Assembly: GCA_021646465.1 (NCBI GenBank)
Contig: SOET01000003.1
Span: 1-64,000 of the forward strand
Length of the DNA: 64,000 nucleotides
Origin: Candidatus Kuenenia hertensis
GTDB lineage: Bacteria; Planctomycetota; Brocadiia; Brocadiales; Brocadiaceae
Reading direction: 5' to 3'
Shown: positions 1 to 64,000 of the stretch, piece after piece
Numbering within the stretch: the stretch's first letter is position 1
How the letters are laid out: each line of letters begins with the position of its first letter
Notes under the pieces: model-generated
Seen by the model: the letters and a program-made list of their open reading frames with translations, nothing else
Told to the model about the DNA's origin: nothing
Databases searched by the model: none
Translations under genes and position numbers: made by a program

Positions 1-73
1 ATATAAAATAAAGTATCGAAAAAAATTTATTCTATACTTTTTAGCCTACTATATGACTTTTCGGTAAGTTTTG

Positions 74-146
74 TTTGACCCAGTCTGTGGAGTTTGGGAA
101 CGAGTTGCGCTCTGCGCCCCAGATAGTTTGATAAATTACGCTGAAT
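74..146 (-). repeat. Half copy of dispersed repeat family B (ATTCAGCGTAA end)
   Basis: On the minus strand this begins ATTCAGCGTAATTTATCAAA and continues through GAGCGCAACTCGTTCCCAAAC to a CAGACTGGGTCAAA tail. The same sequence recurs at 15556-15612 and at the left end of the complete element 62926-63177. Only one end is present, so it is a solo or truncated copy just upstream of the response regulator gene. The remaining bases of 1-197 are AT-rich and show nothing else I can name. Confidence 0.75.
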
Positions 147-197
147 CGATACCAAAAAACTAAAGTTTACAATTTTCTTATTTACAGGCATCCAAGC

Positions 198-875
198 ATG
201 AGAATCTTAATCATAGAAGATGAAAAAAGATTAGCTGATTATCTTAAAAAGGGGCTTAAGGAAAATCATTTTGCAGTTGATGCATGCTATGACGGTGAAG
301 ATGGGTTATTTATGCTCAACAGCTATGAATACGACCTTGTTGTCCTGGACGTTATGCTCCCAAAGATGGATGGTATTGAAATATTGCAAACCGCCAGGAA
401 AAATAACAGGAATATGCCTTTCCTTCTTCTTACGGCAAAGGATGCCATTGAGGATAAGGTTCGTGGATTGGATTCCGGTGCGGATGATTATCTTGTAAAG
501 CCTTTTTCTTTTATTGAATTAATGGCGCGCATACGGGCTTTGCTTCGAAGGGGAAAGGCCCATTACAAAACACAATTAACGGTTGCGGATCTTTCCCTCG
601 ATTTGGCGACACACAACCTTTATAGAAACGGGGAATTAATAGAACTTACCAATAAAGAATTTGCCTTGTTGGAATTTTTCATGAGAAATATTAATGTAGT
701 ATTAACCAGGACGCAAATTACAGAACATGTGTGGGATTACAATTTCGATAGTATGACCAATGTCGTAGACGTCTTTGTAAACCGGTTGAGGAACAAAATT
801 GACAAAGACCGGGAAAACAAACTCATCCATACAATAAAGGGCGTGGGATATATTATGAAAGTAAAACAATCATGA
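198..875 (+). CDS. OmpR/PhoB-family response regulator
   Basis: 225 aa cytoplasmic transcription regulator. The N-terminal receiver domain (about 1-115) has the acidic pair E7-D8, phosphoacceptor D51 in VVLDVMLPKMDG, T79 and K101 in LVKPF. The C-terminal winged-helix DNA-binding domain (about 128-222) has the typical ELTNKEFALLEFF and TNVVDVFVNRLRNKID segments. Length and sequence fit the CusR/QseB-like branch. The stop codon overlaps the start of the histidine kinase gene in an ATGA, so the two are co-translated. The target genes and signal cannot be read from the sequence. The nearest downstream gene is the PbgA-like envelope protein about 500 bases away, but no operator was identified. Confidence 0.93.
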   Translation: MRILIIEDEKRLADYLKKGLKENHFAVDACYDGEDGLFMLNSYEYDLVVLDVMLPKMDGIEILQTARKNNRNMPFLLLTAKDAIEDKVRGLDSGADDYLVKPFSFIELMARIRALLRRGKAHYKTQLTVADLSLDLATHNLYRNGELIELTNKEFALLEFFMRNINVVLTRTQITEHVWDYNFDSMTNVVDVFVNRLRNKIDKDRENKLIHTIKGVGYIMKVKQS

Positions 876-2260
876 TAACGTGGACAATTCGTACCAGACT
901 TACTTTCTGGTACACGTGTATTTTCGGCGGGACATTATTTTTGTTTGGCGTTCTTACCTATTTTGCGTTTTCTTACGTGAACAGTAAAAGCATCGATATC
1001 GGGTTAAAAGAAGAGGCGGATGGCATTATACATTATGCGCAACTCAGCAAGGATTATCTGAAAGAATACATAGAACGAATATCAAACGAAAGCGGAGAAG
1101 AATGGGCGCATGAAAAATATGTTGCAATACTTGATAATACAGGAAATATTCAATTCATATCAGGCGATATAAAGGGGAATTACCTTCCCTTGAGCAGCCA
1201 TCAGATACAAGAAATACTTTCGGGGAAGAAATATTATAAAACCGTTAAAAATACGAAAGGACATCCTTTGCGAATTATTACAATGTCCATGAACGATGGA
1301 CTGCAATTGATCCAGGTCGGGTTCGTCTTTAAAAATAACAAAACATCAAAGACTTTTTTAATGATGCTTATGTCATTAGGAGGGGTTGCGATTATTGGCA
1401 GTCTGTTAGGTGGCCGCTGGATGGCAAAAAAAGCGTTAGACCCCATAGATCAAATGATAAGAGAACTTCAAAATATTGAAACAGAACACCTGAACAGACG
1501 GCTCACCATTGGTCCGGTGAAAGACGAAATCCATAAACTTGCCAACGTCATCAACGGAATGTTATCCCGCATGGAAGATTCATTTAAACAAGTCCGTCAG
1601 TTTACGGCAGATGCCTCTCATGAATTACGCACGCCTTTGGCAATAATGAAAACAGGAATAGAAGTTGCTTTGCGCAAGAGCAGGAATGCGCTTGATTATC
1701 AGCAAATTCTTGCGAATACCCTTGACGACCTGGGACGTCTCTCCAAAATTGTTGAAAATCTATTTCTCCTTGCAAGGGCTGATGCAAGGCGATATGAAAT
1801 CCACAGGGAACGGATGAATCTGAGCACTGTTATTACGGATATCTCAGATCAATTCATGATTGTCGCTGAAGCAAAGAATATTTCCGTATCAATAGAAAAA
1901 GCTGAAGATGTCTTTATAGAGGGGGACGAGTTGCTGATCAGAATGCTTTTTTTTAATCTTATAGATAATGCCGTGAAATATACTTCTCAGAAGGGTTCGG
2001 TTAGTCTTGCCCTTCATAAGGAAAACGGGTTTGCCAGAGCAGTCTTTAAAGATAATGGTATAGGCATTTCTCAAGAGGAAATGCCGCATATATTTGACCG
2101 TTTTTACAGGGCAAATAAGGCCCGTAACGCGGATACCCGTGGAGGAGGACTCGGACTCAGTATCTGCCAATGGATTGTCAAATCTCATCATGGCACAATA
2201 AGTGTCCAAAGTGCGCTCCATAAAGGGAGTACCTTTACCGTCACCTTGCCTTCCTGTTAA
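872..2260 (+). CDS. Sensor histidine kinase (CusS-like)
   Basis: 462 aa inner-membrane kinase paired with the preceding response regulator. Two transmembrane helices (about 12-36 and 162-185) bracket a periplasmic sensor region of about 125 residues. A HAMP linker follows, then a HisKA domain with phosphoacceptor H250 in ASHELRTPL. The HATPase domain has N366 in LIDNAVKYT, DNGIGI, FDRFYRA and GGGLGLSIC. All catalytic boxes are intact. The periplasmic part has no recognisable ligand-binding signature, so the stimulus is unknown. A metal or envelope-stress role is possible from CusS-family resemblance, but that is inference. Confidence 0.93.
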   Translation: MITWTIRTRLTFWYTCIFGGTLFLFGVLTYFAFSYVNSKSIDIGLKEEADGIIHYAQLSKDYLKEYIERISNESGEEWAHEKYVAILDNTGNIQFISGDIKGNYLPLSSHQIQEILSGKKYYKTVKNTKGHPLRIITMSMNDGLQLIQVGFVFKNNKTSKTFLMMLMSLGGVAIIGSLLGGRWMAKKALDPIDQMIRELQNIETEHLNRRLTIGPVKDEIHKLANVINGMLSRMEDSFKQVRQFTADASHELRTPLAIMKTGIEVALRKSRNALDYQQILANTLDDLGRLSKIVENLFLLARADARRYEIHRERMNLSTVITDISDQFMIVAEAKNISVSIEKAEDVFIEGDELLIRMLFFNLIDNAVKYTSQKGSVSLALHKENGFARAVFKDNGIGISQEEMPHIFDRFYRANKARNADTRGGGLGLSICQWIVKSHHGTISVQSALHKGSTFTVTLPSC

Positions 2261-2782
2261 AACTACCTACATTACAATAAATTAATCCCGCATTCATCTT
2301 CCGTTCATGTACCGAATGGTAATATTTTAGCGTAATTTGTAATATTTACACGGTATCCTTGTAAATATTACATAGTTTTTACCTATAAAAGAAATCTTTA
2401 ATTCATTTATAGAGAAGGAACTTCTCTTAAACACGGCGGATATGGCAGATGTTATAAATTATGACATTTTTTCATAGACGTGGCATCTTTTTTGTTTCGC
2501 TATAGGAGAAAATTCCATTTTTTTATGTGGGTTTGCAATCAGTATGTATTGTAAATGGTGTAGCTCTATAGAGAGATGAACATGGCTATAATTGCTAAAC
2601 GTTAAGGAGTAAAGATGCAACCCAATGTCATTAAGTTAAGCTGCTTGCCGCAAAAGTCCCCCTTAAAAAAGGGGGATTCAGGGGGTTGTTTTGATAAAAC
2701 AATCCTTTGTTGGTATGTATCATGAAAAATCGCTGAAATTATCCTATAGAGATGCAAATTGTACCATGGAGTGTGTAATTGT
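2261..2782. other. Intergenic region with a poly-C/poly-G hairpin
   Basis: About 520 bases without a convincing gene between the kinase and the PbgA-like gene. The clearest structure is a hairpin at 2658-2675 (CCCCCTT, A-rich loop, AAGGGGG) followed by GATTCAGGGGGTTG. This resembles common dispersed bacterial hairpin repeats. A true intrinsic terminator would need a U-run, which is weak here. The remaining sequence is AT-rich, and no tRNA or other RNA was recognised. Confidence 0.5.
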
Positions 2783-4687
2783 ATGAATGACCATCTAAGA
2801 ACAAAAAATATTTTATGGCGTTACTTTTTCCTGAGTTATGCCGCGCTGCTTATCAATACCCTGTTTTATTTAAGACAAATCCATTATAGCGGCATGATAA
2901 CAATCCTGTTTGGCCTTTCAATTTATTTTTTGTACAGTTTCATTTATCTTTTCCTGATATTTATTCCTGTCATAATCCTCAAGGTACTCGTACGAATATT
3001 GTTTCAAAGTCAGGATTGGTTATCTGTCAAGCACTGGTGTCAAAAGGCAGTTTTCGGCGTTGCCATTGTGTTGTTTACTTTCGTACAACTGTTTATTTAT
3101 ACCGACAAACAAATCTTTAAACTGTATCACTTCCATATTAACGGATTTGTATGGAACCTTATTACAACACCAGGCGGCATAGAGTCGATGGGGAACAACG
3201 ATTCTACCATTTTCAGCACGGCAATGATCGTTGCCGGTTTTTTTGTTCTGCAAATATTTCTTTTTTTCGTAGCAAAATCGGAAATACTGCAAAAAATTTT
3301 CTCCGGACTGCAAAAAGTTCAGTTTAAAAGAGTGTTTATTGGTTTTATTGTTCTGATCTTTAACTTTCAATTCTTTACTTACGGCATTAGCCATCTTGAG
3401 GCCAATACCCCGGTGTTGTGCGCGTCCAATGCCCTTCCGCTCTATATTCCGGTTACCTTTAAGAGTTGGGCTAAAAAGTTTGGCGTTTTACCGAAAAGGA
3501 CTGCGCTGCTGAAGCTTGATAAAAAAACTTCCCAACTCCATTATCCGCTGCAGCCAATTCAATATGATTGGGTTGAACCAAACTATAATATCGTCTGGCT
3601 TGTTGCCGAATCATGGCGGGCCGATATGTTGAATGATACTGTCATGCCGAAAACATTTGATTTTGCAAAAAAATCTGTATGGTTTGCCAATCATTATAGC
3701 GGGGGCAACGGTACGAGAATGGGACTTTTCTCAATGTTTTACGGCCTTTACGGGAACTATTGGTTTGACTTTTTACATCATCGAAAGGGGCCGGTTTTCA
3801 TAGACAGGCTTATTGAACAAAACTATCAGATGGAGTTATTTACCAGCGCCAAATTTTCCTATCCGGAGTTTGATAAGACCCTCTTTGCCAGTATTCCTGC
3901 TGACAATCTGCATGAATACTGCAAGGGGTTAAGCGGATGGGAAAATGACCGCAGACATGTTACCGCAATGCTTGATTTTTTGGAGCACAGGGACAGAGCC
4001 AGGCCGTTCTTTACCTTTATGTTCTTCGAATCGCCCCATGCAAGATACTATTTTCCGGAAGAGTCTGTTATCAAAACCCCTTTTCTGGAAAACATGAATT
4101 ACGCTACGATAGATATTGAAAAAGATATCGAACTCATTAAAAACCGTTATATTAACTCTTGTTATCACCTCGATTCACAACTGGGCAGAATACTGCACTA
4201 CCTGGAATCGAATCAACTCCTTGAAAGCACCATTGTTATCATAACCGGGGACCATGGCGAGGAGTTTATGGAGAAAGGTTACTGGGGGCACAATTCTGCC
4301 TACACTGAAGAACAGCTTTGTGTCCCTCTGGTGCTCTGGCTGCCTGGGCAACAGCCGCAGGTTGTGCAAAAAATGACCAGCCACCTTGATATCCCAGCGA
4401 CACTCATGCCGCTTTTGGGCGCAAAAAATCCCGCAAGCGACTATTCGCTGGGACACAATCTCTTTGAACCCCCGGAGAGAGTATACACAATCGCTTGCGA
4501 TTGGGATAGTCTTTGCTACATCAATCATCACTACAAAGCGGTCTTTCCGCTGCAATCGTATAATTTTCTTAAGCAGACAGTTACGGACGAAGCAGACCGG
4601 GAAATTGTTAACAGAACGGGGTTCTTTCGGGCATCACAAAATGATCTTGCGCTTATAATGACAGAGATCAGGAAGTTCAGTAAATGA
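2783..4687 (+). CDS. PbgA/YejM-like inner-membrane sulfatase-fold protein
   Basis: 634 aa. The N-terminal third is a bundle of about five transmembrane helices like the DUF3413 region of PbgA/YejM (LapC). The remainder is a periplasmic alkaline-phosphatase/sulfatase-fold domain. Metal-site candidates in the LtaS/PbgA arrangement are E276 (VAESWRADML), T311 (GGNGTRMGLFSMFYG), and D490-H491 (TGDHGEEF) followed by GYWGHNSAYT. PbgA senses lipopolysaccharide and controls LpxC in enterobacteria; relatives transfer or hydrolyse phospho-headgroups. ATG 2783 is preferred over an upstream TTG at 2759 because GGAG lies about 11 bases before it. The gene is translationally coupled by overlap with the next one, opening an envelope-lipid operon. 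Confidence 0.85.
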   Translation: MNDHLRTKNILWRYFFLSYAALLINTLFYLRQIHYSGMITILFGLSIYFLYSFIYLFLIFIPVIILKVLVRILFQSQDWLSVKHWCQKAVFGVAIVLFTFVQLFIYTDKQIFKLYHFHINGFVWNLITTPGGIESMGNNDSTIFSTAMIVAGFFVLQIFLFFVAKSEILQKIFSGLQKVQFKRVFIGFIVLIFNFQFFTYGISHLEANTPVLCASNALPLYIPVTFKSWAKKFGVLPKRTALLKLDKKTSQLHYPLQPIQYDWVEPNYNIVWLVAESWRADMLNDTVMPKTFDFAKKSVWFANHYSGGNGTRMGLFSMFYGLYGNYWFDFLHHRKGPVFIDRLIEQNYQMELFTSAKFSYPEFDKTLFASIPADNLHEYCKGLSGWENDRRHVTAMLDFLEHRDRARPFFTFMFFESPHARYYFPEESVIKTPFLENMNYATIDIEKDIELIKNRYINSCYHLDSQLGRILHYLESNQLLESTIVIITGDHGEEFMEKGYWGHNSAYTEEQLCVPLVLWLPGQQPQVVQKMTSHLDIPATLMPLLGAKNPASDYSLGHNLFEPPERVYTIACDWDSLCYINHHYKAVFPLQSYNFLKQTVTDEADREIVNRTGFFRASQNDLALIMTEIRKFSK

Positions 4688-5898
4688 TGAGGATAAAGCT
4701 GTTCATTGGAAAATTTCTCTCTCCGGGAATGGGTGTTTTGCTCTTTTTGTTCATACTTTTTTTGTTTGTCTTTGAACTATACGCATGTTTCCTGCAGTAT
4801 TTTGAGGGAAGTAAGAAATTACCGCCGCTTTCCGGCAATTTTACGCACGTCAGAGAAATATTGACACAGGAAAAACCAAAGGAAGAATTCTGCTTTGCCG
4901 TTATCGGCGATACGAAAAGCACGGGCACGTTCGAAAAAATTGCCGATAAATTAAGAAAAGAATCATTATCGTTTGTTGTCTTTCTCGGAGACTTTGTTCG
5001 CCTGGGCACAGAAGGCGAACATAACTATTTCAGGGCGGAATTAGCTGGTGAATTTGCATTTCCTTTCCCAACATTTTTTCTTGTTGGGAATCACGATGTC
5101 GATGTGAATACCTTTCCTATATCGAGATTTGAGGAGGTATACGGACCAAGTATCTTTTCCTTTGTCTATCAGGACTGTTTGTTTATCTTCCTCCGAATAC
5201 TGGACAAACCACATTCCACAAAAGAGAGTCTCCAATTCCTGGAAAAGTGTATTTCTGAAAATGCTTCATCAAAATACAGAAAGATATTTGTACTTTCCCA
5301 TATCCCTCCTCCCATATCTGAGAGCTTTGACGTCAGAGAATTTGAAGGTTCAAAGAAATTTGTTTCACTTGTAGAAAAACTGCAGGCAGATTATGTAATA
5401 TGCGGTGATTATCATGGGTATGCACGGATTAAGAAAGGAAATACCGTGTATCTTGTTACGGGTGGAGGCGGTGCACACCTTAAAGATAATAAATATGGCT
5501 GTTTTCACCATGCAATGGTCATAACGGTTTCGGAAAATAGTGTGTCTGAACAGATACTCTTTGTAGACAGAAATGAAGATATCGAAGACAGGATAGAACG
5601 GTTTATTTTGGCGGATATGTATCCGTGGTTCAGGAATCATTTCATTATCGTTTCTTTACTTAATAGTATGCTGTTTGTGTGTTGTATTATTATTTTTAGG
5701 AAAATAAAAAACAATCGAACAAGGAGTCATTTATGGTTGAGAATATGGTATTGGCAGTCACCTGGTTTGGCAAACAACATCGTCTGTTCGGGCTTGATTG
5801 GAGTTATCTTACGATTCTTGGGTTTATTGGCAACGCAGTCTTCTCAACACGGTTTTTTGTGCAATGGGTTGCTTCGGAAAAGAAAAAGCAAAGCGTAA
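4684..5898 (+). CDS. Membrane-anchored metallophosphoesterase
   Basis: 404 aa as read. A first transmembrane helix (about 15-37) is followed by a calcineurin-like phosphoesterase domain with IGDTKS (D76), VVFLGDF, LVGNHDVD, VLSHIPPP and CGDYHGY. A second hydrophobic segment lies near residues 312-337. The first motif is D-T-K rather than D-x-H, so one usual metal ligand is replaced. It starts in the overlap with the PbgA-like gene. The last 60 residues are suspicious: they run for 166 bases inside the next gene in another frame. One base removed from the T-run at 5693-5697 would end the protein at 5707, just before the next ribosome-binding site. The substrate is unknown; a lipid or phospho-headgroup is plausible from context. 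Confidence 0.85.
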   Translation: MMRIKLFIGKFLSPGMGVLLFLFILFLFVFELYACFLQYFEGSKKLPPLSGNFTHVREILTQEKPKEEFCFAVIGDTKSTGTFEKIADKLRKESLSFVVFLGDFVRLGTEGEHNYFRAELAGEFAFPFPTFFLVGNHDVDVNTFPISRFEEVYGPSIFSFVYQDCLFIFLRILDKPHSTKESLQFLEKCISENASSKYRKIFVLSHIPPPISESFDVREFEGSKKFVSLVEKLQADYVICGDYHGYARIKKGNTVYLVTGGGGAHLKDNKYGCFHHAMVITVSENSVSEQILFVDRNEDIEDRIERFILADMYPWFRNHFIIVSLLNSMLFVCCIIIFRKIKNNRTRSHLWLRIWYWQSPGLANNIVCSGLIGVILRFLGLLATQSSQHGFLCNGLLRKRKSKA

Positions 5899-6098
5899 TT
5901 CCCGTCTCATTCTGGTATTGGAGTATTGCGGGAAGCGTAATTATGTGCGTCTATTGGATTATGGAACGAAGCCCTGTAGGGATACTGGCCTACCTGCCTA
6001 ATTCATTGATCTATATGCGCAACCTCCATTTAATAAGACAACATAAGCTTGCGGCAACAGCATCTGCTCCCATACAAACCCCGCTTGAGGAAAGCTGA
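5733..6098 (+). CDS. Lipid A biosynthesis N-terminal (LAB_N) domain protein
   Basis: 121 aa membrane protein consisting of a LAB_N domain only: three to four short helices with ILGFIGNAVFSTRFFVQWV, SVIPVSFWYWSIAGS and LAYLPNSLIYMRNL. The domain was named from LpxB-associated proteins and is often found beside glycosyltransferases that modify lipid A or undecaprenyl-linked sugars. Here it stands alone in the PbgA/phosphoesterase operon. An AAGGAG ribosome-binding site at about 5719 supports the ATG. The first 166 bases are also read in another frame as the tail of the metallophosphoesterase. Confidence 0.85.
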   Translation: MVENMVLAVTWFGKQHRLFGLDWSYLTILGFIGNAVFSTRFFVQWVASEKKKQSVIPVSFWYWSIAGSVIMCVYWIMERSPVGILAYLPNSLIYMRNLHLIRQHKLAATASAPIQTPLEES

Positions 6099-6108
6099 GA
6101 AAGCGTCT

Positions 6109-6759
6109 ATGGAAAATGCGACGAAAACCTATGATGACTTCTGGTCGTCAGAATTAAAATATAACCGAAAGCAGAGAAATAAAAGCTGGTTTCGGCGTAA
6201 ACGGTACAAATGGTTAAGCCATGTGTTTCCGCGTTTAGCCATGAAATGCGGTTTTGCAAAAAAATACCATCAGGGCGTTGTTTCTCTTGCGGAAGGATTT
6301 TTCTGCGATCTGGGGTGCGGTTTGGGAGCCTGCATTGGTCTTTATGCGGCTTCCGCAGGGTTGCCTGCCGTAGGGGTGGATGCGTCTGTCAATGCACTTT
6401 CATATGCCAATTCGGAGAAAAAAAGGATGCGTTTACATTATATCTATTTTATTGCCGGCAACCTCTTTGGCACGCCATTTAAAAACGATTGTTTTGATAC
6501 TGTCTATCTCGGACAGGTATTGGAACATGTTGAAGATGAAGTAAAAGTTGTAAAAGAAGCCGTTCGCATACTTAAACCCGGTGGAAAATTAATTGTCTCC
6601 GTTCCCAAAGAAGACCTCTTGCCGAGTCCCTACCATGTGAGAACATACACTGCAAAAGATTTAAAATCACTTCTCAGCCCGTATACTTATGGAGAAATAC
6701 TGTTTTATTCCTTTGATGACAGAAGATTTGTTGTGTCACTGAAGGTTGCCAAAAAATAG
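6109..6759 (+). CDS. SAM-dependent class I methyltransferase
   Basis: 216 aa from the ATG at 6109, chosen over an ATG at 6049 that would overlap the LAB_N gene by 50 bases. The N-terminus MENATKTYDDFWSSE resembles a Methyltransf_11-type protein. Motif I is FFCDLGCGLGA, an acidic residue follows in VGVDAS, motif II/post-II is CFDTVYLGQVLEHVEDE, and RILKPGGKLIVSVP is the classical post-III segment. It is the last gene of the envelope operon, so the acceptor may be a lipid or glycan, but the sequence does not say which. Confidence 0.88.
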   Translation: MENATKTYDDFWSSELKYNRKQRNKSWFRRKRYKWLSHVFPRLAMKCGFAKKYHQGVVSLAEGFFCDLGCGLGACIGLYAASAGLPAVGVDASVNALSYANSEKKRMRLHYIYFIAGNLFGTPFKNDCFDTVYLGQVLEHVEDEVKVVKEAVRILKPGGKLIVSVPKEDLLPSPYHVRTYTAKDLKSLLSPYTYGEILFYSFDDRRFVVSLKVAKK

Positions 6760-6777
6760 CGTGCACCAAACAAGAAA

Positions 6778-6810
6778 TGTCAGTATAGTATAGACGCGAA
6801 TATACTGACA
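6778..6810. terminator. AT-rich inverted repeat after the envelope operon
   Basis: TGTCAGTATA at 6778-6787 is the exact reverse complement of TATACTGACA at 6801-6810, with a 13-base loop. It lies 19 bases after the methyltransferase stop. The position suits a terminator or an RNA 3'-end structure, but there is no clear T-run, so an operator is also possible. Confidence 0.35.
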
Positions 6811-7093
6811 ACACTCTTTACTCTTGAAAGAAAGGCAAATCTTGGGAATTTTCCTGTGACATATCTGCTTCCTCACCGGCAACCAGGAGAGGAGTGTCCC
6901 CTATTTCAAGGCAAGATTAGAACACATAAAAATATCCGGGAAAGCCAGTTATCATTGTTCAAATTGTCGGGGGCTGGCAATGGAGTACCGATAAAAAAAC
7001 CATACTTTTAAAGCAGGTGAATTGTACAACGCCATTTTCTCTTTTCACTTGACATAAAACATCTAATGAGGTTTGCTGGATAAAGACAAGAAA

Positions 7094-7355
7094 GGGAGCA
7101 TTCCCAAATTTTTGCAAAACCATCATCTTTGTTCCCTAGTAGAGACATGTTCCAAACCTGCCTCTACTTGGGAACACAATTGTGAAGGAAACCCCTTGCG
7201 GGTTCAGATTTGTAATCTGAACCCAACATTTATCTGATTAATAGCGATATATACATTTTTCATGGCTAAATTGTCACGTATGAAACGTGGGGTTCAGGTC
7301 ACAGACCTGAACCCGCCGGGGGGGGGGGATTTTGCAAAAATTTGGGAATGCTCCC
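7094..7355. repeat. Complete family A element with 26-bp perfect terminal inverted repeats
   Basis: The left end (7094-7119) begins GGGAGCATTCCCAAATTTTT. The right end (7330-7355) is its exact 26-base reverse complement. Inside are two perfect 11-bp stems: GGGTTCAGATT/AATCTGAACCC (7200-7210, 7214-7224) and GGGTTCAGGTC/GACCTGAACCC (7290-7300, 7304-7314). A run of eleven G sits at 7318-7328. The 262-bp size and lack of any coding frame fit a non-autonomous miniature element. I see no obvious target-site duplication. Confidence 0.8.
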
Positions 7356-7434
7356 CTCGAAAAGAAAGGTTGCATTTCGATGATGGCAAACCTTGAGAGG
7401 TCAAGGGGAGCAAAGGGAAGAGTCTTTTTAACCC

Positions 7435-7460
7435 GTTGAAACGGTATAAACCGTTTCAAC
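7435..7460. other. Perfect hairpin upstream of the M50 gene
   Basis: GTTGAAACGG, six-base loop TATAAA, CCGTTTCAAC. It lies 110 bases before the protease start. It could be an operator, a leader hairpin or a repeat remnant; no T-run follows. Confidence 0.4.
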
Positions 7461-7569
7461 AAGTTTATAGGCGGCATTACTGCCGAAGATGTTTTTATGA
7501 CCTTCTTTGCAGTAGGTTTTTTTATTTAATTTCCCTTGTGACAAAAATATTTAAAGGGGATGACCATAC

Positions 7570-8706
7570 ATGTTTGGCAGAGGGATTTCTCTTTTCAAAA
7601 TATTTAATTTTCAAATCCGTGTTGACGCAAGCTGGTTTATTATTGCACTTCTTGTCGCCTGGTCACTTGCTCATAGTTTTTTCCCTCATTACTATAAAGG
7701 CCTCTCAAATGTTGCGTACTGGTGGATGGGGATAGCCGGTGTGCTGGGGCTGTTTGCATCCATTATCTTTCATGAACTTTGTCACTCGCTTGTTGCCAGA
7801 AGATTCGGAATGGCCATGCGGGGAATCACCTTGTTTATTTTTGGCGGTGTTGCGGAGATGGAAGAAGATCCGCCAAGCGCAAAAGCCGAATTCTCCATAG
7901 CTATTGCAGGACCTGCCTCCAGTGTTGCCCTGGGTTTTGCCTTTTATGGAATATACTGCGTCATCAGGAAAATCGGGCTGCCTCTTTCAATAGCAGGAGT
8001 ATTAAATTATCTATTTCAGATTAATTTGATTCTTGCCGTATTCAACCTCATACCAGCTTTTCCGCTCGATGGTGGACGTGTATTCAGATCAATCCTATGG
8101 AGCTGGAAAGGAAATCTTCGATGGGCAACGCGTATCTCTGCTCATATTGGTTCAGGATTTGGTTTTTTTCTCATTTTTTTGGGAATTTTATATATCATAA
8201 ATGGCGCATTTATCAGTGGTATCTGGATAGCATTCATAGGGTTGTTTCTTCGTAAAGCTTCACAATTATCATACCAAAAGCTTATTTGGATACAGAACCT
8301 TGCTGGCGAATCTGTGCAACGTTTCATGAGACGCAATCCAATGACAGCGCCGCCGGAAATTACTCTTGCTGAAATCATAGAAAATTATTTCTACAAATAT
8401 CATTTTAAACTGTTTCCTGTGGTAAAAGACGGAAAGTTTATAGGTTTTATCAGTACACGGGAGATAAAGAACGTTCCAAAAGAAGAATGGAACCAGCATA
8501 CGGTTGAGGAGTTTTTACAACCATATTCAACCGAAAATACTATTCCCCCTGATGCGGATGCAACAAAGGCACTTTTGTTGATGAGTAAAACAGGAAACAG
8601 TAGGCTCATGGTTATTGAAGGAGAAAGACTCATTGGGATTATTACACTCAAAGACCTCCTTCAGTTCCTTTCCCTGAAACTGAATCTCGAAGAGGAAGAT
8701 TTTTAA
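7570..8706 (+). CDS. Site-2 protease family (M50) metalloprotease with two CBS domains
   Basis: 378 aa polytopic membrane protein. The zinc motif HELCH is at 68-72 within a hydrophobic segment, and the third ligand D167 is in PAFPLDGGR. About six transmembrane helices span roughly 20-230. The C-terminal cytoplasmic part carries two CBS modules (about 245-300 and 310-370), which in this family bind adenine nucleotides and probably gate the protease. A GGGGATGA-type ribosome-binding site precedes the ATG. Such proteins cleave membrane-embedded substrates such as anti-sigma factors, but no anti-sigma gene is nearby and the target is unknown. Confidence 0.92.
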   Translation: MFGRGISLFKIFNFQIRVDASWFIIALLVAWSLAHSFFPHYYKGLSNVAYWWMGIAGVLGLFASIIFHELCHSLVARRFGMAMRGITLFIFGGVAEMEEDPPSAKAEFSIAIAGPASSVALGFAFYGIYCVIRKIGLPLSIAGVLNYLFQINLILAVFNLIPAFPLDGGRVFRSILWSWKGNLRWATRISAHIGSGFGFFLIFLGILYIINGAFISGIWIAFIGLFLRKASQLSYQKLIWIQNLAGESVQRFMRRNPMTAPPEITLAEIIENYFYKYHFKLFPVVKDGKFIGFISTREIKNVPKEEWNQHTVEEFLQPYSTENTIPPDADATKALLLMSKTGNSRLMVIEGERLIGIITLKDLLQFLSLKLNLEEEDF

Positions 8707-8741
8707 AAACGGTAAAATACCTTTGTTACAAGAAAACAGTC

Positions 8742-9557
8742 ATGGAAATACCATCATTCATTTACGGAACGGCCTGGAAGGAAGACGCAACCGTTGATCT
8801 TGTAAAAAAAGCAATATCATCGGGTTTCAAAGCGATTGATACTGCAAACCAGCCGAGACATTATCAGGAACACCTTGTTGGCGAGGCATTGCAATCCATC
8901 TTTGGCAGAGGTATCAAGCGCGAAACATTATTTCTTCAAACCAAATTTACCCCTGTCGACGGCCATGATCAGAGAATTCCTTACGACAGGAGAGCCGATC
9001 TTGTAACACAGGTAAAACAATCGTTTGCAAGTTCTCTGGAGCACTTACATACGGATTATGTGGATTCGTATCTGCTGCATGGACCGTATTCCGATTATGG
9101 ACTGGGAAAATCAGACTGGGAGGTATGGCGGGCAATTGAAGATATTTACCGGTCAGGGAAGATTAGGATGATTGGCATCAGCAACGTCAGCAGGGAGCAG
9201 TTGGAAATACTTGTTGCAAAAGCGGAAATCAAGCCTATGGTAGTGCAAAACCGATGTTTTGCGAATCAAGGATGGGATAGAGAGGTAAGAGTGTATTGCT
9301 TTACCCATGACATCCTTTATCAGGGTTTTTCTCTTTTAACGGCAAATGCGTTTCTCTTCCAAAATAGCAAGGTGAAAAAAATTGCCAGACAGAAGGGGAT
9401 GACTATTGCACAGGTAGTATTTCGGTTTGCATTGCATGTGGGAATACTACCGCTTACCGGCACTACTGATAAACAGCACATGAAGGAAGATTTGAATATT
9501 TTTGATTATGAACTTACAAAAGAAGAAGTGCAGGAGATTGAAATGATTGCAGGGTAA
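8742..9557 (+). CDS. Aldo/keto reductase
   Basis: 271 aa cytoplasmic NAD(P)H-dependent oxidoreductase with a TIM-barrel fold. The catalytic tetrad is visible: D33 (AIDTAN), Y41 (PRHYQE), K68 (LQTKF) and H113 (YLLHGP). IGISNVS and a C-terminal TGTTDKQHMKEDL segment match the cofactor-binding part. The usual DTAxxYGNE motif is modified to DTANQPRHYQEH. The gene lies 35 bases after the M50 gene and may be co-transcribed with it. The substrate cannot be predicted. Confidence 0.9.
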   Translation: MEIPSFIYGTAWKEDATVDLVKKAISSGFKAIDTANQPRHYQEHLVGEALQSIFGRGIKRETLFLQTKFTPVDGHDQRIPYDRRADLVTQVKQSFASSLEHLHTDYVDSYLLHGPYSDYGLGKSDWEVWRAIEDIYRSGKIRMIGISNVSREQLEILVAKAEIKPMVVQNRCFANQGWDREVRVYCFTHDILYQGFSLLTANAFLFQNSKVKKIARQKGMTIAQVVFRFALHVGILPLTGTTDKQHMKEDLNIFDYELTKEEVQEIEMIAG

Positions 9558-9883
9558 TGCTAAGGAATTTGATCTGAAACAATAATGTCTGAATACCTTA
9601 TCTGTTGAGGAATCTCTTCGGGAGCAAGCAGTTTGTAAGATATCTTTCGAAGAGATAAATTGTTAGTACACCACACCAATCTCGCAATAACCAGTTGGAT
9701 GAAAAGCCAATCTGGCAAAATTTGCCGACCGTCAAAACATGTCATTGCGTCAATTTCGCAACGACATGGGCGAAGCGTTGACAATGAAAATATGCTTGCT
9801 ACAAATGAAAAACATTTTACAATAATCAACTTTGTGGTGGAATTCAGTAAATTGATTTGTAGGAAGAAAGGAGTGGTAATTCA
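9558..9883. other. Intergenic region with a degenerate hairpin repeat
   Basis: 326 bases before the SNF2 gene. CATGTCATTGCG (9738-9749) pairs with CGCAACGACATG (9757-9768) with one mismatch, resembling widespread GTCATTGCG-type dispersed hairpins. A smaller hairpin lies near 9640-9656. No gene or RNA family was recognised. Confidence 0.45.
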
Positions 9884-12376
9884 ATGAGTTCTGTATCAGC
9901 AAGAGGATCGGCAATAGTTCCAAAGAAAAGCCTTAAAACAAGGCGGAAACCGAAACCGGTTCAATTAAAAGTGCCAAGAACGCATAAACCGGAAGATCTT
10001 GGGTTAGAAGAATGGCAGCGTATCCTGAGAAAACAGTTTGCCGAACAACAAAATTACCAGCTCAAAAATATTGGTGATCATTCTGTCTTTTCTGAATTTT
10101 TACTGACAAATCCAGGTACTAAAAAGACGTACAAAATCTTTATTCGCGGCGACACTCCCGGCAACAATTTTTGCACCTGCCCTGATTACCGCATTAATAA
10201 TCTCGGCACATGCAAACATATCGAGTTTACTTTATCGAATCTCAAAAAGAAAAAAGGGGCGAAGAAGGCGTTTCTCTCAGACTATAGTCCTCCATTTTCA
10301 GAAATTTATTTACACTATGGGTTAAAGCGCGAAATCCGTTTCAGAGAGGGAAAAGATGCCCCGTCAGAATTACTGAAAGTCGTTAATAATTATTTTGACG
10401 AAAAAGGCAACCTGAAAGAAGACAACACGATTCATTTTCATAAATTCCTCGGCGCAATACCGCAAAATAATGGCCATGAAGTAAGGTGTCATGACGACGT
10501 CATGGATTATGTTGCAGAACTTCAGGATGCGCAACACCGCGCAGAGATCATTAAGGCTAAACTGAAAGGGGGTGTGAATAATCCGATTTTCAGCAATCTC
10601 CTGAAAACAGAATTATATATGTATCAAAAAGAAGGCGCCTTGTTTGCCGTAAAGGCCGGACGGTGTCTTATCGGCGACGACATGGGACTGGGGAAAACCA
10701 TCCAGGCCCTTACCGCGGCGGAAATAATGGCCGAATTATTTAAGATCCGGAAGGTGCTTGTTGTTTCCCCCACTTCTTTAAAACATCAATGGAAAATGGA
10801 AATAGACAAATTCTGCGGCAGATCCGCCATTGTTATCGAAGGTATTAATCACCACAGAAAACAGCTTTTCCGGGAAGAATCATTCTTTAAGCTTATTAAC
10901 TATGAATTGGTATTCAGGGATATTGAATGCATAAAGGATTGGGCGCCTGACCTGATCATTCTTGACGAAGCCCAGAGAATAAAAAACTGGAAGACGCGCA
11001 CTGCAAAATATGTAAAACAACTGGAATCGACGTTTGCCATTGTGCTTACCGGTACTCCGATAGAGAACAGAATTGAGGAACTGCATTCCATCATGGAATT
11101 TGTCGACAGGCATCATCTTGGCCCGTTGTACCGTTTTGTCCAGAATCACAGGGTGTTGGACGAAGGCGGCAAGGTTATCGGATACCAAAACCTGCAATCG
11201 GTCAGAGAATCTCTGAAACACGTGCTGATTCGAAGAAAAAAGGATGAAGTATTGAAACAGTTGCCGGAGCGTATTGATAAGAATTTCTTTGTATCCATGA
11301 CAAAAGAGCAGTGGGAAATTCACGACGAAAATTATAATATTGTGGCAAAATTAGTGGCAAAATGGAGACGTTTTCGCTTCCTGTGCGAGGCTGACCAGCG
11401 GCGGCTGCAGATAGCATTGAATTTTATGCGTATGGCGGCGGATAATACGTATCTGGTGGATAAGAAAACGATTCATGGTCCGAAGATAGAGGAATTAGAA
11501 ATAATATTGAAAGAACTTGTTATCGAAGGCGGAGAAAAGGTGGTTATCTTCAGCCAATGGCTGAGAATGACAGAGTTAGTTGAACATATTCTTGCCAGAA
11601 ACAATATTGAATACGTTCATTTAAACGGCAATGTTCCTTCAAAACAGAGAAAGGGATTGATGGAGAAATTCAGGGAGGCTCCCTCATGCAAGGTATTCCT
11701 TTCCACCGATGCGGGCGGAGTTGGCTTGAACCTGCAAAGCGGGTCGGTGGTTATCAATATGGATATCCCTTGGAACCCTGCAATCCTTGAGCAGCGTATC
11801 GGGAGGGTACACCGGCTTGGACAGCGCAGGACGGTCAGGGTTATAAACTTTGTGTCGTCTCACTCCATTGAAGAAAAGATACTGGAACTCCTGAAATTTA
11901 AGAAATCACTCTCAACAGGGGCATTGGACTCTGACGGGGAAAACGTTGTAATGATTGGGGAGTCACAATTCAAGCGGTTTATGAAAACAATGGAAACGAT
12001 AACGGATGGCCTGGAGGTGTCTAATCCTGAACAAACGGCTCAGGAAGAAAGTGAAGCAAAAGCGGATGAAACCGCAGAAGAGAATGAAGGTATTATCAGC
12101 GCCGAAGAAAAAACTGCAGAAGCAGGCGCTGTCGAAGAAAAAGGGCAGGCAGAGACCGACCAACTCGGTCATCTGCTGAACACCAGTGCGCAATTCCTGA
12201 TGAACCTCAGTAAGGTACTGTCAGAACCGGCAGCCTCATCTCAGAAACAACTGGACTCGCTGATTGGTAAAGATGAAAAAACCGGGCAAACATATTTAAA
12301 GGTCCCGCTTCCGGAAAAAGAAGCGGTAAAGGGTATTTTTTCCGCTCTGGGTGAATTAATTTCAAGGGCAATGTGA
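9884..12376 (+). CDS. SWIM zinc-finger SNF2-family DNA-dependent ATPase
   Basis: 830 aa. A basic N-terminus leads to a SWIM zinc finger (C97-x-C99 and C110-x-H112). The SNF2 motor follows: Walker A GDDMGLGKT with K271, DEAQ at 361-364, LTGTPIENR, and the C-terminal helicase lobe with STDAGGVGLNLQ and QRIGRVHRLGQ. The last 150 residues are a Glu/Ala-rich acidic tail and an alpha-helical end. Bacterial SWIM-SNF2 proteins are thought to remodel nucleoprotein or RNA polymerase complexes, and some belong to defence loci, but no defence neighbour is present here. AAAGGAG precedes the ATG. The stop overlaps the GTG start of the diguanylate cyclase. Confidence 0.93.
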   Translation: MSSVSARGSAIVPKKSLKTRRKPKPVQLKVPRTHKPEDLGLEEWQRILRKQFAEQQNYQLKNIGDHSVFSEFLLTNPGTKKTYKIFIRGDTPGNNFCTCPDYRINNLGTCKHIEFTLSNLKKKKGAKKAFLSDYSPPFSEIYLHYGLKREIRFREGKDAPSELLKVVNNYFDEKGNLKEDNTIHFHKFLGAIPQNNGHEVRCHDDVMDYVAELQDAQHRAEIIKAKLKGGVNNPIFSNLLKTELYMYQKEGALFAVKAGRCLIGDDMGLGKTIQALTAAEIMAELFKIRKVLVVSPTSLKHQWKMEIDKFCGRSAIVIEGINHHRKQLFREESFFKLINYELVFRDIECIKDWAPDLIILDEAQRIKNWKTRTAKYVKQLESTFAIVLTGTPIENRIEELHSIMEFVDRHHLGPLYRFVQNHRVLDEGGKVIGYQNLQSVRESLKHVLIRRKKDEVLKQLPERIDKNFFVSMTKEQWEIHDENYNIVAKLVAKWRRFRFLCEADQRRLQIALNFMRMAADNTYLVDKKTIHGPKIEELEIILKELVIEGGEKVVIFSQWLRMTELVEHILARNNIEYVHLNGNVPSKQRKGLMEKFREAPSCKVFLSTDAGGVGLNLQSGSVVINMDIPWNPAILEQRIGRVHRLGQRRTVRVINFVSSHSIEEKILELLKFKKSLSTGALDSDGENVVMIGESQFKRFMKTMETITDGLEVSNPEQTAQEESEAKADETAEENEGIISAEEKTAEAGAVEEKGQAETDQLGHLLNTSAQFLMNLSKVLSEPAASSQKQLDSLIGKDEKTGQTYLKVPLPEKEAVKGIFSALGELISRAM

Positions 12377-13833
12377 TCAAAGAAGTAGAGGGGCATAGGG
12401 TGATTGACGAAATATTGAAGGATAAAGAACAGTTGCTGCTTACCCTTATGGATGCAATTCCGGCTCCGGTATTTTATAAGGATAAAGATGGCAAGTATAT
12501 CGGCTGCAACAGTGCATTTGAGGATTTTTTAGGGCGGCGGAAAGAAGAAATCATTGGCAGAACAGTCTATGAAATTGCTCCTAAGGAACTTGCAGATATT
12601 TATCACAAGGCTGACGCTGCATTGTTTCATAGCGGAGGAAACCAGGTTTACGAAGCTGTCGTGAAACACAGCAAAGGTTCAATGCATAATGTCATCTTCC
12701 ATAAAGCTGTTTTCTACGACCGGGAAGGCATACTTTCCGGATTGATAGGCGTAATCCTGGATATTACCGAACGTAAGCAGGCAGAAGAAATGCTCCGGCA
12801 CAGGATAGCTTTTGAGAAAACCGTTGCAACAATCTCAAGGCGATTTATAACCCTTTCCGGCTTTGACGCCGCTGTCAATGTTTCTCTGGAAGACGCAGGG
12901 AGGCTGTGTAAAGCAGGAAGGGCATACCTCTTTCAACTGCGGGACAACGGTTCAATTATGGATAATACACATGAATGGTGTGATTCCGGAGTTGCCTCTG
13001 AAATGAATAACCTCCGGAATATTCCCGTGAGTGCATTCCCGTGGTCAATAAAAAAATTACAAAAAGGCGAGGTTATTCATGTGGAAGATGTTTCTAAAAT
13101 GCCTGCGGAGGCAATCACAGAAAAAACTGAATTTGAAAGACAGTCCATTAAATCCATATTGCTCCTGCCATTAATCATAGAAAATAAATTCCTGGGATTT
13201 ATCGGTTTTGACAACGTGAAGTCTGCCGGCAAGTGGTCTGAAGATGATGTAACGTTGCTTAAAATTATGTCGGAGACTTTTGGAAATGCAATTGCACGCA
13301 TTGAATCTGAAAAACTCATTCGCCACATGGCGTATCATGATGCTCTGACTAAACTGCCTAACCGGAATCTCCTCATAGACCGTCTGAAAGTAGCCATGGC
13401 ACATGCAATTCGCAGTAAAAATATTGTTGCAATTATAATGCTTGATCTGGATGGTTTTAAGGTTATAAATGATTCATTCGGGCATCAAACGGGTGATTCA
13501 TTACTCAAGTCTGTAGCGGAAAGGTTAACGAAATGTTTGAGGGAGGGGGATACCGTTGCCCGTATGGGCGGTGATGAATTTATCATCGTCATTCCCGATC
13601 TTTTTCAGACAGAAGACGCCCCGCTGTTTGCACAGAAAATTCTGGAGGTATTCCGCCTGCCCTTTCTTATCGGGGATCACGAATTTTACATCACGGCCAG
13701 CACAGGCATTACCATCTTCCCGTTCTATGCAAATGATACAGAAACCCTGTTCAGGCAGGCGGATGTGGCCCTGTATTTTTCCAAGTTGAAGGGTAAAAAC
13801 ACATGGCATATCTACAAACCCTGCACCACTTAA
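12373..13833 (+). CDS. PAS-GAF-GGDEF diguanylate cyclase
   Basis: 486 aa predicted cytoplasmic enzyme making cyclic di-GMP from two GTP. It has a PAS domain (about 20-130, [16 protein letters not shown]), a GAF domain (about 150-310) and a GGDEF domain (about 320-480). The active-site GGDEF is at 399-403 and an intact inhibitory I-site, R390-x-x-D393, lies five residues before it. There is no EAL domain. The start is GTG 12373, overlapping the SNF2 stop; a GTG at 12400 with AGAGGGG upstream is an alternative. The stop overlaps the convergent acr3 gene by 4 bp. A diverged copy of its last 110 bases occurs at 16084-16200. Confidence 0.92.
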
Positions 13834-15014
13834 ATTCTGTAATCACTTTTAAAACCTGAACCGATTTTAAACAAGAAGCCAGTTTTCTTACAAATAGAAA
13901 CAAGCATGAGCATCACAGGCACCTCAATCAGGACGCCAACCACTGTCGCCAGAGCCGCACCGGAAGAGAGTCCAAACAGCATCGTAGCAGTCGCAATTGC
14001 CACCTCAAAATGGTTGGAAGCGCCAATCATTGCTCCAGGGGCGGCATCCTCGTAAGAAAGCCTGAACAATCTTGACAGGGCAAAATACCCAAGGCTGAAA
14101 ATAAGTATCGTCTGGAGAAAAAGCGGTATGGAAATCCAGAATATGGTGAGCGGGTTTTTTATGATGATCTCACCTTTAAAAGAGAATAAAAGCACTAACG
14201 TTGCAAGCAGGGCGCTTATGCTGACCGGAGTGAGCCAGCGCAGAAATTTTTCAGTGAACCACTCCTGTCCCTTATAGACTAATATGAATCTCCTGGTAAA
14301 ATATCCAGCGGTCAATGGAAAAGCCACATAAATTGCCACGGAAAACAATATTGTTTCCCAGGGTATGGGCATTGCATTCACACCAAGCAGAAAGCCTCCA
14401 AGCGGGGCGTAGAGGGCAAGCATCGTCAGCGAGTTTATGGCAACCATCACCAGAGTAAGCCCGTCATTGCCTTTTGCCAGATAACTCCACATCAGTACCA
14501 TCGCCGTACACGGGGCAATGCCCAGCAGTATTGCCCCCGAGATGTAACTTCTCCACAATTCAACCTCCTGTCCGTTTCGTAAAATTTCCGTGCCGGGCAA
14601 AAAGCCCTTGAACAGATATCCGATGAAAAACGTGGCAATGAAAAACATCGTAAACGGTTTAATTGCCCAATTAATGATAAGCGTCATCGCCACCGGTTTT
14701 GGAGTTTTTGCCGCCCGCATCACCTTTGCAAAATCGATCTTTACCATAATCGGATACATCATAAAGAACAGGCAGACGGCAATGGGAATAGATACCTGAT
14801 ACGCCGAAAGGGCGTCTAATTGTATTGCAACACCGGGTGCTATCTTGCCAAGACCGATTCCTGCGCCAATACAAATCAGTACCCAGAGCGTCAGGTATTT
14901 TTCAAATATTGACAACTGCTTCTTTTTAATTTCTCCGGCCTCTCGCTTATATGCTCCCTCGTGTATTTCCGTCCTTTTTTGTTCTTTTAGATCATTCATA
15001 TGCACAATATCCAT
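13830..15014 (-). CDS. acr3: Arsenite efflux transporter, ACR3 family
   Basis: 394 aa inner-membrane carrier exporting arsenite, with about ten transmembrane helices. The family-defining arsenite-thiol residue is C169 in [15 protein letters not shown]. The segments [17 protein letters not shown] and [18 protein letters not shown] are also characteristic of ACR3. The N-terminus has an unusually long charged stretch of about 38 residues before the first helix. It lies 37 bases downstream of arsR, so the two form an arsenic-responsive operon. There is no arsenate reductase (arsC) or arsenite methyltransferase (arsM) in the window. Confidence 0.94.
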
Positions 15015-15051
15015 TTTCTTGTTACCGTATAAAAAACAACGGTGGTAATAG

Positions 15052-15384
15052 TTAGCAAGTTTTCCGGGTTTCCTCTACTTCCTGAGAAAAAAACAGATGC
15101 ATATGTTTTTTTACTTCTGTCCATTTTTCAGAGTCGATACAATAGCAAACCCTTGGACCGTCTATCTCTCCCTTTATCAACCCTGCATTTTTCAACTCTT
15201 TCAGGTGCTGGGATACGGTAGATTGTGATAAAGGAAGTTCTTTGACGACTTCACGGCAAATACATTCTTTCTCTTTAATCAGGAAATTGACAATGGCAAC
15301 CCGCGCCGGATGAGCCAGCGCCTTGCAAATTTGCGCAATCATTTTCTCTTTGGTTTTAAATTCGTTGAATTTTGTTATAGCCAT
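15052..15384 (-). CDS. arsR: ArsR-family metalloregulator
   Basis: 110 aa winged-helix repressor. The helix-turn-helix is [21 protein letters not shown]41-I-C43 at the start of the alpha-3 region corresponds to the ArsR metal-sensing ECVC-type motif, with extra cysteines in VCYCID and at the C-terminus (C110). It should repress its own operon with acr3 until As(III) or Sb(III) binds. The operator is probably within 15385-15415, just outside the start codon, but I could not pick out a convincing inverted repeat there. Confidence 0.92.
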
Positions 15385-15510
15385 ATTTTAATGTTTAGAA
15401 ATTTCAAACTGTTCGTGTAGTGGCAAGGCGCACCTCATTCGCATCAACCTAACTCATAAATACGGACTGAGAAGTGATTTTAAATCTTTTGCAGTGTATA
15501 TTCTTACATG

Positions 15511-15533
15511 GGGAGCATTCCCGATTTTTTGTA
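15511..15533 (+). repeat. Solo end of repeat family A
   Basis: GGGAGCATTCCCGATTTTTT followed by GTA. Identical to 16240-16262 and to the left end of the element at 20786. No inverted partner within the next 300 bases. Confidence 0.75.
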
Positions 15534-15555
15534 AAAAACGTATTCATTGGTAACT

Positions 15556-15612
15556 CTATTCAGCGTAATTTATCAAACCACCTGGGGCGCAGAGCGCAAC
15601 TCGTTCCCAAAC
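15556..15612 (+). repeat. Half copy of repeat family B
   Basis: CTATTCAGCGTAATTTATCA followed by the AGAGCGCAACTCGTTCCCAAAC block. It matches the left end of the complete family B element at 62926 with only a few differences. It lies inside the family C element. Confidence 0.75.
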
Positions 15613-16083
15613 CATGTGCTGAATCTGTTGAAGCATCAGTTTGGGAATGCCTGTCTGCCGTCAGGCAGGCAATTGCAATGGAAACTCTGTTTCCCGTGAA
15701 GGTTTTGATTTAACAAATTATTTAAATTACAAACTATTTGAATCCGGTAATTTTATTTCCTATCTGTCAATATACAGGCGAGACTTGTAGAGACGCATAG
15801 CAATGCGTCTCTACGTTTGTCCGTGTTGGGCTTGTACGACATTGTCTATAAATCACAAATTGTGAACCCATTGAGTATAACTGTTCGTTTTTTACCAAAA
15901 ATTAGGTTGATGCGTATGAGGTGCGCCTTGCCACTACATTGTTAAAAGTCATCGAAGTCTTAATTAAAATCTTATATCGCAAATATACGATATATTATAA
16001 TCGGAAATCAATGATAAAATTAAAAGTAACTTAGGCTTCCAGCATGAGCGTTAAAAACACAAGCAGGATGCTTGTGATACAGA

Positions 16084-16200
16084 TGATTCAGAAACCCTGT
16101 TCAGGCAGGTGGATGTGGGCCTGTATCTTTTCCAAGTCGAAGGGTAAAAACACATGGCATATCTACCAACCCGGTATCACTTAAATTTTGCAATAGTTTT
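16084..16200 (+). pseudogene. Decayed copy of the diguanylate cyclase 3' end
   Basis: About 110 bases align with 13738-13848, the last codons of the GGDEF gene plus about ten bases past its stop. There are about ten substitutions and one inserted base (CTGTATCTTTTCC versus CTGTATTTTTCC) that breaks the frame. GAAACCCTGTTCAGGCAGG and AAAAACACATGGCATATCTAC are shared. The fragment is on the same strand as the intact gene, so the arsR-acr3 cassette lies between direct repeats. Confidence 0.85.
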
Positions 16201-16239
16201 TTCCACAAAAGTGTTTTTTTTGTAAACAACAGTTGTGAA

Positions 16240-16262
16240 GGGAGCATTCCCGATTTTTTGTA
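16240..16262 (+). repeat. Solo end of repeat family A
   Basis: Same 23-base end as 15511-15533, located just after the decayed cyclase fragment. Confidence 0.75.
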
Positions 16263-16448
16263 CCCTAAATTATTATATCATGCTTCGACGGAGTTTGTCC
16301 TGAGAGGTAAAGAGATTCTTCCCTGCCTGTCGGCAGACAGGGACTCCACTCAGATGACAAAGCCTGTCCTGAGTGAAACGAACGGAGCGAAGGGATCAGC
16401 ATGACATTCACAGTCATCCCTGAGTACATTCGCAGGCTCAGTCTGTCA

Positions 16449-16518
16449 GGTTTCTTACCCGACAATACAATATGAAAACGGATTGTCGGGTAAATAAGGC
16501 TTTGTCGGGTAAGAAACC
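16449..16518. repeat. Inverted repeat near the SBBP gene 3' end
   Basis: GGTTTCTTACCCGACAA (16449-16465) and its exact reverse complement TTGTCGGGTAAGAAACC (16502-16518), with a further GATTGTCGGGTAAAT copy between them. It lies 65 bases downstream of the SBBP gene stop. It could act as an RNA 3' structure for that gene but looks like a dispersed repeat. Confidence 0.5.
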
Positions 16519-16582
16519 CGGCCTACCAAACTTACCCGGCAATACCATTGTGAAAACTATCCTTTATCCATTGGGGAAAAAC

Positions 16583-19500
16583 CTATTTATTTACCTTAAC
16601 CTTCAAAGTGCCCTTTGCATTTTCCGTTTTGAAGCGTACTCTTGCTGATCCTTTTTTATTTAATGCGGTAACGGTAAATACTGCCTCGCCCTGTGAATCC
16701 GTCCTTCCTTTTTCTGGCGAAACAGTTATCCGTTTTTTACCGGATTTGTTTATATCTACGCTGATCGATTCGTCTGTTACCAGGCAGCCGTCTTCTCCTG
16801 TTACTATTACCGTTACCTCACTGCTCCCATTTTTGTCAAGTTTCAATCTTCGGGGAGATACCTCAACATCTTCGTCAGTGCAAACATAAGGTGTTGGCGT
16901 AATTGACGGTGTCGGGGCTGCGTCTATTACAGAGGCAGTATCGGTTACCAGCATTACCGAGCCGGTGGTGTTAATGTCATCAATGTACAACGCCGTTAAC
17001 GTATCACCCATACCTGCCTGAATGTGGTCATATTCCAGCGAGCCTCCGCTTTTTGCCACAAGAACCGCCCCGGTAAATATGCCCGTATCCGTTCCGGTTT
17101 CAACCATTCGTACCTTTGTGGAGTTAAATCGGGAGGTTTGTACAAAAACACTGTCATTAAGAAATTCAGCTTCCGTGTGGTTGGTATTTTGCTCGGCATC
17201 TGCCAGTATTATGCCAATAAAGGATCCCGTAATGCATGTATCATCATCAAATGTAATCTTTGCATTAAAACTGCTGAACGTTAGTTCTTCGGAAATTTCT
17301 GTGCCCGGTGGCGCCGTATCGGCGTAAGTTACGGTTGCCGTTCCATCCTGTACCGTTTTTAACGTACCGATATTTGCCCTTTCGTTTGAATCCGCACCAC
17401 CTGAGGTTGTGGTACCAGTTCTGATGGTGGCAAGGAATGTGCCGCTGTCAACGCCATCCTCGTACAAATCAAGCAGCAGATCATCCCCGGAGTAATAGTT
17501 TACGCCAACTACCTTCATTGCGGTTGTAAGCACGTCCTCCGATGTTGTGTCTGTATTTCTGTCAGAATCAACTACCGTAACAACTACAGTATCGCCGGAA
17601 AGAAACGCCTTCATTTTGCTCAGGGAAAGACTACCGGTAATGCCTTGCACTGATGTGGGTGATGGTGAAGGAAGCGGTGAAGGTGAAGGGAATAGGGTGA
17701 GTGTTGGGGAAACTGTTGCTGTGGGAGTAATTGTAGCGGCAACAGTTGGTGTTGGGTTTACGGTGAGTACAGGTGTTGGAGTTGGTACCGGCGCAGATTC
17801 GGTGGTAAAACTCCAGCTATAATTAGAACTTAAGGTGGTTCCCGCATAATTTGCTGCCTGCGCACCGGTGGTAATTGTTGCCTGATAGGTGGTATTATAG
17901 TCAAGGTTTTCTGACGGAGTGAATGTTGCGGTGCTTCCGTTCGTGGATACTATCCCGCTGACATTGCCGCTGCTTCCGCTCAGGAAAAAGGTATCGGTAG
18001 TGAGCGTGGAACCGTTCATTGTAAGGCTAAAAGTGGCAGTGACTGATGTAGTGACAGAAACCCCGCTTGCCCCGTTAGAAGGGCTTACCGATGTCACAGA
18101 AAGGGTTACGGTGGGAGGCGGTTCGCTTGGAGGAGTAACGGGAGTTTCCTCCTCTGATTCCAGCGAAACCTTAGCGATGAAGGCGCTGCTGTAGTTTTCT
18201 TCCAGCCATCCGGTGGTTGTTCCTGCTATAGGAAAATTTGACGATTCCGTCTCCCCTGTAATATACGCAGAACCCGAAGTGTCCACTGTGATTCCATAGC
18301 CATTATCATTATCACCGCCTCCAATATAAGTGGAATAGGCAATTTCCTCTCCTGTAGTTTCTAGCTTTGTCAAAAAAGCAGAATAAACGTCAGCTGCATG
18401 AGGGGCAACAGTAGTCGTTCCCACAACGGGAAAATCGGAGGAGTACGTATAACCTGTTACATAGGCAGAGCCGGAACCATCCACGGCAATTGCATTGCCC
18501 TGATCTTCTCCGCTTCCGCCAAGGTAGGTGGAGTAGGCGAATTCTACAGGCGTCCCGGTGCCGAGTTTTGTGATATATGCATCGTAAGAGCCTCCACCAT
18601 AAGGGGTGTTAGTACCAGCAAGAGGAAAATCTTCAGATTCGGTATATCCCGTAATGTAGGCATATCCGTTGCTATCCACAGCAATTCCCCGTGCAAAATC
18701 AGCACTCATACCTCCAATGTAAGTGGAATATTCCAGTGTATCTCCGGCGGCATTAAACTTTGCGGCAAAGGCATTGCTTGCTTCTTCACTGGATCTGTCT
18801 GTCTCTGTTCCTACTTCGGGAAAATCCTCGTTGGAACCAGTTTCTCCTGCTATGTATGCAGCCCCGGAACTATCCACTGCGATTGCATACCCCTGATCAT
18901 CCCAGCTTCCTCCAAGGTAGGTTGAATAAACAAGCTCAACTGGCGTTCCTGTTCCGAGTTTTGTTACAAAGGCATCGTAACCCAATTCTCCATTTTTGAC
19001 TGTATCAGTTCCCAAAACGGGGAAATCATTGGAATCGGTATATCCGGTTATGTAAGTATATCCGTTGTTATCCACAGCGATTCCTTGTGCAATATCCCAG
19101 TCGCCAGTTCCCCCGATGTAGGTGGAGTATTCGATGGTATTGCCAGTAGCATTGAGCTTTGTTATAAAGGCATCACGGGTTCCCTGAAGTGATGATGCTG
19201 TTCCCACTACGGGAAAGTTGCTGGATTCCGTGTATCCGGTAATATAAGCAGAGCCGGTTTCATCCACGGCGATTCCGTAGCCATAATCATCATCACTTCC
19301 CCCTATATAAGTAGAGTAAATAAACTCCAGTGGTGACTCCGTGCCGAGTTTTGTAACAAAAGCATCATAGGTAGACGTACCGTTATTTTTGGTAGTATCT
19401 GTTCCTGCTATGGGAAAATCAGCAGATGCCGTGTAACCAGTTATATATGCAGCCCCCGAACTATCCACAGCAATTCCGCGTCCTACATCGTCCTCCAATC

Positions 19501-20536
19501 CCCCGATGTAGGTGGAATATTCGAGAATGACGGGGTCAATGATGAGTGAATGGGATTTATTATAGGCAGCGACCTTGAAACCGTAAGTAAATCGTTCTTC
19601 GTTAGTATTTGTCCCCATTTGTATGGGATGAGGGAAAAAACTTTGCATCATGCATTCCATATCCTGCAACACGAACTTTCCTTCCACTTCCACATGCTTT
19701 CCGTTAATCTCCTGATACACGTAAGGTCGTTTCTGAGTGATCTTTTTTTCTGTATTTGAGCCGTTGAAATTGTTTGAACTGTTTTTTACAATAATTTCCA
19801 GATCGCCGTTTTCGTTTACCCGCAGGTCTTCTATTCCTTCGCATGCAAACCTGACCAGTGAGGGGTCTGCGCCTGGTTTCACGATAATATCGTATTCGAG
19901 CTGACGGTTGTTGCCGTAAAATCTGATGTCGATACCTTCGTATATTTCGCGGTAAACAATTGCGCTATAGGTAGGGATATTCGTTCTCCATTTTTCCTGA
20001 TTACCGATAAAATAGTTTACTTTCCCCTGCTGCAATCCTTCGGCTATTATCTCCGGGTGTTTATTGGCGCCAACAGGAATAAGGCTGACGAATGCGGAGT
20101 AAGAAATAGTATTTTCGGGTTTGAGTGACAAATACACCCCCTCTTTCGTAAAGAATATGGCATGACCGCTGCCCCTTTCATAGAATTCAGCCCTTTCATC
20201 CATCTGCCCGTCATTTTGTATAAAGTAAAGGGGTATTTCACCGTAAGGTAGTGGTGCATGGGTTTTATGCATTGCAGCATCAGTGAATGGCAAACAAACG
20301 TGTCCCTGCATATTTCTGCTCAGGAGTTTGTCTGCGCCATTCTGCCGTGATTTATCCTGACCGGCTGCAAGGGGTACGCAGCGCCCATTTATTGTAATGA
20401 CCGGATGGCGGTATTCTTCACTACCCCAATCAGGTATAACCGGAGCGTCCGTATCCATTCCAAATCCGGTTTCCGTGCATATCCATACCGCCGTTAAAAT
20501 CACAATCAATGCGTAAAAGAATCGTGGTCCGTGCAC
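16583..20536 (-). CDS. Giant secreted SBBP beta-propeller protein with Ig-like domains
   Basis: 1317 aa. A signal peptide (about 1-26) is followed by a globular region containing YFIQNDGQMDERAEFYERG, then seven SBBP repeats of about 55-60 residues with the pattern YSTYIGG...DDxGxGIAVDxSGxAYITGYTxSxDFP. Seven copies suit a seven-bladed propeller. Then come a Big_5 Ig-like domain (TLSVTSVSPSNGASGVSV), a PTPTP/PSPSP-rich linker, two beta-rich modules with DSGTFLATIRTGTTTSGG-like segments and a C-terminal Ig-like domain. It probably sits on the cell surface. The start is GTG with AAGGAG six bases upstream. Its repeats are also visible at the DNA level. Confidence 0.9.
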   Translation of the reverse strand: MHGPRFFYALIVILTAVWICTETGFGMDTDAPVIPDWGSEEYRHPVITINGRCVPLAAGQDKSRQNGADKLLSRNMQGHVCLPFTDAAMHKTHAPLPYGEIPLYFIQNDGQMDERAEFYERGSGHAIFFTKEGVYLSLKPENTISYSAFVSLIPVGANKHPEIIAEGLQQGKVNYFIGNQEKWRTNIPTYSAIVYREIYEGIDIRFYGNNRQLEYDIIVKPGADPSLVRFACEGIEDLRVNENGDLEIIVKNSSNNFNGSNTEKKITQKRPYVYQEINGKHVEVEGKFVLQDMECMMQSFFPHPIQMGTNTNEERFTYGFKVAAYNKSHSLIIDPVILEYSTYIGGLEDDVGRGIAVDSSGAAYITGYTASADFPIAGTDTTKNNGTSTYDAFVTKLGTESPLEFIYSTYIGGSDDDYGYGIAVDETGSAYITGYTESSNFPVVGTASSLQGTRDAFITKLNATGNTIEYSTYIGGTGDWDIAQGIAVDNNGYTYITGYTDSNDFPVLGTDTVKNGELGYDAFVTKLGTGTPVELVYSTYLGGSWDDQGYAIAVDSSGAAYIAGETGSNEDFPEVGTETDRSSEEASNAFAAKFNAAGDTLEYSTYIGGMSADFARGIAVDSNGYAYITGYTESEDFPLAGTNTPYGGGSYDAYITKLGTGTPVEFAYSTYLGGSGEDQGNAIAVDGSGSAYVTGYTYSSDFPVVGTTTVAPHAADVYSAFLTKLETTGEEIAYSTYIGGGDNDNGYGITVDTSGSAYITGETESSNFPIAGTTTGWLEENYSSAFIAKVSLESEEETPVTPPSEPPPTVTLSVTSVSPSNGASGVSVTTSVTATFSLTMNGSTLTTDTFFLSGSSGNVSGIVSTNGSTATFTPSENLDYNTTYQATITTGAQAANYAGTTLSSNYSWSFTTESAPVPTPTPVLTVNPTPTVAATITPTATVSPTLTLFPSPSPLPSPSPTSVQGITGSLSLSKMKAFLSGDTVVVTVVDSDRNTDTTSEDVLTTAMKVVGVNYYSGDDLLLDLYEDGVDSGTFLATIRTGTTTSGGADSNERANIGTLKTVQDGTATVTYADTAPPGTEISEELTFSSFNAKITFDDDTCITGSFIGIILADAEQNTNHTEAEFLNDSVFVQTSRFNSTKVRMVETGTDTGIFTGAVLVAKSGGSLEYDHIQAGMGDTLTALYIDDINTTGSVMLVTDTASVIDAAPTPSITPTPYVCTDEDVEVSPRRLKLDKNGSSEVTVIVTGEDGCLVTDESISVDINKSGKKRITVSPEKGRTDSQGEAVFTVTALNKKGSARVRFKTENAKGTLKVKVNK

Positions 20537-20785
20537 AAAAATCTCCTTTTCTAAAAAACATTATCAGACGTTGTTTTTTCACAGTTTTGTACTTTTTGCG
20601 TCTTTTGTAGTTTTATAATTATATTTATATATATAGGAATTTCAACCTATTTACAGTTGAGATGCTTCACTCCGTTCAACATGACAACAAAGTCATTCTG
20701 AGCGAAGCGAAGAATCCAATTTTTTGAAAGAAACGGTGTGTAGGTAATGTCTCCAACCGTTTTATCCGCAATGCCTCTAATAAAT

Positions 20786-20923
20786 GGGAGCATTCCCGAT
20801 TTTTTGTAACTTCAGCTTATTTTTGGTGGACGGAGTATTAACCCTGACAGGGTTTTGGGACCCTGTCAGGGTTGTCTTGAAGCATAATACAATGTTGAAC
20901 TACAAAAAATCGGAAATGCTCCC
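20786..20923. repeat. Complete short family A element
   Basis: The left end GGGAGCATTCCCGATTTTTT(GTA) at 20786-20808 and the right end at 20901-20923 are reverse complements with one mismatch in 23 bases. Between them is a perfect 14-bp stem AACCCTGACAGGGT (20840-20853) / ACCCTGTCAGGGTT (20860-20873). At 138 bp it is half the size of the copy at 7094 and its interior is different. Confidence 0.8.
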
Positions 20924-21001
20924 CATTATTTTAAAGATGACAGAGGCGTCTTGCCGAGCGAAGTCGAAGCATAAAAATGCTAATGCCAATATAAATATTC
21001 A

Positions 21002-21043
21002 AAAGCCAGATTTGTTTGACTATAGTCAAACGAATCTGGCTTT
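21002..21043. repeat. 42-bp near-perfect palindrome
   Basis: AAAGCCAGATTTGTTTGACTA followed by TAGTCAAACGAATCTGGCTTT. Only one of 21 pairs is imperfect (T opposite G), and there is no loop. It lies upstream of the PurM-like gene and could be a strong cruciform or an RNA hairpin. Confidence 0.7.
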
Positions 21044-21094
21044 CGAAATTTAGGTTTTTTGAAAAATAGATTTATTTGAAGAAACACCCCCCGG

Positions 21095-21143
21095 CCCCTC
21101 TTGATAGAGGGGAGAAAAGACAAGTCCCCTCTATCAAGAGGGG
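21095..21143. repeat. 18-bp stem inverted repeat
   Basis: CCCCTCTTGATAGAGGGG (21095-21112) and CCCCTCTATCAAGAGGGG (21126-21143) are exact reverse complements, and each is itself nearly palindromic. Flanking ACACCCC and GGGGTGT extend the pairing. It resembles common dispersed hairpin repeats. Confidence 0.6.
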
Positions 21144-21302
21144 ATTTAGGGGTGTGTAAACATTCGAAAACCTTATTTGCTTGACTATATATATCGATTC
21201 TTTCCGAAAATTTTCTTCTTGAAGTTCGAAACATGAAGCATAAGAATATTACTGTTGAGATTCTTATGGTAAAAACGGTTTTTTTCATAATAAAATCTTC
21301 CC

Positions 21303-22310
21303 ATGAAATATTTTCCTGTTGGAAAACTTGATTCACAGCTTTTGGAAAAATTGTTAAAAGAGAATTCCATAAATGACCCCAGGGTCATTGTCGGGCCGCA
21401 AATCGGTGAAGACGCGGCCGTTATTGATTATGGGAAAACGTATCTTGTTGCGAAAACGGATCCCATTACCTTTACCACGCATCGTATCGGCTGGTATGCC
21501 GTGAATATAAACGCAAACGATATCGCCACCATGGGCGCCACTCCGAAATGGTTTTTAGCGACACTCCTGCTTCCGGAAGGGAAAACGAACGCAAAATTAA
21601 CCACAGGGATATTCCGTGATATCCTTCGCGCCACAAAAGAGCTGAACATTACTCTGTGTGGAGGCCACACGGAAATTTCTCACAAAATCGACCGGCCAAT
21701 CATTATCGGTCATATGCTTGGGGAAGTAGAAAAAGAGAAACTCGTAGTAAACTCCAATGCACGCCCTGGTGACGATCTATTACTGACGAAAGGCATTGCC
21801 ATAGAAGGCACGGCAATTATTGCGAAAGAAAAGGCAACCGTCATTGAGAAGGAATTTAGTTCTGTATTTGCCAGAAAGGCGCAGGCATTTATCAGGAAAC
21901 CCGGTCTGAGTGTGGTAAAAGAAGCATTGTTGGCTAATCAGGTTGCCCGAATCCATGCCATGCATGACCCAACGGAAGGAGGCTTATTTACGGGAATAGC
22001 GGAACTTGCAAAGGCCTCCGGCACAGGAGCGCTTGTTTATGAAGAAAATATTCCCTGTTACAAAGAGACAGAACATATTTGCAAAATGTTTAATATTCAT
22101 CCCGCCGGACTTCTCGCTTCCGGCGCATTATTGATAGCATTGCCTCCCCAATGCACACAAGAAGTTATTGATAACCTCAAAGAAAATGGTATAGTATGTA
22201 CTGTGATAGGAAAAATTAGCAAGAAAAGCGAGGGATTAAAACTGATTAAAAAAGGAAAGGTTGTAAAAATGCCCGTATTTAAGAAAGATGAGATTACTAA
22301 GATTTTGTAA
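21303..22310 (+). CDS. AIR synthase-related (PurM/HypE-like) protein
   Basis: 335 aa ATP-dependent PurM-fold protein. The N-terminal half has VGPQIGEDAAVIDYG and NINANDIATMGATPKW, which form the shared nucleotide-binding interface. The second half has ARPGDDLLLTKGIAIEGTA and MHDPTEGGLFTGIAELA. Related proteins include HypE (hydrogenase maturation), ThiL and SelD. The HypE C-terminal cysteine tail is absent and no hyp genes are nearby, so a hydrogenase role is not supported. I leave the reaction open. The ATG lies directly after a short AT-rich leader without a strong ribosome-binding site. Confidence 0.82.
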   Translation: MKYFPVGKLDSQLLEKLLKENSINDPRVIVGPQIGEDAAVIDYGKTYLVAKTDPITFTTHRIGWYAVNINANDIATMGATPKWFLATLLLPEGKTNAKLTTGIFRDILRATKELNITLCGGHTEISHKIDRPIIIGHMLGEVEKEKLVVNSNARPGDDLLLTKGIAIEGTAIIAKEKATVIEKEFSSVFARKAQAFIRKPGLSVVKEALLANQVARIHAMHDPTEGGLFTGIAELAKASGTGALVYEENIPCYKETEHICKMFNIHPAGLLASGALLIALPPQCTQEVIDNLKENGIVCTVIGKISKKSEGLKLIKKGKVVKMPVFKKDEITKIL

Positions 22311-22394
22311 TAAAGCAATGATAAAGAATGCCGAAATTGTAATGCACAACGCTGTGCTACCAATGTGAGTGATTAGAAAAAAAGGAGGTTCCAC

Positions 22395-23399
22395 ATGCCT
22401 GATTATGGTCCACACAGGAAACAGCCAGAAATGAATTTCGAACAGATATCTCTGCAGCCATTCAAAAAATTTCTTCCCCCTATCATTATAATATTCTTTG
22501 TTATAATTACCGGTTACTCGGCTTTTTACACGGTAAAGGCAAATGAAGAAGCAGTAGTTTTACGGTTTGGAAAATATAAAGAAACCGTCGGGCCGGGATT
22601 GCATACCAAAATTCCTTACGGCATTGATAAGATATTAAAGGGAGAAGTAAAAACGATCTACAACGAGGAATTTGGTTTCAGGACAAGACAACGTGGTACT
22701 ACCAATATTGTGGATTATGAATTCCCTGCTGCACAGGAAGAAAAACTGATGCTCACTGCAGATCTTAACTGTGCAGAAGTGCACTGGGTTATTCGTTATA
22801 AAATAAGAACACTTGAAGATTATTTCTTCAATGTAAGGGATGTGCGTGAAACCATTCGCGGCATTTCGCAATCTGTCATGAGAACTCTGGTGGGAGACCG
22901 CTCCATCGATGAAGTCTTAACCATCGGGAGGACTGAAATAGAGCAAAAGGCAAAGGAAGACATACAAAGTGGTCTGGATGATTATAATTGCGGCATCAGC
23001 ATTCAATCGGTTTTACTCAAAGGAGTCGACCCGCCCCTTGCCGTCAAGGACGCCTTTAACGCGGTAAACCAGGCAATACAAAACAAAGACAGAATTATTA
23101 ATGAGGCAGAAGGGCAAAAGAATAAATTACTTCCTGCAGCTGAAGGGAAAAAGGAACAGGCTATCAGGGAAGCGGAAGGATATCAGGTAAGAAGGGTAAA
23201 CAGAGCCACCGGGGATGTAAAGGCGTTTCTTGCGGTGTATGAAGAGTACAAAAAGGCGGAAGATGTTACAAGGAGAAGACTCTTCCTTGAGACAATGGCA
23301 GAGATAATTCCAAAATGTGAAAAGTTGTATATTATCGATAAAGATTTAAAAGGGTTATTGCCAATCCTGGGGCTCAACGAGGAGGGAATGAAGAAATGA
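22395..23399 (+). CDS. hflK: HflK-type SPFH membrane protein
   Basis: 334 aa. One transmembrane helix (about 28-50) precedes an SPFH/band-7 domain with ANEEAVVLRFGKY and VGPGLHTKIPYG, then a charged coiled coil (NEAEGQKNKLLPAAEGKKEQA). HflK and HflC form a cage around the FtsH protease in the inner membrane and restrict its access to membrane substrates. AAAGGAGG lies 8 bases before the ATG. The stop overlaps hflC. FtsH is not in the window. Confidence 0.9.
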   Translation: MPDYGPHRKQPEMNFEQISLQPFKKFLPPIIIIFFVIITGYSAFYTVKANEEAVVLRFGKYKETVGPGLHTKIPYGIDKILKGEVKTIYNEEFGFRTRQRGTTNIVDYEFPAAQEEKLMLTADLNCAEVHWVIRYKIRTLEDYFFNVRDVRETIRGISQSVMRTLVGDRSIDEVLTIGRTEIEQKAKEDIQSGLDDYNCGISIQSVLLKGVDPPLAVKDAFNAVNQAIQNKDRIINEAEGQKNKLLPAAEGKKEQAIREAEGYQVRRVNRATGDVKAFLAVYEEYKKAEDVTRRRLFLETMAEIIPKCEKLYIIDKDLKGLLPILGLNEEGMKK

Positions 23400-24373
23400 A
23401 AAAGATAATTATCATCATTTTAATCGCGGTAGGTATCTTAGCAATAATCCTGAAAAGTGCCCTGTATACTGTTGATGAACGATTACAGGCCGTTATCACT
23501 CAATTCGGGAAACCCGTGCGAACAGCAAGGGACCCCGGCCTCCATGTAAAGACTCCATTTATCCAGGACATCAGATATTTTAATAAACGCTTGCTGAACT
23601 GGGATGGAGAAATCAGCGATATTCTTACCAGGGATAAAGAAAATATAGGCGTCGGCTCCTGGGGGCGATGGAAGATTGTTGACCCTCTCAAATTTTATAC
23701 CTCTCTGGGTATTGAGGCACGCGGGCAAGGGTTACTTGATGAGGTTATAGAGTCAGCGGTAAAAAATGTTGTCAGCTCATATCCGTTAAAAGAGGTGTTA
23801 AGAAACACCAATCGTAAACTGGAATACACGACAAAGGAATTGGAAGAGGCGGAGGAAACAAAGAAAGTACTCATAAAAATGGGCCGCGATAAAATTACAG
23901 GAGAAATTTTGGCCATGGCAAGGCGCGCGTTGGAAGACCGCTATGGAATTGATTTGGTGGATGTACGAATAAAATACATTAATTACGTGGAAGCGGTAAT
24001 TCCGAAAATTTATGATCGTATGCGCTCGGAACGTATCCGCATCGCGAATAAATATGAATCGGAAGGACGAAGGGAAGAAGCTGAAATCCTCGGTTCTATG
24101 AAAAGAGAACTGGAAAGAATAGAATCGGAAGGATATCGTACCGCAGAGGAAATAAGAGGGCAAGCCGATGCAGAGGCCATTAAGATTTACGCTGAAGCAT
24201 ACACAAAAGCTCCCGAATTGTATTCTTTTCTTAAAACACTGGAAACATATAAATCCACGATAAGCGATCAGTCACGGCTTATCCTCAATACGGACGGAGA
24301 ATATTTCAAGTATCTTAAGAATTTTAAAAAAGATGACAATGCGCATGAGGAATGGTCCCTTGAACAAAACTAA
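23396..24373 (+). CDS. hflC: HflC-type SPFH membrane protein
   Basis: 325 aa partner of HflK. An N-terminal signal-anchor helix (3-25) precedes an SPFH domain with TVDERLQAVITQFGKPVR and DPGLHVKTPFIQDI, and a coiled coil including RTAEEIRGQADAEAIKIYAEAY. It is translationally coupled to hflK by an ATGA overlap. It ends in a 4-bp convergent overlap with the frameshifted DUF218 gene. Confidence 0.92.
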   Translation: MKKIIIIILIAVGILAIILKSALYTVDERLQAVITQFGKPVRTARDPGLHVKTPFIQDIRYFNKRLLNWDGEISDILTRDKENIGVGSWGRWKIVDPLKFYTSLGIEARGQGLLDEVIESAVKNVVSSYPLKEVLRNTNRKLEYTTKELEEAEETKKVLIKMGRDKITGEILAMARRALEDRYGIDLVDVRIKYINYVEAVIPKIYDRMRSERIRIANKYESEGRREEAEILGSMKRELERIESEGYRTAEEIRGQADAEAIKIYAEAYTKAPELYSFLKTLETYKSTISDQSRLILNTDGEYFKYLKNFKKDDNAHEEWSLEQN

Positions 24374-25226
24374 AAGAATTTGCTTATAAGCCGTATTCTT
24401 TGCAATATCAGGAAAAGGCCGATTGTTGCATTTATATCTGCCCCCCGTAACATAGCCCAGAGTATCCCAAGGTATTCGTAAAAAACTTGTTCTGCTTTAT
24501 CAAAGCCGTATGAACTGGGGAAAAACTTACCGGGAGAGGTTTCTTGCGATTTCAAAATAGTGTGTCCCGCAGGGGCAGGCACGGGGTTCATCCCCAGTTT
24601 CTTGAACATTCCCATTGCACGCGCTATGTGATTTGCAGAGGTAACCAGAATAAACGTGTCATTGCCTACAATCGGTTTTACAAATCTTGCCTCATCATGC
24701 GTATCTTTTGATTTGGATTGTAATATTAATTCTTCCTTTTTTACTCCAAGCGCCATTGCCAATTCTGCCATAGTTTCCGCGCCTGAAACGGGATCAAAAA
24801 CCCTTCCCCCCCCGATAAAACAATCCTGCTCTCCGGCAGCAGCCTGTGCAGTCGTATCCCTTCAATAAGACGAACCAGCGTTTCTTCTGAAACCCTGCTG
24901 GTAATTGGTACTTCATGATCGGAAAAATGTCCTCCGGCGAGAACAACAATCCACTTCACCCCCTGAGTAATGTTCCATGCCGTTTCACCGGATGATTGTG
25001 TTGAGAAAAGAGGCGGGTATTTGTATTCTAAACGTTTAATAAAAATTTTCGAAACAGGATAGGAGTAACTGAAAAAGGCAAACAGCAGAATGCCGGATAA
25101 AACAATATATTTCCCAAGTTTCTGCCTTCTGGAAAAGAACATTAGTACCATGCCGACTATCAGTACTTCAAAACAGAGCGGAACCGGGAACAGCAATTGG
25201 GCAATAAGTTTCTTTAGTACAAGCAT
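24370..25226 (-). pseudogene. DUF218 (YdcF/ElyC/SanA-like) gene broken at an eight-G tract
   Basis: Two frames encode one protein. The N-terminal 161-codon frame (24741-25226) has two membrane helices and VKWIVVLAGGHF and ESRIVLSGG. The C-terminal frame (24370-24771) continues MAELAMALGVKKEELILQ, SKDTHDEARFV and LVTSANHIARAMGMFKKLG. The junction is a run of eight C (eight G on the coding strand) at 24806-24813. Adding one G gives SGGGRVFDPVSGAETMAELA, a continuous DUF218 sequence. ElyC-type proteins act in envelope biogenesis. This may be a real inactivation, a phase-variable switch or a homopolymer sequencing error. Confidence 0.88.
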
Positions 25227-25548
25227 AGTTACCCTTCCTCCATTATTGACTGCAAACTATAGAGTTTTTACTACAAAATAAAATACATACATCCGAAACG
25301 AGGAGCATTAATTCTTAAACTTCTCAAGCATAGTAAACCATTAAATCATTTGCGATAGCTGTAGTGTCTGGTGAGAATTTATACAATTTCAGAGATCCTG
25401 ATCTGGATGCACTTTGCCCATTGTTCAGACACTTTTGCCCCTTTTCTTTTACCTCCTTCCTTTTAAAAACAGGGATTATACCATTTTCCCCACTCCGGCT
25501 AGGAAACGAGAGGAACGTTAGGTTGATGTGTATGGGGGTTGCCCATCC
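25227..25548. other. Intergenic region with a degenerate family C arm
   Basis: 322 bases between two minus-strand genes. The stretch TTAGGTTGATGTGTATGGGG at 25518-25537 matches the family C right arm (15902 onward) with two differences over 20 bases and then diverges. No gene was found. Confidence 0.45.
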
Positions 25549-28296
25549 TTACACGGCTTTTTTACCATAAAGGCGGGGTGTGCGTTTTTCCTTGTAATTA
25601 TGTATGAGGGAAAGGGTTGACGGCAGGACGAATATTGACGTCACGAGGCTGCATGAAAGGCTGATAACGAGGATCAATCCAAGGCTCGAAATACCTCTGT
25701 GCGATGCCAGCGCCAAAGACCCGAATCCTATTATTGTTGTCAGGGATGATACGATGATTGCCTTTCCCGTACTTGTCTGATATACCCAGAAGCCTTCTTT
25801 TTCGTTAATCCTTAGCATGGTATGAATGCTGTTATCGATGCTTATTCCCAGAATCAATGGAAACGCAATAACATTTGCGGGGTTTGGCTGGATACGAAAT
25901 AGTTTCATAAAACCGATAGTCCATAAAATCGTTAAAATTAACGGATAAAGAGTGCTGAATGTCAGTACTATTTTCCTGTATGCGAAGAGAAGAATTACAA
26001 AGATAATAGCCATTGTATAGCAACCCGCGGTCAAGAATCCTTTTTTAATTAACTTGTTTGTATCATAAATCTGAAACGGTGCTCCTGTGGCCTCAGGCTG
26101 TAAACTTCGTATTTCCGAGACGAATTCATCCAGTTTTCCTTCTGCCCAGATGTCTTCTCTCGGAAAGAGGTATACCATATTCTTTCCCGTCCTGCCGACA
26201 AATCTTTCTTTTAGTCCGTATGGCAAATCGTTCATGGCCATTGGTTCGGAAACTATTCCGTGCTTCAGAAATTCAAGATGTTTACGCATGTTCCCTTGTC
26301 CGTTGGATAATCTTTCCACGACCTCTGTTTCCGGCAATGTTCCTGCAAGCCGCAAGAATGTATCTATTTCATTATTAAGGATGAGTAACCGGTCGATCAG
26401 GGGATGCATCCCCTCTTTCAGCAGCCCCATATTTTTCCCAAAAGTAAACCTGAATTGTATCCTTTCAAGAATGTTTTTTAATTCCTGATATTGTATTGCA
26501 TTGCCAACGTCTTCAGGAAAAGGTATCGACCGGGCTATGGCATTTAATTCTTTAATGACGTCTGTTTTTTTCTCCTGCCTGCTGGGAAGTACCGATGCAA
26601 TGCTTTCGACCTTTCCTACGCTGCTCAGCCTCTTGAGCCTTTCAGACACCTTTTCCGATTCTTCGGGAGTATTGGCGACAATTGCACCAAACCAGGTGGC
26701 AATGCCCGTCGACTGAACAATCTTTGCCGCGTATTTGGTCGATTCCAGATTAGGGGGCAGGAGGTTTAAAAGATTATCATCGAATTTTATGTGTTTTATA
26801 AAGAAGCATGAACCTATCGCAAACAGGAGGGAAATAATTGTCAAGGGAACTCTGACTGAAACCACGATACGATGAATGAAGTTTTTTATGATTGTGAAAT
26901 TTAAAGCCGCAGGAAGTATTTTTTTTTGTGCGATGATTGATTTGTCGCATAAAATGATAAGCGAAGAAAGAAAAAACAGCGTAGAAAGTAAAGCGAACAG
27001 AATTCCTGTTCCGGCGATCATCCCAAGTTCGCTTAGCCCTTTAAAATCAATTAAGAGAGTAGAATAAAATGATATCGCTGTAGTAATTGCTCCAAGAATA
27101 ATGCCTTTTCCCGTACTTTCCAGAGATTTGTATAATGCGTCCCTTTTTTCCAGGCCAAGGTTTCTGTACTCCGAATAGCGCAAAATAAGATGGATACTGA
27201 AATCTATTCCCAGACCGATTAAAACAACGGCAAATACAATAGAAAATAGATTTAAATATCCGATTGCGAGCGTAGTAAAACCGAACGTCCAGCTTATCGA
27301 ACACAGAAGGGTAAGTAATCCGATTAATGGCATTACAATGGAATTAAAGGAAACAATAAAGAGTATTGCTACTCCCACAAGGGCGCCAATGGAAATGTAC
27401 AGCATCTCTTTTTGGGAAATTTCCATTTCGTCCGCTTCCATGGCAACGGTTCCGGTAAGCCCAATATCAACCCCCTGTAATATTTTTTTTGTTTCTGCAA
27501 TTTGCTCCCGGATAAAATTGGTGGAATCTGTTGCCGTCAACAATCCTTCAATATCATTAACTTCCACCTCCATCAAAAGAATGTGTCCGTTATTAAAAAT
27601 GTTGTAGTATGAGGTGTTTGAAGAATTTCTGAGTACCATTGCTTTAGAAAAACTTATTCCGTCGGGTGCTTGCGTTCCGGTTTGAGATGAAATATCCGGC
27701 ATGGCATTGTTTTTTCTGAGACTTTTGATCATGTCCTGCAGAAGGGCAGTTAGATGTTCCACATTCTCCAGTGCGTTTTCGCTGGTTCCTGTGCGGATAT
27801 TAGTTCCTTGTGCAAAAGATCTATCGAATTGGGCAAAAATATCCTGGTAGTTATAGGAATTGGCGAGTGGTGTTCCATTTTCCCAGGTATTCAACAAATC
27901 CTTTTTTATTTTATGAAGTTCTTCAATATCAAGATAAAAGAGCCCCTTTTTTTCAAAATCTGCACTATTTACTTTATAAAAAATATCTTTGATAAGATGC
28001 GGATTGTTTTTTAGCCTCTTCGCAATTTCTTCTGCAGCGTGAATCAGCGTATCGGTATTTTCTGATTCCAGGACGATAATATGGTTATCAAGCTGCCCAA
28101 ATTCATCCATGAGTTTCAGGAATCTTTTATTGTATTCCTTTTCTTTTGATATCAGAGCGTTGCGGTCAGGGTTAAATTTCAGATATTTTACCGTATACAG
28201 CGAGGAAATGACCGTAAGTACAATGGTAACGAAAATTACTATTTTAGGACGTGAGCACACAATAGCAGCGATTTTTCCGGCAATGAATTCAAACAC
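25549..28296 (-). CDS. hpnN: RND/MMPL-family exporter, HpnN-like
   Basis: 915 aa with about twelve transmembrane helices in two halves of similar design: one helix, a large periplasmic loop (about 40-280 and 500-720), then five helices. The central helices contain FAVVLIGLGIDFSIHLILRYSE and, in the second half, AFPLILGISIDNSIHTMLRINE, the conserved RND/MMPL motif. HpnN moves hopanoids to the outer membrane in alphaproteobacteria. The assignment here rests on length, architecture and the hpnK-hpnI-hpnJ genes that follow within 6 kb. Another lipid-exporting MMPL protein is possible. Confidence 0.65.
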   Translation of the reverse strand: MFEFIAGKIAAIVCSRPKIVIFVTIVLTVISSLYTVKYLKFNPDRNALISKEKEYNKRFLKLMDEFGQLDNHIIVLESENTDTLIHAAEEIAKRLKNNPHLIKDIFYKVNSADFEKKGLFYLDIEELHKIKKDLLNTWENGTPLANSYNYQDIFAQFDRSFAQGTNIRTGTSENALENVEHLTALLQDMIKSLRKNNAMPDISSQTGTQAPDGISFSKAMVLRNSSNTSYYNIFNNGHILLMEVEVNDIEGLLTATDSTNFIREQIAETKKILQGVDIGLTGTVAMEADEMEISQKEMLYISIGALVGVAILFIVSFNSIVMPLIGLLTLLCSISWTFGFTTLAIGYLNLFSIVFAVVLIGLGIDFSIHLILRYSEYRNLGLEKRDALYKSLESTGKGIILGAITTAISFYSTLLIDFKGLSELGMIAGTGILFALLSTLFFLSSLIILCDKSIIAQKKILPAALNFTIIKNFIHRIVVSVRVPLTIISLLFAIGSCFFIKHIKFDDNLLNLLPPNLESTKYAAKIVQSTGIATWFGAIVANTPEESEKVSERLKRLSSVGKVESIASVLPSRQEKKTDVIKELNAIARSIPFPEDVGNAIQYQELKNILERIQFRFTFGKNMGLLKEGMHPLIDRLLILNNEIDTFLRLAGTLPETEVVERLSNGQGNMRKHLEFLKHGIVSEPMAMNDLPYGLKERFVGRTGKNMVYLFPREDIWAEGKLDEFVSEIRSLQPEATGAPFQIYDTNKLIKKGFLTAGCYTMAIIFVILLFAYRKIVLTFSTLYPLILTILWTIGFMKLFRIQPNPANVIAFPLILGISIDNSIHTMLRINEKEGFWVYQTSTGKAIIVSSLTTIIGFGSLALASHRGISSLGLILVISLSCSLVTSIFVLPSTLSLIHNYKEKRTPRLYGKKAV

Positions 28297-28460
28297 GTTG
28301 CAATCTCCGTTTTTTATTATTTATGATGCAGCAACAGGCAATCATTCTGGTGATCGAGGATACTGCATGGAACAGGCTGAAAGCAGTACTTGCCGTAACG
28401 ACGTCTATTGGGAATGAGCTGAAGCTCCCGGTGAGGAAAAATGGCGAGGTGTAACATAAA

Positions 28461-29105
28461 TTATTTCAACGCAAAAGACAGGATTGCCCAGATGGCAGTA
28501 ATAGTTACTGTTACAAAGCCAATGTTTAAACCCACTAACCAGTAAATAAGTTCTTTTTTATCTTTCTCTGTTTTGGAGAGTATTGCCGATTTGTCTTCTT
28601 CCATTCTGGTAAATATTTCCATTTTGTCTTTTTCTGTTTTAGCGAGTAACTCCGATCTGACTTTCTCCGTTTTGACAAGCAACTCGGATTTGTCTTGTTC
28701 CATTCTGGTGAATATTTCCATCTTGTCTTTTTCTGTTTTGGCAAGGAACTCCGATCTGACTTCCTCTGTTTTAGCAAGCAACTCCGATCTGACTTCCTCT
28801 GTTTTAGCAAGCAACTCGGATTTGTCTTTTTCTGTTTTAACGAGTAACTCTGATTTGTCTCTCTCCGTTTTGGCGAATAACTCTGATTTGTCCCTCTCCG
28901 TTTTGGCGAGTAACTCTGATTTATCCCCTTCGGTTTTGGAAAATAGGTCTGTCATCCGCGTAAGTAATTCAGATTTATCACGTTCCGTTTTCTCATAGAG
29001 TTGGTCCAGTCTTGAAGCAATATGCACGACCTTTTCCTTCAGCACATCCTCGTAAAGGGCCTCAAGACGAGTAATCCTGTGTTCTAATTCTTCAATTCCC
29101 GGCAT
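28461..29105 (-). CDS. Membrane protein with tandem 11-residue coiled-coil repeats
   Basis: 214 aa. MPGIEELEHRITRLEALY opens a coiled coil. Thirteen hendecads of the type KTEKDKSELLA follow, with one 7-residue interruption (TRMTDLF) after the first. The protein ends in a single transmembrane helix, LIYWLVGLNIGFVTVTITAI. Units 7-13 show a second level of duplication (AKTEKDKMEIF-TRMExDKS recurs after 33 residues). The DNA is a 33-bp tandem array at about 28560-28985. Eleven-residue periodicity suggests a right-handed or nearly straight rod. I recognise no named family; it is a tail-anchored rod by inference. Confidence 0.8.
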   Translation of the reverse strand: MPGIEELEHRITRLEALYEDVLKEKVVHIASRLDQLYEKTERDKSELLTRMTDLFSKTEGDKSELLAKTERDKSELFAKTERDKSELLVKTEKDKSELLAKTEEVRSELLAKTEEVRSEFLAKTEKDKMEIFTRMEQDKSELLVKTEKVRSELLAKTEKDKMEIFTRMEEDKSAILSKTEKDKKELIYWLVGLNIGFVTVTITAIWAILSFALK

Positions 29106-29344
29106 GATTATGGTAATTTCTGTAAGGTTTTCATACGGTAAAATACTTCAACATACGCAAATTATACACCGTGAAGTACAAATTGCAATAAGTAAAAACA
29201 CAAGAATAATATCATGTATCTATTTAGTAAGGGGCAGAAGATTTTCAGCCCAACTTCATTTATCATGTAATATAAGCAGATATTTGTTTCTTAAAATCAA
29301 AAATAATTGTAAGATCGGGGTATTTATAGTATCTTTATCCCCAT

Positions 29345-30166
29345 ATGAAAAAGTGCGTTATCAATGCCGATGATTTTGGAAAATCCGATTCAGTGAATGC
29401 ATGCGTTGAAAGGGCATTCAGGGAAGGAATTTTATCCAGCGCGAGCATCATGGCGGGAGGCGAATCGTTTTCTGGTGCATGTAACATTATTAAGGAAAAC
29501 TCTGAACTCGGCATAGGCATTCATATTACTCTGCTCCATGGGAAATCGGTGTTAAAGCATAAAGACATTCCGGACCTTGTTGATGGTAAGGGGTATTTCT
29601 GTGAAAATCCCTTTTTTGCGGGGATAAATCTTTTCTTTAGAAAAGGTATTGCAAATCAGATACGATGCGAAATCAAGGCACAAATAGAAACAGCTTTAGA
29701 GGCGGGGATATCTTTGGGTCATCTGGACGGGCATTTAAATATACATCTCCACCCCTCGGTACTATGGCATGCGGTGGATTTATGCAGAGAATATGACATC
29801 CCCTATATAAGGATAACCCGTGAACCGTTATTCATGAATTTGTTCGTATCGGGGAAGAATTTGATGTATAAAATAAGCCATAAAATTATTTTTGATGTAC
29901 TTGCATACAGAGCAAAACCATTACTAAGGGAAAACGGCATAGGACATATTCCTCTGGTAATTGGTCTTCTGGAATCGGGGAATATTACCAGTAGTTACTT
30001 AATGAAAACTCTTCCGCGTGTTGATGCAGAAATTTTTGAAATATATTGTCATCCGGAGCAGAATAATTGTGATTTTAAGACGTTGATAGATGCGAATATG
30101 AAAAAATGTTTCGAGGAAAATGCTATTCGGATTATTACCTATAGAGAAATAAAGGAGCAAGAATGA
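29345..30166 (+). CDS. hpnK: HpnK-type deacetylase (YdjC-like)
   Basis: 273 aa YdjC/ChbG-fold carbohydrate deacetylase. D9-D10 in INADDFG and the LGHLDGHLNIHLHPSV segment supply the metal and catalytic ligands; the C-terminal EIYCHPEQNN completes the fold. In hopanoid producers HpnK removes the acetyl group from N-acetylglucosaminyl-bacteriohopanetetrol made by HpnI. Context with hpnI and hpnJ supports this over a chitobiose role. A plausible promoter lies in the AT-rich stretch before the ATG (TATAGT near 29327), but there is no strong ribosome-binding site. The stop overlaps the next gene (ATGA). Confidence 0.82.
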   Translation: MKKCVINADDFGKSDSVNACVERAFREGILSSASIMAGGESFSGACNIIKENSELGIGIHITLLHGKSVLKHKDIPDLVDGKGYFCENPFFAGINLFFRKGIANQIRCEIKAQIETALEAGISLGHLDGHLNIHLHPSVLWHAVDLCREYDIPYIRITREPLFMNLFVSGKNLMYKISHKIIFDVLAYRAKPLLRENGIGHIPLVIGLLESGNITSSYLMKTLPRVDAEIFEIYCHPEQNNCDFKTLIDANMKKCFEENAIRIITYREIKEQE

Positions 30167-30534
30167 TAAAAACGTTTGTTTTCCTGTTTTTCATGCTGAC
30201 AGCGCAGGCATTCGGGCATGCTTTTCTGAGCAAGGGAATGGTGGGGATCGGGGAACTTACTGCATACGGAATAAGAGAGATACTTTTTTACGCCTTAGTC
30301 GTCATGAGAAATCCATGGATCGTTTTTGGAATAGTTTTTCACGCAATAGGATTTTTTTCATGGATGTACATTCTTTCCTTTTCGAAACTAAGCATGGTGC
30401 TTCCGTTAACTTCCATTTGTTATATTATGACGGCCTTTTTGTCTAAATTTATGCTCGGAGAACAGATCAGTCCTCTCAGGTGGGCGGGAACAGCTGTAAT
30501 TGTACTCGGAGTATACCTTATTACTCAGGGTTAA
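30163..30534 (+). CDS. Small DMT/EamA-like permease
   Basis: 123 aa with four transmembrane helices, half the size of a full EamA transporter and similar to ArnE/ArnF or SMR subunits. The C-terminal YIMTAFLSKFMLGEQISPLRW and TAVIVLGVYLITQG are typical of this fold. It is co-translated with hpnK and ends 14 bases inside the convergent hpnI gene. ArnE/F-type pairs flip sugar-lipids. A role in moving a hopanoid or polyprenyl-sugar intermediate would fit, but this is inference. Confidence 0.78.
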   Translation: MIKTFVFLFFMLTAQAFGHAFLSKGMVGIGELTAYGIREILFYALVVMRNPWIVFGIVFHAIGFFSWMYILSFSKLSMVLPLTSICYIMTAFLSKFMLGEQISPLRWAGTAVIVLGVYLITQG

Positions 30535-31666
30535 TTTGAGCGATTGTCCCGTCTTTGCCAAGGACAAATTTTTTATTTTTCCAGGTGATTTTGTTGCTGA
30601 AAAAACTCACTAACCAGGTATAAAACCCTAAAAATTCCTGTATCGGAACGAGTAAATATACCCAGGAAAAGGGAATTTTGCTTAATAGGGTTCCTGTGAG
30701 AGTAATGCTCAGAAAACGCAAAATGATTGATGTGCCGAAAAGTGAAATGGCGGGAAGGGAAAAAGAAGAAAAAAAACACAACAGCAGCGACCATATAGAC
30801 CCGAAAGATATTCCAAATAAAAAATACCCAACAGGTTTTGAGACCCTGTATGTCTTGCATAATCGTAATTGACGTATAAAATAATTCTTAAAATTTGATT
30901 TTCCTACAACGGTATTTACCAGAATGGTTGAAAGCTTAACGGGTTTTCCGTTTTTACTGATTTTATTTCCAAGATGGAAATCATCCGCCAGCATATTGCC
31001 TAGCGCTTCATATCCGCCAATCGAATTCAATGATTGTTTCGTTAGAAACATCGATGCTCCAAAACCATAGTTTATTCCCTGAAACATTTTTGCCATACAG
31101 ACGCCCTGGAATATGTCGGAGAGTATTGTGATTACCTCAAGATGTCCTCCGATTCCTTCATTATGTATTCCACGATACAAATTGGTAACCATGCCGGCAT
31201 TTTTTATATGGGCAAGCGATTGCAGAAAATCCTGGGGCACTAATACATCAGCGTCAGAAATATTAATGATATCATAACGTGCATGCTCTGTTAGGGTAAT
31301 GAGTTTTCCTACTTTTTCGTTTGAATATTTCTTATGGTTATTGCACAAGATTATTTTGCAGATACCGGGATATTCATTTTCCAGTTTTGTCAAAATCTCA
31401 TAGGCAGGATCGTCTTTCGAACTGACACCGAACAGGATTTCGATGGGAATGGCTTTTAGATCAAGAAAGGATTTAATGTTGTTGTATAAATTATACACCT
31501 CGCCGGTAATGGGTTTTAAAAAACTGATTCCTTCGAAATGAGGCATATCCATTTCTTTGTTCTTTCTCTTAAATACCGAAAAGGTACACAAAAACGCAGC
31601 AATATAATAGCTAAATGATAAAAATGTGAGTATATAGAGGCAAAGTATTGACGTCTGGTTTAACAT
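30521..31666 (-). CDS. hpnI: HpnI-type glycosyltransferase (GT2/GT21)
   Basis: 381 aa. An N-terminal helix is followed by a GT-A catalytic domain with KPITGEVYNLYNNI, FGVSSKDDPAYEI, NISDADVLVPQDF (DxD-like) and LADDFHLGNKI (third Asp), and then about three C-terminal helices. This is the ceramide-glucosyltransferase-like arrangement of HpnI, which adds GlcNAc from UDP-GlcNAc to bacteriohopanetetrol. The usual QxxRW motif appears as RQLRLCKTYR, with Leu in place of Trp. It converges on the hpnK operon and diverges from hpnJ. Confidence 0.78.
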   Translation of the reverse strand: MLNQTSILCLYILTFLSFSYYIAAFLCTFSVFKRKNKEMDMPHFEGISFLKPITGEVYNLYNNIKSFLDLKAIPIEILFGVSSKDDPAYEILTKLENEYPGICKIILCNNHKKYSNEKVGKLITLTEHARYDIINISDADVLVPQDFLQSLAHIKNAGMVTNLYRGIHNEGIGGHLEVITILSDIFQGVCMAKMFQGINYGFGASMFLTKQSLNSIGGYEALGNMLADDFHLGNKISKNGKPVKLSTILVNTVVGKSNFKNYFIRQLRLCKTYRVSKPVGYFLFGISFGSIWSLLLCFFSSFSLPAISLFGTSIILRFLSITLTGTLLSKIPFSWVYLLVPIQEFLGFYTWLVSFFSNKITWKNKKFVLGKDGTIAQINPE

Positions 31667-31907
31667 GATATCGGTTAAAACAATTTTTGGACAAAATTAC
31701 CCAAATCTGGATTATTTACAATATACAGAATAAATTAATTATATTTTGGTAATTATTCCTAAACAGAAATTGATACCAAAATTAGATATATATCTAACTA
31801 ATTGTTATTATATGCCTTACATATTAGTTAGTTACATATTTATATAAAGAACTGATAATACAAAAAAAAGATTGCAAATCAAATAAAAAAATGAGTTAAT
31901 TTTAAAC
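31667..31907. promoter_or_regulatory. Divergent promoter region between hpnI and hpnJ
   Basis: 241 very AT-rich bases drive two genes outward. A perfect 16-bp palindrome TTAGATATATATCTAA lies at 31782-31797, near the middle, with repeated TTAGTTAGTTA-like and CTAACTAA stretches beside it. This could be a shared operator, but no regulator binding site is identified by name. Confidence 0.45.
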
Positions 31908-33341
31908 ATGATGAAAAAGACACTTTTATTAAATCCACCGTGTTTTGATCAATTTGACGGTGGCGCTGGTTCCCGATATCAGGCACGCAGGGAAGTGCGC
32001 TCTTTCTGGTACCCTACCTGGTTGTGTTATGCAGCAGGACTCATTCCTGAAAGCAAGGTAGTTGACGCTCCCGCTCAGGGATTGCAGGTCGAAGATGTTG
32101 TTTCCCTTGCCAAAGAATATGAACTGGTAGTGATGTACACAAACACCCCAACATTAACTATTGATAGAGACACTGCTAAAAAGGTAAAAGAGCGTAATCC
32201 GAATTTACTCATTTGTTTTGTCGGTCCGCATGTTACGATACAGCCGGAAGACGCGTTACGAGAGGATAGGATTGTAGATGTTGTTGCGAGGGGAGAATTC
32301 GATCTTACCGTTAAGGAACTTGCGGAAGGTAAAGAACTGCAAGAAATTAAGGGGATAAGCTACCGGAACGGTCCGGGCATTATTCATAATGCCGACCGTG
32401 GATTCACTGTCGACCTGGATACCCTACCCTTTGTGACGAAAATCTATGAACGCGATTTGAATTATAAAGATTACGAGATTCCCTATTTGCGGTATCCTTA
32501 CCTGTCGATTTATTCCGGAAGGGGCTGTCCCTCGCAGTGCGTTTATTGTCTATGGCCCCAGACGATGATGGGGCACAAGTATCGCGTAAGAAGCGTTGAC
32601 AATGTTATCGAGGAGTTGAAGTATTGCAAAGAGCATTTCCCTGAAGTAAAAGAAATATTTTTTGATGACGACACCTTTACCGCAAACAGGAAACGGGTGC
32701 AGGAATTCAGCCGGAAGGTGAAAAACCTTGGAATTATGTGGTCTGCCACGTCAAGGGCTAACCTGGACAGGGAAACGCTGCAACAAATGAAAGAAGGTGG
32801 CCTCAGATTGCTGGTAGTGGGATATGAGTCCGGCAATGATGAAATCCTGAAAAATGTTAAAAAAGGTATCACGATAGATCAGGCAAAACAGTTTACCGGC
32901 ATATGTAAAAGTCTGGGAATACAAATTCACGGCACCTTTATGCTGGGATTACCCGGCGAAAGCCGATCTTCAATGGAAGACACCATCCGGTTTGCCAAGG
33001 AGATGGACCCTGATACCATGCAGGTATCTATAGCGTCTCCGTATCCCGGCACGGAGTTTTATGAGTATTGCGAAAAGAACGGATACTTAAAGACCGGTAA
33101 CATGTTAAGCTCTTCGGGGCATCAGTTATGCAATATAGAGTACCCGGATCTTCCTTCCGAAGAAATTATCCTCTGGACGGAAAAATTTTACAAGCAATTT
33201 TACTTCAGACCTCGCGTTATTCTGAAAATAGTAAAAAAAATGCTTCAGGACCCTGCAGAACGCAAAAGAAGGCTGAGGGAAGGACTGCAATTCTTCAAAA
33301 CAATGCGGTCACGCAGGAAATACGCGCAGAAAAGTTGTTGA
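31908..33341 (+). CDS. hpnJ: HpnJ: B12-binding radical SAM enzyme of cyclitol-ether hopanoid synthesis
   Basis: 477 aa. An N-terminal cobalamin-binding-like domain (about 1-170) precedes a radical SAM barrel with the cluster motif C207-x3-C211-x2-C214 in GRGCPSQCVYC, then GLRLLVVGYESGNDEIL and HGTFMLGLPGE. The opening KTLLLNPPCFDQFDGGAGS and ARREVRSFWYPTWL are as expected for HpnJ, which contracts the glucosamine ring of the hopanoid head group to a cyclitol ether. It diverges from hpnI across a 241-bp AT-rich spacer. Confidence 0.87.
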   Translation: MMKKTLLLNPPCFDQFDGGAGSRYQARREVRSFWYPTWLCYAAGLIPESKVVDAPAQGLQVEDVVSLAKEYELVVMYTNTPTLTIDRDTAKKVKERNPNLLICFVGPHVTIQPEDALREDRIVDVVARGEFDLTVKELAEGKELQEIKGISYRNGPGIIHNADRGFTVDLDTLPFVTKIYERDLNYKDYEIPYLRYPYLSIYSGRGCPSQCVYCLWPQTMMGHKYRVRSVDNVIEELKYCKEHFPEVKEIFFDDDTFTANRKRVQEFSRKVKNLGIMWSATSRANLDRETLQQMKEGGLRLLVVGYESGNDEILKNVKKGITIDQAKQFTGICKSLGIQIHGTFMLGLPGESRSSMEDTIRFAKEMDPDTMQVSIASPYPGTEFYEYCEKNGYLKTGNMLSSSGHQLCNIEYPDLPSEEIILWTEKFYKQFYFRPRVILKIVKKMLQDPAERKRRLREGLQFFKTMRSRRKYAQKSC

Positions 33342-33344
33342 TAA

Positions 33345-34178
33345 TTATTTTTTAAGGAAAATCAACCGTATTTTGTTAACTATTTTCTTCCATTTTTCAT
33401 CTGTGAAGAAACGTTTTTTTTCGGTAACTTTTTGGGGATTTTCTACTGTAATTTGTAATGCAGAATCAGAGGTATCGGAAATGAATGATTTCTTTCTTCC
33501 CCTTTCCGTAGTTTTAGTTTGGGGTTCTTTTCTATTTTTGTCATCCACGTAAGCTATTATGCGAAATTGCTTTTCTTTTACCATCTCAGCGGTGCATCCA
33601 AATGCAAAATTTGAGGGTGAAAAAGAAGGGGAATTAACTGTTTTTTTCAGTTTTTTTAACCCTTCTTCAACAAAAGGGAGAATGATTGTGTCAGAGGGGT
33701 CTGACGATTCGGGAAGAATTTCCTTATTTTCGATTTGCGGGGTTTCTCTGCCAGAAATCAAGTCTTCCAGCGTATAAGATGTCGAAGGTTTATTTACCAG
33801 ATTATCTGCTTTCTGAAAATTTATATCGTTCCACGCATTAAGTATCGCCGTGTAATTGCCTATAATTTCCGGCATTTTCCTCCATAAAGCTTTCCTGTGA
33901 ACACGACCTGCACAAATACCTTCCAGGGAATAAATATCCCTGCCGAATTCGTCCTTAAACATGCCGCTTTGAAGGGTAAAAAGCACGGTAGTTTTCGGAA
34001 AATGTATACAAAAAAGTGGTTTAAGCGGGGCTTTTGTGTATGCGAAACGATATTTTTTAAACAAATCAAGAAAGCGTTCCATGAATTGTGTTTCTTGAGA
34101 AGTAAGTGAAGAGGACGTAATAATCCATCGATAGTCAGCACTTAAAGTCCTTGAATATACAAATCGTTCCACATTCAT
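33345..34178 (-). CDS. Unknown protein, partner of the adjacent GTPase
   Basis: 277 aa, no membrane segment. The N-terminal 115 residues (NVERFVYSRTLSADYRW, HFPKTTVLFTLQSGMFKDEF, DIYSLEGICAGR) form a globular domain. A linker rich in Ser, Pro and Glu follows, and then a basic tail (FFTDEKWKKIVNKIRLIFLKK). The DEFGRDIYSLEG segment loosely recalls N-terminal domains of GTPase-associated proteins (GAP1-N type), but I cannot confirm this. The start overlaps the GTPase stop by 4 bases, so the two are co-translated and probably act together. It converges on hpnJ with a 3-base gap. Confidence 0.7.
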   Translation of the reverse strand: MNVERFVYSRTLSADYRWIITSSSLTSQETQFMERFLDLFKKYRFAYTKAPLKPLFCIHFPKTTVLFTLQSGMFKDEFGRDIYSLEGICAGRVHRKALWRKMPEIIGNYTAILNAWNDINFQKADNLVNKPSTSYTLEDLISGRETPQIENKEILPESSDPSDTIILPFVEEGLKKLKKTVNSPSFSPSNFAFGCTAEMVKEKQFRIIAYVDDKNRKEPQTKTTERGRKKSFISDTSDSALQITVENPQKVTEKKRFFTDEKWKKIVNKIRLIFLKK

Positions 34179-35257
34179 ACAAAAAGCCTTACCCTTTTCC
34201 TGGTATAATCCAGAAGTGTCTCTATATGGCTTTCAAACTGAAGTAATGATTCTTCATCCTTCTTTTTCCTTTCCGATGACCTGCGCGCAATTTCCGCTGC
34301 ACTTGGCTTGCCGCGAACAAATGACCAAATCGAATTTAATGTCCCGGCATCCTGGAGCGCCTTCTCTATGGTTTTCTGGTAATCTGCTATAGATTCCTTT
34401 GTCACATTTTTCATTTGCAACAGGGAAAAGCCCAAACAAAAATAAAGAACATACTCCGTGTTAAACGGTTGGGGCAGCCCTATAATTTTGTCTTCTGCTA
34501 AAAAAGGAATATCCATCGGGCTGTTCAATTCAGCTTTTGGCATAATTTTTCTTTCCACATTTTGTTCACCAATAACAGAAATCGGCAAAATACCTCCATT
34601 CCAGTTGTTGTTCTTTCTGCAAAGTTTTACTACAGGATCAAACACTTCCATTCCCTTATCAAGAAGTAACTGATAATTTTCTTCCTTCCAGCTTGCATCG
34701 ACAGAATCTGCCTTGGTGAGAACAATTAAAACGTTCAATTCCCTGTTGGGATATACCCTGTCAAACCTGTTCATAATCATGTTTATCGTTTTTGCACCGG
34801 AAAAATGCCTGATTTCATCCATTCTGGTAAAATGTGACAGATGATATGAATCTGCAACAATCACCACCGCATTGCTTTCGATTAAGTGGAAGAACAGGGC
34901 CTCCAGCTCTTTTTCATCTCTATGTGCAGGTTTAAAAATATGGGTTAAAAGCCCACCTCTGAAGTCAATCCATTCTATATTTGTAATTTTATGGTTCGTC
35001 AGATATTCAATTGCAAATGGATATATCGTGGTTTTATTTGTTCCGAGAGGCCAGGAACCCGCATGCTCTACGGCATTTTCCAGAAAATCAACCAAAACAT
35101 CAACTTCTTCATTAAAAGACGCCAGTTCATCATCGTTTTTCCGCCGGGGAATTAAAGCATAATCATGGTCAGCATTTCCAGGGGCAAGAGTGGAGGCCAT
35201 TCCATGCATGAGAGTGGTTTTACCGGATCCGGAGTATCCTAACATGGTAATTTTCAT
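34175..35257 (-). CDS. P-loop GTPase of DO-GTPase/TRAFAC type
   Basis: 360 aa soluble protein. G1 is GYSGSGKTT (7-15, K13), a G3-like WIDFRGG follows, and G4 TKAD is at 181-184, preceded by LNVLIVL. G2 is not obvious. The large segment between G3 and G4 (FHLIESNAVVIVADSYHLSHF) fits a TRAFAC-class switch region. The C-terminal 100 residues are helical and charged (RSSERKKKDEESLLQFESH). Similar stand-alone GTPases with a dedicated partner are known from predicted bacterial conflict or signalling systems. It is the first gene of a two-gene operon. No effector nuclease or pore is visible. Confidence 0.8.
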   Translation of the reverse strand: MKITMLGYSGSGKTTLMHGMASTLAPGNADHDYALIPRRKNDDELASFNEEVDVLVDFLENAVEHAGSWPLGTNKTTIYPFAIEYLTNHKITNIEWIDFRGGLLTHIFKPAHRDEKELEALFFHLIESNAVVIVADSYHLSHFTRMDEIRHFSGAKTINMIMNRFDRVYPNRELNVLIVLTKADSVDASWKEENYQLLLDKGMEVFDPVVKLCRKNNNWNGGILPISVIGEQNVERKIMPKAELNSPMDIPFLAEDKIIGLPQPFNTEYVLYFCLGFSLLQMKNVTKESIADYQKTIEKALQDAGTLNSIWSFVRGKPSAAEIARRSSERKKKDEESLLQFESHIETLLDYTRKRVRLFV

Positions 35258-35528
35258 TGTATCTTTTCCTAAAACAAAACAAATCAGAAATATAAATCAA
35301 ATAGACGTAATTCTTGGGGTAGTTCGTGAGGCACTACACCTGATTTTCATACTTTTTCGTATAGCTTTCCTCTTGATGTAATGTTAATTTCCGTAACCCC
35401 CCTCTTTCATTTATTCACTGCTTGTCAAAACCATATGTTATAATGTTATTCAATATATTTTAGCATTTCAATTAATTTTCAGGCACAAACCAAAGAGGGC
35501 TGGCTTGTTCTCAAAAATCAATTCTGAT
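35258..35528. other. Intergenic region, nothing recognised
   Basis: 271 AT-rich bases upstream of the GTPase operon, presumably holding its promoter. No repeat or RNA was recognised. Confidence 0.4.
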
Positions 35529-36131
35529 TTAACTTTCCTTCCAATCAATTAATTTAACCGTTGGTTGAATGGATTTTCTTTGAATAAGTGTTTGTAAAAG
35601 ATCTTCAGGATCGTCTGATCTCAGAATTAATTGGCCATGTTCAGGTTTTGCAAAACGTTCCCGGATAACATGGTCTACAAATTCCAGTAACAGGTCAAAA
35701 TATCCTTCTACATTGAGTATGCCGATTGGTTTTGCGTGCAATCCCAACTGTGACCAGGTAACGATCTCAAAGAATTCGTCCAGCGTTCCGTACCCCCCGG
35801 GCATCGCGATAAAAGCATCGGATAATTGCGCCATCAGCGCTTTACGCTCGTGCATGCTTGCAACTTCGTAAAGTTCCGTTATTTCGCGGAGAGCTATTTC
35901 TCTGGCAAAGAGCGATTTCGGTATGACCCCGGTTACCTCTCCCTTTTCCTGCATAACGGTTTTTGCAATAACGCCCATAAGGCCAACTCCACCGCCGCCA
36001 TAAACAAGCCCGATGCCGCGGGCAGCCAATGCCTTCCCTAACTCTTTTGCTGCGTCCTTGTATGTGGAACGGTCGCCAAAGTTTGATCCGCAAAATACGC
36101 AAATACGTTTAATTGGATTATTATTTTCCAT
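35529..36131 (-). CDS. LOG family protein (TIGR00730)
   Basis: 200 aa from the ATG at 36131; an upstream in-frame TTG at 36155 would add eight residues. Rossmann-like lysine decarboxylase-fold family with KRICVFCGSNFGDRS, LVYGGGGVGLMGVIA, MHERKALMAQLSDAF and the signature PGGYGTLDEFFE. LOG proteins hydrolyse nucleoside 5'-monophosphates to base and ribose 5-phosphate (cytokinin-activating in plants; nucleotide turnover in bacteria). Confidence 0.92.
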   Translation of the reverse strand: MENNNPIKRICVFCGSNFGDRSTYKDAAKELGKALAARGIGLVYGGGGVGLMGVIAKTVMQEKGEVTGVIPKSLFAREIALREITELYEVASMHERKALMAQLSDAFIAMPGGYGTLDEFFEIVTWSQLGLHAKPIGILNVEGYFDLLLEFVDHVIRERFAKPEHGQLILRSDDPEDLLQTLIQRKSIQPTVKLIDWKES

Positions 36132-36205
36132 TCCAGTTTCACCAAGACTTGCCAAATTACAAGTATCAAATAATTCGCATATTTAAAATATATTGCGGAA
36201 GGTGT

Positions 36206-36928
36206 TTAAAGTCTTAAGTTTTCTTTTAAAATTTCTCTTTTCAGGTGGGTAATAGAACCTGTCGGATTCAGGTCTTTCGGGCAGACTTCCTGGCAATTAA
36301 ATACTGAATGGCAGCGCCAAACTCCCTTCTCACTATTTACAAGGGCCAACCGCTCCTCCTTTGCTCCATCGCGGCTATCGGAGACAAATCTGTCGATGTT
36401 GAGTAAAGACATTGGGCCAAGATAGTCTTCATGCGTTGCCGTCACAGGGCACGAGGAATGGCAGCATGCGCACAATATACAGTCTATTAATACGTCCAGT
36501 TTCGCTCTTTCATCCGTGCTCTGTATTCGTTCTCTCTCCGAGGGTGAAGGTTTTCCCGGCATGAGGTACGGTTTGATTTGCTCATATTTATCCCAAAACG
36601 GTTTCATATCGACAAAAAGGTCTTTCTGTATTGCCATATGGGCGAGAGGACGAACGGTAACAGTCTTTGTATTCAATTTGGAAATGAGGGTATTACAGGC
36701 GAGCCGGTATTTTCCGTTAATGTGCATGGCACAGGAGCCGCAAACGGCTGCCCTGCATGATGAACGAAATGCGAGAGAATGATCCATGCGTTGCTGAATG
36801 TAAACAAGGCCTTCCAGCACTGTGAGTTCTTTTCTCGTGAACGGTATTTCATAGTTCTGAAAATACGCTTGCTTATCGCTGACCGGATTAAACCGAAAGA
36901 TATTAAAAAAAACGGTATCGTTTGTCAT
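36206..36928 (-). CDS. sdhB: Succinate dehydrogenase/fumarate reductase iron-sulfur subunit
   Basis: 240 aa. The N-terminal ferredoxin domain has the [2Fe-2S] ligands in SSCRAAVCGSCAMHINGK and LACNT. The C-terminal domain has CILCACCHSSCP for [4Fe-4S] and the CHSVFNCQEVCPKDLNP cysteines for the [3Fe-4S]/[4Fe-4S] pair. All canonical Cys are present. No flavoprotein or membrane-anchor subunit is nearby, although these normally form one operon. The gene overlaps ftsY by an ATGA and is presumably co-transcribed with it. Confidence 0.92.
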   Translation of the reverse strand: MTNDTVFFNIFRFNPVSDKQAYFQNYEIPFTRKELTVLEGLVYIQQRMDHSLAFRSSCRAAVCGSCAMHINGKYRLACNTLISKLNTKTVTVRPLAHMAIQKDLFVDMKPFWDKYEQIKPYLMPGKPSPSERERIQSTDERAKLDVLIDCILCACCHSSCPVTATHEDYLGPMSLLNIDRFVSDSRDGAKEERLALVNSEKGVWRCHSVFNCQEVCPKDLNPTGSITHLKREILKENLRL

Positions 36929-38220
36929 TGTTCTAATAAAGTATCCACAAACAAGTCAGGGTTAAATTTCTCGATATCATCTGCCTGTTCTCCTAGTCCG
37001 ATAAATTTGACAGGGATTTTTGTTTCATTGCACATGCCAAGTACAATGCCACCTTTTGCCGTGCCATCCAGTTTTGCCAGAAATATTCCGGTGACGTCTA
37101 CGGTTTCTTTAAACATTTTTGCCTGTGAAATCGCGTTTTGCCCGGTGGTGGCATCAAGCACCATCAATACCTCATGCGGCGCATCGGGAATTTTTTTCGA
37201 AATAACCCGTTTTATTTTCGTGAGTTCTTTCATCAGATTATCGTGAGTATGAAGTCTTCCCGCAGTATCCACAATTAAAACGTCGATTTCCCTTGCAATG
37301 CTTGCTTCCAGGGCATCATACGCTACTGCTGCGGGATCAGAACCTGTCTGATGCTTTACGATATCGGCCCCGATACGTTTACACCAGATATTCAGCTGGT
37401 CTACTGCTGCTGCCCGGAAAGTATCACTTGCGGCAAGCATTACTTTTTTACCTTCCTTTATAAAAGAATTTGCAAGCTTCGCTATGGAGGTGGTTTTGCC
37501 TACGCCGTTAACGCCTACTACCATAATGACCGTAGGCGGTTTATTTGCGTACTTAATATCCGTCTGCCACCGGTGCAAGTCTTCCTTCAGCCGTTTTTTT
37601 ATAAAATCATTTATTTGCGATGTTTCGCTAATTGTTTTCTCTTTCCATGCTTCATGTATTTCTTCGATAAGTTTTTGTACGGGACGTGCCCCCATATCAG
37701 CTCCAATGAGAATATCTTCCAATTCTTCAAGTACCGACTCGTCGATGCCTTTTCTGAACGATAAAAATCCTTTTAACCTTGACCAAAAGCGACCCCGTGT
37801 CTTTTCGAGTCCTTTCTTTAACTTACTTGGTACAACAACAGGTTCTTTTCTTACTACCGGTACTTCTTTCTCAATTTTTTTCTCTTTTACAACCGGTTTT
37901 TCTTTTATCTCCTCAACAACCGGCTTTTCTTTTGGAATGGTAACGGGTTTTTCCGGCGGCGCTTTCTCTATTACAGCCGTAGCAGCAACAGGTTTTTCCG
38001 GAGGGGCTTTTTCTATTACGGCTGTCTCAGAAGGAACAGGACGTTCAGCCACTTTTTCTTTAAAAACAGGCGCCTGTTCAATGGGCACGAGCCGTATTCT
38101 GCCATCTTCTATAACGACTGTTTTCTTCGGTTCAACAGTATAGTTTATAATACGGTACCAAAGACTTTTTTTGGTTTTTTTGGTATCGTTCGCTATTTCG
38201 CTCTTTTGTGTTTTTCCCAT
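36925..38220 (-). CDS. ftsY: Signal recognition particle receptor FtsY
   Basis: 431 aa. An N-terminal acidic/Pro-rich region (about 1-130) includes a repeated EKAPPEKPV unit, followed by the NG GTPase domain: GVNGVGKTTSIAKLA (G1), AASDTFRAAAVDQL, DTAGRLHTH (G3), TKLDGTAKGG (G4) and the C-terminal IPVKFIGLGEQADDI. It docks SRP-ribosome complexes on the inner membrane. The repeated A-domain is longer and more repetitive than usual. It overlaps sdhB downstream and follows nusB-PHP at a 63-base gap. Confidence 0.95.
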   Translation of the reverse strand: MGKTQKSEIANDTKKTKKSLWYRIINYTVEPKKTVVIEDGRIRLVPIEQAPVFKEKVAERPVPSETAVIEKAPPEKPVAATAVIEKAPPEKPVTIPKEKPVVEEIKEKPVVKEKKIEKEVPVVRKEPVVVPSKLKKGLEKTRGRFWSRLKGFLSFRKGIDESVLEELEDILIGADMGARPVQKLIEEIHEAWKEKTISETSQINDFIKKRLKEDLHRWQTDIKYANKPPTVIMVVGVNGVGKTTSIAKLANSFIKEGKKVMLAASDTFRAAAVDQLNIWCKRIGADIVKHQTGSDPAAVAYDALEASIAREIDVLIVDTAGRLHTHDNLMKELTKIKRVISKKIPDAPHEVLMVLDATTGQNAISQAKMFKETVDVTGIFLAKLDGTAKGGIVLGMCNETKIPVKFIGLGEQADDIEKFNPDLFVDTLLEQ

Positions 38221-38283
38221 AGTATTCCTACCTTAATTTTTCTGTTTTTGTATTATCAAAGCGGTGATTTTAAAATAAAAAAC

Positions 38284-39552
38284 TCAATTGTTGCTGCATC
38301 TTTGCTTCAGCAGTTTTACGAGGTTGCCAGATATAGTAACTTTTGCTATCGGATTGTCAACCTTTCTTTCTCCGTGAAAGTCTGAGCCTCCGGTCACTAC
38401 AAGATTATATTTTTTTGCCAGTTTGAGGTATTTTTCCACGGTTGTTTTTGTATATGTGGGATAATATGCCTCTATTCCCTGCAAACCATATTTTACAAGA
38501 TCTTCAATAACATTATCCCGTTGTGTAAGTCCGGGGTGAGCCAGCACCGGCACTCCTTTTGCTCCTCTTATTAATTCAATGGCCTCTCGCGGAGTTAATG
38601 TTTTTTTAGGAACATAAGCAGGTGCTTTATCGCCAATGTATTTATAAAATGATTCCAACAATGTTGTGGTGTATCCATTGCGCCAGATTATTTCCGCCAT
38701 ATGCATGCGTCCAGGAGTTCCTTCTCCTGCAAGATCTAATACCTCTAAGGGATTTATGTTGACACGAAGACCGCGGAGTTTTTCCGTCATTGCATAAATA
38801 CGTTCAACTCTGTCTTTGCGTGCTTTTTTTATTACTTCGTTTAATGCATCATTATGGATATCAATAAAATAACCTAAAATGTGTATTTCCGAAGGGTCAA
38901 GAAAGGAAGAAATTTCAATACCGGGAATGATATAAAGTTTTTTCCCGTTTTTGTATGCCTCCGCCCTCAAAAATCCCTGAATAGTATCATGATCGGTAAT
39001 GGCGATTGCGGATAAACCCAATCGTATGGCTTCATCAACTACTTCTTCCGGTGTTGTTGTACCATCGGAATAATTTGTGTGTATGTGTAAGTCGGAAATG
39101 CCAAAAACGGTTTCCTTTTCCTCTTTTGCTGTGTCAGCCGTTTTTTTGTTTCTCAAGGAGTTATATACTTTATCTAAAACACCATTAACAAACATTCCGG
39201 AATCTTTGGTGCTGAATTTTTTGGCAAGTTCTATAGCTTCATTAATAGAAACCTTTGGAGGGATATCATCCCTGTAGAGCAATTCATACACGCCCAGTCT
39301 CAGGATATTTTTGTCAATGATGGCCATTCGGTGCAAATCCCAGTTTTCCGCGGAAAGTGAAATTTTTTCATCGATTTCTACCCTGTGCGATATACAGCCC
39401 GTGATAAGCGACAAGGCAAACTTATATATATCTGGTTTTTCAGCTTTCTGCCTGCAGAATTCTTCTATTTCTTTTTCCGTTTCTTCTCCGCGTAAATCAA
39501 GCAGATATAAAGCTTGAATGGCAAGTTCGCGGGCAAATGTTCTGTTGCGCAT
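38284..39552 (-). CDS. nusB: NusB fused to a PHP-domain phosphoesterase
   Basis: 422 aa. Residues 1-140 are a complete NusB: RNRTFARELAIQALYLLDL, DKNILRLGVYELLY, PPKVSINEAIELAKKF and FVNGVLDKV. NusB with NusE forms part of the rRNA antitermination complex. After a 12-residue charged linker, a PHP domain begins at D154-L-H156-I-H158-T, followed by ITDHDTIQG, IPGIEISSF, VLAHPGL and GSDFHGE, all metal-ligand motifs of the YciV/RNase AM-like branch (5'-3' exonuclease or nucleotide phosphatase). The join is in frame with no stop or frameshift. The upstream neighbour is ribH, as is usual for nusB. Confidence 0.93.
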   Translation of the reverse strand: MRNRTFARELAIQALYLLDLRGEETEKEIEEFCRQKAEKPDIYKFALSLITGCISHRVEIDEKISLSAENWDLHRMAIIDKNILRLGVYELLYRDDIPPKVSINEAIELAKKFSTKDSGMFVNGVLDKVYNSLRNKKTADTAKEEKETVFGISDLHIHTNYSDGTTTPEEVVDEAIRLGLSAIAITDHDTIQGFLRAEAYKNGKKLYIIPGIEISSFLDPSEIHILGYFIDIHNDALNEVIKKARKDRVERIYAMTEKLRGLRVNINPLEVLDLAGEGTPGRMHMAEIIWRNGYTTTLLESFYKYIGDKAPAYVPKKTLTPREAIELIRGAKGVPVLAHPGLTQRDNVIEDLVKYGLQGIEAYYPTYTKTTVEKYLKLAKKYNLVVTGGSDFHGERKVDNPIAKVTISGNLVKLLKQRCSNN

Positions 39553-39705
39553 GGAATATCTTCAGACTAAAATAAAAAATAGATACTGTCTTGTAGCAGT
39601 ATGAAAATGGAAAATAAGTACTGTTTTTATTACATTGAAGCGTCTGGCGGGAGAAATGCTGAAAAGGTATTACGTGTAATGTTTGTTACGGGTTTTCACG
39701 TCTAA

Positions 39706-40170
39706 TTATATTTGATCAAAGAGATTTACCATTTCTATAGCCGATAAAGCAGCTTCTGTGCCTTTGTTGCCTGTTTTTGCACCAGCACGGTCAATTGCCT
39801 GTTCCAGTGTTTCTGTTGTAATAATGCCATAGATGGTTGGTACTCCGGATGACAAACCAATCTGCGTAATGCCTTTTGCGGATTCACTGGCAACAAAATC
39901 GAAATGTGGTGTTTCCCCGCGGATAATTGCCCCAAGGCAAATAACTGCATTGTACATTCCGCTTTGTATTACCTTTTGGGCGGCAATTGGAATTTCGTAA
40001 GCACCAGGTACCCAAAAAATACCAACATCCTCTTCTTTTACACCATGTCTTACAAGTCCATCAATTGCACCTTCCAGTAATCGTTTTGTAATAAAACTGT
40101 TATATCGACTCACGATAATTCCAAAAGTCTTGCCCGTACCGATTAATTTTCCCTGATATTCAACGCCCAT
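39706..40170 (-). CDS. ribH: 6,7-dimethyl-8-ribityllumazine synthase
   Basis: 154 aa, the usual size. It condenses ribityl-aminopyrimidinedione with dihydroxybutanone phosphate in riboflavin synthesis. Visible motifs are [44 protein letters not shown] and [15 protein letters not shown], including the catalytic His in ETPHFD. It lies immediately upstream of nusB-PHP, the classic ribH-nusB order, separated by 153 bases. Confidence 0.95.
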
Positions 40171-40436
40171 ATCTAATGAATCCTTTTGAAATCACCGAAT
40201 TGTATGAATAAATATTGAGATAAAAGCCGAGACAAAATACGATAATATTTGAAGTCAAATATTAACATATGTAAAAAAATCTTTCAAGGCTTTTCCTCTT
40301 GTGCTAATTTTCCTGCCAAACTCATTGCGGTATTAATTGTTTCTTGTAATTTCTGAAATATCGTTGTATCATTAAACCCTCTTTTTTATTGAAAAAACGT
40401 AGTTGTGTTACAGAGAAAGATTTATAGGGTTTTTGT
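40171..40436. other. Intergenic region between ribH and tatC
   Basis: 266 bases between divergent genes, presumably with both promoters. On the minus strand the stretch near 40284-40385 can be read as a short coding-like tail (FQKLQETINTAMSLAGKLAQ then stop) without a usable start codon. This may be a gene remnant or chance. Confidence 0.35.
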
Positions 40437-41783
40437 GTGGATATAACAGGGGAAGAGGAAGAGTACAGGAAAATCGAAGAGGCCAGGATGCCGCTGGGTT
40501 CGCATCTGGAAGAATTGCGACGCAGGGTCTTTTATTCTATTATCGCGATTATTTTGTGTTTCATAATGTGCTGGGTCTTTAAGCTGCATATTATGGATAT
40601 AATGAAGCGGCCCCATGGAATTGCCATGCGCAAATTAGGACTTTCCACTGAATTACAAGTATTAAGCTATCAGGAAGGTTTTTACGCATACATGAAGTTG
40701 TGCTTCATTAGTTCTCTTTTCTTAATGTATCCCGTTATCATTTATCAGGCATGGAAATTCGTCAGCGCGGGATTGTTTGCGAAGGAAAAAAAATACATTC
40801 TCGTTTTCTTTCCGGTTTCATACATCGCATTCGTTATGGGGGGGCTTTTTGGATATTATTTACTGATCCCCTTTGGTTTGCAATTTTTAATAAGTATATT
40901 AGGCCCCGATATTCAGCCCATTATCACAATGCAGCAATACGTGTCGTTTGTTTTCTTGCTGACAGTTGCACTTGGGTTAGTATTTCAACTCCCTCTTGTA
41001 ATGCTGCTTTTGTCAAAGATAGGATTTGTATCTGCTGATAAATTTGTCAAGTGGAGAAAATATTCGATCCTTGCAATTTTTATTATTGCCGCCATAGTAA
41101 CACCACCAGACCCTTTTACCCAAACAATGACCGCCGCCCCAATGATCCTGCTTTATGAATTAGGAATACTTGTAGCAAAACCAACAAAAAGAGGATTTAT
41201 TCTGTTGGGAACGGTTGTTGGGTTCAGCATAATTGCCATGACGGTGGCATATTTTTACTTTACCCATAAACGCAGGATAATTGATCTTTCTCATACTTAT
41301 GGAAATATGCAATTACAACAGGGCGAAGACCAGAAATGGAAAAATATATCAATGATTGACAGCTTGCATAGCGGCGTTACTCTCAAAACCGGAAACGGAG
41401 AAAAGGCTTCATTTTCTACGAAAAAAGGAATTGACATACACATGGATTCAAATACAGAAATGAGCTTTGTTAATCCATGGAAAATTAACGTCAAAAAAGG
41501 GCAACTGTTTATCTCTCTGGAAAAGTTGAAAAAAAATCTGGAAATTTTTACCCCGAATGGGAAAATGGTAACAAATAACGGCATTTTTAATCTCCGGATA
41601 ACAGATTACGTTACCATTGTAACTGCGGTAAAGGGAGAGGCCACATTGCTGGCGGAGGGTGAGGAAAAAAAATTACTGGAGGGCAGACAGCGCAAAATGA
41701 CAATAGGGGGAGAACCAGTGGATATTCATTCCATAATTGATTGGTCCGAAGGCATCATACCGGACACACAGGAAAAGAAATAA
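40437..41783 (+). CDS. tatC: TatC with a C-terminal FecR-like domain
   Basis: 448 aa. Residues 1-255 are TatC, the twin-arginine translocase receptor: MPLGSHLEELRRRVFYS at the cytoplasmic N-terminus, six transmembrane helices, FFPVSYIAFVMGGLFGYY, and SILAIFIIAAIVTPPDPFTQ. A further helix (about 262-282) is followed by about 165 soluble residues with FecR/LPS-inner-core-type features: LHSGVTLKTGNGEKASFS, GIDIHMDSNTEMSFV, and NLEIFTPNGKMVTNNGIFNL. No stop separates the parts. The start is GTG; no better start lies downstream before the conserved region. No tatA or tatB is present here. Confidence 0.9.
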   Translation: MDITGEEEEYRKIEEARMPLGSHLEELRRRVFYSIIAIILCFIMCWVFKLHIMDIMKRPHGIAMRKLGLSTELQVLSYQEGFYAYMKLCFISSLFLMYPVIIYQAWKFVSAGLFAKEKKYILVFFPVSYIAFVMGGLFGYYLLIPFGLQFLISILGPDIQPIITMQQYVSFVFLLTVALGLVFQLPLVMLLLSKIGFVSADKFVKWRKYSILAIFIIAAIVTPPDPFTQTMTAAPMILLYELGILVAKPTKRGFILLGTVVGFSIIAMTVAYFYFTHKRRIIDLSHTYGNMQLQQGEDQKWKNISMIDSLHSGVTLKTGNGEKASFSTKKGIDIHMDSNTEMSFVNPWKINVKKGQLFISLEKLKKNLEIFTPNGKMVTNNGIFNLRITDYVTIVTAVKGEATLLAEGEEKKLLEGRQRKMTIGGEPVDIHSIIDWSEGIIPDTQEKK

Positions 41784-41839
41784 AATCTTTTTACAGTTTT
41801 TGTAAACGTAATCGTTGAAGTTCGTTGAAAGGGATTCAA

Positions 41840-43264
41840 ATGTATAAATCAGTAAAACTGCAAAATTACCTAACGGCATACGCTGCTATGATTTTTTTTT
41901 CCATAATATTTTTGCAAAACTATGTGCTAGCGGCATGGTCTGCCAGCTCTCAGATGAATACGGCAATTTGTACGGCTTCGGGACAGCAAAGCGCAATTCA
42001 GGTAATTAGTGACGGTACTGGTGGAGCCATTATAGTATGGGAAGATACGCGCAATGTTCATTTTGATATCTTTGCACAGCGAATTGATGCAAAGGGAAAT
42101 GTCATGTGGGAGGAGAACGGTGTACCTGTATGCCTGGCGGAAGAAAACCAGAAACTGCCAAAAATTATCAGCGATGGCGCGGGCGGTGTTATTATCACTT
42201 GGCACGATTTGCGCAGTGGCATTACTAACAGTGATATTTACGCGCAAAGAATTGATGTAAATGGAAATCCCATGTGGAAGACAGATGGAATTCCGGTATG
42301 TGATGAAATTAATGAGCAAGACAGCCCATGTATTGCTACAGATAGCGCAGGTGGCGCTATTATCATATGGCAGGATAGCAGGACAAATTATGACGATTTG
42401 TATGCCCAGCGTATCAATAATAATGGAGAGATGTTGTGGGAAAAAAATGGCGTTCCTGTCTGTTGGGTTTTTGGAGCACAAAGCGCTCCCGTCACGGTAG
42501 ACGATGGCCATGGTGGTGCAATAGTGGCCTGGCAGGACTTCAGGAAAAGTTATGCCGATATCTATGCTCAGCGAATCGACGGCAGCGGCAGGATTTTATG
42601 GGAAAAAACCGGCGTTAATGTATGCGGAGCCCGCGGACATGAAAGTTATCCTGTTATCATCAGTAATGGCGCCGAAGGTGCAATTGTAGCCTGGATGGAT
42701 ATGCGTAACGATAATAACGACATTTTCGCACAACAACTGGATGGTAACGGGAATATATTGTGGGAAGTAGATGGAATTCCAGTTACCACTGCGCAGGAAA
42801 AGCAAGATTACCCCGTAATGGTAACTGACGGCGCCGGGGGGGCTATTATTGCATGGTGGGATTTGCGCAGCGGTAAATATGATGTTTATACTCAGCGTAT
42901 TGATTTGACGGGCAACCCATTGTGGAAGGATGATGGATTGCCCGTATGCATGGAAGATGGTATTCAAAATTATGTATCACTCACTGCGGATGGTGTAGGC
43001 GGTGCTATTCTGGCATGGAATGATAGCCGCGCCTCGTTATTTGATATTTATGCGCAAAGAATCGATTCAAATGGTAATGCTCAATGGAATAATAACGGCG
43101 CTCCTGTAAGCACCGCAAGTGAGACGCAATGTTATTCAGCAATTGTGAGTGATGGCAAAGGCGGAGCGATTATCGTATGGCAAGATGAACGTAACACAGA
43201 TAAGAGTTATTGGGATATCTATGCCCAAAAGATAAATGCAGCGGGACTATTGGGTGCTCAATAA
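41840..43264 (+). CDS. Secreted repeat protein, probable beta-propeller
   Basis: 474 aa from the ATG at 41840, supported by GAAAGGG upstream; an in-frame TTG at 41825 is less likely. The signal peptide is AAMIFFSIIFLQNYVLA. The rest is about eight repeats of about 50 residues with the pattern SDGxGGAIIxWxDxRxxxxDIYAQRIDxNGNxxWxxxGxPVC. Eight copies suggest a propeller with seven or eight blades. It is an extracytoplasmic protein of unknown role, downstream of the tatC fusion. No twin-arginine motif is seen in its signal peptide. Confidence 0.85.
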   Translation: MYKSVKLQNYLTAYAAMIFFSIIFLQNYVLAAWSASSQMNTAICTASGQQSAIQVISDGTGGAIIVWEDTRNVHFDIFAQRIDAKGNVMWEENGVPVCLAEENQKLPKIISDGAGGVIITWHDLRSGITNSDIYAQRIDVNGNPMWKTDGIPVCDEINEQDSPCIATDSAGGAIIIWQDSRTNYDDLYAQRINNNGEMLWEKNGVPVCWVFGAQSAPVTVDDGHGGAIVAWQDFRKSYADIYAQRIDGSGRILWEKTGVNVCGARGHESYPVIISNGAEGAIVAWMDMRNDNNDIFAQQLDGNGNILWEVDGIPVTTAQEKQDYPVMVTDGAGGAIIAWWDLRSGKYDVYTQRIDLTGNPLWKDDGLPVCMEDGIQNYVSLTADGVGGAILAWNDSRASLFDIYAQRIDSNGNAQWNNNGAPVSTASETQCYSAIVSDGKGGAIIVWQDERNTDKSYWDIYAQKINAAGLLGAQ

Positions 43265-43272
43265 TATTAAAA

Positions 43273-44037
43273 TTAATTGCAACTTACCATTTGTGCCTTG
43301 TATCTGCCGAACATATCCTGCAGTTTAAAGAAAATGTCTTTAATAGCAGCTTTATCCATGGCAAATAAATTCCATGAATATTGCAATTGTTCGATAGGCC
43401 AGAAAAAATCTTTTATATCTTCTTCCGCTACTTTGTTTATCAAAGTATGGCTCAAAATGAAAGTAGGAATACGTTCTTCATTGTTACTGAGAAATCCAAC
43501 AGGAAGAATTCCATTCCAATCTCTGGAAAATCCTTCTACAATATAAGCTAATCCATGTTTATCATATAATTGATACCATACATGTGCAAAAGCCGTAGAA
43601 TTGGTTTTGTCAATTACCCAACCCCATACAATTTCCCCATCAATATCCAATTGCGCTAATTTGGAAAAGAAGAAAAAAACAGAATCCTCGCAATCGCCTT
43701 GCTTGCATTGTGCCGTTTCTACAGGTGTTTGCCAATAATCCGTTTTTGGTGGTTCGGCATGATATTCCAATGCAAAAGCTATTTCCCGATAAGCATCGTA
43801 TATTTGTTCGCCATCGTCAAATGTACTTGAGCACCATTCTTTGTAAAGCAGGCTTTCAGGCAAATATGTTTTATCCCCCGCATTCAATGGAAACGTATTT
43901 ATCTCCCACGTATCATTTACCGGCCTGTAGCCTTTTCCGTTTAAAAATAAATCAGCATATGAGATATCAGCAAATACATTTGTACATGGAGAAATTGCTA
44001 TCATTATGAAAGTAACCAGTGGTATAAAGCATTTCAT
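43273..44037 (-). CDS. Secreted transglutaminase-like cysteine protein
   Basis: 254 aa with a signal peptide (about 1-23, ending NVFADIS). The central CKQGDCEDSVFFF carries the candidate nucleophile Cys, and TAFAHVWYQLYDKHG supplies the His of a transglutaminase/BTLCP-like fold. The third acidic residue is not certain. It converges with the repeat protein at an 8-base gap. The substrate and partner are unknown. Confidence 0.7.
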   Translation of the reverse strand: MKCFIPLVTFIMIAISPCTNVFADISYADLFLNGKGYRPVNDTWEINTFPLNAGDKTYLPESLLYKEWCSSTFDDGEQIYDAYREIAFALEYHAEPPKTDYWQTPVETAQCKQGDCEDSVFFFFSKLAQLDIDGEIVWGWVIDKTNSTAFAHVWYQLYDKHGLAYIVEGFSRDWNGILPVGFLSNNEERIPTFILSHTLINKVAEEDIKDFFWPIEQLQYSWNLFAMDKAAIKDIFFKLQDMFGRYKAQMVSCN

Positions 44038-44329
44038 AATCTTTACCTCCTTCTTAAAAATTTAGGAGCATGCACGTATTTTTAATTAATTATCAGTTAA
44101 TGCAATTACAATACTGTAAAAACGAAGAATTATGTATAATTTTAAAATTAAACCTTATTTCTCTAAAATGTAATTATAGGATAAAAATTTATTAAAAAGA
44201 AATATTTTTTTAGAGATATCTCTTTTCTCTGCATTTCTTATTTGAAAGAGATATTTTAAAAATGTTATTTTTCTTCCGGGTTTCTGGAAATATTGATCCA
44301 GTAAATGTTTGATAGTTTAATTTTTAAAC
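44038..44329. other. AT-rich intergenic region
   Basis: 292 bases, presumably holding the promoter of the transglutaminase-like gene. The perfect palindrome AGAGATATCTCT is at 44212-44223. AGTTTAA/TTAAACT at 44314-44330 forms a weak hairpin at the end of hemB. No gene was found. Confidence 0.4.
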
Positions 44330-45322
44330 TTATTCATTCAACCATCGCACTGCATCTTTTGCCCAGTAGGTAAGAATAATATCTGCACCCGCGCGTTTTA
44401 TTCCGGTCAGGATTTCCAGGGCAACACGTTTTTCTTCAATCCACCCTTTTTCCGCAGCCGCCTTAACAACGGAAAATTCTCCGCTGACATTATATGCTGC
44501 GATAGGATAATCAAAGTTTTGTTTCAAGTCGCGGATAATATCCAAATAAGCCAATGCAGGTTTTACCATAACAATGTCTGCACCTTCCTCAATGTCTAAT
44601 GAAACCTCCCGCAAAGCTTCCACAGCATTATGCGGGTCCATCTGGTATGATGAACGGTCTCCCATTCCGGGAGTAGATTCCGCCGCCTCCCGAAAAGGGC
44701 CGTAAAATCCTGATGCATATTTTGCAGAGTAAGCCATAATTGGTATCTGGCCGAAACCTTGTCCGTCAAGCGCTTCTCTTATTGCGCCGATACGGCCATC
44801 CATCATATCGCTTGGTGCTATAATGTCCGCTCCTGCCTTCGCATGCGAAACAGCCTCTTTTGTTAAAAGTTCCAGGGTTTTATCATTGTCAATTTCAAAG
44901 TGCCCTGTGCGCTCATCTGCGCTGAGAAAACCACAGTGTCCGTGGCTGGTGTACTCACACATGCAAACATCCGTGATTACCAGTATATCTTTTGTTTCTT
45001 TTTTTATTGAAGTAATTGCTTTTTGAATGATGCCAGTATCAGAATACGCGTCGGAACCAAGGTCGTCTTTTTCTTCGGGAATGCCGAAGAGAATTATCCC
45101 CGGAATCCCCATCGCTTCCAATTCTTTTACTTCTTTCGTAAGCGCGTCAACTGACATTTGATAGTTACCCGGCATGGAAGGTATGGGTTGTTTAACACCT
45201 TTGCCCGGTCTTACAAAAAGAGGCATAATCAAATCATCAACAGAGAGATGTGTTTCTCTCACCAGCCTTCTTATGTTTTCATTCTGACGTAATCTTCGCA
45301 ACCTTTGTACTGGAAAGCCCAT
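44330..45322 (-). CDS. hemB: Delta-aminolevulinic acid dehydratase (porphobilinogen synthase)
   Basis: 330 aa, full length. It condenses two 5-aminolevulinate molecules to porphobilinogen in tetrapyrrole synthesis. Schiff-base lysines are K201 ([14 protein letters not shown]) and K254 ([11 protein letters not shown]). The Cys-rich site [14 protein letters not shown] shows the zinc-dependent type. A large demand for haem would fit an anammox organism, but this gene is universal. It lies 11 bases downstream of clpB and may be co-transcribed. Confidence 0.96.
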
Positions 45323-45333
45323 TTTTATATTCC

Positions 45334-47949
45334 TTATAAATTTTTTGTAGAAGTGTTTAAATTGGTAAAAACAACCTTTCCGTCTTCCATTTCCCCCTTA
45401 ATTTCCGAACCGTAGGGAAATTTTCCCTCTAAGATTTCCATGGAAAGCGGATTCTCGATCAGATGCTGTATGGTACGCCTTAAAGGCCTTGCACCAAAAT
45501 GCGGGTCATATCCTTCTTCAATTATTTTCTCTTTTACCCGATCCGTTACGGTTAGTTTGAGGTTGTTTTTCGCGAGACGCTTTCTTAAGTCGTTTAATTG
45601 TATATCGGCAATTTGTTTGATTAGTTCCTGAGAGAGTCCGTGAAAGATGATTATTTCATCAATACGATTGAGAAATTCAGGGCGAAAGGTTTCTTTCAGT
45701 GCCTGTTTTACCTCTTTCTTTAGTTCTTCCTCATTTTCAGGACCGGTTAAATCCTGTATCCACTGGCTTGCGATGTTTGACGTCATCACAATAATGGTAT
45801 TTTTAAAGTCGACGGTTCTTCCGTGTCCGTCAGTGAGTCGTCCGTCATCAAATACCTGAAGCAGCACGTTAAATACATCCCTATGTGCTTTCTCTATTTC
45901 ATCAAAAAGCACCACGGCATAGGGCCTTCTTCTTATTGCTTCAGTTAGCCTTCCTCCTTCTTCGTATCCCACATAGCCGGGTGGAGCTCCTATAAGTCGG
46001 GCAACTGAGTGTTGTTCCATAAATTCAGACATATCGATACGAACCATCGCATCTTCATTATCAAACAAAAAGGCCGCCAGCGCCTTGCAGAGCTCCGTTT
46101 TTCCCACTCCGGTAGGGCCAAGGAACAGGAAGGTACCTATTGGGCGGTTCGGATCCTGGAGTCCGGCGCGCGCACGCCGAATGCCGTTTGATACTGCTGA
46201 AATTGCCTCGTCCTGGCCGACTACCCTCTCTTTCAAACGTTCTTCCATCCTTAAGAGTTTTTCCTTTTCACTTTCCAGCATACGGGATACGGGAATTCCT
46301 GTCCATTTAGCGACTACAATAGCAATATCGTCCTCCCCTACTTCTTCGTTCAGCAGGGATTTTGATTTTTGTAATTCCTGCAATTCCTGATGTTTTTCCT
46401 TTAATTTTTTTTCGCATTCGATGATACGTCCATAACGTATTTCTGCAACCTTTTCCAGATTCCCTTCCCTTTGGGCAGATTGTTCTTCAATGCGCGCCTG
46501 GTCAATCTTAGCGTTAATCTCCTGTATTTCCCTGATGACCTTTTTTTCGTTTTCCCAGTGTGCACGGAAAGCGCCGGATTCTTCTTTCAGGTCTGATAAT
46601 TGTTTTTCAATTTTTTCCATGCGCTGCTTTGAAGCATCATCTTTTTCTTTCTTTAATGCCTCTTTTTCTATCTCCAGCTGCAGAATCTTACGCTCGATCT
46701 CGTCTAGCTCAACGGGCATGCTGTCGATTTCTATCCTTAATCTTGAAGCGGCTTCATCAATAAGATCAATTGCCTTGTCGGGCAGAAACCTGTCTGATAT
46801 GTACCGATTGGAAAGAGTTGCTGCGGCAATAATAGCCGAGTCCGTTATGCGTACTCCATGGTGGACTTCGTACCGCTCTTTTAATCCACGCAGGATTGCA
46901 ATCGTGTCTTCCACGGTAGGCTCTCCCACATATACCTGCTGGAACCGTCTTTCCAGGGCAGCATCTTTCTCAATGTGTTTCCTGTATTCATCAAGGGTGG
47001 TGGCGCCCACGCAGCGTAACTCTCCGCGCGCCAATGCCGGTTTAAGGAGGTTGGATGCGTCCATTGCCCCTTCCGCGGCTCCTGCTCCCACTACAGTATG
47101 CAATTCATCGATAAAAAGTATTATCTGTCCTTCCTTCTCACTTATTTCTTTCAAAACAGCCTTGAGGCGGTCCTCAAACTCCCCCCGGTATTTTGCACCG
47201 GCAATAAGAGCACCCATATCGAGTGACATTACCCGTTTGTTTTTTAAACTTTCCGGCACGTCTCCATTTACAATGCGCTGGGCAAGCCCTTCGACAATAG
47301 CGGTTTTTCCAACACCAGGTTCTCCGATGAGCACGGGATTGTTTTTTGTTCTTCGGGACAACACTTGTATTACCCTGCGAATTTCATCGTCACGGCCAAT
47401 AACGGGATCAAGCTTTCCCTTTTGTGCCATATCAACAAGATCTTTGCTGTACCGTTCAAGGGCCCGGTATTTGTCTTCGGGTGACTGGTCGGTGACCCTC
47501 TGGCCGCCACGGACTTCCTTTAAAGCGCTGAGTATATTTTCTCTGTTGATGCCTGATTCATTTAATATTTTACCGGCCGAGGTGTTTTTCTGCCGTACCA
47601 GCGCAAGCAACATGTGTTCCGTACTTAAGTACTCGTCCTTGAGCTTGCCTGCTTCTTCCCACGCGAAGTTTATCATATCGCGCAGTTCTGCACTCACATA
47701 TGCCTGTCCCGGCGCTCCAGAGCCAGTTATTTGCGGTAGTTTGTTAACGGCCTCCATTATTTTATCAAGAACCATGTTTATGTCCACTCCTAGTTTTTGC
47801 AGGAGCGGAACAACAATACCCTGTTCCTGTGTTAATAAAACTTCCAGCACGTGAGCTGACAGGATTTGCTGCTGTCTCTTCGATTCTGCCAAATCCTGAG
47901 CTTCCTGTATAGCTTCCTGTGCTTTTATCGTAAACTTATCAAGTCTCAT
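45334..47949 (-). CDS. clpB: ATP-dependent disaggregase ClpB
   Basis: 871 aa. The N-domain (1-150) has [16 protein letters not shown]. The first AAA+ ring has Walker [11 protein letters not shown] near residue 205 and Walker [15 protein letters not shown]. The coiled-coil middle domain spans about 410-525. The second ring has [14 protein letters not shown] near residue 605, [11 protein letters not shown] and [18 protein letters not shown]. It lacks the ClpP-binding loop, as expected for a refolding partner of DnaK. No CIRCE or heat-shock promoter was identified upstream. Confidence 0.96.
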
Positions 47950-47972
47950 ATTCTTACTTTCAAAATGTGGAA

Positions 47973-48782
47973 TTACAGTACGTCCGACATGGTATACATA
48001 CCGGGTTGCTTTTTTGCAATAATCTTTGCTGTATGAATAGCACCTCTCGCAAACGTATCTCTTGTATGCGCTTTATGGGTAATCTCCAGCCGTTCTCCGA
48101 GCGCACCAAAGACTACCGTATGATCTCCTATGACGTCTCCGCTCCGAACAGCGTGTATACCTATTTGATTTGAAGGACGTTCTCCGACAATTCCCTGGCG
48201 ACCGTAGATAACATTTTTTTCTTTGTCCAGACCGGTTGCGGTGCAAATTTTTTCGGCGAGTCTCAGTGCAGTACCGCTGGGAGAATCTTTCTTAAATCTA
48301 TGGTGTGTTTCAATAATTTCAATATCAAAATCCTTTCCCAACATTTTTGCCATTTGGGCTGCAACAGAGAACATTACATTTACGCCTACGCTCATATTTG
48401 GAGAAATTAAACATGGGATTTTTTCCGATATTTCCTGTAATTTTTCATGCTGCTGAGGCGTTAATCCCGTAGTGCCTATTACAATCGCTGTATTTTTTTT
48501 TGCGCACCATTCCGCGATATTAACGGTAGATTCAGGAGAAGAAAAATCTATCAATACATCCGCTGAAGTTTCCAATGTAGTTGTGATTTTGATCCCTGTT
48601 TCTCCAAAGCCGGCTACCAGACCAATGTCTTTGCCAATCTGCGCATGCCCGGGATGATCTAACGCAGCAGTCAAATCCGCTTCATTATCTTCAAAAATAA
48701 GAGCACAAATTCTCGTTCCCATTCTGCCACATGCTCCGTTTACTGCAATCTTAATCAATTTTTTACCCCTCTGCATGTTCAA
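47973..48782 (-). CDS. dapB: 4-hydroxy-tetrahydrodipicolinate reductase
   Basis: 269 aa enzyme of the lysine/diaminopimelate pathway. It has [11 protein letters not shown] (NAD(P)H-binding loop), [26 protein letters not shown] and the signature [16 protein letters not shown] with the catalytic His pair and Lys. An alternative ATG two codons in (48776) is equally possible. It lies 23 bases upstream of clpB on the same strand. Confidence 0.95.
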
Positions 48783-48806
48783 TTCAATTTCATAAATTAT
48801 TATGAA

Positions 48807-49674
48807 TCAATGTTTGTTCTTTTTGTATTTTTTGCTGGCCGTTTTAAGAATATTTCTTTCCCGCCGCGTCAGGTTGTGTAATCCCTCACGATTTACTTTA
48901 TCAAGAATCTCATCCACCTTTTCGCGTAACTCAAGTTCTTTTTTCAGTTCCTTTTCCTGTTGCCGGATCTGGAATCGTCCTAAATAATCTACAACGCGGT
49001 TTGAATAGCGTACGAACAAGAATCCATACACAAGCCCTCCCAGATGGGCAAAATGTGCGATATTGCCCCCCCCTTGGGGTGATACAATTAAACACCGTAA
49101 TGGCGGCAAATATCATCACCAGATACTTAGCCCTGATGGGAAAGAAATAGAAAATGACAATACTATTGGGGAAATACATAGCGAATGCCACTTCAATGGC
49201 GAAGATCGCACCGGAAGCACCTAAGATAGGAACTCCGGGAGTAAATATACAGCAGCAAATCCCCGCGAAGATACCCGCGGTAAAGTATAGCGTTAAGAAC
49301 TTTTTTGGCCCAAGAACCTTTTCTACCTCGCTACCAAACATCCAGAGCACCAGCATATTAAAGATCAGGTGCCAGGGGTCAGTTGTGCTGTGCAGGAACA
49401 TATACGAAAAGAATTGCCAAAGCCACAAATTACCAATGGTATCCGGCGGATAGAGCCAGAATAATTTTGTAAATTTATCTGAAGCAGGATAATACCAAGG
49501 CAGGGCCGGAATTTCTGATAATGAGTTAACAGGCGGAGGAGTCCATTGGGAACTTACCGTGGAAAACAGTAATTGGAACATGAACACACCGACATTGGCA
49601 ATGATTAACATCATAACCAGGCGGGTCCATTTGCTCCCGATATTTAATCCGAAAGAATTTCTTCTATAATACAT
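48807..49674 (-). pseudogene. Rhomboid-family serine protease gene broken at an eight-G tract
   Basis: The first frame (to 48931) gives MYYRRNSFGLNIGSKWTRLV, WHLIFNMLVLWMFGSEVEKV and the active site ILGASGAIFA (S154), then goes out of frame at CITPRGGQYRT. The second frame supplies NIAHFAHLGGLVYGF, with the catalytic His, and a C-terminal coiled helix. The break is a run of eight C at 49066-49073. With seven G the reading becomes ITPRGGNIAHFAHLGG, a normal rhomboid. It may be truly inactivated, phase-variable or a homopolymer error. About six membrane helices would be present. Confidence 0.88.
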
Positions 49675-49769
49675 TACGCGTGATCTTTCTTAATAAGAAG
49701 TTATGAGATTATACTAAGCCCTTTCCTGAAAAAAGTCAAGAATTGATGTTTGTTGCAAACTGATGCAAA

Positions 49770-51374
49770 TTAAAACTTATTTTGCGCGGAAAGTTTCCGG
49801 TAAATAACTATACCACCAATAAGAAGAATACCATCAGCGCCCCATAAAACCGGTGCAACGGGCAATAGTGTATCATCTGCAAGAACGGAACCTGTTACCA
49901 CCAAAGGGTAATAAACAAACAAAATAATCATAAAACTTGCGCCAAACCCTATCATAAGATGAGAGCTTCGCAGTTTAATGCCCATTGGAATACCAATAAC
50001 AATAAAACTTATGCATGATAGCGCCTGTGATATCCTTTTGTGTATGGAAATATCATTCTTCCGTCTTAATCTCTTTTTTGATGCGACGGTAAGATCGCTT
50101 TCAAAGCTGGTAATTTTTCTCAGCAAAACATTTATTTTCGCTTCTGTTTCTTCAAGGGATTTTGTGAGGGTAGCAATGTTCTTTATTTCAGTATTTTGTA
50201 TCTCACGGGTTTCTACCATTTTTTGTTCTATTGTGTTAATCCTCTGTTTTTCCCTTTCTATTGTTTCTTTTATTTCCAGAATTTTTGCGTCCATATCATC
50301 AACTATATAATATTCATCCTTGCTTTCCCTTTTTAACTGAATCAGATTTTCGGTTGCTACGAGTATATAATTATTTGCCAACTTACTCTCATTTGCAAGT
50401 CCATCAAGCTTTGATTTCTGTCGTGCCAAATTTTGACTTGATTTTTTTAATTCGGAATTGAGTTGTTTACGCTTTTTATTTAATTGCCGTAATTGATTTT
50501 GATGTTCGGTAAGATTATTTGCAGCTTCTCTACGTGCCTCTTCAAAATCGGAAGGTATTTCTTTGCAGTTTGCCAATTCCCTGTCGATTTCATTGTTGCG
50601 TTTGAAGAGTTGAAATATAGTCATGTGTTTTGTGGAAAAATCATGCTTGTTTTCGCCCATAGGAATTTCAAATGTGGTTTCCGCAAAAGCACCTAAACGT
50701 GGGGCATTTTCCGCTTTTTTATAATTTGGTTTGATAAATTCTCCCTGACGCAAGGTAAGAAAAATTTTGTTTTTTTCGCTGTTGACCTCAATACCACCTT
50801 CTTCTGCGAGAATTATATCCGTAACATAATCATCCACATATTTAATAACGGTGATGTCTTTATTAACATTATCTATTACATTTCCAATGTATATTTGGTA
50901 TGGTTCCAGAAGTACTTTTTTTTGGAAGGTTGCTAATCTGCCGGCAAGGATGTTGTTTATTGCCCTTTCTTGTAATAATTTTATCTGGTAAAGAGATCTT
51001 GGTAAAATTTCTGCCGATAGTGCTAAGGTAAAAAGGCTAAAAATAATGCCTATTACCAGAACCGGGGTGATCACTTTCCTCAAATGGATGCCGCTTGCTT
51101 GTATGGCAATAATTTCTCTGTCGGCGCTCAACCTTCCATACGCTAAGGTTGTAGCGGTAAGCAACGCCGAAGGGATGGAATAAGGCGCCGCCTGGATAAA
51201 TATGTGAGGGATGAGTGATTTCAGGGCGATAATGTCAAGCCCTTTGTGTAATACCTGAATTACAAATCCCAGGAATATAAGGATTTCAAAGCACAAAAAA
51301 GAAGGCCAGAATGTCTGAAACCATTCTTTTATGACGTAGCGTTGTAATATGTTATTAACAAATATTTTATGCAT
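49770..51374 (-). CDS. LptF/LptG-family permease with a coiled-coil insertion
   Basis: 534 aa. The N-terminal membrane half has FEILIFLGFVIQVLHKGL, PYSIPSALLTATTLAYGRL and SADREIIAIQASGIHLRKV, the typical YjgP/YjgQ signature. A periplasmic domain of about 130 residues follows. Residues about 260-445 form a long charged coiled coil (NLTEHQNQLRQLNKKRKQLN). The last three helices start near KRISQALSCISFIVIGIPMG. Normal LptF/G proteins are about 350-400 aa, so about 185 residues are extra. LptF and LptG move lipopolysaccharide from the inner membrane with LptB. No lptB or lptC is adjacent. Confidence 0.82.
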   Translation of the reverse strand: MHKIFVNNILQRYVIKEWFQTFWPSFLCFEILIFLGFVIQVLHKGLDIIALKSLIPHIFIQAAPYSIPSALLTATTLAYGRLSADREIIAIQASGIHLRKVITPVLVIGIIFSLFTLALSAEILPRSLYQIKLLQERAINNILAGRLATFQKKVLLEPYQIYIGNVIDNVNKDITVIKYVDDYVTDIILAEEGGIEVNSEKNKIFLTLRQGEFIKPNYKKAENAPRLGAFAETTFEIPMGENKHDFSTKHMTIFQLFKRNNEIDRELANCKEIPSDFEEARREAANNLTEHQNQLRQLNKKRKQLNSELKKSSQNLARQKSKLDGLANESKLANNYILVATENLIQLKRESKDEYYIVDDMDAKILEIKETIEREKQRINTIEQKMVETREIQNTEIKNIATLTKSLEETEAKINVLLRKITSFESDLTVASKKRLRRKNDISIHKRISQALSCISFIVIGIPMGIKLRSSHLMIGFGASFMIILFVYYPLVVTGSVLADDTLLPVAPVLWGADGILLIGGIVIYRKLSAQNKF

Positions 51375-51448
51375 TTAAATTTTGCACGGGTTCTCTCGGA
51401 TTATTCTTCTTTTTATTTTATCAGCAATCTCAATGCTTTCAATCGATT

Positions 51449-51931
51449 TTAATTGGCCTTGCTCTTTTCGATAGCGTTTCTCACCTCATCGGGCAAGCTT
51501 GCAAACTCAATTGCCTGAATCTTCAGATTATTGAGATACAACAAAGTAACCTTGTTTTCCTCGGCGGGAAAATCCCTGGTAAATGAAGGGCCATCGTCCA
51601 GATATATTGAATAGGGTTGTTTTCTCATTTTTGGGAATGCGAACAACTTTCTGATAAGGCCTGGCATGCCGCTAATGTCGGCGATGTAAATTGTTTTGTG
51701 GGTAGTCAAATATTCTTCATCCACACCATTCAACGAGTCACGGACTATATCGCTGCCAACCTTATTGTTGCTGAAAATTATTAATCTTATTGTTTTATCC
51801 ACTGTACGTTTTTGTTCATGTTGATCGGAAAGGCTTATACTTGGGATTTGCGAACCAACTGCATATGGTTCAGCGTTTACCACATACGCACAAAAAAACA
51901 ACATGAATATCATCATACTCACAGTTTTCAT
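51449..51931 (-). CDS. YtfJ-like thioredoxin-fold periplasmic protein
   Basis: 160 aa from the ATG at 51931; a longer frame to 52015 adds 28 residues before a clear signal peptide (TVSMMIFMLFFCAYVVNA). AGGGTG lies 7 bases upstream. IPSISLSDQHEQKRTVD and IRLIIFSNNKVGSDIVRD match YtfJ-type proteins. There is no CxxC, so it is not a standard thiol-disulfide enzyme. Function unknown. Confidence 0.7.
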   Translation of the reverse strand: MKTVSMMIFMLFFCAYVVNAEPYAVGSQIPSISLSDQHEQKRTVDKTIRLIIFSNNKVGSDIVRDSLNGVDEEYLTTHKTIYIADISGMPGLIRKLFAFPKMRKQPYSIYLDDGPSFTRDFPAEENKVTLLYLNNLKIQAIEFASLPDEVRNAIEKSKAN

Positions 51932-52004
51932 AATCTGCACCCTAGAAAAGGAGTAACGATTTAGTTTTTTGAGAAATTCCACAAACGAGGCGATTATTTT
52001 ACCC

Positions 52005-52055
52005 TGTAGTGGCAATGCGCTTCGCTTTCTCTACGAGTCATGAATTGCCACTACA
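52005..52055. repeat. Short hairpin copy of family C ends
   Basis: TGTAGTGGCAAT (52005-52016) and ATTGCCACTACA (52044-52055) are exact reverse complements. The outer TGTAGTGGCAA matches the family C arm at 15416. The 51-bp size suggests a deleted or minimal copy. Confidence 0.6.
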
Positions 52056-52197
52056 CTTTGACACAAAGGTATTTTGAACAGTTGGCGTTTTCAAAAAACT
52101 AAATTGTTACGAAAAGGAAAACTTACGGGTTTTCAAAAAGTTGGAAGGGAGAGAGGAAGCTTTTTTGATGTTTTGCTAGTCCGGAAAGGGGATTATT

Positions 52198-53181
52198 TCA
52201 AGCCTCTTTATGACCAAGTGCCGTTTTTGTTTTATCCTGTTTATGAATGAGTTTGTTAATTGTACCAACAACAGGTTCCGAAGAATTATGAAATTTTGCA
52301 ATAGGGTTTACGATTGCAAGCCCTTTATAGTATGTGACGAGCCCTTCAGCCACCTCGGTCAAAATTTTATTAAACGAATTACGCTTCTTTGCCCTCGCAA
52401 GTTTCACCTCAGGCCCTTTATCACCGGTAATCGGAATCCTTTGATAGTTCCCAAAATCCATACGCAACACATTAATCATACCTCCTTGTCCTGATAATTG
52501 GTTTACAATTTCAGCAGAAGGTAGTGATGCAATATATGCCAGGGGATATGTGTAGTCTTTATATTTTTCCTTTTCGAAATAAGAATCGCTCCGAATGCCC
52601 AGGCTTTTAAAATAAGCTTCAACTTTTGCAAAACACGTCTTATTCACCAACAATTCGTCAACTTCTTGTATTTGTTTATTCAGGGCTCTTTGTCTTCCCA
52701 ATATTATAGTATTCGCTATAATATTGTTTTGTTGATACGTTCTTACCTCAATCTGGACGTGGTTATTATTTATAAACTGCCAGAGGAACAGGCTGCAGGT
52801 TTTTGTATCGTAAAAAGCAGAGCTGGTAAATTTTATGTTAACAGAAGATATCTCCATATCCGCAAAGAGAATTTCCAGAGGAAGAATTATTTTTGAAACC
52901 GTCATTGCGCCAGGCACAATATTCCCCTTTCTGTGGATGAGGTTTTTATCATTTGTGACGTCAACAAAAAGTTCACCGTCTTTTTTCGGGATGTAGTATT
53001 CATGTTTGATTAAAAACTTTCCCCACACCACTATTTGCGGCTCATTAGTATTATCTCTTTTTAATTCCAGATTAGGGCGGGGGGTTTTTGCTTTCGCATC
53101 CCGAAAGATTATTTTATCCGACAGGAAACCTTCGATGCGTTTTAATGGAATTTTAAATAGAGGAATACTTGTTCTGCTCAT
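52198..53181 (-). CDS. Hot-dog fold (MaoC/FabZ-like) protein
   Basis: 327 aa, cytoplasmic. The segment FVDVTNDKNLIHRKGNIVPG matches the hydratase-2/MaoC active-site region, with D78 and H83 at the conserved five-residue spacing and P90-G91 after it. ISSVNIKFTSSAFYDTKTCS continues the fold. The second half (YPLAYIASLPSAEIVNQLS, GGMINVLRMDFGNYQRI) could be another hot-dog unit, making a double-hot-dog protein, but this is less clear. Possible roles are (3R)-hydroxyacyl dehydration or binding in fatty-acid metabolism. Confidence 0.65.
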   Translation of the reverse strand: MSRTSIPLFKIPLKRIEGFLSDKIIFRDAKAKTPRPNLELKRDNTNEPQIVVWGKFLIKHEYYIPKKDGELFVDVTNDKNLIHRKGNIVPGAMTVSKIILPLEILFADMEISSVNIKFTSSAFYDTKTCSLFLWQFINNNHVQIEVRTYQQNNIIANTIILGRQRALNKQIQEVDELLVNKTCFAKVEAYFKSLGIRSDSYFEKEKYKDYTYPLAYIASLPSAEIVNQLSGQGGMINVLRMDFGNYQRIPITGDKGPEVKLARAKKRNSFNKILTEVAEGLVTYYKGLAIVNPIAKFHNSSEPVVGTINKLIHKQDKTKTALGHKEA

Positions 53182-53413
53182 CTATCTCGCCGATAATCTT
53201 TTTTGTTTTGTAATGATTGTTTGCCCGCTGATATATCTCTAACGCAAATAATATTGGATATTTAAAATCAGCAATGTGCTATTGCCGAAAAGAGAAAATT
53301 TTAAAGGAAAAGAATATATCTGATGGTTCGGGCACGATTATTTTCACGCTACGATACAATGCAAATTCTATTATGGAATGTTTTTTAAGTCAAGCATATA
53401 AAAAGTAATTTTT

Positions 53414-54502
53414 TCAGTTTAAATACTTAATTTCCCCATTGCCTTTCCGATAAATCCCTTTACGGATGACCAGATTTTTCCCCTGGTGGATTCCTGAGGT
53501 ATAGGCATCCTGGCAACTTCTGGAATATCGGGAGGAAGTTTGCACACGCCTTGGATTCCTTTGGAGGTAAAATTCTTTAAGCCGGGGGTCTCCCTTCCAA
53601 ACCAGTTTATTTGAACGGTGAACAACTGCCTGGCCTTCCAGTTTATGATAAAAACCTTCCAGAAGGCCATAGATAAAGGTTCTTCTGTGCTTATTTCCTT
53701 CTATTTTTTTTTGTTTTTTATACTCGGCCCATAATAATTCCGAGACGTTTTGAAGATAATTATACACGTACTCAGCCATTTCAATATTTTCCGGCGTTCC
53801 GTAAATTTCCAGTACCCTGCCATTCCTGTTTTTATGCTGGTCATATCCGAATGTCCAGATGGCTTCCACGAAAAAATATTTGCATAGTATGGCGCTGATT
53901 ATCGATTTGACAGTATCTCTTCTCCCTACCCCTCCGATTTGTTTATGGATATAATGGTTTCCGGCATCTGCCTCCAACAATGACACGTTGTGTTTTAACA
54001 GCAGTTCATGAGCCTTCGCCATGGCAATCTGTGCTTCGTGCTCATTTTTGCTCTGGGCCAATGCCAGAAGTTTGTGAACTTTGTCAAGTATTGTGTGATT
54101 TCCGGAATTCACAGTAAAGCGGTTTTTCCGCTTTTCTACCCAAACATGGATATTTCCTGTTGCAGTGGAGTCAATACCATTTTCCCGGCAAATCCTCTTA
54201 AATGCTTCCCCATGGGGCAAGTCGTCACGTATTTCCAGAATTTCCTCCACATACTGGTGAGCCATTTCGTGATAAAGCACTTCCTGAACATATTCCCATG
54301 CATAGGAATAAATTAAAAAAATGCTGATAGAGAGTTGCCGGTAATGGCCGCCCTTCCACTTTCCCAACATTCGCTCAGAGTATGAAAGCTCAATGTGAGG
54401 GGGGCGCATGGAATTTTTAAAATAATTGTAATTAGCCGTTTTCCAGTCTTCATTTAACTGTTTGATCCAGGCCGTTTTTATCGTGTTGTCTATATTTTCC
54501 AT
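53414..54502 (-). CDS. SprT-like metalloprotease domain fused to DUF2786
   Basis: 362 aa. The N-terminal SprT-like domain has the zinc motif HEMAH in VLYHEMAHQYVEE and a downstream HGEAFKRIC. DUF2786 follows (about 140-180; DKVHKLLALAQSKNEHEAQI, AMAKAHELLLKHNV). The C-terminal half has a conserved helical region and a basic tail. SprT/Spartan proteins process DNA-protein crosslinks in eukaryotes; bacterial fusions are poorly studied. No DNA-repair neighbour is adjacent. Confidence 0.82.
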   Translation of the reverse strand: MENIDNTIKTAWIKQLNEDWKTANYNYFKNSMRPPHIELSYSERMLGKWKGGHYRQLSISIFLIYSYAWEYVQEVLYHEMAHQYVEEILEIRDDLPHGEAFKRICRENGIDSTATGNIHVWVEKRKNRFTVNSGNHTILDKVHKLLALAQSKNEHEAQIAMAKAHELLLKHNVSLLEADAGNHYIHKQIGGVGRRDTVKSIISAILCKYFFVEAIWTFGYDQHKNRNGRVLEIYGTPENIEMAEYVYNYLQNVSELLWAEYKKQKKIEGNKHRRTFIYGLLEGFYHKLEGQAVVHRSNKLVWKGDPRLKEFYLQRNPRRVQTSSRYSRSCQDAYTSGIHQGKNLVIRKGIYRKGNGEIKYLN

Positions 54503-54548
54503 GTTTTTATTAGTTTTCCGGGTTTAAAAGGAATTATATTAGGGGAAT

Positions 54549-55904
54549 CTAACTCTGCGCGTTTTCAGGGGGATTCAGGATAAGACCCTTGTTCATGAGG
54601 GTCAGAGTTGATTCCCGCGCGTTTTTGATAATGTTAAATGCATCCTGATACAACACCTCACTGCCCTTCGATAACCTGGCAATTCCCTGTTCCTGTGCCT
54701 TCATTGCAGTTGCAACCGCCACATGTAAAAATACTTCCCATTCATCCATTTTCGGGAGGATACTATCATCGCTTATGCCCCGTTCCTCCGCGAATTTTGA
54801 GAGGGAAGTAGCAGCTGCAATTACCATTTCATCGGTAATTGTTCGGGCGCGCACATCCAGAATGCCGCGGAAGATTCCGGGGAAACCCAAAGAATTGTTT
54901 ACCTGGTTCGGAAAATCGCTTCTTCCTGTGGCAACAATCCTTGCTCCGGCTTCTTTTGCTTCCCATGGCCATATTTCCGGAACCGGATTGGCACAAGCGA
55001 ATATGATTGAGTTCCGGTTCATATTCTTTATCCACTCTGGCAAAATTATCCCGGGACCGGGTCTTGAGAATGCGATGCAAACATCGGCGCCGCACAATGC
55101 CTCGCGAATACCGCCCGTAATTCCGTCAGGGTTCGTTTCCATGCAGATTTGCCATTTATCGCGAAACATATCTGTTTTTTCTTCAATATCTTTGCGGCCT
55201 TTGTGTAAAATGCCTTTGCTGTCGCAGGCAATGATTTGTTCCGGCATTATTCCTACTGTTTTGAGAAGGCGATACGTGGGCACGTTAGCCGCACCCATGC
55301 CAACAAATACTATCCTGATATCGCGTATGTTTTTGTTCACTACTTTTAAGGCATTTATGAGGCCTGCGAATAGAACAGTAGCCGTGCCCTGTTGGTCATC
55401 ATGCCACACTGGTATAGTTAACTCTTTCATGAGGGTATCTAAAATATCAAAACATTTTGGCTGGCTGATGTCTTCAAGGTTAATGCCTCCGAATGAAGGT
55501 TCCAGGAATTTTACCGTTTGGATAATCTCTTCAGGTTTTTTTGTGCGAAGACAGAGAGGAACCGCATCAACACCGCCGAGATATTTGAAGAGCAGGGCTT
55601 TCCCTTCCATCACAGGGAGGCCTGCCTCCGGGCCAATGTCTCCCAATCCAAGCACCCTTGTGCCGTCCGAGATTACGGCAATGCTATTAGCCTTGTTTGT
55701 GTGCTCATATACAAGTTCGGGGTTTTTATTGATGGCTTTACAGGACGCTGCCACGCCGGGAGTATACCATACCGCAAAATCCTTAAGGTCGCGTACGGGA
55801 CATTTGGGCATTGTCTGCACCTTTCCCTTATAAAAAGGGTGGAGACGTAGGGCATCTTCTGCCGGTTTCTTTGCCTTCGGGAGTAATTCCTCTTTTGATG
55901 GCAT
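54549..55904 (-). CDS. NAD(P)-dependent malic enzyme
   Basis: 451 aa from the ATG at 55904, chosen over a longer frame reaching 56078 because AAGGAG lies 9 bases upstream and the family begins here (MPSKEELLPKAKKPAEDALR). It decarboxylates malate to pyruvate. Motifs are FAVWYTPGVAASCKAI, DGTRVLGLGDIGPEAGLPVM, PVWHDDQQGTATVLFAGL and IVFVGMGAANVPTYRLL. Metal-binding Glu/Asp are in NLEDISQPKCFD and HDDQQGT. The C-terminal PTA extension is absent, as in the short bacterial type. Confidence 0.93.
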   Translation of the reverse strand: MPSKEELLPKAKKPAEDALRLHPFYKGKVQTMPKCPVRDLKDFAVWYTPGVAASCKAINKNPELVYEHTNKANSIAVISDGTRVLGLGDIGPEAGLPVMEGKALLFKYLGGVDAVPLCLRTKKPEEIIQTVKFLEPSFGGINLEDISQPKCFDILDTLMKELTIPVWHDDQQGTATVLFAGLINALKVVNKNIRDIRIVFVGMGAANVPTYRLLKTVGIMPEQIIACDSKGILHKGRKDIEEKTDMFRDKWQICMETNPDGITGGIREALCGADVCIAFSRPGPGIILPEWIKNMNRNSIIFACANPVPEIWPWEAKEAGARIVATGRSDFPNQVNNSLGFPGIFRGILDVRARTITDEMVIAAATSLSKFAEERGISDDSILPKMDEWEVFLHVAVATAMKAQEQGIARLSKGSEVLYQDAFNIIKNARESTLTLMNKGLILNPPENAQS

Positions 55905-56082
55905 TATTATAACTCCTTTTTTATTGCCGGATAAAACTGAGTTTTCTGTGATAAAAAGTGGTTTTGAATAGTTGTAGTATGTTAATAACAGGGAACAAGA
56001 AGCATACCAAATATGTCTGTGCAAATGAAGTATTTTTGTATTATCATAAAATCCCTTTTTTGAATTAGGAATAACCAAATAA

Positions 56083-57087
56083 TTGTTGACTTTTTATCCT
56101 CCCTTACTAGCATATCAGATAGATAGCGTGAAAATTATCCGGTACAAGATTAAACAATTAAGAGAAAAGGCTATGCATGATTGTTTTTCGGATGAAAAAA
56201 CAAAAATATCCCTCATAGAGAAATTCATTGAAGAGATAATAAGCGGCAAAAAAGAACGCATGGAGCGTTTTTACGAAATCTTTTCAGCCCGTGGATTTTC
56301 ACTGGAACTGGAGGATACTACAGGAAATGTTCGATTGAGTGATGAATCGCATGGAGAGGATGGCGAATTTCTTGAGATACTTCAGAATATCGGTTATAAA
56401 AAGATATACAACACTGCGCATCAGGACGCAATTAATAATAACGACAGCGAAGATGCTTCCCAAAAACGCCATGCGTATTTTGACTACATCAACACGCAAC
56501 TCTTTGATATCAATAATATGCAATATGTAATAGAACTCTTTTCGAACAAGATTCCAGTTGACATGTATCGTTTAAACTGGGAACGTGACCGTTATGGCAG
56601 GTTTGAACAATTCAAGGCATGTGAACAGCTTCCAAAGATACGTGTCTCAGATTTGGAACCATTTATCGCACGCCTCACAAAGGCAGTTTCATCCATAGGG
56701 ATATCAACATGGTCCTCTTGTGAAGGACATTGGGGAGATCCTGCATACATAAAATGTAACGGAAAATATCATCGTCTCTGGTTCCAGGCACTCTTTAATA
56801 CGTTTATTAAAAAAAGGCTGGATTTGGTATGCAACTGGGAATGGCTTGGGTGGGACGACCGATGTTTTATCCGGCATCCGGAGGGGAATTTACTTGAGTT
56901 GTACCTGGAAATTCAAAAAGTTGCTTGTCTTGTCCACAACAATAGAACATTATTAAGAAATACAAAAAAGCAAACATGCCAGCTTTTAACGCATAAACAT
57001 AAAAGTATGAATCAGAAAAAATGGCTGAATATCTTCCAGAAATGTTTTGAAGAATCATTTACCCATAACGCATTGTTATTTTATTAA
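56083..57087 (+). CDS. Unrecognised 334-residue protein
   Basis: The frame starts with TTG 56083; a GTG at 56128 (SVKIIRYK) is an alternative and neither has a clear ribosome-binding site. The protein is soluble and charged. The central ISTWSSCEGHWGDPAYIKC segment looks like a conserved motif with Cys and His, followed by WFQALFNTFIKKRLDLVCN. No family recognised. The codon pattern and length support a real gene, and it diverges from malic enzyme. Confidence 0.6.
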   Translation: MLTFYPPLLAYQIDSVKIIRYKIKQLREKAMHDCFSDEKTKISLIEKFIEEIISGKKERMERFYEIFSARGFSLELEDTTGNVRLSDESHGEDGEFLEILQNIGYKKIYNTAHQDAINNNDSEDASQKRHAYFDYINTQLFDINNMQYVIELFSNKIPVDMYRLNWERDRYGRFEQFKACEQLPKIRVSDLEPFIARLTKAVSSIGISTWSSCEGHWGDPAYIKCNGKYHRLWFQALFNTFIKKRLDLVCNWEWLGWDDRCFIRHPEGNLLELYLEIQKVACLVHNNRTLLRNTKKQTCQLLTHKHKSMNQKKWLNIFQKCFEESFTHNALLFY

Positions 57088-57126
57088 TGCTGAGCAAAAC
57101 AACCTATTTTTACAAAGGGAAATACC

Positions 57127-57459
57127 ATGAAAAAATTAATTTTAATTTTATGCTTTCTTATTTGCATGATGAATTGCGCAATTGGGGGACAAACGAAGGA
57201 TGCTAAAGGAATCTGGATTGATGTGAGAACTGCCGAAGAATACAAGTCAGGGCATATTGAGGGAGCTATAAACATTCCCCATGGAGAAATCGGAAGGGAA
57301 ATTGAGTCGGTCACAAAGGATAAGGGTAAAACAATTCACCTTTATTGCAAAAGCGGGAGACGATCAGGTTTTGCTAAAGAGGTGCTGGAGAAAATGGGAT
57401 ATATTAATGTTATAAACGAAGGCGGCTATAAGGATATCAAAAAACGTGGGGATAAATGA
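57127..57459 (+). CDS. Secreted single-domain rhodanese
   Basis: 110 aa. A signal peptide (about 1-20, KKLILILCFLICMMNCAIGG) is followed by one rhodanese domain: IWIDVRTAEEYKSGHIEGAI and the active-site Cys in LYCKSGRRSG, like PspE. It could transfer sulfur from thiosulfate or a similar donor in the periplasm. The signal region has a Cys but not a standard lipobox. It starts 39 bases after the unknown gene. Confidence 0.9.
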   Translation: MKKLILILCFLICMMNCAIGGQTKDAKGIWIDVRTAEEYKSGHIEGAINIPHGEIGREIESVTKDKGKTIHLYCKSGRRSGFAKEVLEKMGYINVINEGGYKDIKKRGDK

Positions 57460-57745
57460 TGTGTGAAATCCAATTTTTCAGGAATTAATAATGAAACATC
57501 CATGATTTAGCAATCACAAAGAGGGATGAAAAAAATCCACAGATTACACAGATTTCCACAGATTAGTACAATGTAGGGCAGGGCATTGCCTGCCGGAAAA
57601 AGTATTTTCAGGTGAATGTATGTTGATTTTGGTATATATTTTTTATCCCTTGCAGGTTCAGATTACAAATATGAACCTGCGAGGGGGGTGAATTTTGCAA
57701 AAAATTGGGAATGCTCCCATTGTATAATAAGTCATCTGCAACGGA
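57460..57745. other. Intergenic region with a family A end
   Basis: 286 bases between convergent genes. It has a hairpin CAGGTTCAGATT/...ATGAACCTG (57653-57679), a six-G run and the family A right end at 57693-57718. The arrangement matches the right part of the complete element at 7094-7355. Confidence 0.5.
57693..57718 (-). repeat. Right end of repeat family A
   Basis: TTTTGCAAAAAATTGGGAAT then GCTCCC. It differs by one base from the right end of the element at 7094. The preceding G-rich run and GAACCTGC stem also match that element, so it is a 5'-truncated copy. Confidence 0.75.
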
Positions 57746-59212
57746 TCAGAAGAAATTGTTCATCTCAGCGCATCTCTTTATCTCCCGTTCGAAAATATCG
57801 CGTTCGGTTTTGCCAATCGAAGAGATAAAATTTTTCATACGATAATATGGTCTTAAGAACAACACCCGGATCAGATTTACCATTCGAAAGTTTGCTTTAA
57901 AAACCGGTGTTGTTTTAAAAAAAGTGGAGTATTTACGTTTGTATTTCCATCGTAAAAATTGCAAATCCTCTGATGATAAACATTTTGTTTTTACATTCGC
58001 CCAAAACCCATTGTACCTGCTGTAATCAGAACTATTTGTCACCAATCCCTCATTGATAAGGATATCGCGCATACCCGTCTTCGGGTAAGGGGTAATAATC
58101 TGTTCTCCGTAAAAATCGATATTTTCCTTGTCAAAAAAATCAAAATTCTGGGCAATATCTTCCTCCCTGTCCTCTTTATGGCCAATGATCATGCCGCCCA
58201 CTATTAAAATATTATTCTGGTGGAGGTAATCAATAGCTTTTTTCGTCTTGTCGATAACATTTCCCTTATTCATTGCCTTGAGATTACGTTCGGAAACGTT
58301 TTCTATCCCGAGAAACACAATTTGGACCCCGGCCCTGGCCATTTTTTCAGCTAAATCCGGAGACGAAGCGATTCCTGATGTGCTTGCCTGTACAATATAA
58401 CGCAAATCATTATGACCGAACTCGACGATTGCATCGCACAAAGAGGCAAATCGTTTCACGTTTAAGGTAATATTGTCATCCGCAAAAGCAATATATTTTG
58501 CGCCATATTTTTTGGCATTCGCCAGATCACGCATTATTCTTTCGATACTATAGGTTCTGAAAGTTCTCCCATACATTCGGTTCATACTGCAAAAATTACA
58601 CGTCATGGTACAACCGCGGGAAGTTTCAATCATATCAAGCCCCTTCCCGGAAAACGTATACCCTTTCCACAGCCGTATATCGCGTCGGGGAAGTTGTATT
58701 GTTTCCAAATCTTCAAGCGGCCTTGGCGGATTGTGCATAAAGACTCCATCGTGCATATAGGACAAGCCCGCAATTTCTTCCCATTTCTTAGTTCCCTCGA
58801 TGGCACATAACAATTCACTAAACGTTTTATCACCTTCACCCCGTATTATATAATCAAAAGGAACACCATCGGGCAAGGAAGCAATTTCTTCATACATAAG
58901 AGTGGCATGATAGCCGCCTACTGCAATTTTTATGTTGTTGTTTAAGTCCTTTATAAACCGGGCGATTTTATGAGCAGTATTAAACTGAAAGGACATGGCG
59001 CTGAGGCCGATCATGTCCGGTTGGAAATCTTCAACCGCATTTTGTATTGAAGGCAGGAGGTTATTCCTTTTGAGGACAAGATCGCCAAGTTTTACCTGAT
59101 GGTGTGGCAACATATTACCGGCAATGGAAGAAATTGCGAGATTTGGCGCCCTCCACGTCCTGGCGGAAAATTGCGGAACTACATCAGGCATTGAAAATAA
59201 AAGCACTTTCAT
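57746..59212 (-). CDS. B12-binding-domain radical SAM protein
   Basis: 488 aa. An N-terminal cobalamin-binding-like domain (VLLFSMPDVVPQFSARTWRA, DMIGLSAMSFQF, GGYHATLMYEEIA) precedes a radical SAM barrel with SRGCTMTCNFCSMNRMYG, CxxxCxxC intact. KYIAFADDNITLNVKR and VQIVFLGIENVSERNLKAMN follow. It belongs to the same broad class as HpnJ but is a different subfamily. The reaction is unknown; methyl transfer or a C-C rearrangement is possible. It lies 106 bases downstream of the membrane protein gene on the same strand. Confidence 0.88.
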   Translation of the reverse strand: MKVLLFSMPDVVPQFSARTWRAPNLAISSIAGNMLPHHQVKLGDLVLKRNNLLPSIQNAVEDFQPDMIGLSAMSFQFNTAHKIARFIKDLNNNIKIAVGGYHATLMYEEIASLPDGVPFDYIIRGEGDKTFSELLCAIEGTKKWEEIAGLSYMHDGVFMHNPPRPLEDLETIQLPRRDIRLWKGYTFSGKGLDMIETSRGCTMTCNFCSMNRMYGRTFRTYSIERIMRDLANAKKYGAKYIAFADDNITLNVKRFASLCDAIVEFGHNDLRYIVQASTSGIASSPDLAEKMARAGVQIVFLGIENVSERNLKAMNKGNVIDKTKKAIDYLHQNNILIVGGMIIGHKEDREEDIAQNFDFFDKENIDFYGEQIITPYPKTGMRDILINEGLVTNSSDYSRYNGFWANVKTKCLSSEDLQFLRWKYKRKYSTFFKTTPVFKANFRMVNLIRVLFLRPYYRMKNFISSIGKTERDIFEREIKRCAEMNNFF

Positions 59213-59318
59213 AGTATTTTTAAAGTATCATTAAAATTAAAAAAAGAGTTTATGTTTCACATAAAAAAATTAACTTTATTCACGAAGCAACAAGACATTA
59301 AGGAATCATTAGTAAATC

Positions 59319-60179
59319 CTATGAGACGGTAGTTCTTTTCCTCACAAGCTTGCAAAATTCATAAAAACAAAAGTATTCCCATGCAAACGGACCAAACCCC
59401 AAAAAGCCGGCAACGGGCATTTCAAAGATTTTTATATCTTTCATAAAGGGTGCGGTGTATATCCATTTTGACGGTGACCAATAGTTCCAGAATTCCCAGA
59501 AGAAGCCACAAAGATAACCGGCAATGAACAGGCTTATTATGCGTGAAAGTTTCCCCGTTTCCAGGTCTTTCAATAACGAGTTTCCTTTGCTGCAATAAAC
59601 GATAGGTTCAAATATCATTACATATCCGGTCCAAACAAGGCCAAAAAGGTAACATGCATAGTCGCTGCTGACAAGCAACGGGGCCATGATGAAGAAAAAC
59701 CCAAGCACAATACTGCCGTAAATTATTCTATTGGTAACATGAAGTTTTGCAATGATGTAATTATCAAATATCCGGAGCGTTTCCAGGAGTTCGGTAGTCT
59801 GAAAGATTCCCGGCATAATCATGGCAAAGGCTAATCCCATTCCGATACAAAGCTCAATGTTGTTTTGCGGCAATCCATGGTATTCCCAGTTTTTCATGTG
59901 AAGGTTGTACAATTCAAACAAAAGCCAAAATGCAATAGAAAGGGGCATCTGAACATAAAATTCCCTCCTCCTGTTACAGAGGAGGGAATTCCCTTTGAGT
60001 TTGTAGATAATAGCGTCCAGTAGCATTACATACCCAACCCAGCATAAAGGAGTAGCCCATACACTGATTTTGTATGCTATAAATAAATTGGATTGAAACG
60101 CAGTACAAAGTTCTACGATGCAAATAAGAATGACGCCAATCCATCCGTGTAATTTAAAAGTAAAAGAGGTATTGTTCAT
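59319..60179 (-). CDS. Polytopic membrane protein with internal duplication
   Basis: 286 aa with about seven to eight transmembrane helices. Two similar segments occur: FWLLFELYNLHMKNWEYHGLP and, near the C-terminus, GFFWEFWNYWSPSKWIYTAP, each followed by a hydrophobic stretch with MP. This suggests an internal repeat of a four-helix unit. I do not recognise a named family. It is the upstream neighbour of the radical SAM gene and may form an operon with it. Confidence 0.75.
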   Translation of the reverse strand: MNNTSFTFKLHGWIGVILICIVELCTAFQSNLFIAYKISVWATPLCWVGYVMLLDAIIYKLKGNSLLCNRRREFYVQMPLSIAFWLLFELYNLHMKNWEYHGLPQNNIELCIGMGLAFAMIMPGIFQTTELLETLRIFDNYIIAKLHVTNRIIYGSIVLGFFFIMAPLLVSSDYACYLFGLVWTGYVMIFEPIVYCSKGNSLLKDLETGKLSRIISLFIAGYLCGFFWEFWNYWSPSKWIYTAPFMKDIKIFEMPVAGFLGFGPFAWEYFCFYEFCKLVRKRTTVS

Positions 60180-60318
60180 GAAGTATATTAGTGACGTTAA
60201 TTCAATACTAAAACAAAGAAATTTTTCATATAATAGTTTATGAACAAAGTACCTTCAAGGACTGATTCAGAAAAATTGGCAAACTGGTAAATCATGAAAA
60301 AATCTTTTTATTCTTAAT

Positions 60319-60717
60319 ATGGAAAGTCCTCAAAAACTGCCAAATAAAACTTCTCCTGCGAAAAAGCAACTTATAGTTATCTTTTTTTTAACAACGAGCT
60401 TATTCATAGGGATTGTAATAAAGGCCGGGAGAGATTACCATTGGTGGCAGCCGGAAACAGAAATTGTAAGCACCCTTACCCCCGGAGATATAAAAACAAA
60501 GATCGATATTAATGAAGCTCCCTGGCATGAATTATTATTATTGCCAAAAGTAGGGGAGGTAAAGGCAAGAGCAATTGTTGCCTATCGTAAAAAACACGGA
60601 AGATTTAACACTTTGGACGAGTTACGTCAAATAAAAGGTATAGGAAATAATATAATAGAATTATTAAAAGATTGTGTGATAGTGGGAACCGGCAGCGTTC
60701 ATGCATCAGACAATTGA
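60319..60717 (+). CDS. ComEA-like helix-hairpin-helix protein
   Basis: 132 aa. An N-terminal membrane anchor (about 18-37, QLIVIFFLTTSLFIGIVI) is followed by a ComEA-type HhH DNA-binding domain: KIDINEAPWHELLLLPKVGE, AIVAYRKKHGRFNTLDEL, IKGIGNNIIELLKD. In competent bacteria ComEA binds incoming DNA. Many non-competent bacteria also have such short proteins. No other com gene is visible here. Confidence 0.88.
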   Translation: MESPQKLPNKTSPAKKQLIVIFFLTTSLFIGIVIKAGRDYHWWQPETEIVSTLTPGDIKTKIDINEAPWHELLLLPKVGEVKARAIVAYRKKHGRFNTLDELRQIKGIGNNIIELLKDCVIVGTGSVHASDN

Positions 60718-60822
60718 GAATGAAATATCCATTGCCTTCAGTAATTATGGAGGGGATGAATTTTCCCCCCTTCGATTGTCATTACAAACCCCATAAAAGT
60801 TTCTAAAGGATAGTATTGTTTT

Positions 60823-62817
60823 ATGTACAATTTTGAATTGATCTCTTCCTTCCAGCCGAAAGGTGACCAATCGGCTGCGATTTGCAAACTGGTAGAAAAT
60901 TACAAAAAAAACGTCAGATTTCAGACGTTACTTGGTGTAACAGGCTCAGGCAAGACATTTACCATGGCAAATGTTATTGCCGCATTAGGAAAACCTACGC
61001 TGGTTATGACGCACAACAAAACCCTTGCGGCGCAACTTTACAGTGAATTTAAGGATTTTTTTCCTAACAACGCGGTGGGTTACTTCGTGAGTTATTACGA
61101 TTATTATCAACCCGAAGCGTATATCCCGCAGCGTGATATTTATATAGAAAAAGAGGCGACAATTAACCAGGAAATAGACCGGTTGCGATTGGCGGCGACC
61201 AGTGCTCTTATGTCCCGCAAAGACGTAATTATCGTTGCGAGTGTTTCCTGTATCTATGGTCTGGGTTCCCCGGAAGAATATCAGGAGATGTATATACAAC
61301 TCGGCAGGGGTGATGAAGTTGAGAGAAACACTGTTTTGAGAAAGCTTATCAGTATTCAATACGAACGGAATGATAGTAACTTTTGCCGCGGAACATTTAG
61401 GGTGCGGGGGGATGTTATAGAGGTGTATCCCGCCTATGAAGAGTTTGCGTATCGGATTGAATTGTTTGGCGATGAAGTTGACAAGATTTCCATGATAGAT
61501 CCTTTAACAGGCAACGCGCTGCAAAATATAAAAGAGGTTTCTATCTATCCCGCCAAGCATTTTGTCATGCCGGAAGAAAAAATAGAACGTGTTGTCCAAT
61601 CGATTACCTATGAATTAAATGATCGTCTTAAGGAACTCCGCTCGCAGGACAAATTTTTGGAGGCACAGCGCCTCGAAGCACGTACTCGTTATGATATTGA
61701 AATGCTTTTGGAAATAGGTTATTGCCATGGAATTGAAAATTATTCAAGACACATAAGCGGGCGAGCCCCGGGGGAACCTCCTTACACACTTTTTGATTAT
61801 TTTCCGAAAGATTTTCTCCTTATGGTTGACGAGTCACATGTTTCAATACCGCAAATTGCCGGTATGTACCATGGTGACAGGGCGCGCAAAGAGACCCTTG
61901 TGGAACATGGTTTCCGGCTGCCTTCTGCTCTTGATAACCGGCCGTTAAGGTTTGATGAGTGGGAATCGAAGATATATCAGATACTTTTTGTTTCAGCGAC
62001 TCCTGGGTCTTACGAACTGAAAAAATCTTACAAAAATGTAATAGAGCAGATTATTCGCCCAACGGGGCTTGTGGATCCGATAATATATGTAAAACCGGCA
62101 AAAACGCAAGTTGATGATTTAATAAAGGAAATTAAAAAGAGAACGGCTAAGAAAGAACGTGTACTTATCACAACGTTGACAAAACGACTTGCGGAGGACC
62201 TGAGTGAGTATTTAAAGGAAGAGGGGATAAAGGGAATGTATCTGCATTCTGAAATTAATGCCATAGAAAGAGTCACCATTTTGAGAGATTTGAGAATGGG
62301 AACGTTTGATGTATTGATTGGCGTCAATTTGTTAAGGGAAGGGTTAGACTTGCCGGAGGTTTCATTAGTTGCTATTCTCGATGCAGATAAGGAGGGTTTT
62401 CTCCGTTCTGAAACTTCTCTTATACAGACCATTGGCAGGACTGCACGAAATGTTAACGCTGAAGTAATATTGTATGCGGATGAAATAACAAAGTCCATGA
62501 AGCGGGCAATTGACGAAACCAACCGGCGCAGGGAAATTCAAATGGCATATAATAAAAAGCATAACATTACTCCCATCACGATACAAAAGGCAATCAAAAA
62601 AGGAATAGAGTCTGATATCTCTTCACATAAGATTGTTTATGGAGCCGTTGCGGAAAGCGAAGAAGAATACATTACCCAGGAATACATGAATGAATTGGAA
62701 GAAGAAATGCTGAAAGCGGCAGAAGAATTAGCGTTTGAAAGGGCAGCGGAGTTAAGAGACAAGATACAACAGTTGAAAAACGAGCGTGATAAAAAAGAAA
62801 ACAGTATTTTATCGTAA
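60823..62817 (+). CDS. uvrB: UvrB excinuclease subunit
   Basis: 664 aa, normal length. It is the DNA-damage verification helicase of nucleotide excision repair. Walker A is LGVTGSGKT (K44); the beta-hairpin region is [19 protein letters not shown]; motif VI is QTIGRTARN. The C-terminal UVR motif lies in [20 protein letters not shown] and binds UvrC. UvrA and UvrC are not in the window. Confidence 0.96.
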
Positions 62818-63303
62818 TGAGCGGGTAAAAAGAGCCCCCTATCTCCTTAGTTACAAGAAATAAAGATTTTGTGAGATTAACCGATATATTTTTTATCCTC
62901 TTAAATAATGTGAATAATCTAGTAACTATTCAGCGTAATTTATCAAACTACCTGGGACGCAGAGCGCAACTCGTTCCCAAACTCCACAGGCTGGGCCAAA
63001 TGAACCTTCTTGCCTTAAAAGTGGGGAACAACCTTTATAAATTGCCCATTTTGTCCCAAGTTTATCGCCTGATTCCCATTAAAGTGGGGTATAAAAACAT
63101 CAAAATAGGGTAAAACTGCTCATTTGACCCAGTCTGTCCAGATTGGGAACGAGCCGTGTAACATTTACGCTGAATAGATAATCTATTGAATTGTAGCTCG
63201 TTCGTAACACGTTATATTATTTTGACTTCAGTATTCCAAAGTGGTACAGTAGCCGGGTATTTTCTGTGCTACCGTATCCGTATCTATGATGGAGAATTTT
63301 TGG
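62818..63303. other. Intergenic region with a complete family B element
   Basis: 486 bases after uvrB. The family B element occupies 62926-63177. The open frame covering it (NLSNYLGRRAQLVPK) is repeat-derived and not accepted as a gene. A GGAG at 63291-63294 serves the next gene. Confidence 0.6.
62926..63177. repeat. Complete family B inverted-repeat element
   Basis: The left end CTATTCAGCGTAATTTATCA... and the right end ...TTTACGCTGAATAG are inverted. Inside the ends, AACTCGTTCCCAAACTCCACAG...CTGGGCCAAATGA on the left faces TCATTTGACCCAGTCTGTCC...GGGAACGAG on the right, extending the imperfect inverted repeats to about 55-75 bases. The 252-bp unit has no transposase and fits a miniature element. 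Half copies occur at 74-146 and 15556-15612. Confidence 0.75.
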
Positions 63304-64000
63304 GTGAAACATTTCTTTTTACGATATCCAATCCATAAATTTATTTTAGAAAAGAGAGTTTTGGTCCTTTTTAATGCAGTCCCATATTTTTTTTTGTTCA
63401 TCTTCCTTTCTGCACTCCATCCCGTTTTATTACATGCCCAGCTTGCCAACAGCCCATGGCCAATGTTCATGCATGATATTCAACATACTGGTCAAAACAA
63501 GGACAATAATGGGCCGGTTCAAAATGTTCTGCTGTGGAAATATCAAACGCAAGACGAATTTGTGTCTTCTCCGGTTTTGGGGGAAGATGGCGCCATTTAT
63601 ATCGGCAATATTGGAGGGGAATTTTTTTCGATTACTCCAAATGGTACAAGAAACTGGGTCTATGAATGCGGAGATATCTATTCCACAGCAACTGTGGATA
63701 TAAATGGAACTATTTATTTTGGGTCTGACGATGGATATTTTTACGCGTTGGATGAAGATGGCGGCCTTAAATGGCGCTTTCTGGCAAATCAATCTATTAG
63801 TTCCTCTCCGGTAATTAATCCTCAAAACGGTGTTTTGTATTTTGGTGATGAAGGGAATTATTTGTATGTCCTTGATACAAACGGAAATTTGTTACAACAA
63901 AAGAAGTTATCTGATGAAATATGGTCCCCCCTGGCAATTGATAGCTCAGGAAAGATTCTTTTTGTCGGAACATTGGATGGTCTCTTTTATGCAATAAATG
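63304..64000 (+). CDS. PQQ-type beta-propeller protein (runs off the window)
   Basis: At least 232 residues, 3' end missing. The start is GTG 63304, with GGAG nine bases upstream; in-frame ATGs at 63286 and 63289 are alternatives. A signal segment FLFIFLSALHPVLLHA is followed by WPMFMHDIQHTGQN, the usual opening of PQQ-like propeller proteins. Repeats such as SSPVLGEDGAIYIGN, TATVDINGTIYFGSDDGYFY and SSPVINPQNGVLYFGD follow at about 40-residue spacing. It is a secreted repeat protein and may be a sensor or binding scaffold; no enzyme residues can be judged from this part. Confidence 0.85.
   Translation, partial: MKHFFLRYPIHKFILEKRVLVLFNAVPYFFLFIFLSALHPVLLHAQLANSPWPMFMHDIQHTGQNKDNNGPVQNVLLWKYQTQDEFVSSPVLGEDGAIYIGNIGGEFFSITPNGTRNWVYECGDIYSTATVDINGTIYFGSDDGYFYALDEDGGLKWRFLANQSISSSPVINPQNGVLYFGDEGNYLYVLDTNGNLLQQKKLSDEIWSPLAIDSSGKILFVGTLDGLFYAIN

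Follow-up and report, generated by a model that had tools for sequence, protein, structure and literature searches.

We identified an open reading frame in which a complete NusB and a complete YciV/RNase-AM-like PHP domain are encoded in a single frame. It lies in a 64,000-nucleotide stretch of the Candidatus Kuenenia hertensis genome (contig SOET01000003.1, positions 1 to 64,000; hereafter the window; Table 1). The join is real and ancient, and it is a new domain architecture built from two known families; our literature search found no publication on a NusB-PHP fusion, and one could exist beyond the literature searched. We tentatively read the protein as the bifunctional, single-copy NusB of the anammox bacteria (Brocadiales), with a PHP half that would serve pre-rRNA, a serious possibility that we would still not call probable.

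A NusB-PHP fusion conserved in Brocadiales

The N-terminal half was matched by PF01029 over residues 7–130 (E 8e-37, Pfam) and by TIGR01951 at 143.6 bits (cut-off 88.35; positions 2–130 of the 131 in the model covered), and PF02811 (PHP) was matched from residue 154 (E 2.5e-14), above its cut-off. A phmmer search against the PDB matched the PHP half to 3e0f, 9etk, 7ug9 and 2yb1 and returned matches for NusB too. The original prediction, made from the DNA letters, had placed an in-frame fusion here, with a full NusB and a full PHP domain carrying all metal motifs. Each of these claims was confirmed, as the open reading frame is present and recurs in the same frame in 54 + 9 relatives, both NusB models are above their cut-offs and, on the PHP side, every metal ligand is present.

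Table 1 Features of the fusion locus in the window and of the rrn operon (locus L197) of the same genome.
Feature	Sequence	Position	Strand	Details and basis
Whole NusB-PHP fusion ORF	Window	38284..39552	-	422 aa, ATG start
NusB domain, residues 1-132	Window	39157..39552	-	PF01029, TIGR01951, Foldseek 3r2c, dN/dS
Variable linker, residues 133-152 (20 aa)	Window	39097..39156	-	Length variation, pLDDT, dN/dS
PHP phosphoesterase + insertion domain, residues 153-422	Window	38287..39096	-	PF02811, sub-cut-off NF047791/NF041577, Foldseek, invariant residues
ribH (lumazine synthase), directly upstream of the fusion	Window	39706..40170	-	PF00885; conserved neighbour
ftsY, directly downstream of the fusion	Window	36925..38220	-	PF00448 + PF02881; conserved neighbour in Planctomycetota
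boxA-like site, 12/13 positions	L197	772-784		116 nt before 16S
boxA-like site, 13/13 positions	L197	2881-2893		61 nt before 23S

The protein is predicted to be two folded domains joined by a flexible linker. AlphaFold2, run on 27 fusions, gave a mean pLDDT of 90.8 and a pTM of 0.64, with pLDDT below 50 in one segment only (fusion residues 138–146), and the distance from residue 130 to the first PHP Asp varied from 16 to 43 amino acids, without conservation across fusions. Using Foldseek, with the two halves matched separately, the PHP half was closest to 3e0f, 9etk and 2yb1 (TM 0.82–0.85 by target length), with 7ug9 also among the closest folds, and the NusB half aligned to the NusB of the NusB-NusE-boxA complex 3r2c at TM 0.90 by target length. 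The N-terminal half therefore has the same full-length fold as known NusB, passes the curated cut-off and comes from a genome with boxA in its rrn operon; what sets it apart is a 270-aa enzymatic C-terminal extension. Within the genus of the window (comparison with G002), dN/dS was 0.13 in NusB and 0.11 in PHP, so that both halves are under purifying selection, as compared with 0.55 in the linker.

The original prediction had proposed looking for the same fusion in Planctomycetota, and the search turned it up in 54 genomes of the order and 9 of the class. Among Brocadiales families f1–f4, each genome with the whole locus has the single-frame fusion (n = 54, 50–88% identity). At class level, the fusion occurs in families f8 and f9 (9 genomes, about 40–43% identity), and in f6 and f7 nusB and PHP are separate but adjacent. 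In f5 (Anammoxibacter), one genome has the two genes separate and adjacent, 192 bp apart (G036), and another has them on different contigs (G039). The pair is also adjacent in ten further Planctomycetota (G106, G109, G128, G144, G158, G172, G186, G199, G220 and G240); in others, PHP and nusB are apart or nusB has no PHP beside it. Two separate genes in relatives of other families are what one might see had an error of assembly or sequencing merged two genes in the window, and the original prediction had itself named separate genes, together with a sequencing error at the junction, as grounds for rejecting the fusion. Separate genes were indeed seen in several relatives, but the frame is kept in 63 fusions. 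These come from many independent assemblies, single-contig ones included (nearly all of the genomes compared are metagenome-assembled), and the linker has diverged yet remained in frame. An artefact is thus refuted, and its probability is negligible.

In the PHP tree, many deep forks of which are open, the 19 Brocadiales fusions cluster in a single clade (SH-aLRT 97) that neighbours the unfused f5, and the f8/f9 fusions group with the unfused G109. This topology suggests two fusion clades, and a single origin is not rejected (p-AU 0.33).

The active site of the PHP half

Two models scored the PHP half best, and equally so: NF047791 (RNase RNM/AM), at 155.2 bits against a cut-off of 375, and NF041577 (3′,5′-nucleoside bisphosphate phosphatase), at 152.3 bits against a cut-off of 400. 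Both scores are below the cut-off. In RNase AM, the 5′-phosphate pocket consists of R107, R110 and R141, with F161 as the stacking residue (PMC9410882). None of the four residues varies across the fusions, either in Brocadiales (39/39) or at class level (9/9); in the window protein they are R248, R251, R282 and F302. The RNase AM metal site (D20, E72, D255, H257 and the His ligands) is invariant in the same proteins. The pocket and F161 are also invariant in 19/19 PHPs from riboflavin (rib) operons, one of whose rows in the active-site alignment ends ahead of D255, and in 8 Omnitrophota PHPs from outside the rib operon. The pocket can change in the PHP family, as half of the six PHPs of the group ‘planctOther’ have K and Q in place of R107 and R110. 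Considering the invariant metal ligands and 5′-phosphate pocket, the PHP half very probably acts as an enzyme on a 5′-phosphorylated nucleotide. Such a pocket would suit 5′-phosphorylated RNA or pAp, and would suit ARAPDP badly; as it is common to pAp phosphatases, it does not single out RNA.

Compared with RNase AM (E. coli YciV, 7ug9; Vibrio, 9etk), the PHP half has the same fold, insertion domain, metal ligands, 5′-phosphate pocket and F161, and its sequence is about 31% identical with that of 9etk and 23% with the 7ug9 PHP domain, but it falls below the NF047791 cut-off, lies elsewhere in the tree and is joined to NusB. It likewise shares the fold, metals and AMP-binding pocket of the 3′,5′-nucleoside bisphosphate phosphatase CV1693 (2yb1, NF041577), while scoring below the NF041577 cut-off and having no cys genes at its locus. 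The best structural match was BAD_1165 from Bifidobacterium adolescentis (3e0f, 3o0f; TM 0.85 by target length), which has the same pocket and, unlike the fusion, stands alone; its PDB description is only ‘putative phosphoesterase’. In the tree, again with many deep forks open, 7ug9, 9etk and 2yb1 cluster together in a starred group of their own, apart from the fusions, and the fusion PHPs do not group with E. coli RNase AM. Accordingly, the original assignment to the YciV/RNase AM branch stands as regards fold, active site and 5′-phosphate pocket, and fails on the NF047791 cut-off and on tree grouping. Relatives of the PHP half that adjoin cysC (APS kinase) were found in Omnitrophota (L155–L157, L159, L163 and L164, some of these loci also with an apparent APS/PAPS reductase) and in Planctomycetota (L209, L210 and L215). 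They are plausible candidates for pAp phosphatases and form a separate clade (SH-aLRT 98).

Gene order and alternative functions

The gene order in Planctomycetota is ribH-nusB(-)PHP-ftsY, extended in two planctomycetes to ribH-nusB-PHP-ftsY-ribD-ribE (L193 and L213), and the order ribH-nusB is kept in nearly all loci examined. In Omnitrophota (the phylum of L056), we found the operon ribBA-ribH-nusB-PHP-ribD-ribE. Its rib genes were assigned from their similarity to proteins of L056 that we had identified, on inspection by eye, as RibBA, RibD and RibE. In Omnitrophota, nusB and PHP are adjacent, usually within 50 bp, in 118 of the 130 genomes with both among the matches listed; another 19 genomes have PHP and no NusB among the matches listed. 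Joined tblastn hits at first suggested a NusB-PHP fusion in Omnitrophota as well; ORF mapping resolved these to separate neighbouring genes, as they are wherever ORFs were mapped in this phylum. Several planctomycetes and Omnitrophota have nusB without a neighbouring PHP. Since nusB and PHP are long-standing operon neighbours in sister lineages, the fusion is most simply explained by this conserved gene order, and it probably began as the loss of a stop codon between neighbours of the ribH-nusB-PHP operon. Often found in riboflavin operons, nusB is considered to play no part in riboflavin biosynthesis (PMC5312566), so both the adjacency and the fusion may lack functional meaning.

Where the operon is broken, PHP is found with ribD (G379) or with ribD-ribE (G327), nusB and ribH being elsewhere, in nusB-PHP-ribD-ribE (G325), or with ftsY alone (G039 and G148). 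These breaks fall on both sides of PHP and so do not decide between NusB and the riboflavin genes as its partner. In the genome of the window, ribD (L198) has no match to NusB, to PHP or to any other rib reference protein beside it. Comparing the occurrence of PHP and RibH across Omnitrophota genomes does not discriminate either, as RibH is near-universal there (184/189 genomes, with or without PHP).

Three other genes of the window were noted for their domains or repeats. Positions 40437–41783 (+) encode TatC with a C-terminal FecR-type domain, an architecture that recurs in Brocadiales relatives (L054, L055 and L098); in the window itself, the FecR match is slightly under the Pfam cut-off. 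At 41825–43264 (+) lies a 479-aa protein with many tandem repeats of the form GGAIIVWQDxR...DIYAQRID..G..LW..G.PVC and a weak Pfam match to DUF1491 only, and at 16583–20536 (-) a protein of 1317 aa in which DUF7948 and a Big_5 domain accompany seven SBBP beta-propeller repeats.

Two other accounts of the PHP half have to be weighed against a role in pre-rRNA. One holds that it is a general housekeeping enzyme requiring a 5′-phosphate (a pAp phosphatase, a nanoRNase acting on short 5′-phosphorylated oligonucleotides, or both), and that the join is a tolerated loss of a stop codon with no link to rRNA. The tie between the pAp-phosphatase and RNase AM models is in keeping with this, as is a pocket identical to that of CV1693, and the cysC neighbourhood of close PHP relatives is the context expected of a pAp phosphatase; the clade formed by those relatives is, however, separate from the fusions. 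Most Omnitrophota genomes have a single match of this PHP kind, as a housekeeping enzyme might, yet some fused genomes carry a second, unfused PHP (G064, G071 and G072). Fusion would also come easily to adjacent pairs with short gaps, nusB being common in rib operons (PMC5312566), but no fission of the fusion was seen in any of the 54 order-level f1–f4 genomes where it was found. On balance, we consider this account possible and somewhat doubtful.

The other account makes the PHP half the riboflavin phosphatase that converts ARAPDP to ARAPD between RibD and RibH, with NusB a mere neighbour and the fusion incidental. As of 2025, the ARAPDP phosphatase was unassigned except for HAD enzymes and the IMP and histidine phosphatases of Aquifex, and PHP is not mentioned among ARAPDP phosphatases (PMC12051542). 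The Omnitrophota operon has every rib enzyme except this phosphatase, and the extended planctomycete loci, as well as the breaks in which PHP stays with ribD or ribD-ribE, fit such a role. Against it, PHP separates with ftsY alone in the two genomes noted above, and a group of Omnitrophota loci (L135–L142) have ribBA-ribH-nusB-ribD(-ribE) operons without PHP, so that the phosphatase step there must be done by something else. The RNase AM/CV1693 pocket and its Phe are moreover invariant in the rib-operon PHPs, and the one phosphate of ARAPDP would presumably occupy the metals, leaving the pocket without a purpose. We regard a riboflavin function as unlikely. A PHP half that serves pre-rRNA, the reading we prefer, has observations against it too: the sister family f5 keeps nusB and PHP apart, and PHP falls below the RNase AM cut-off and ties with the pAp-phosphatase model.

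The rRNA context of the fused NusB

The fused NusB is the only one in the genome apart from a match to an RsmB-like protein, a 470-aa ORF with a NusB domain on contig C9. RsmB-like proteins likewise join a NusB-type domain to an rRNA-related enzyme, the partner domain being, we assume, a methyltransferase; they have no PHP. The single rrn operon (L197, on contig C78) consists of 16S (888–2477), two tRNAs, 23S (2942–5941) and 5S (6006–6115), with a boxA-like site ahead of both 16S and 23S (Table 1). Across the order, a boxA-like TGNTCTTTRAAAA was matched at a minimum of 11 of 13 positions in 27/30 Brocadiales-order leaders, as compared to 1.2% of background windows (scan range 40–160 nt before 16S). 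In E. coli, boxA occurs in the leader and before 23S and is bound by NusB; in one model, boxA is anchored to NusB near the RNA exit channel while the rRNA loops out (PMC10250234). RNase AM is named among the RNases that process 23S (PMC10250234), and an essential role in rRNA processing is ascribed to its activity (PMC9410882). Our nuclease survey covered RNase J alone: 0/39 Brocadiales-order genomes had a TIGR00649 match over the cut-off, versus 9/14 control genomes. Given that the fused NusB is the only one besides the RsmB-like match and that the rrn operon has boxA sites, a physical tether between the fusion and pre-rRNA is likely to exist. The original prediction had gone further, proposing a link between rRNA transcription and 5′ processing; the physical join agrees with this, and the simpler operon origin and the rival functions count against it.

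A NusB-tethered, rRNA-directed nuclease is plausible, although the activity of PHP, its substrate and its rRNA role are inferred. In such a protein, the N-terminal half would still function in antitermination, binding the boxA of pre-rRNA together with S10, and the C-terminal half, on its flexible linker, would be an active PHP phosphoesterase with a trinuclear metal centre that holds a 5′-phosphorylated nucleotide and cleaves the phosphoester on its 3′ side, as RNase AM and CV1693 do. With NusB on boxA, roughly 116 nt before 16S or 61 nt before 23S, PHP would be kept beside the leader and spacer RNA. Endonucleolytic cleavage would create 5′-monophosphate ends, from which PHP could degrade the leader fragments, trim 5′ ends or both, taking the part that RNase AM has in E. 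coli. As NusB at boxA would keep the exonuclease there, leader degradation and 5′ trimming would be coupled to transcription of the same operon. That the anammox antitermination complex carries a built-in 5′-phosphate-dependent exonuclease at boxA, coupling these steps to rrn transcription in genomes where RNase J was not found, is a speculative proposal that we consider rather less than probable.

Both the rRNA and the riboflavin idea can be tested on the fusion and on the gene pair. Should PHP belong functionally to the riboflavin operon, the PHP family would supply a candidate for a step that still lacks a dedicated enzyme in most bacteria. If PHP instead acts on pre-rRNA, rRNA antitermination and 5′ processing would be physically coupled within one protein in anammox bacteria, and the fusion would offer a natural tether for timing 5′ trimming relative to transcription.
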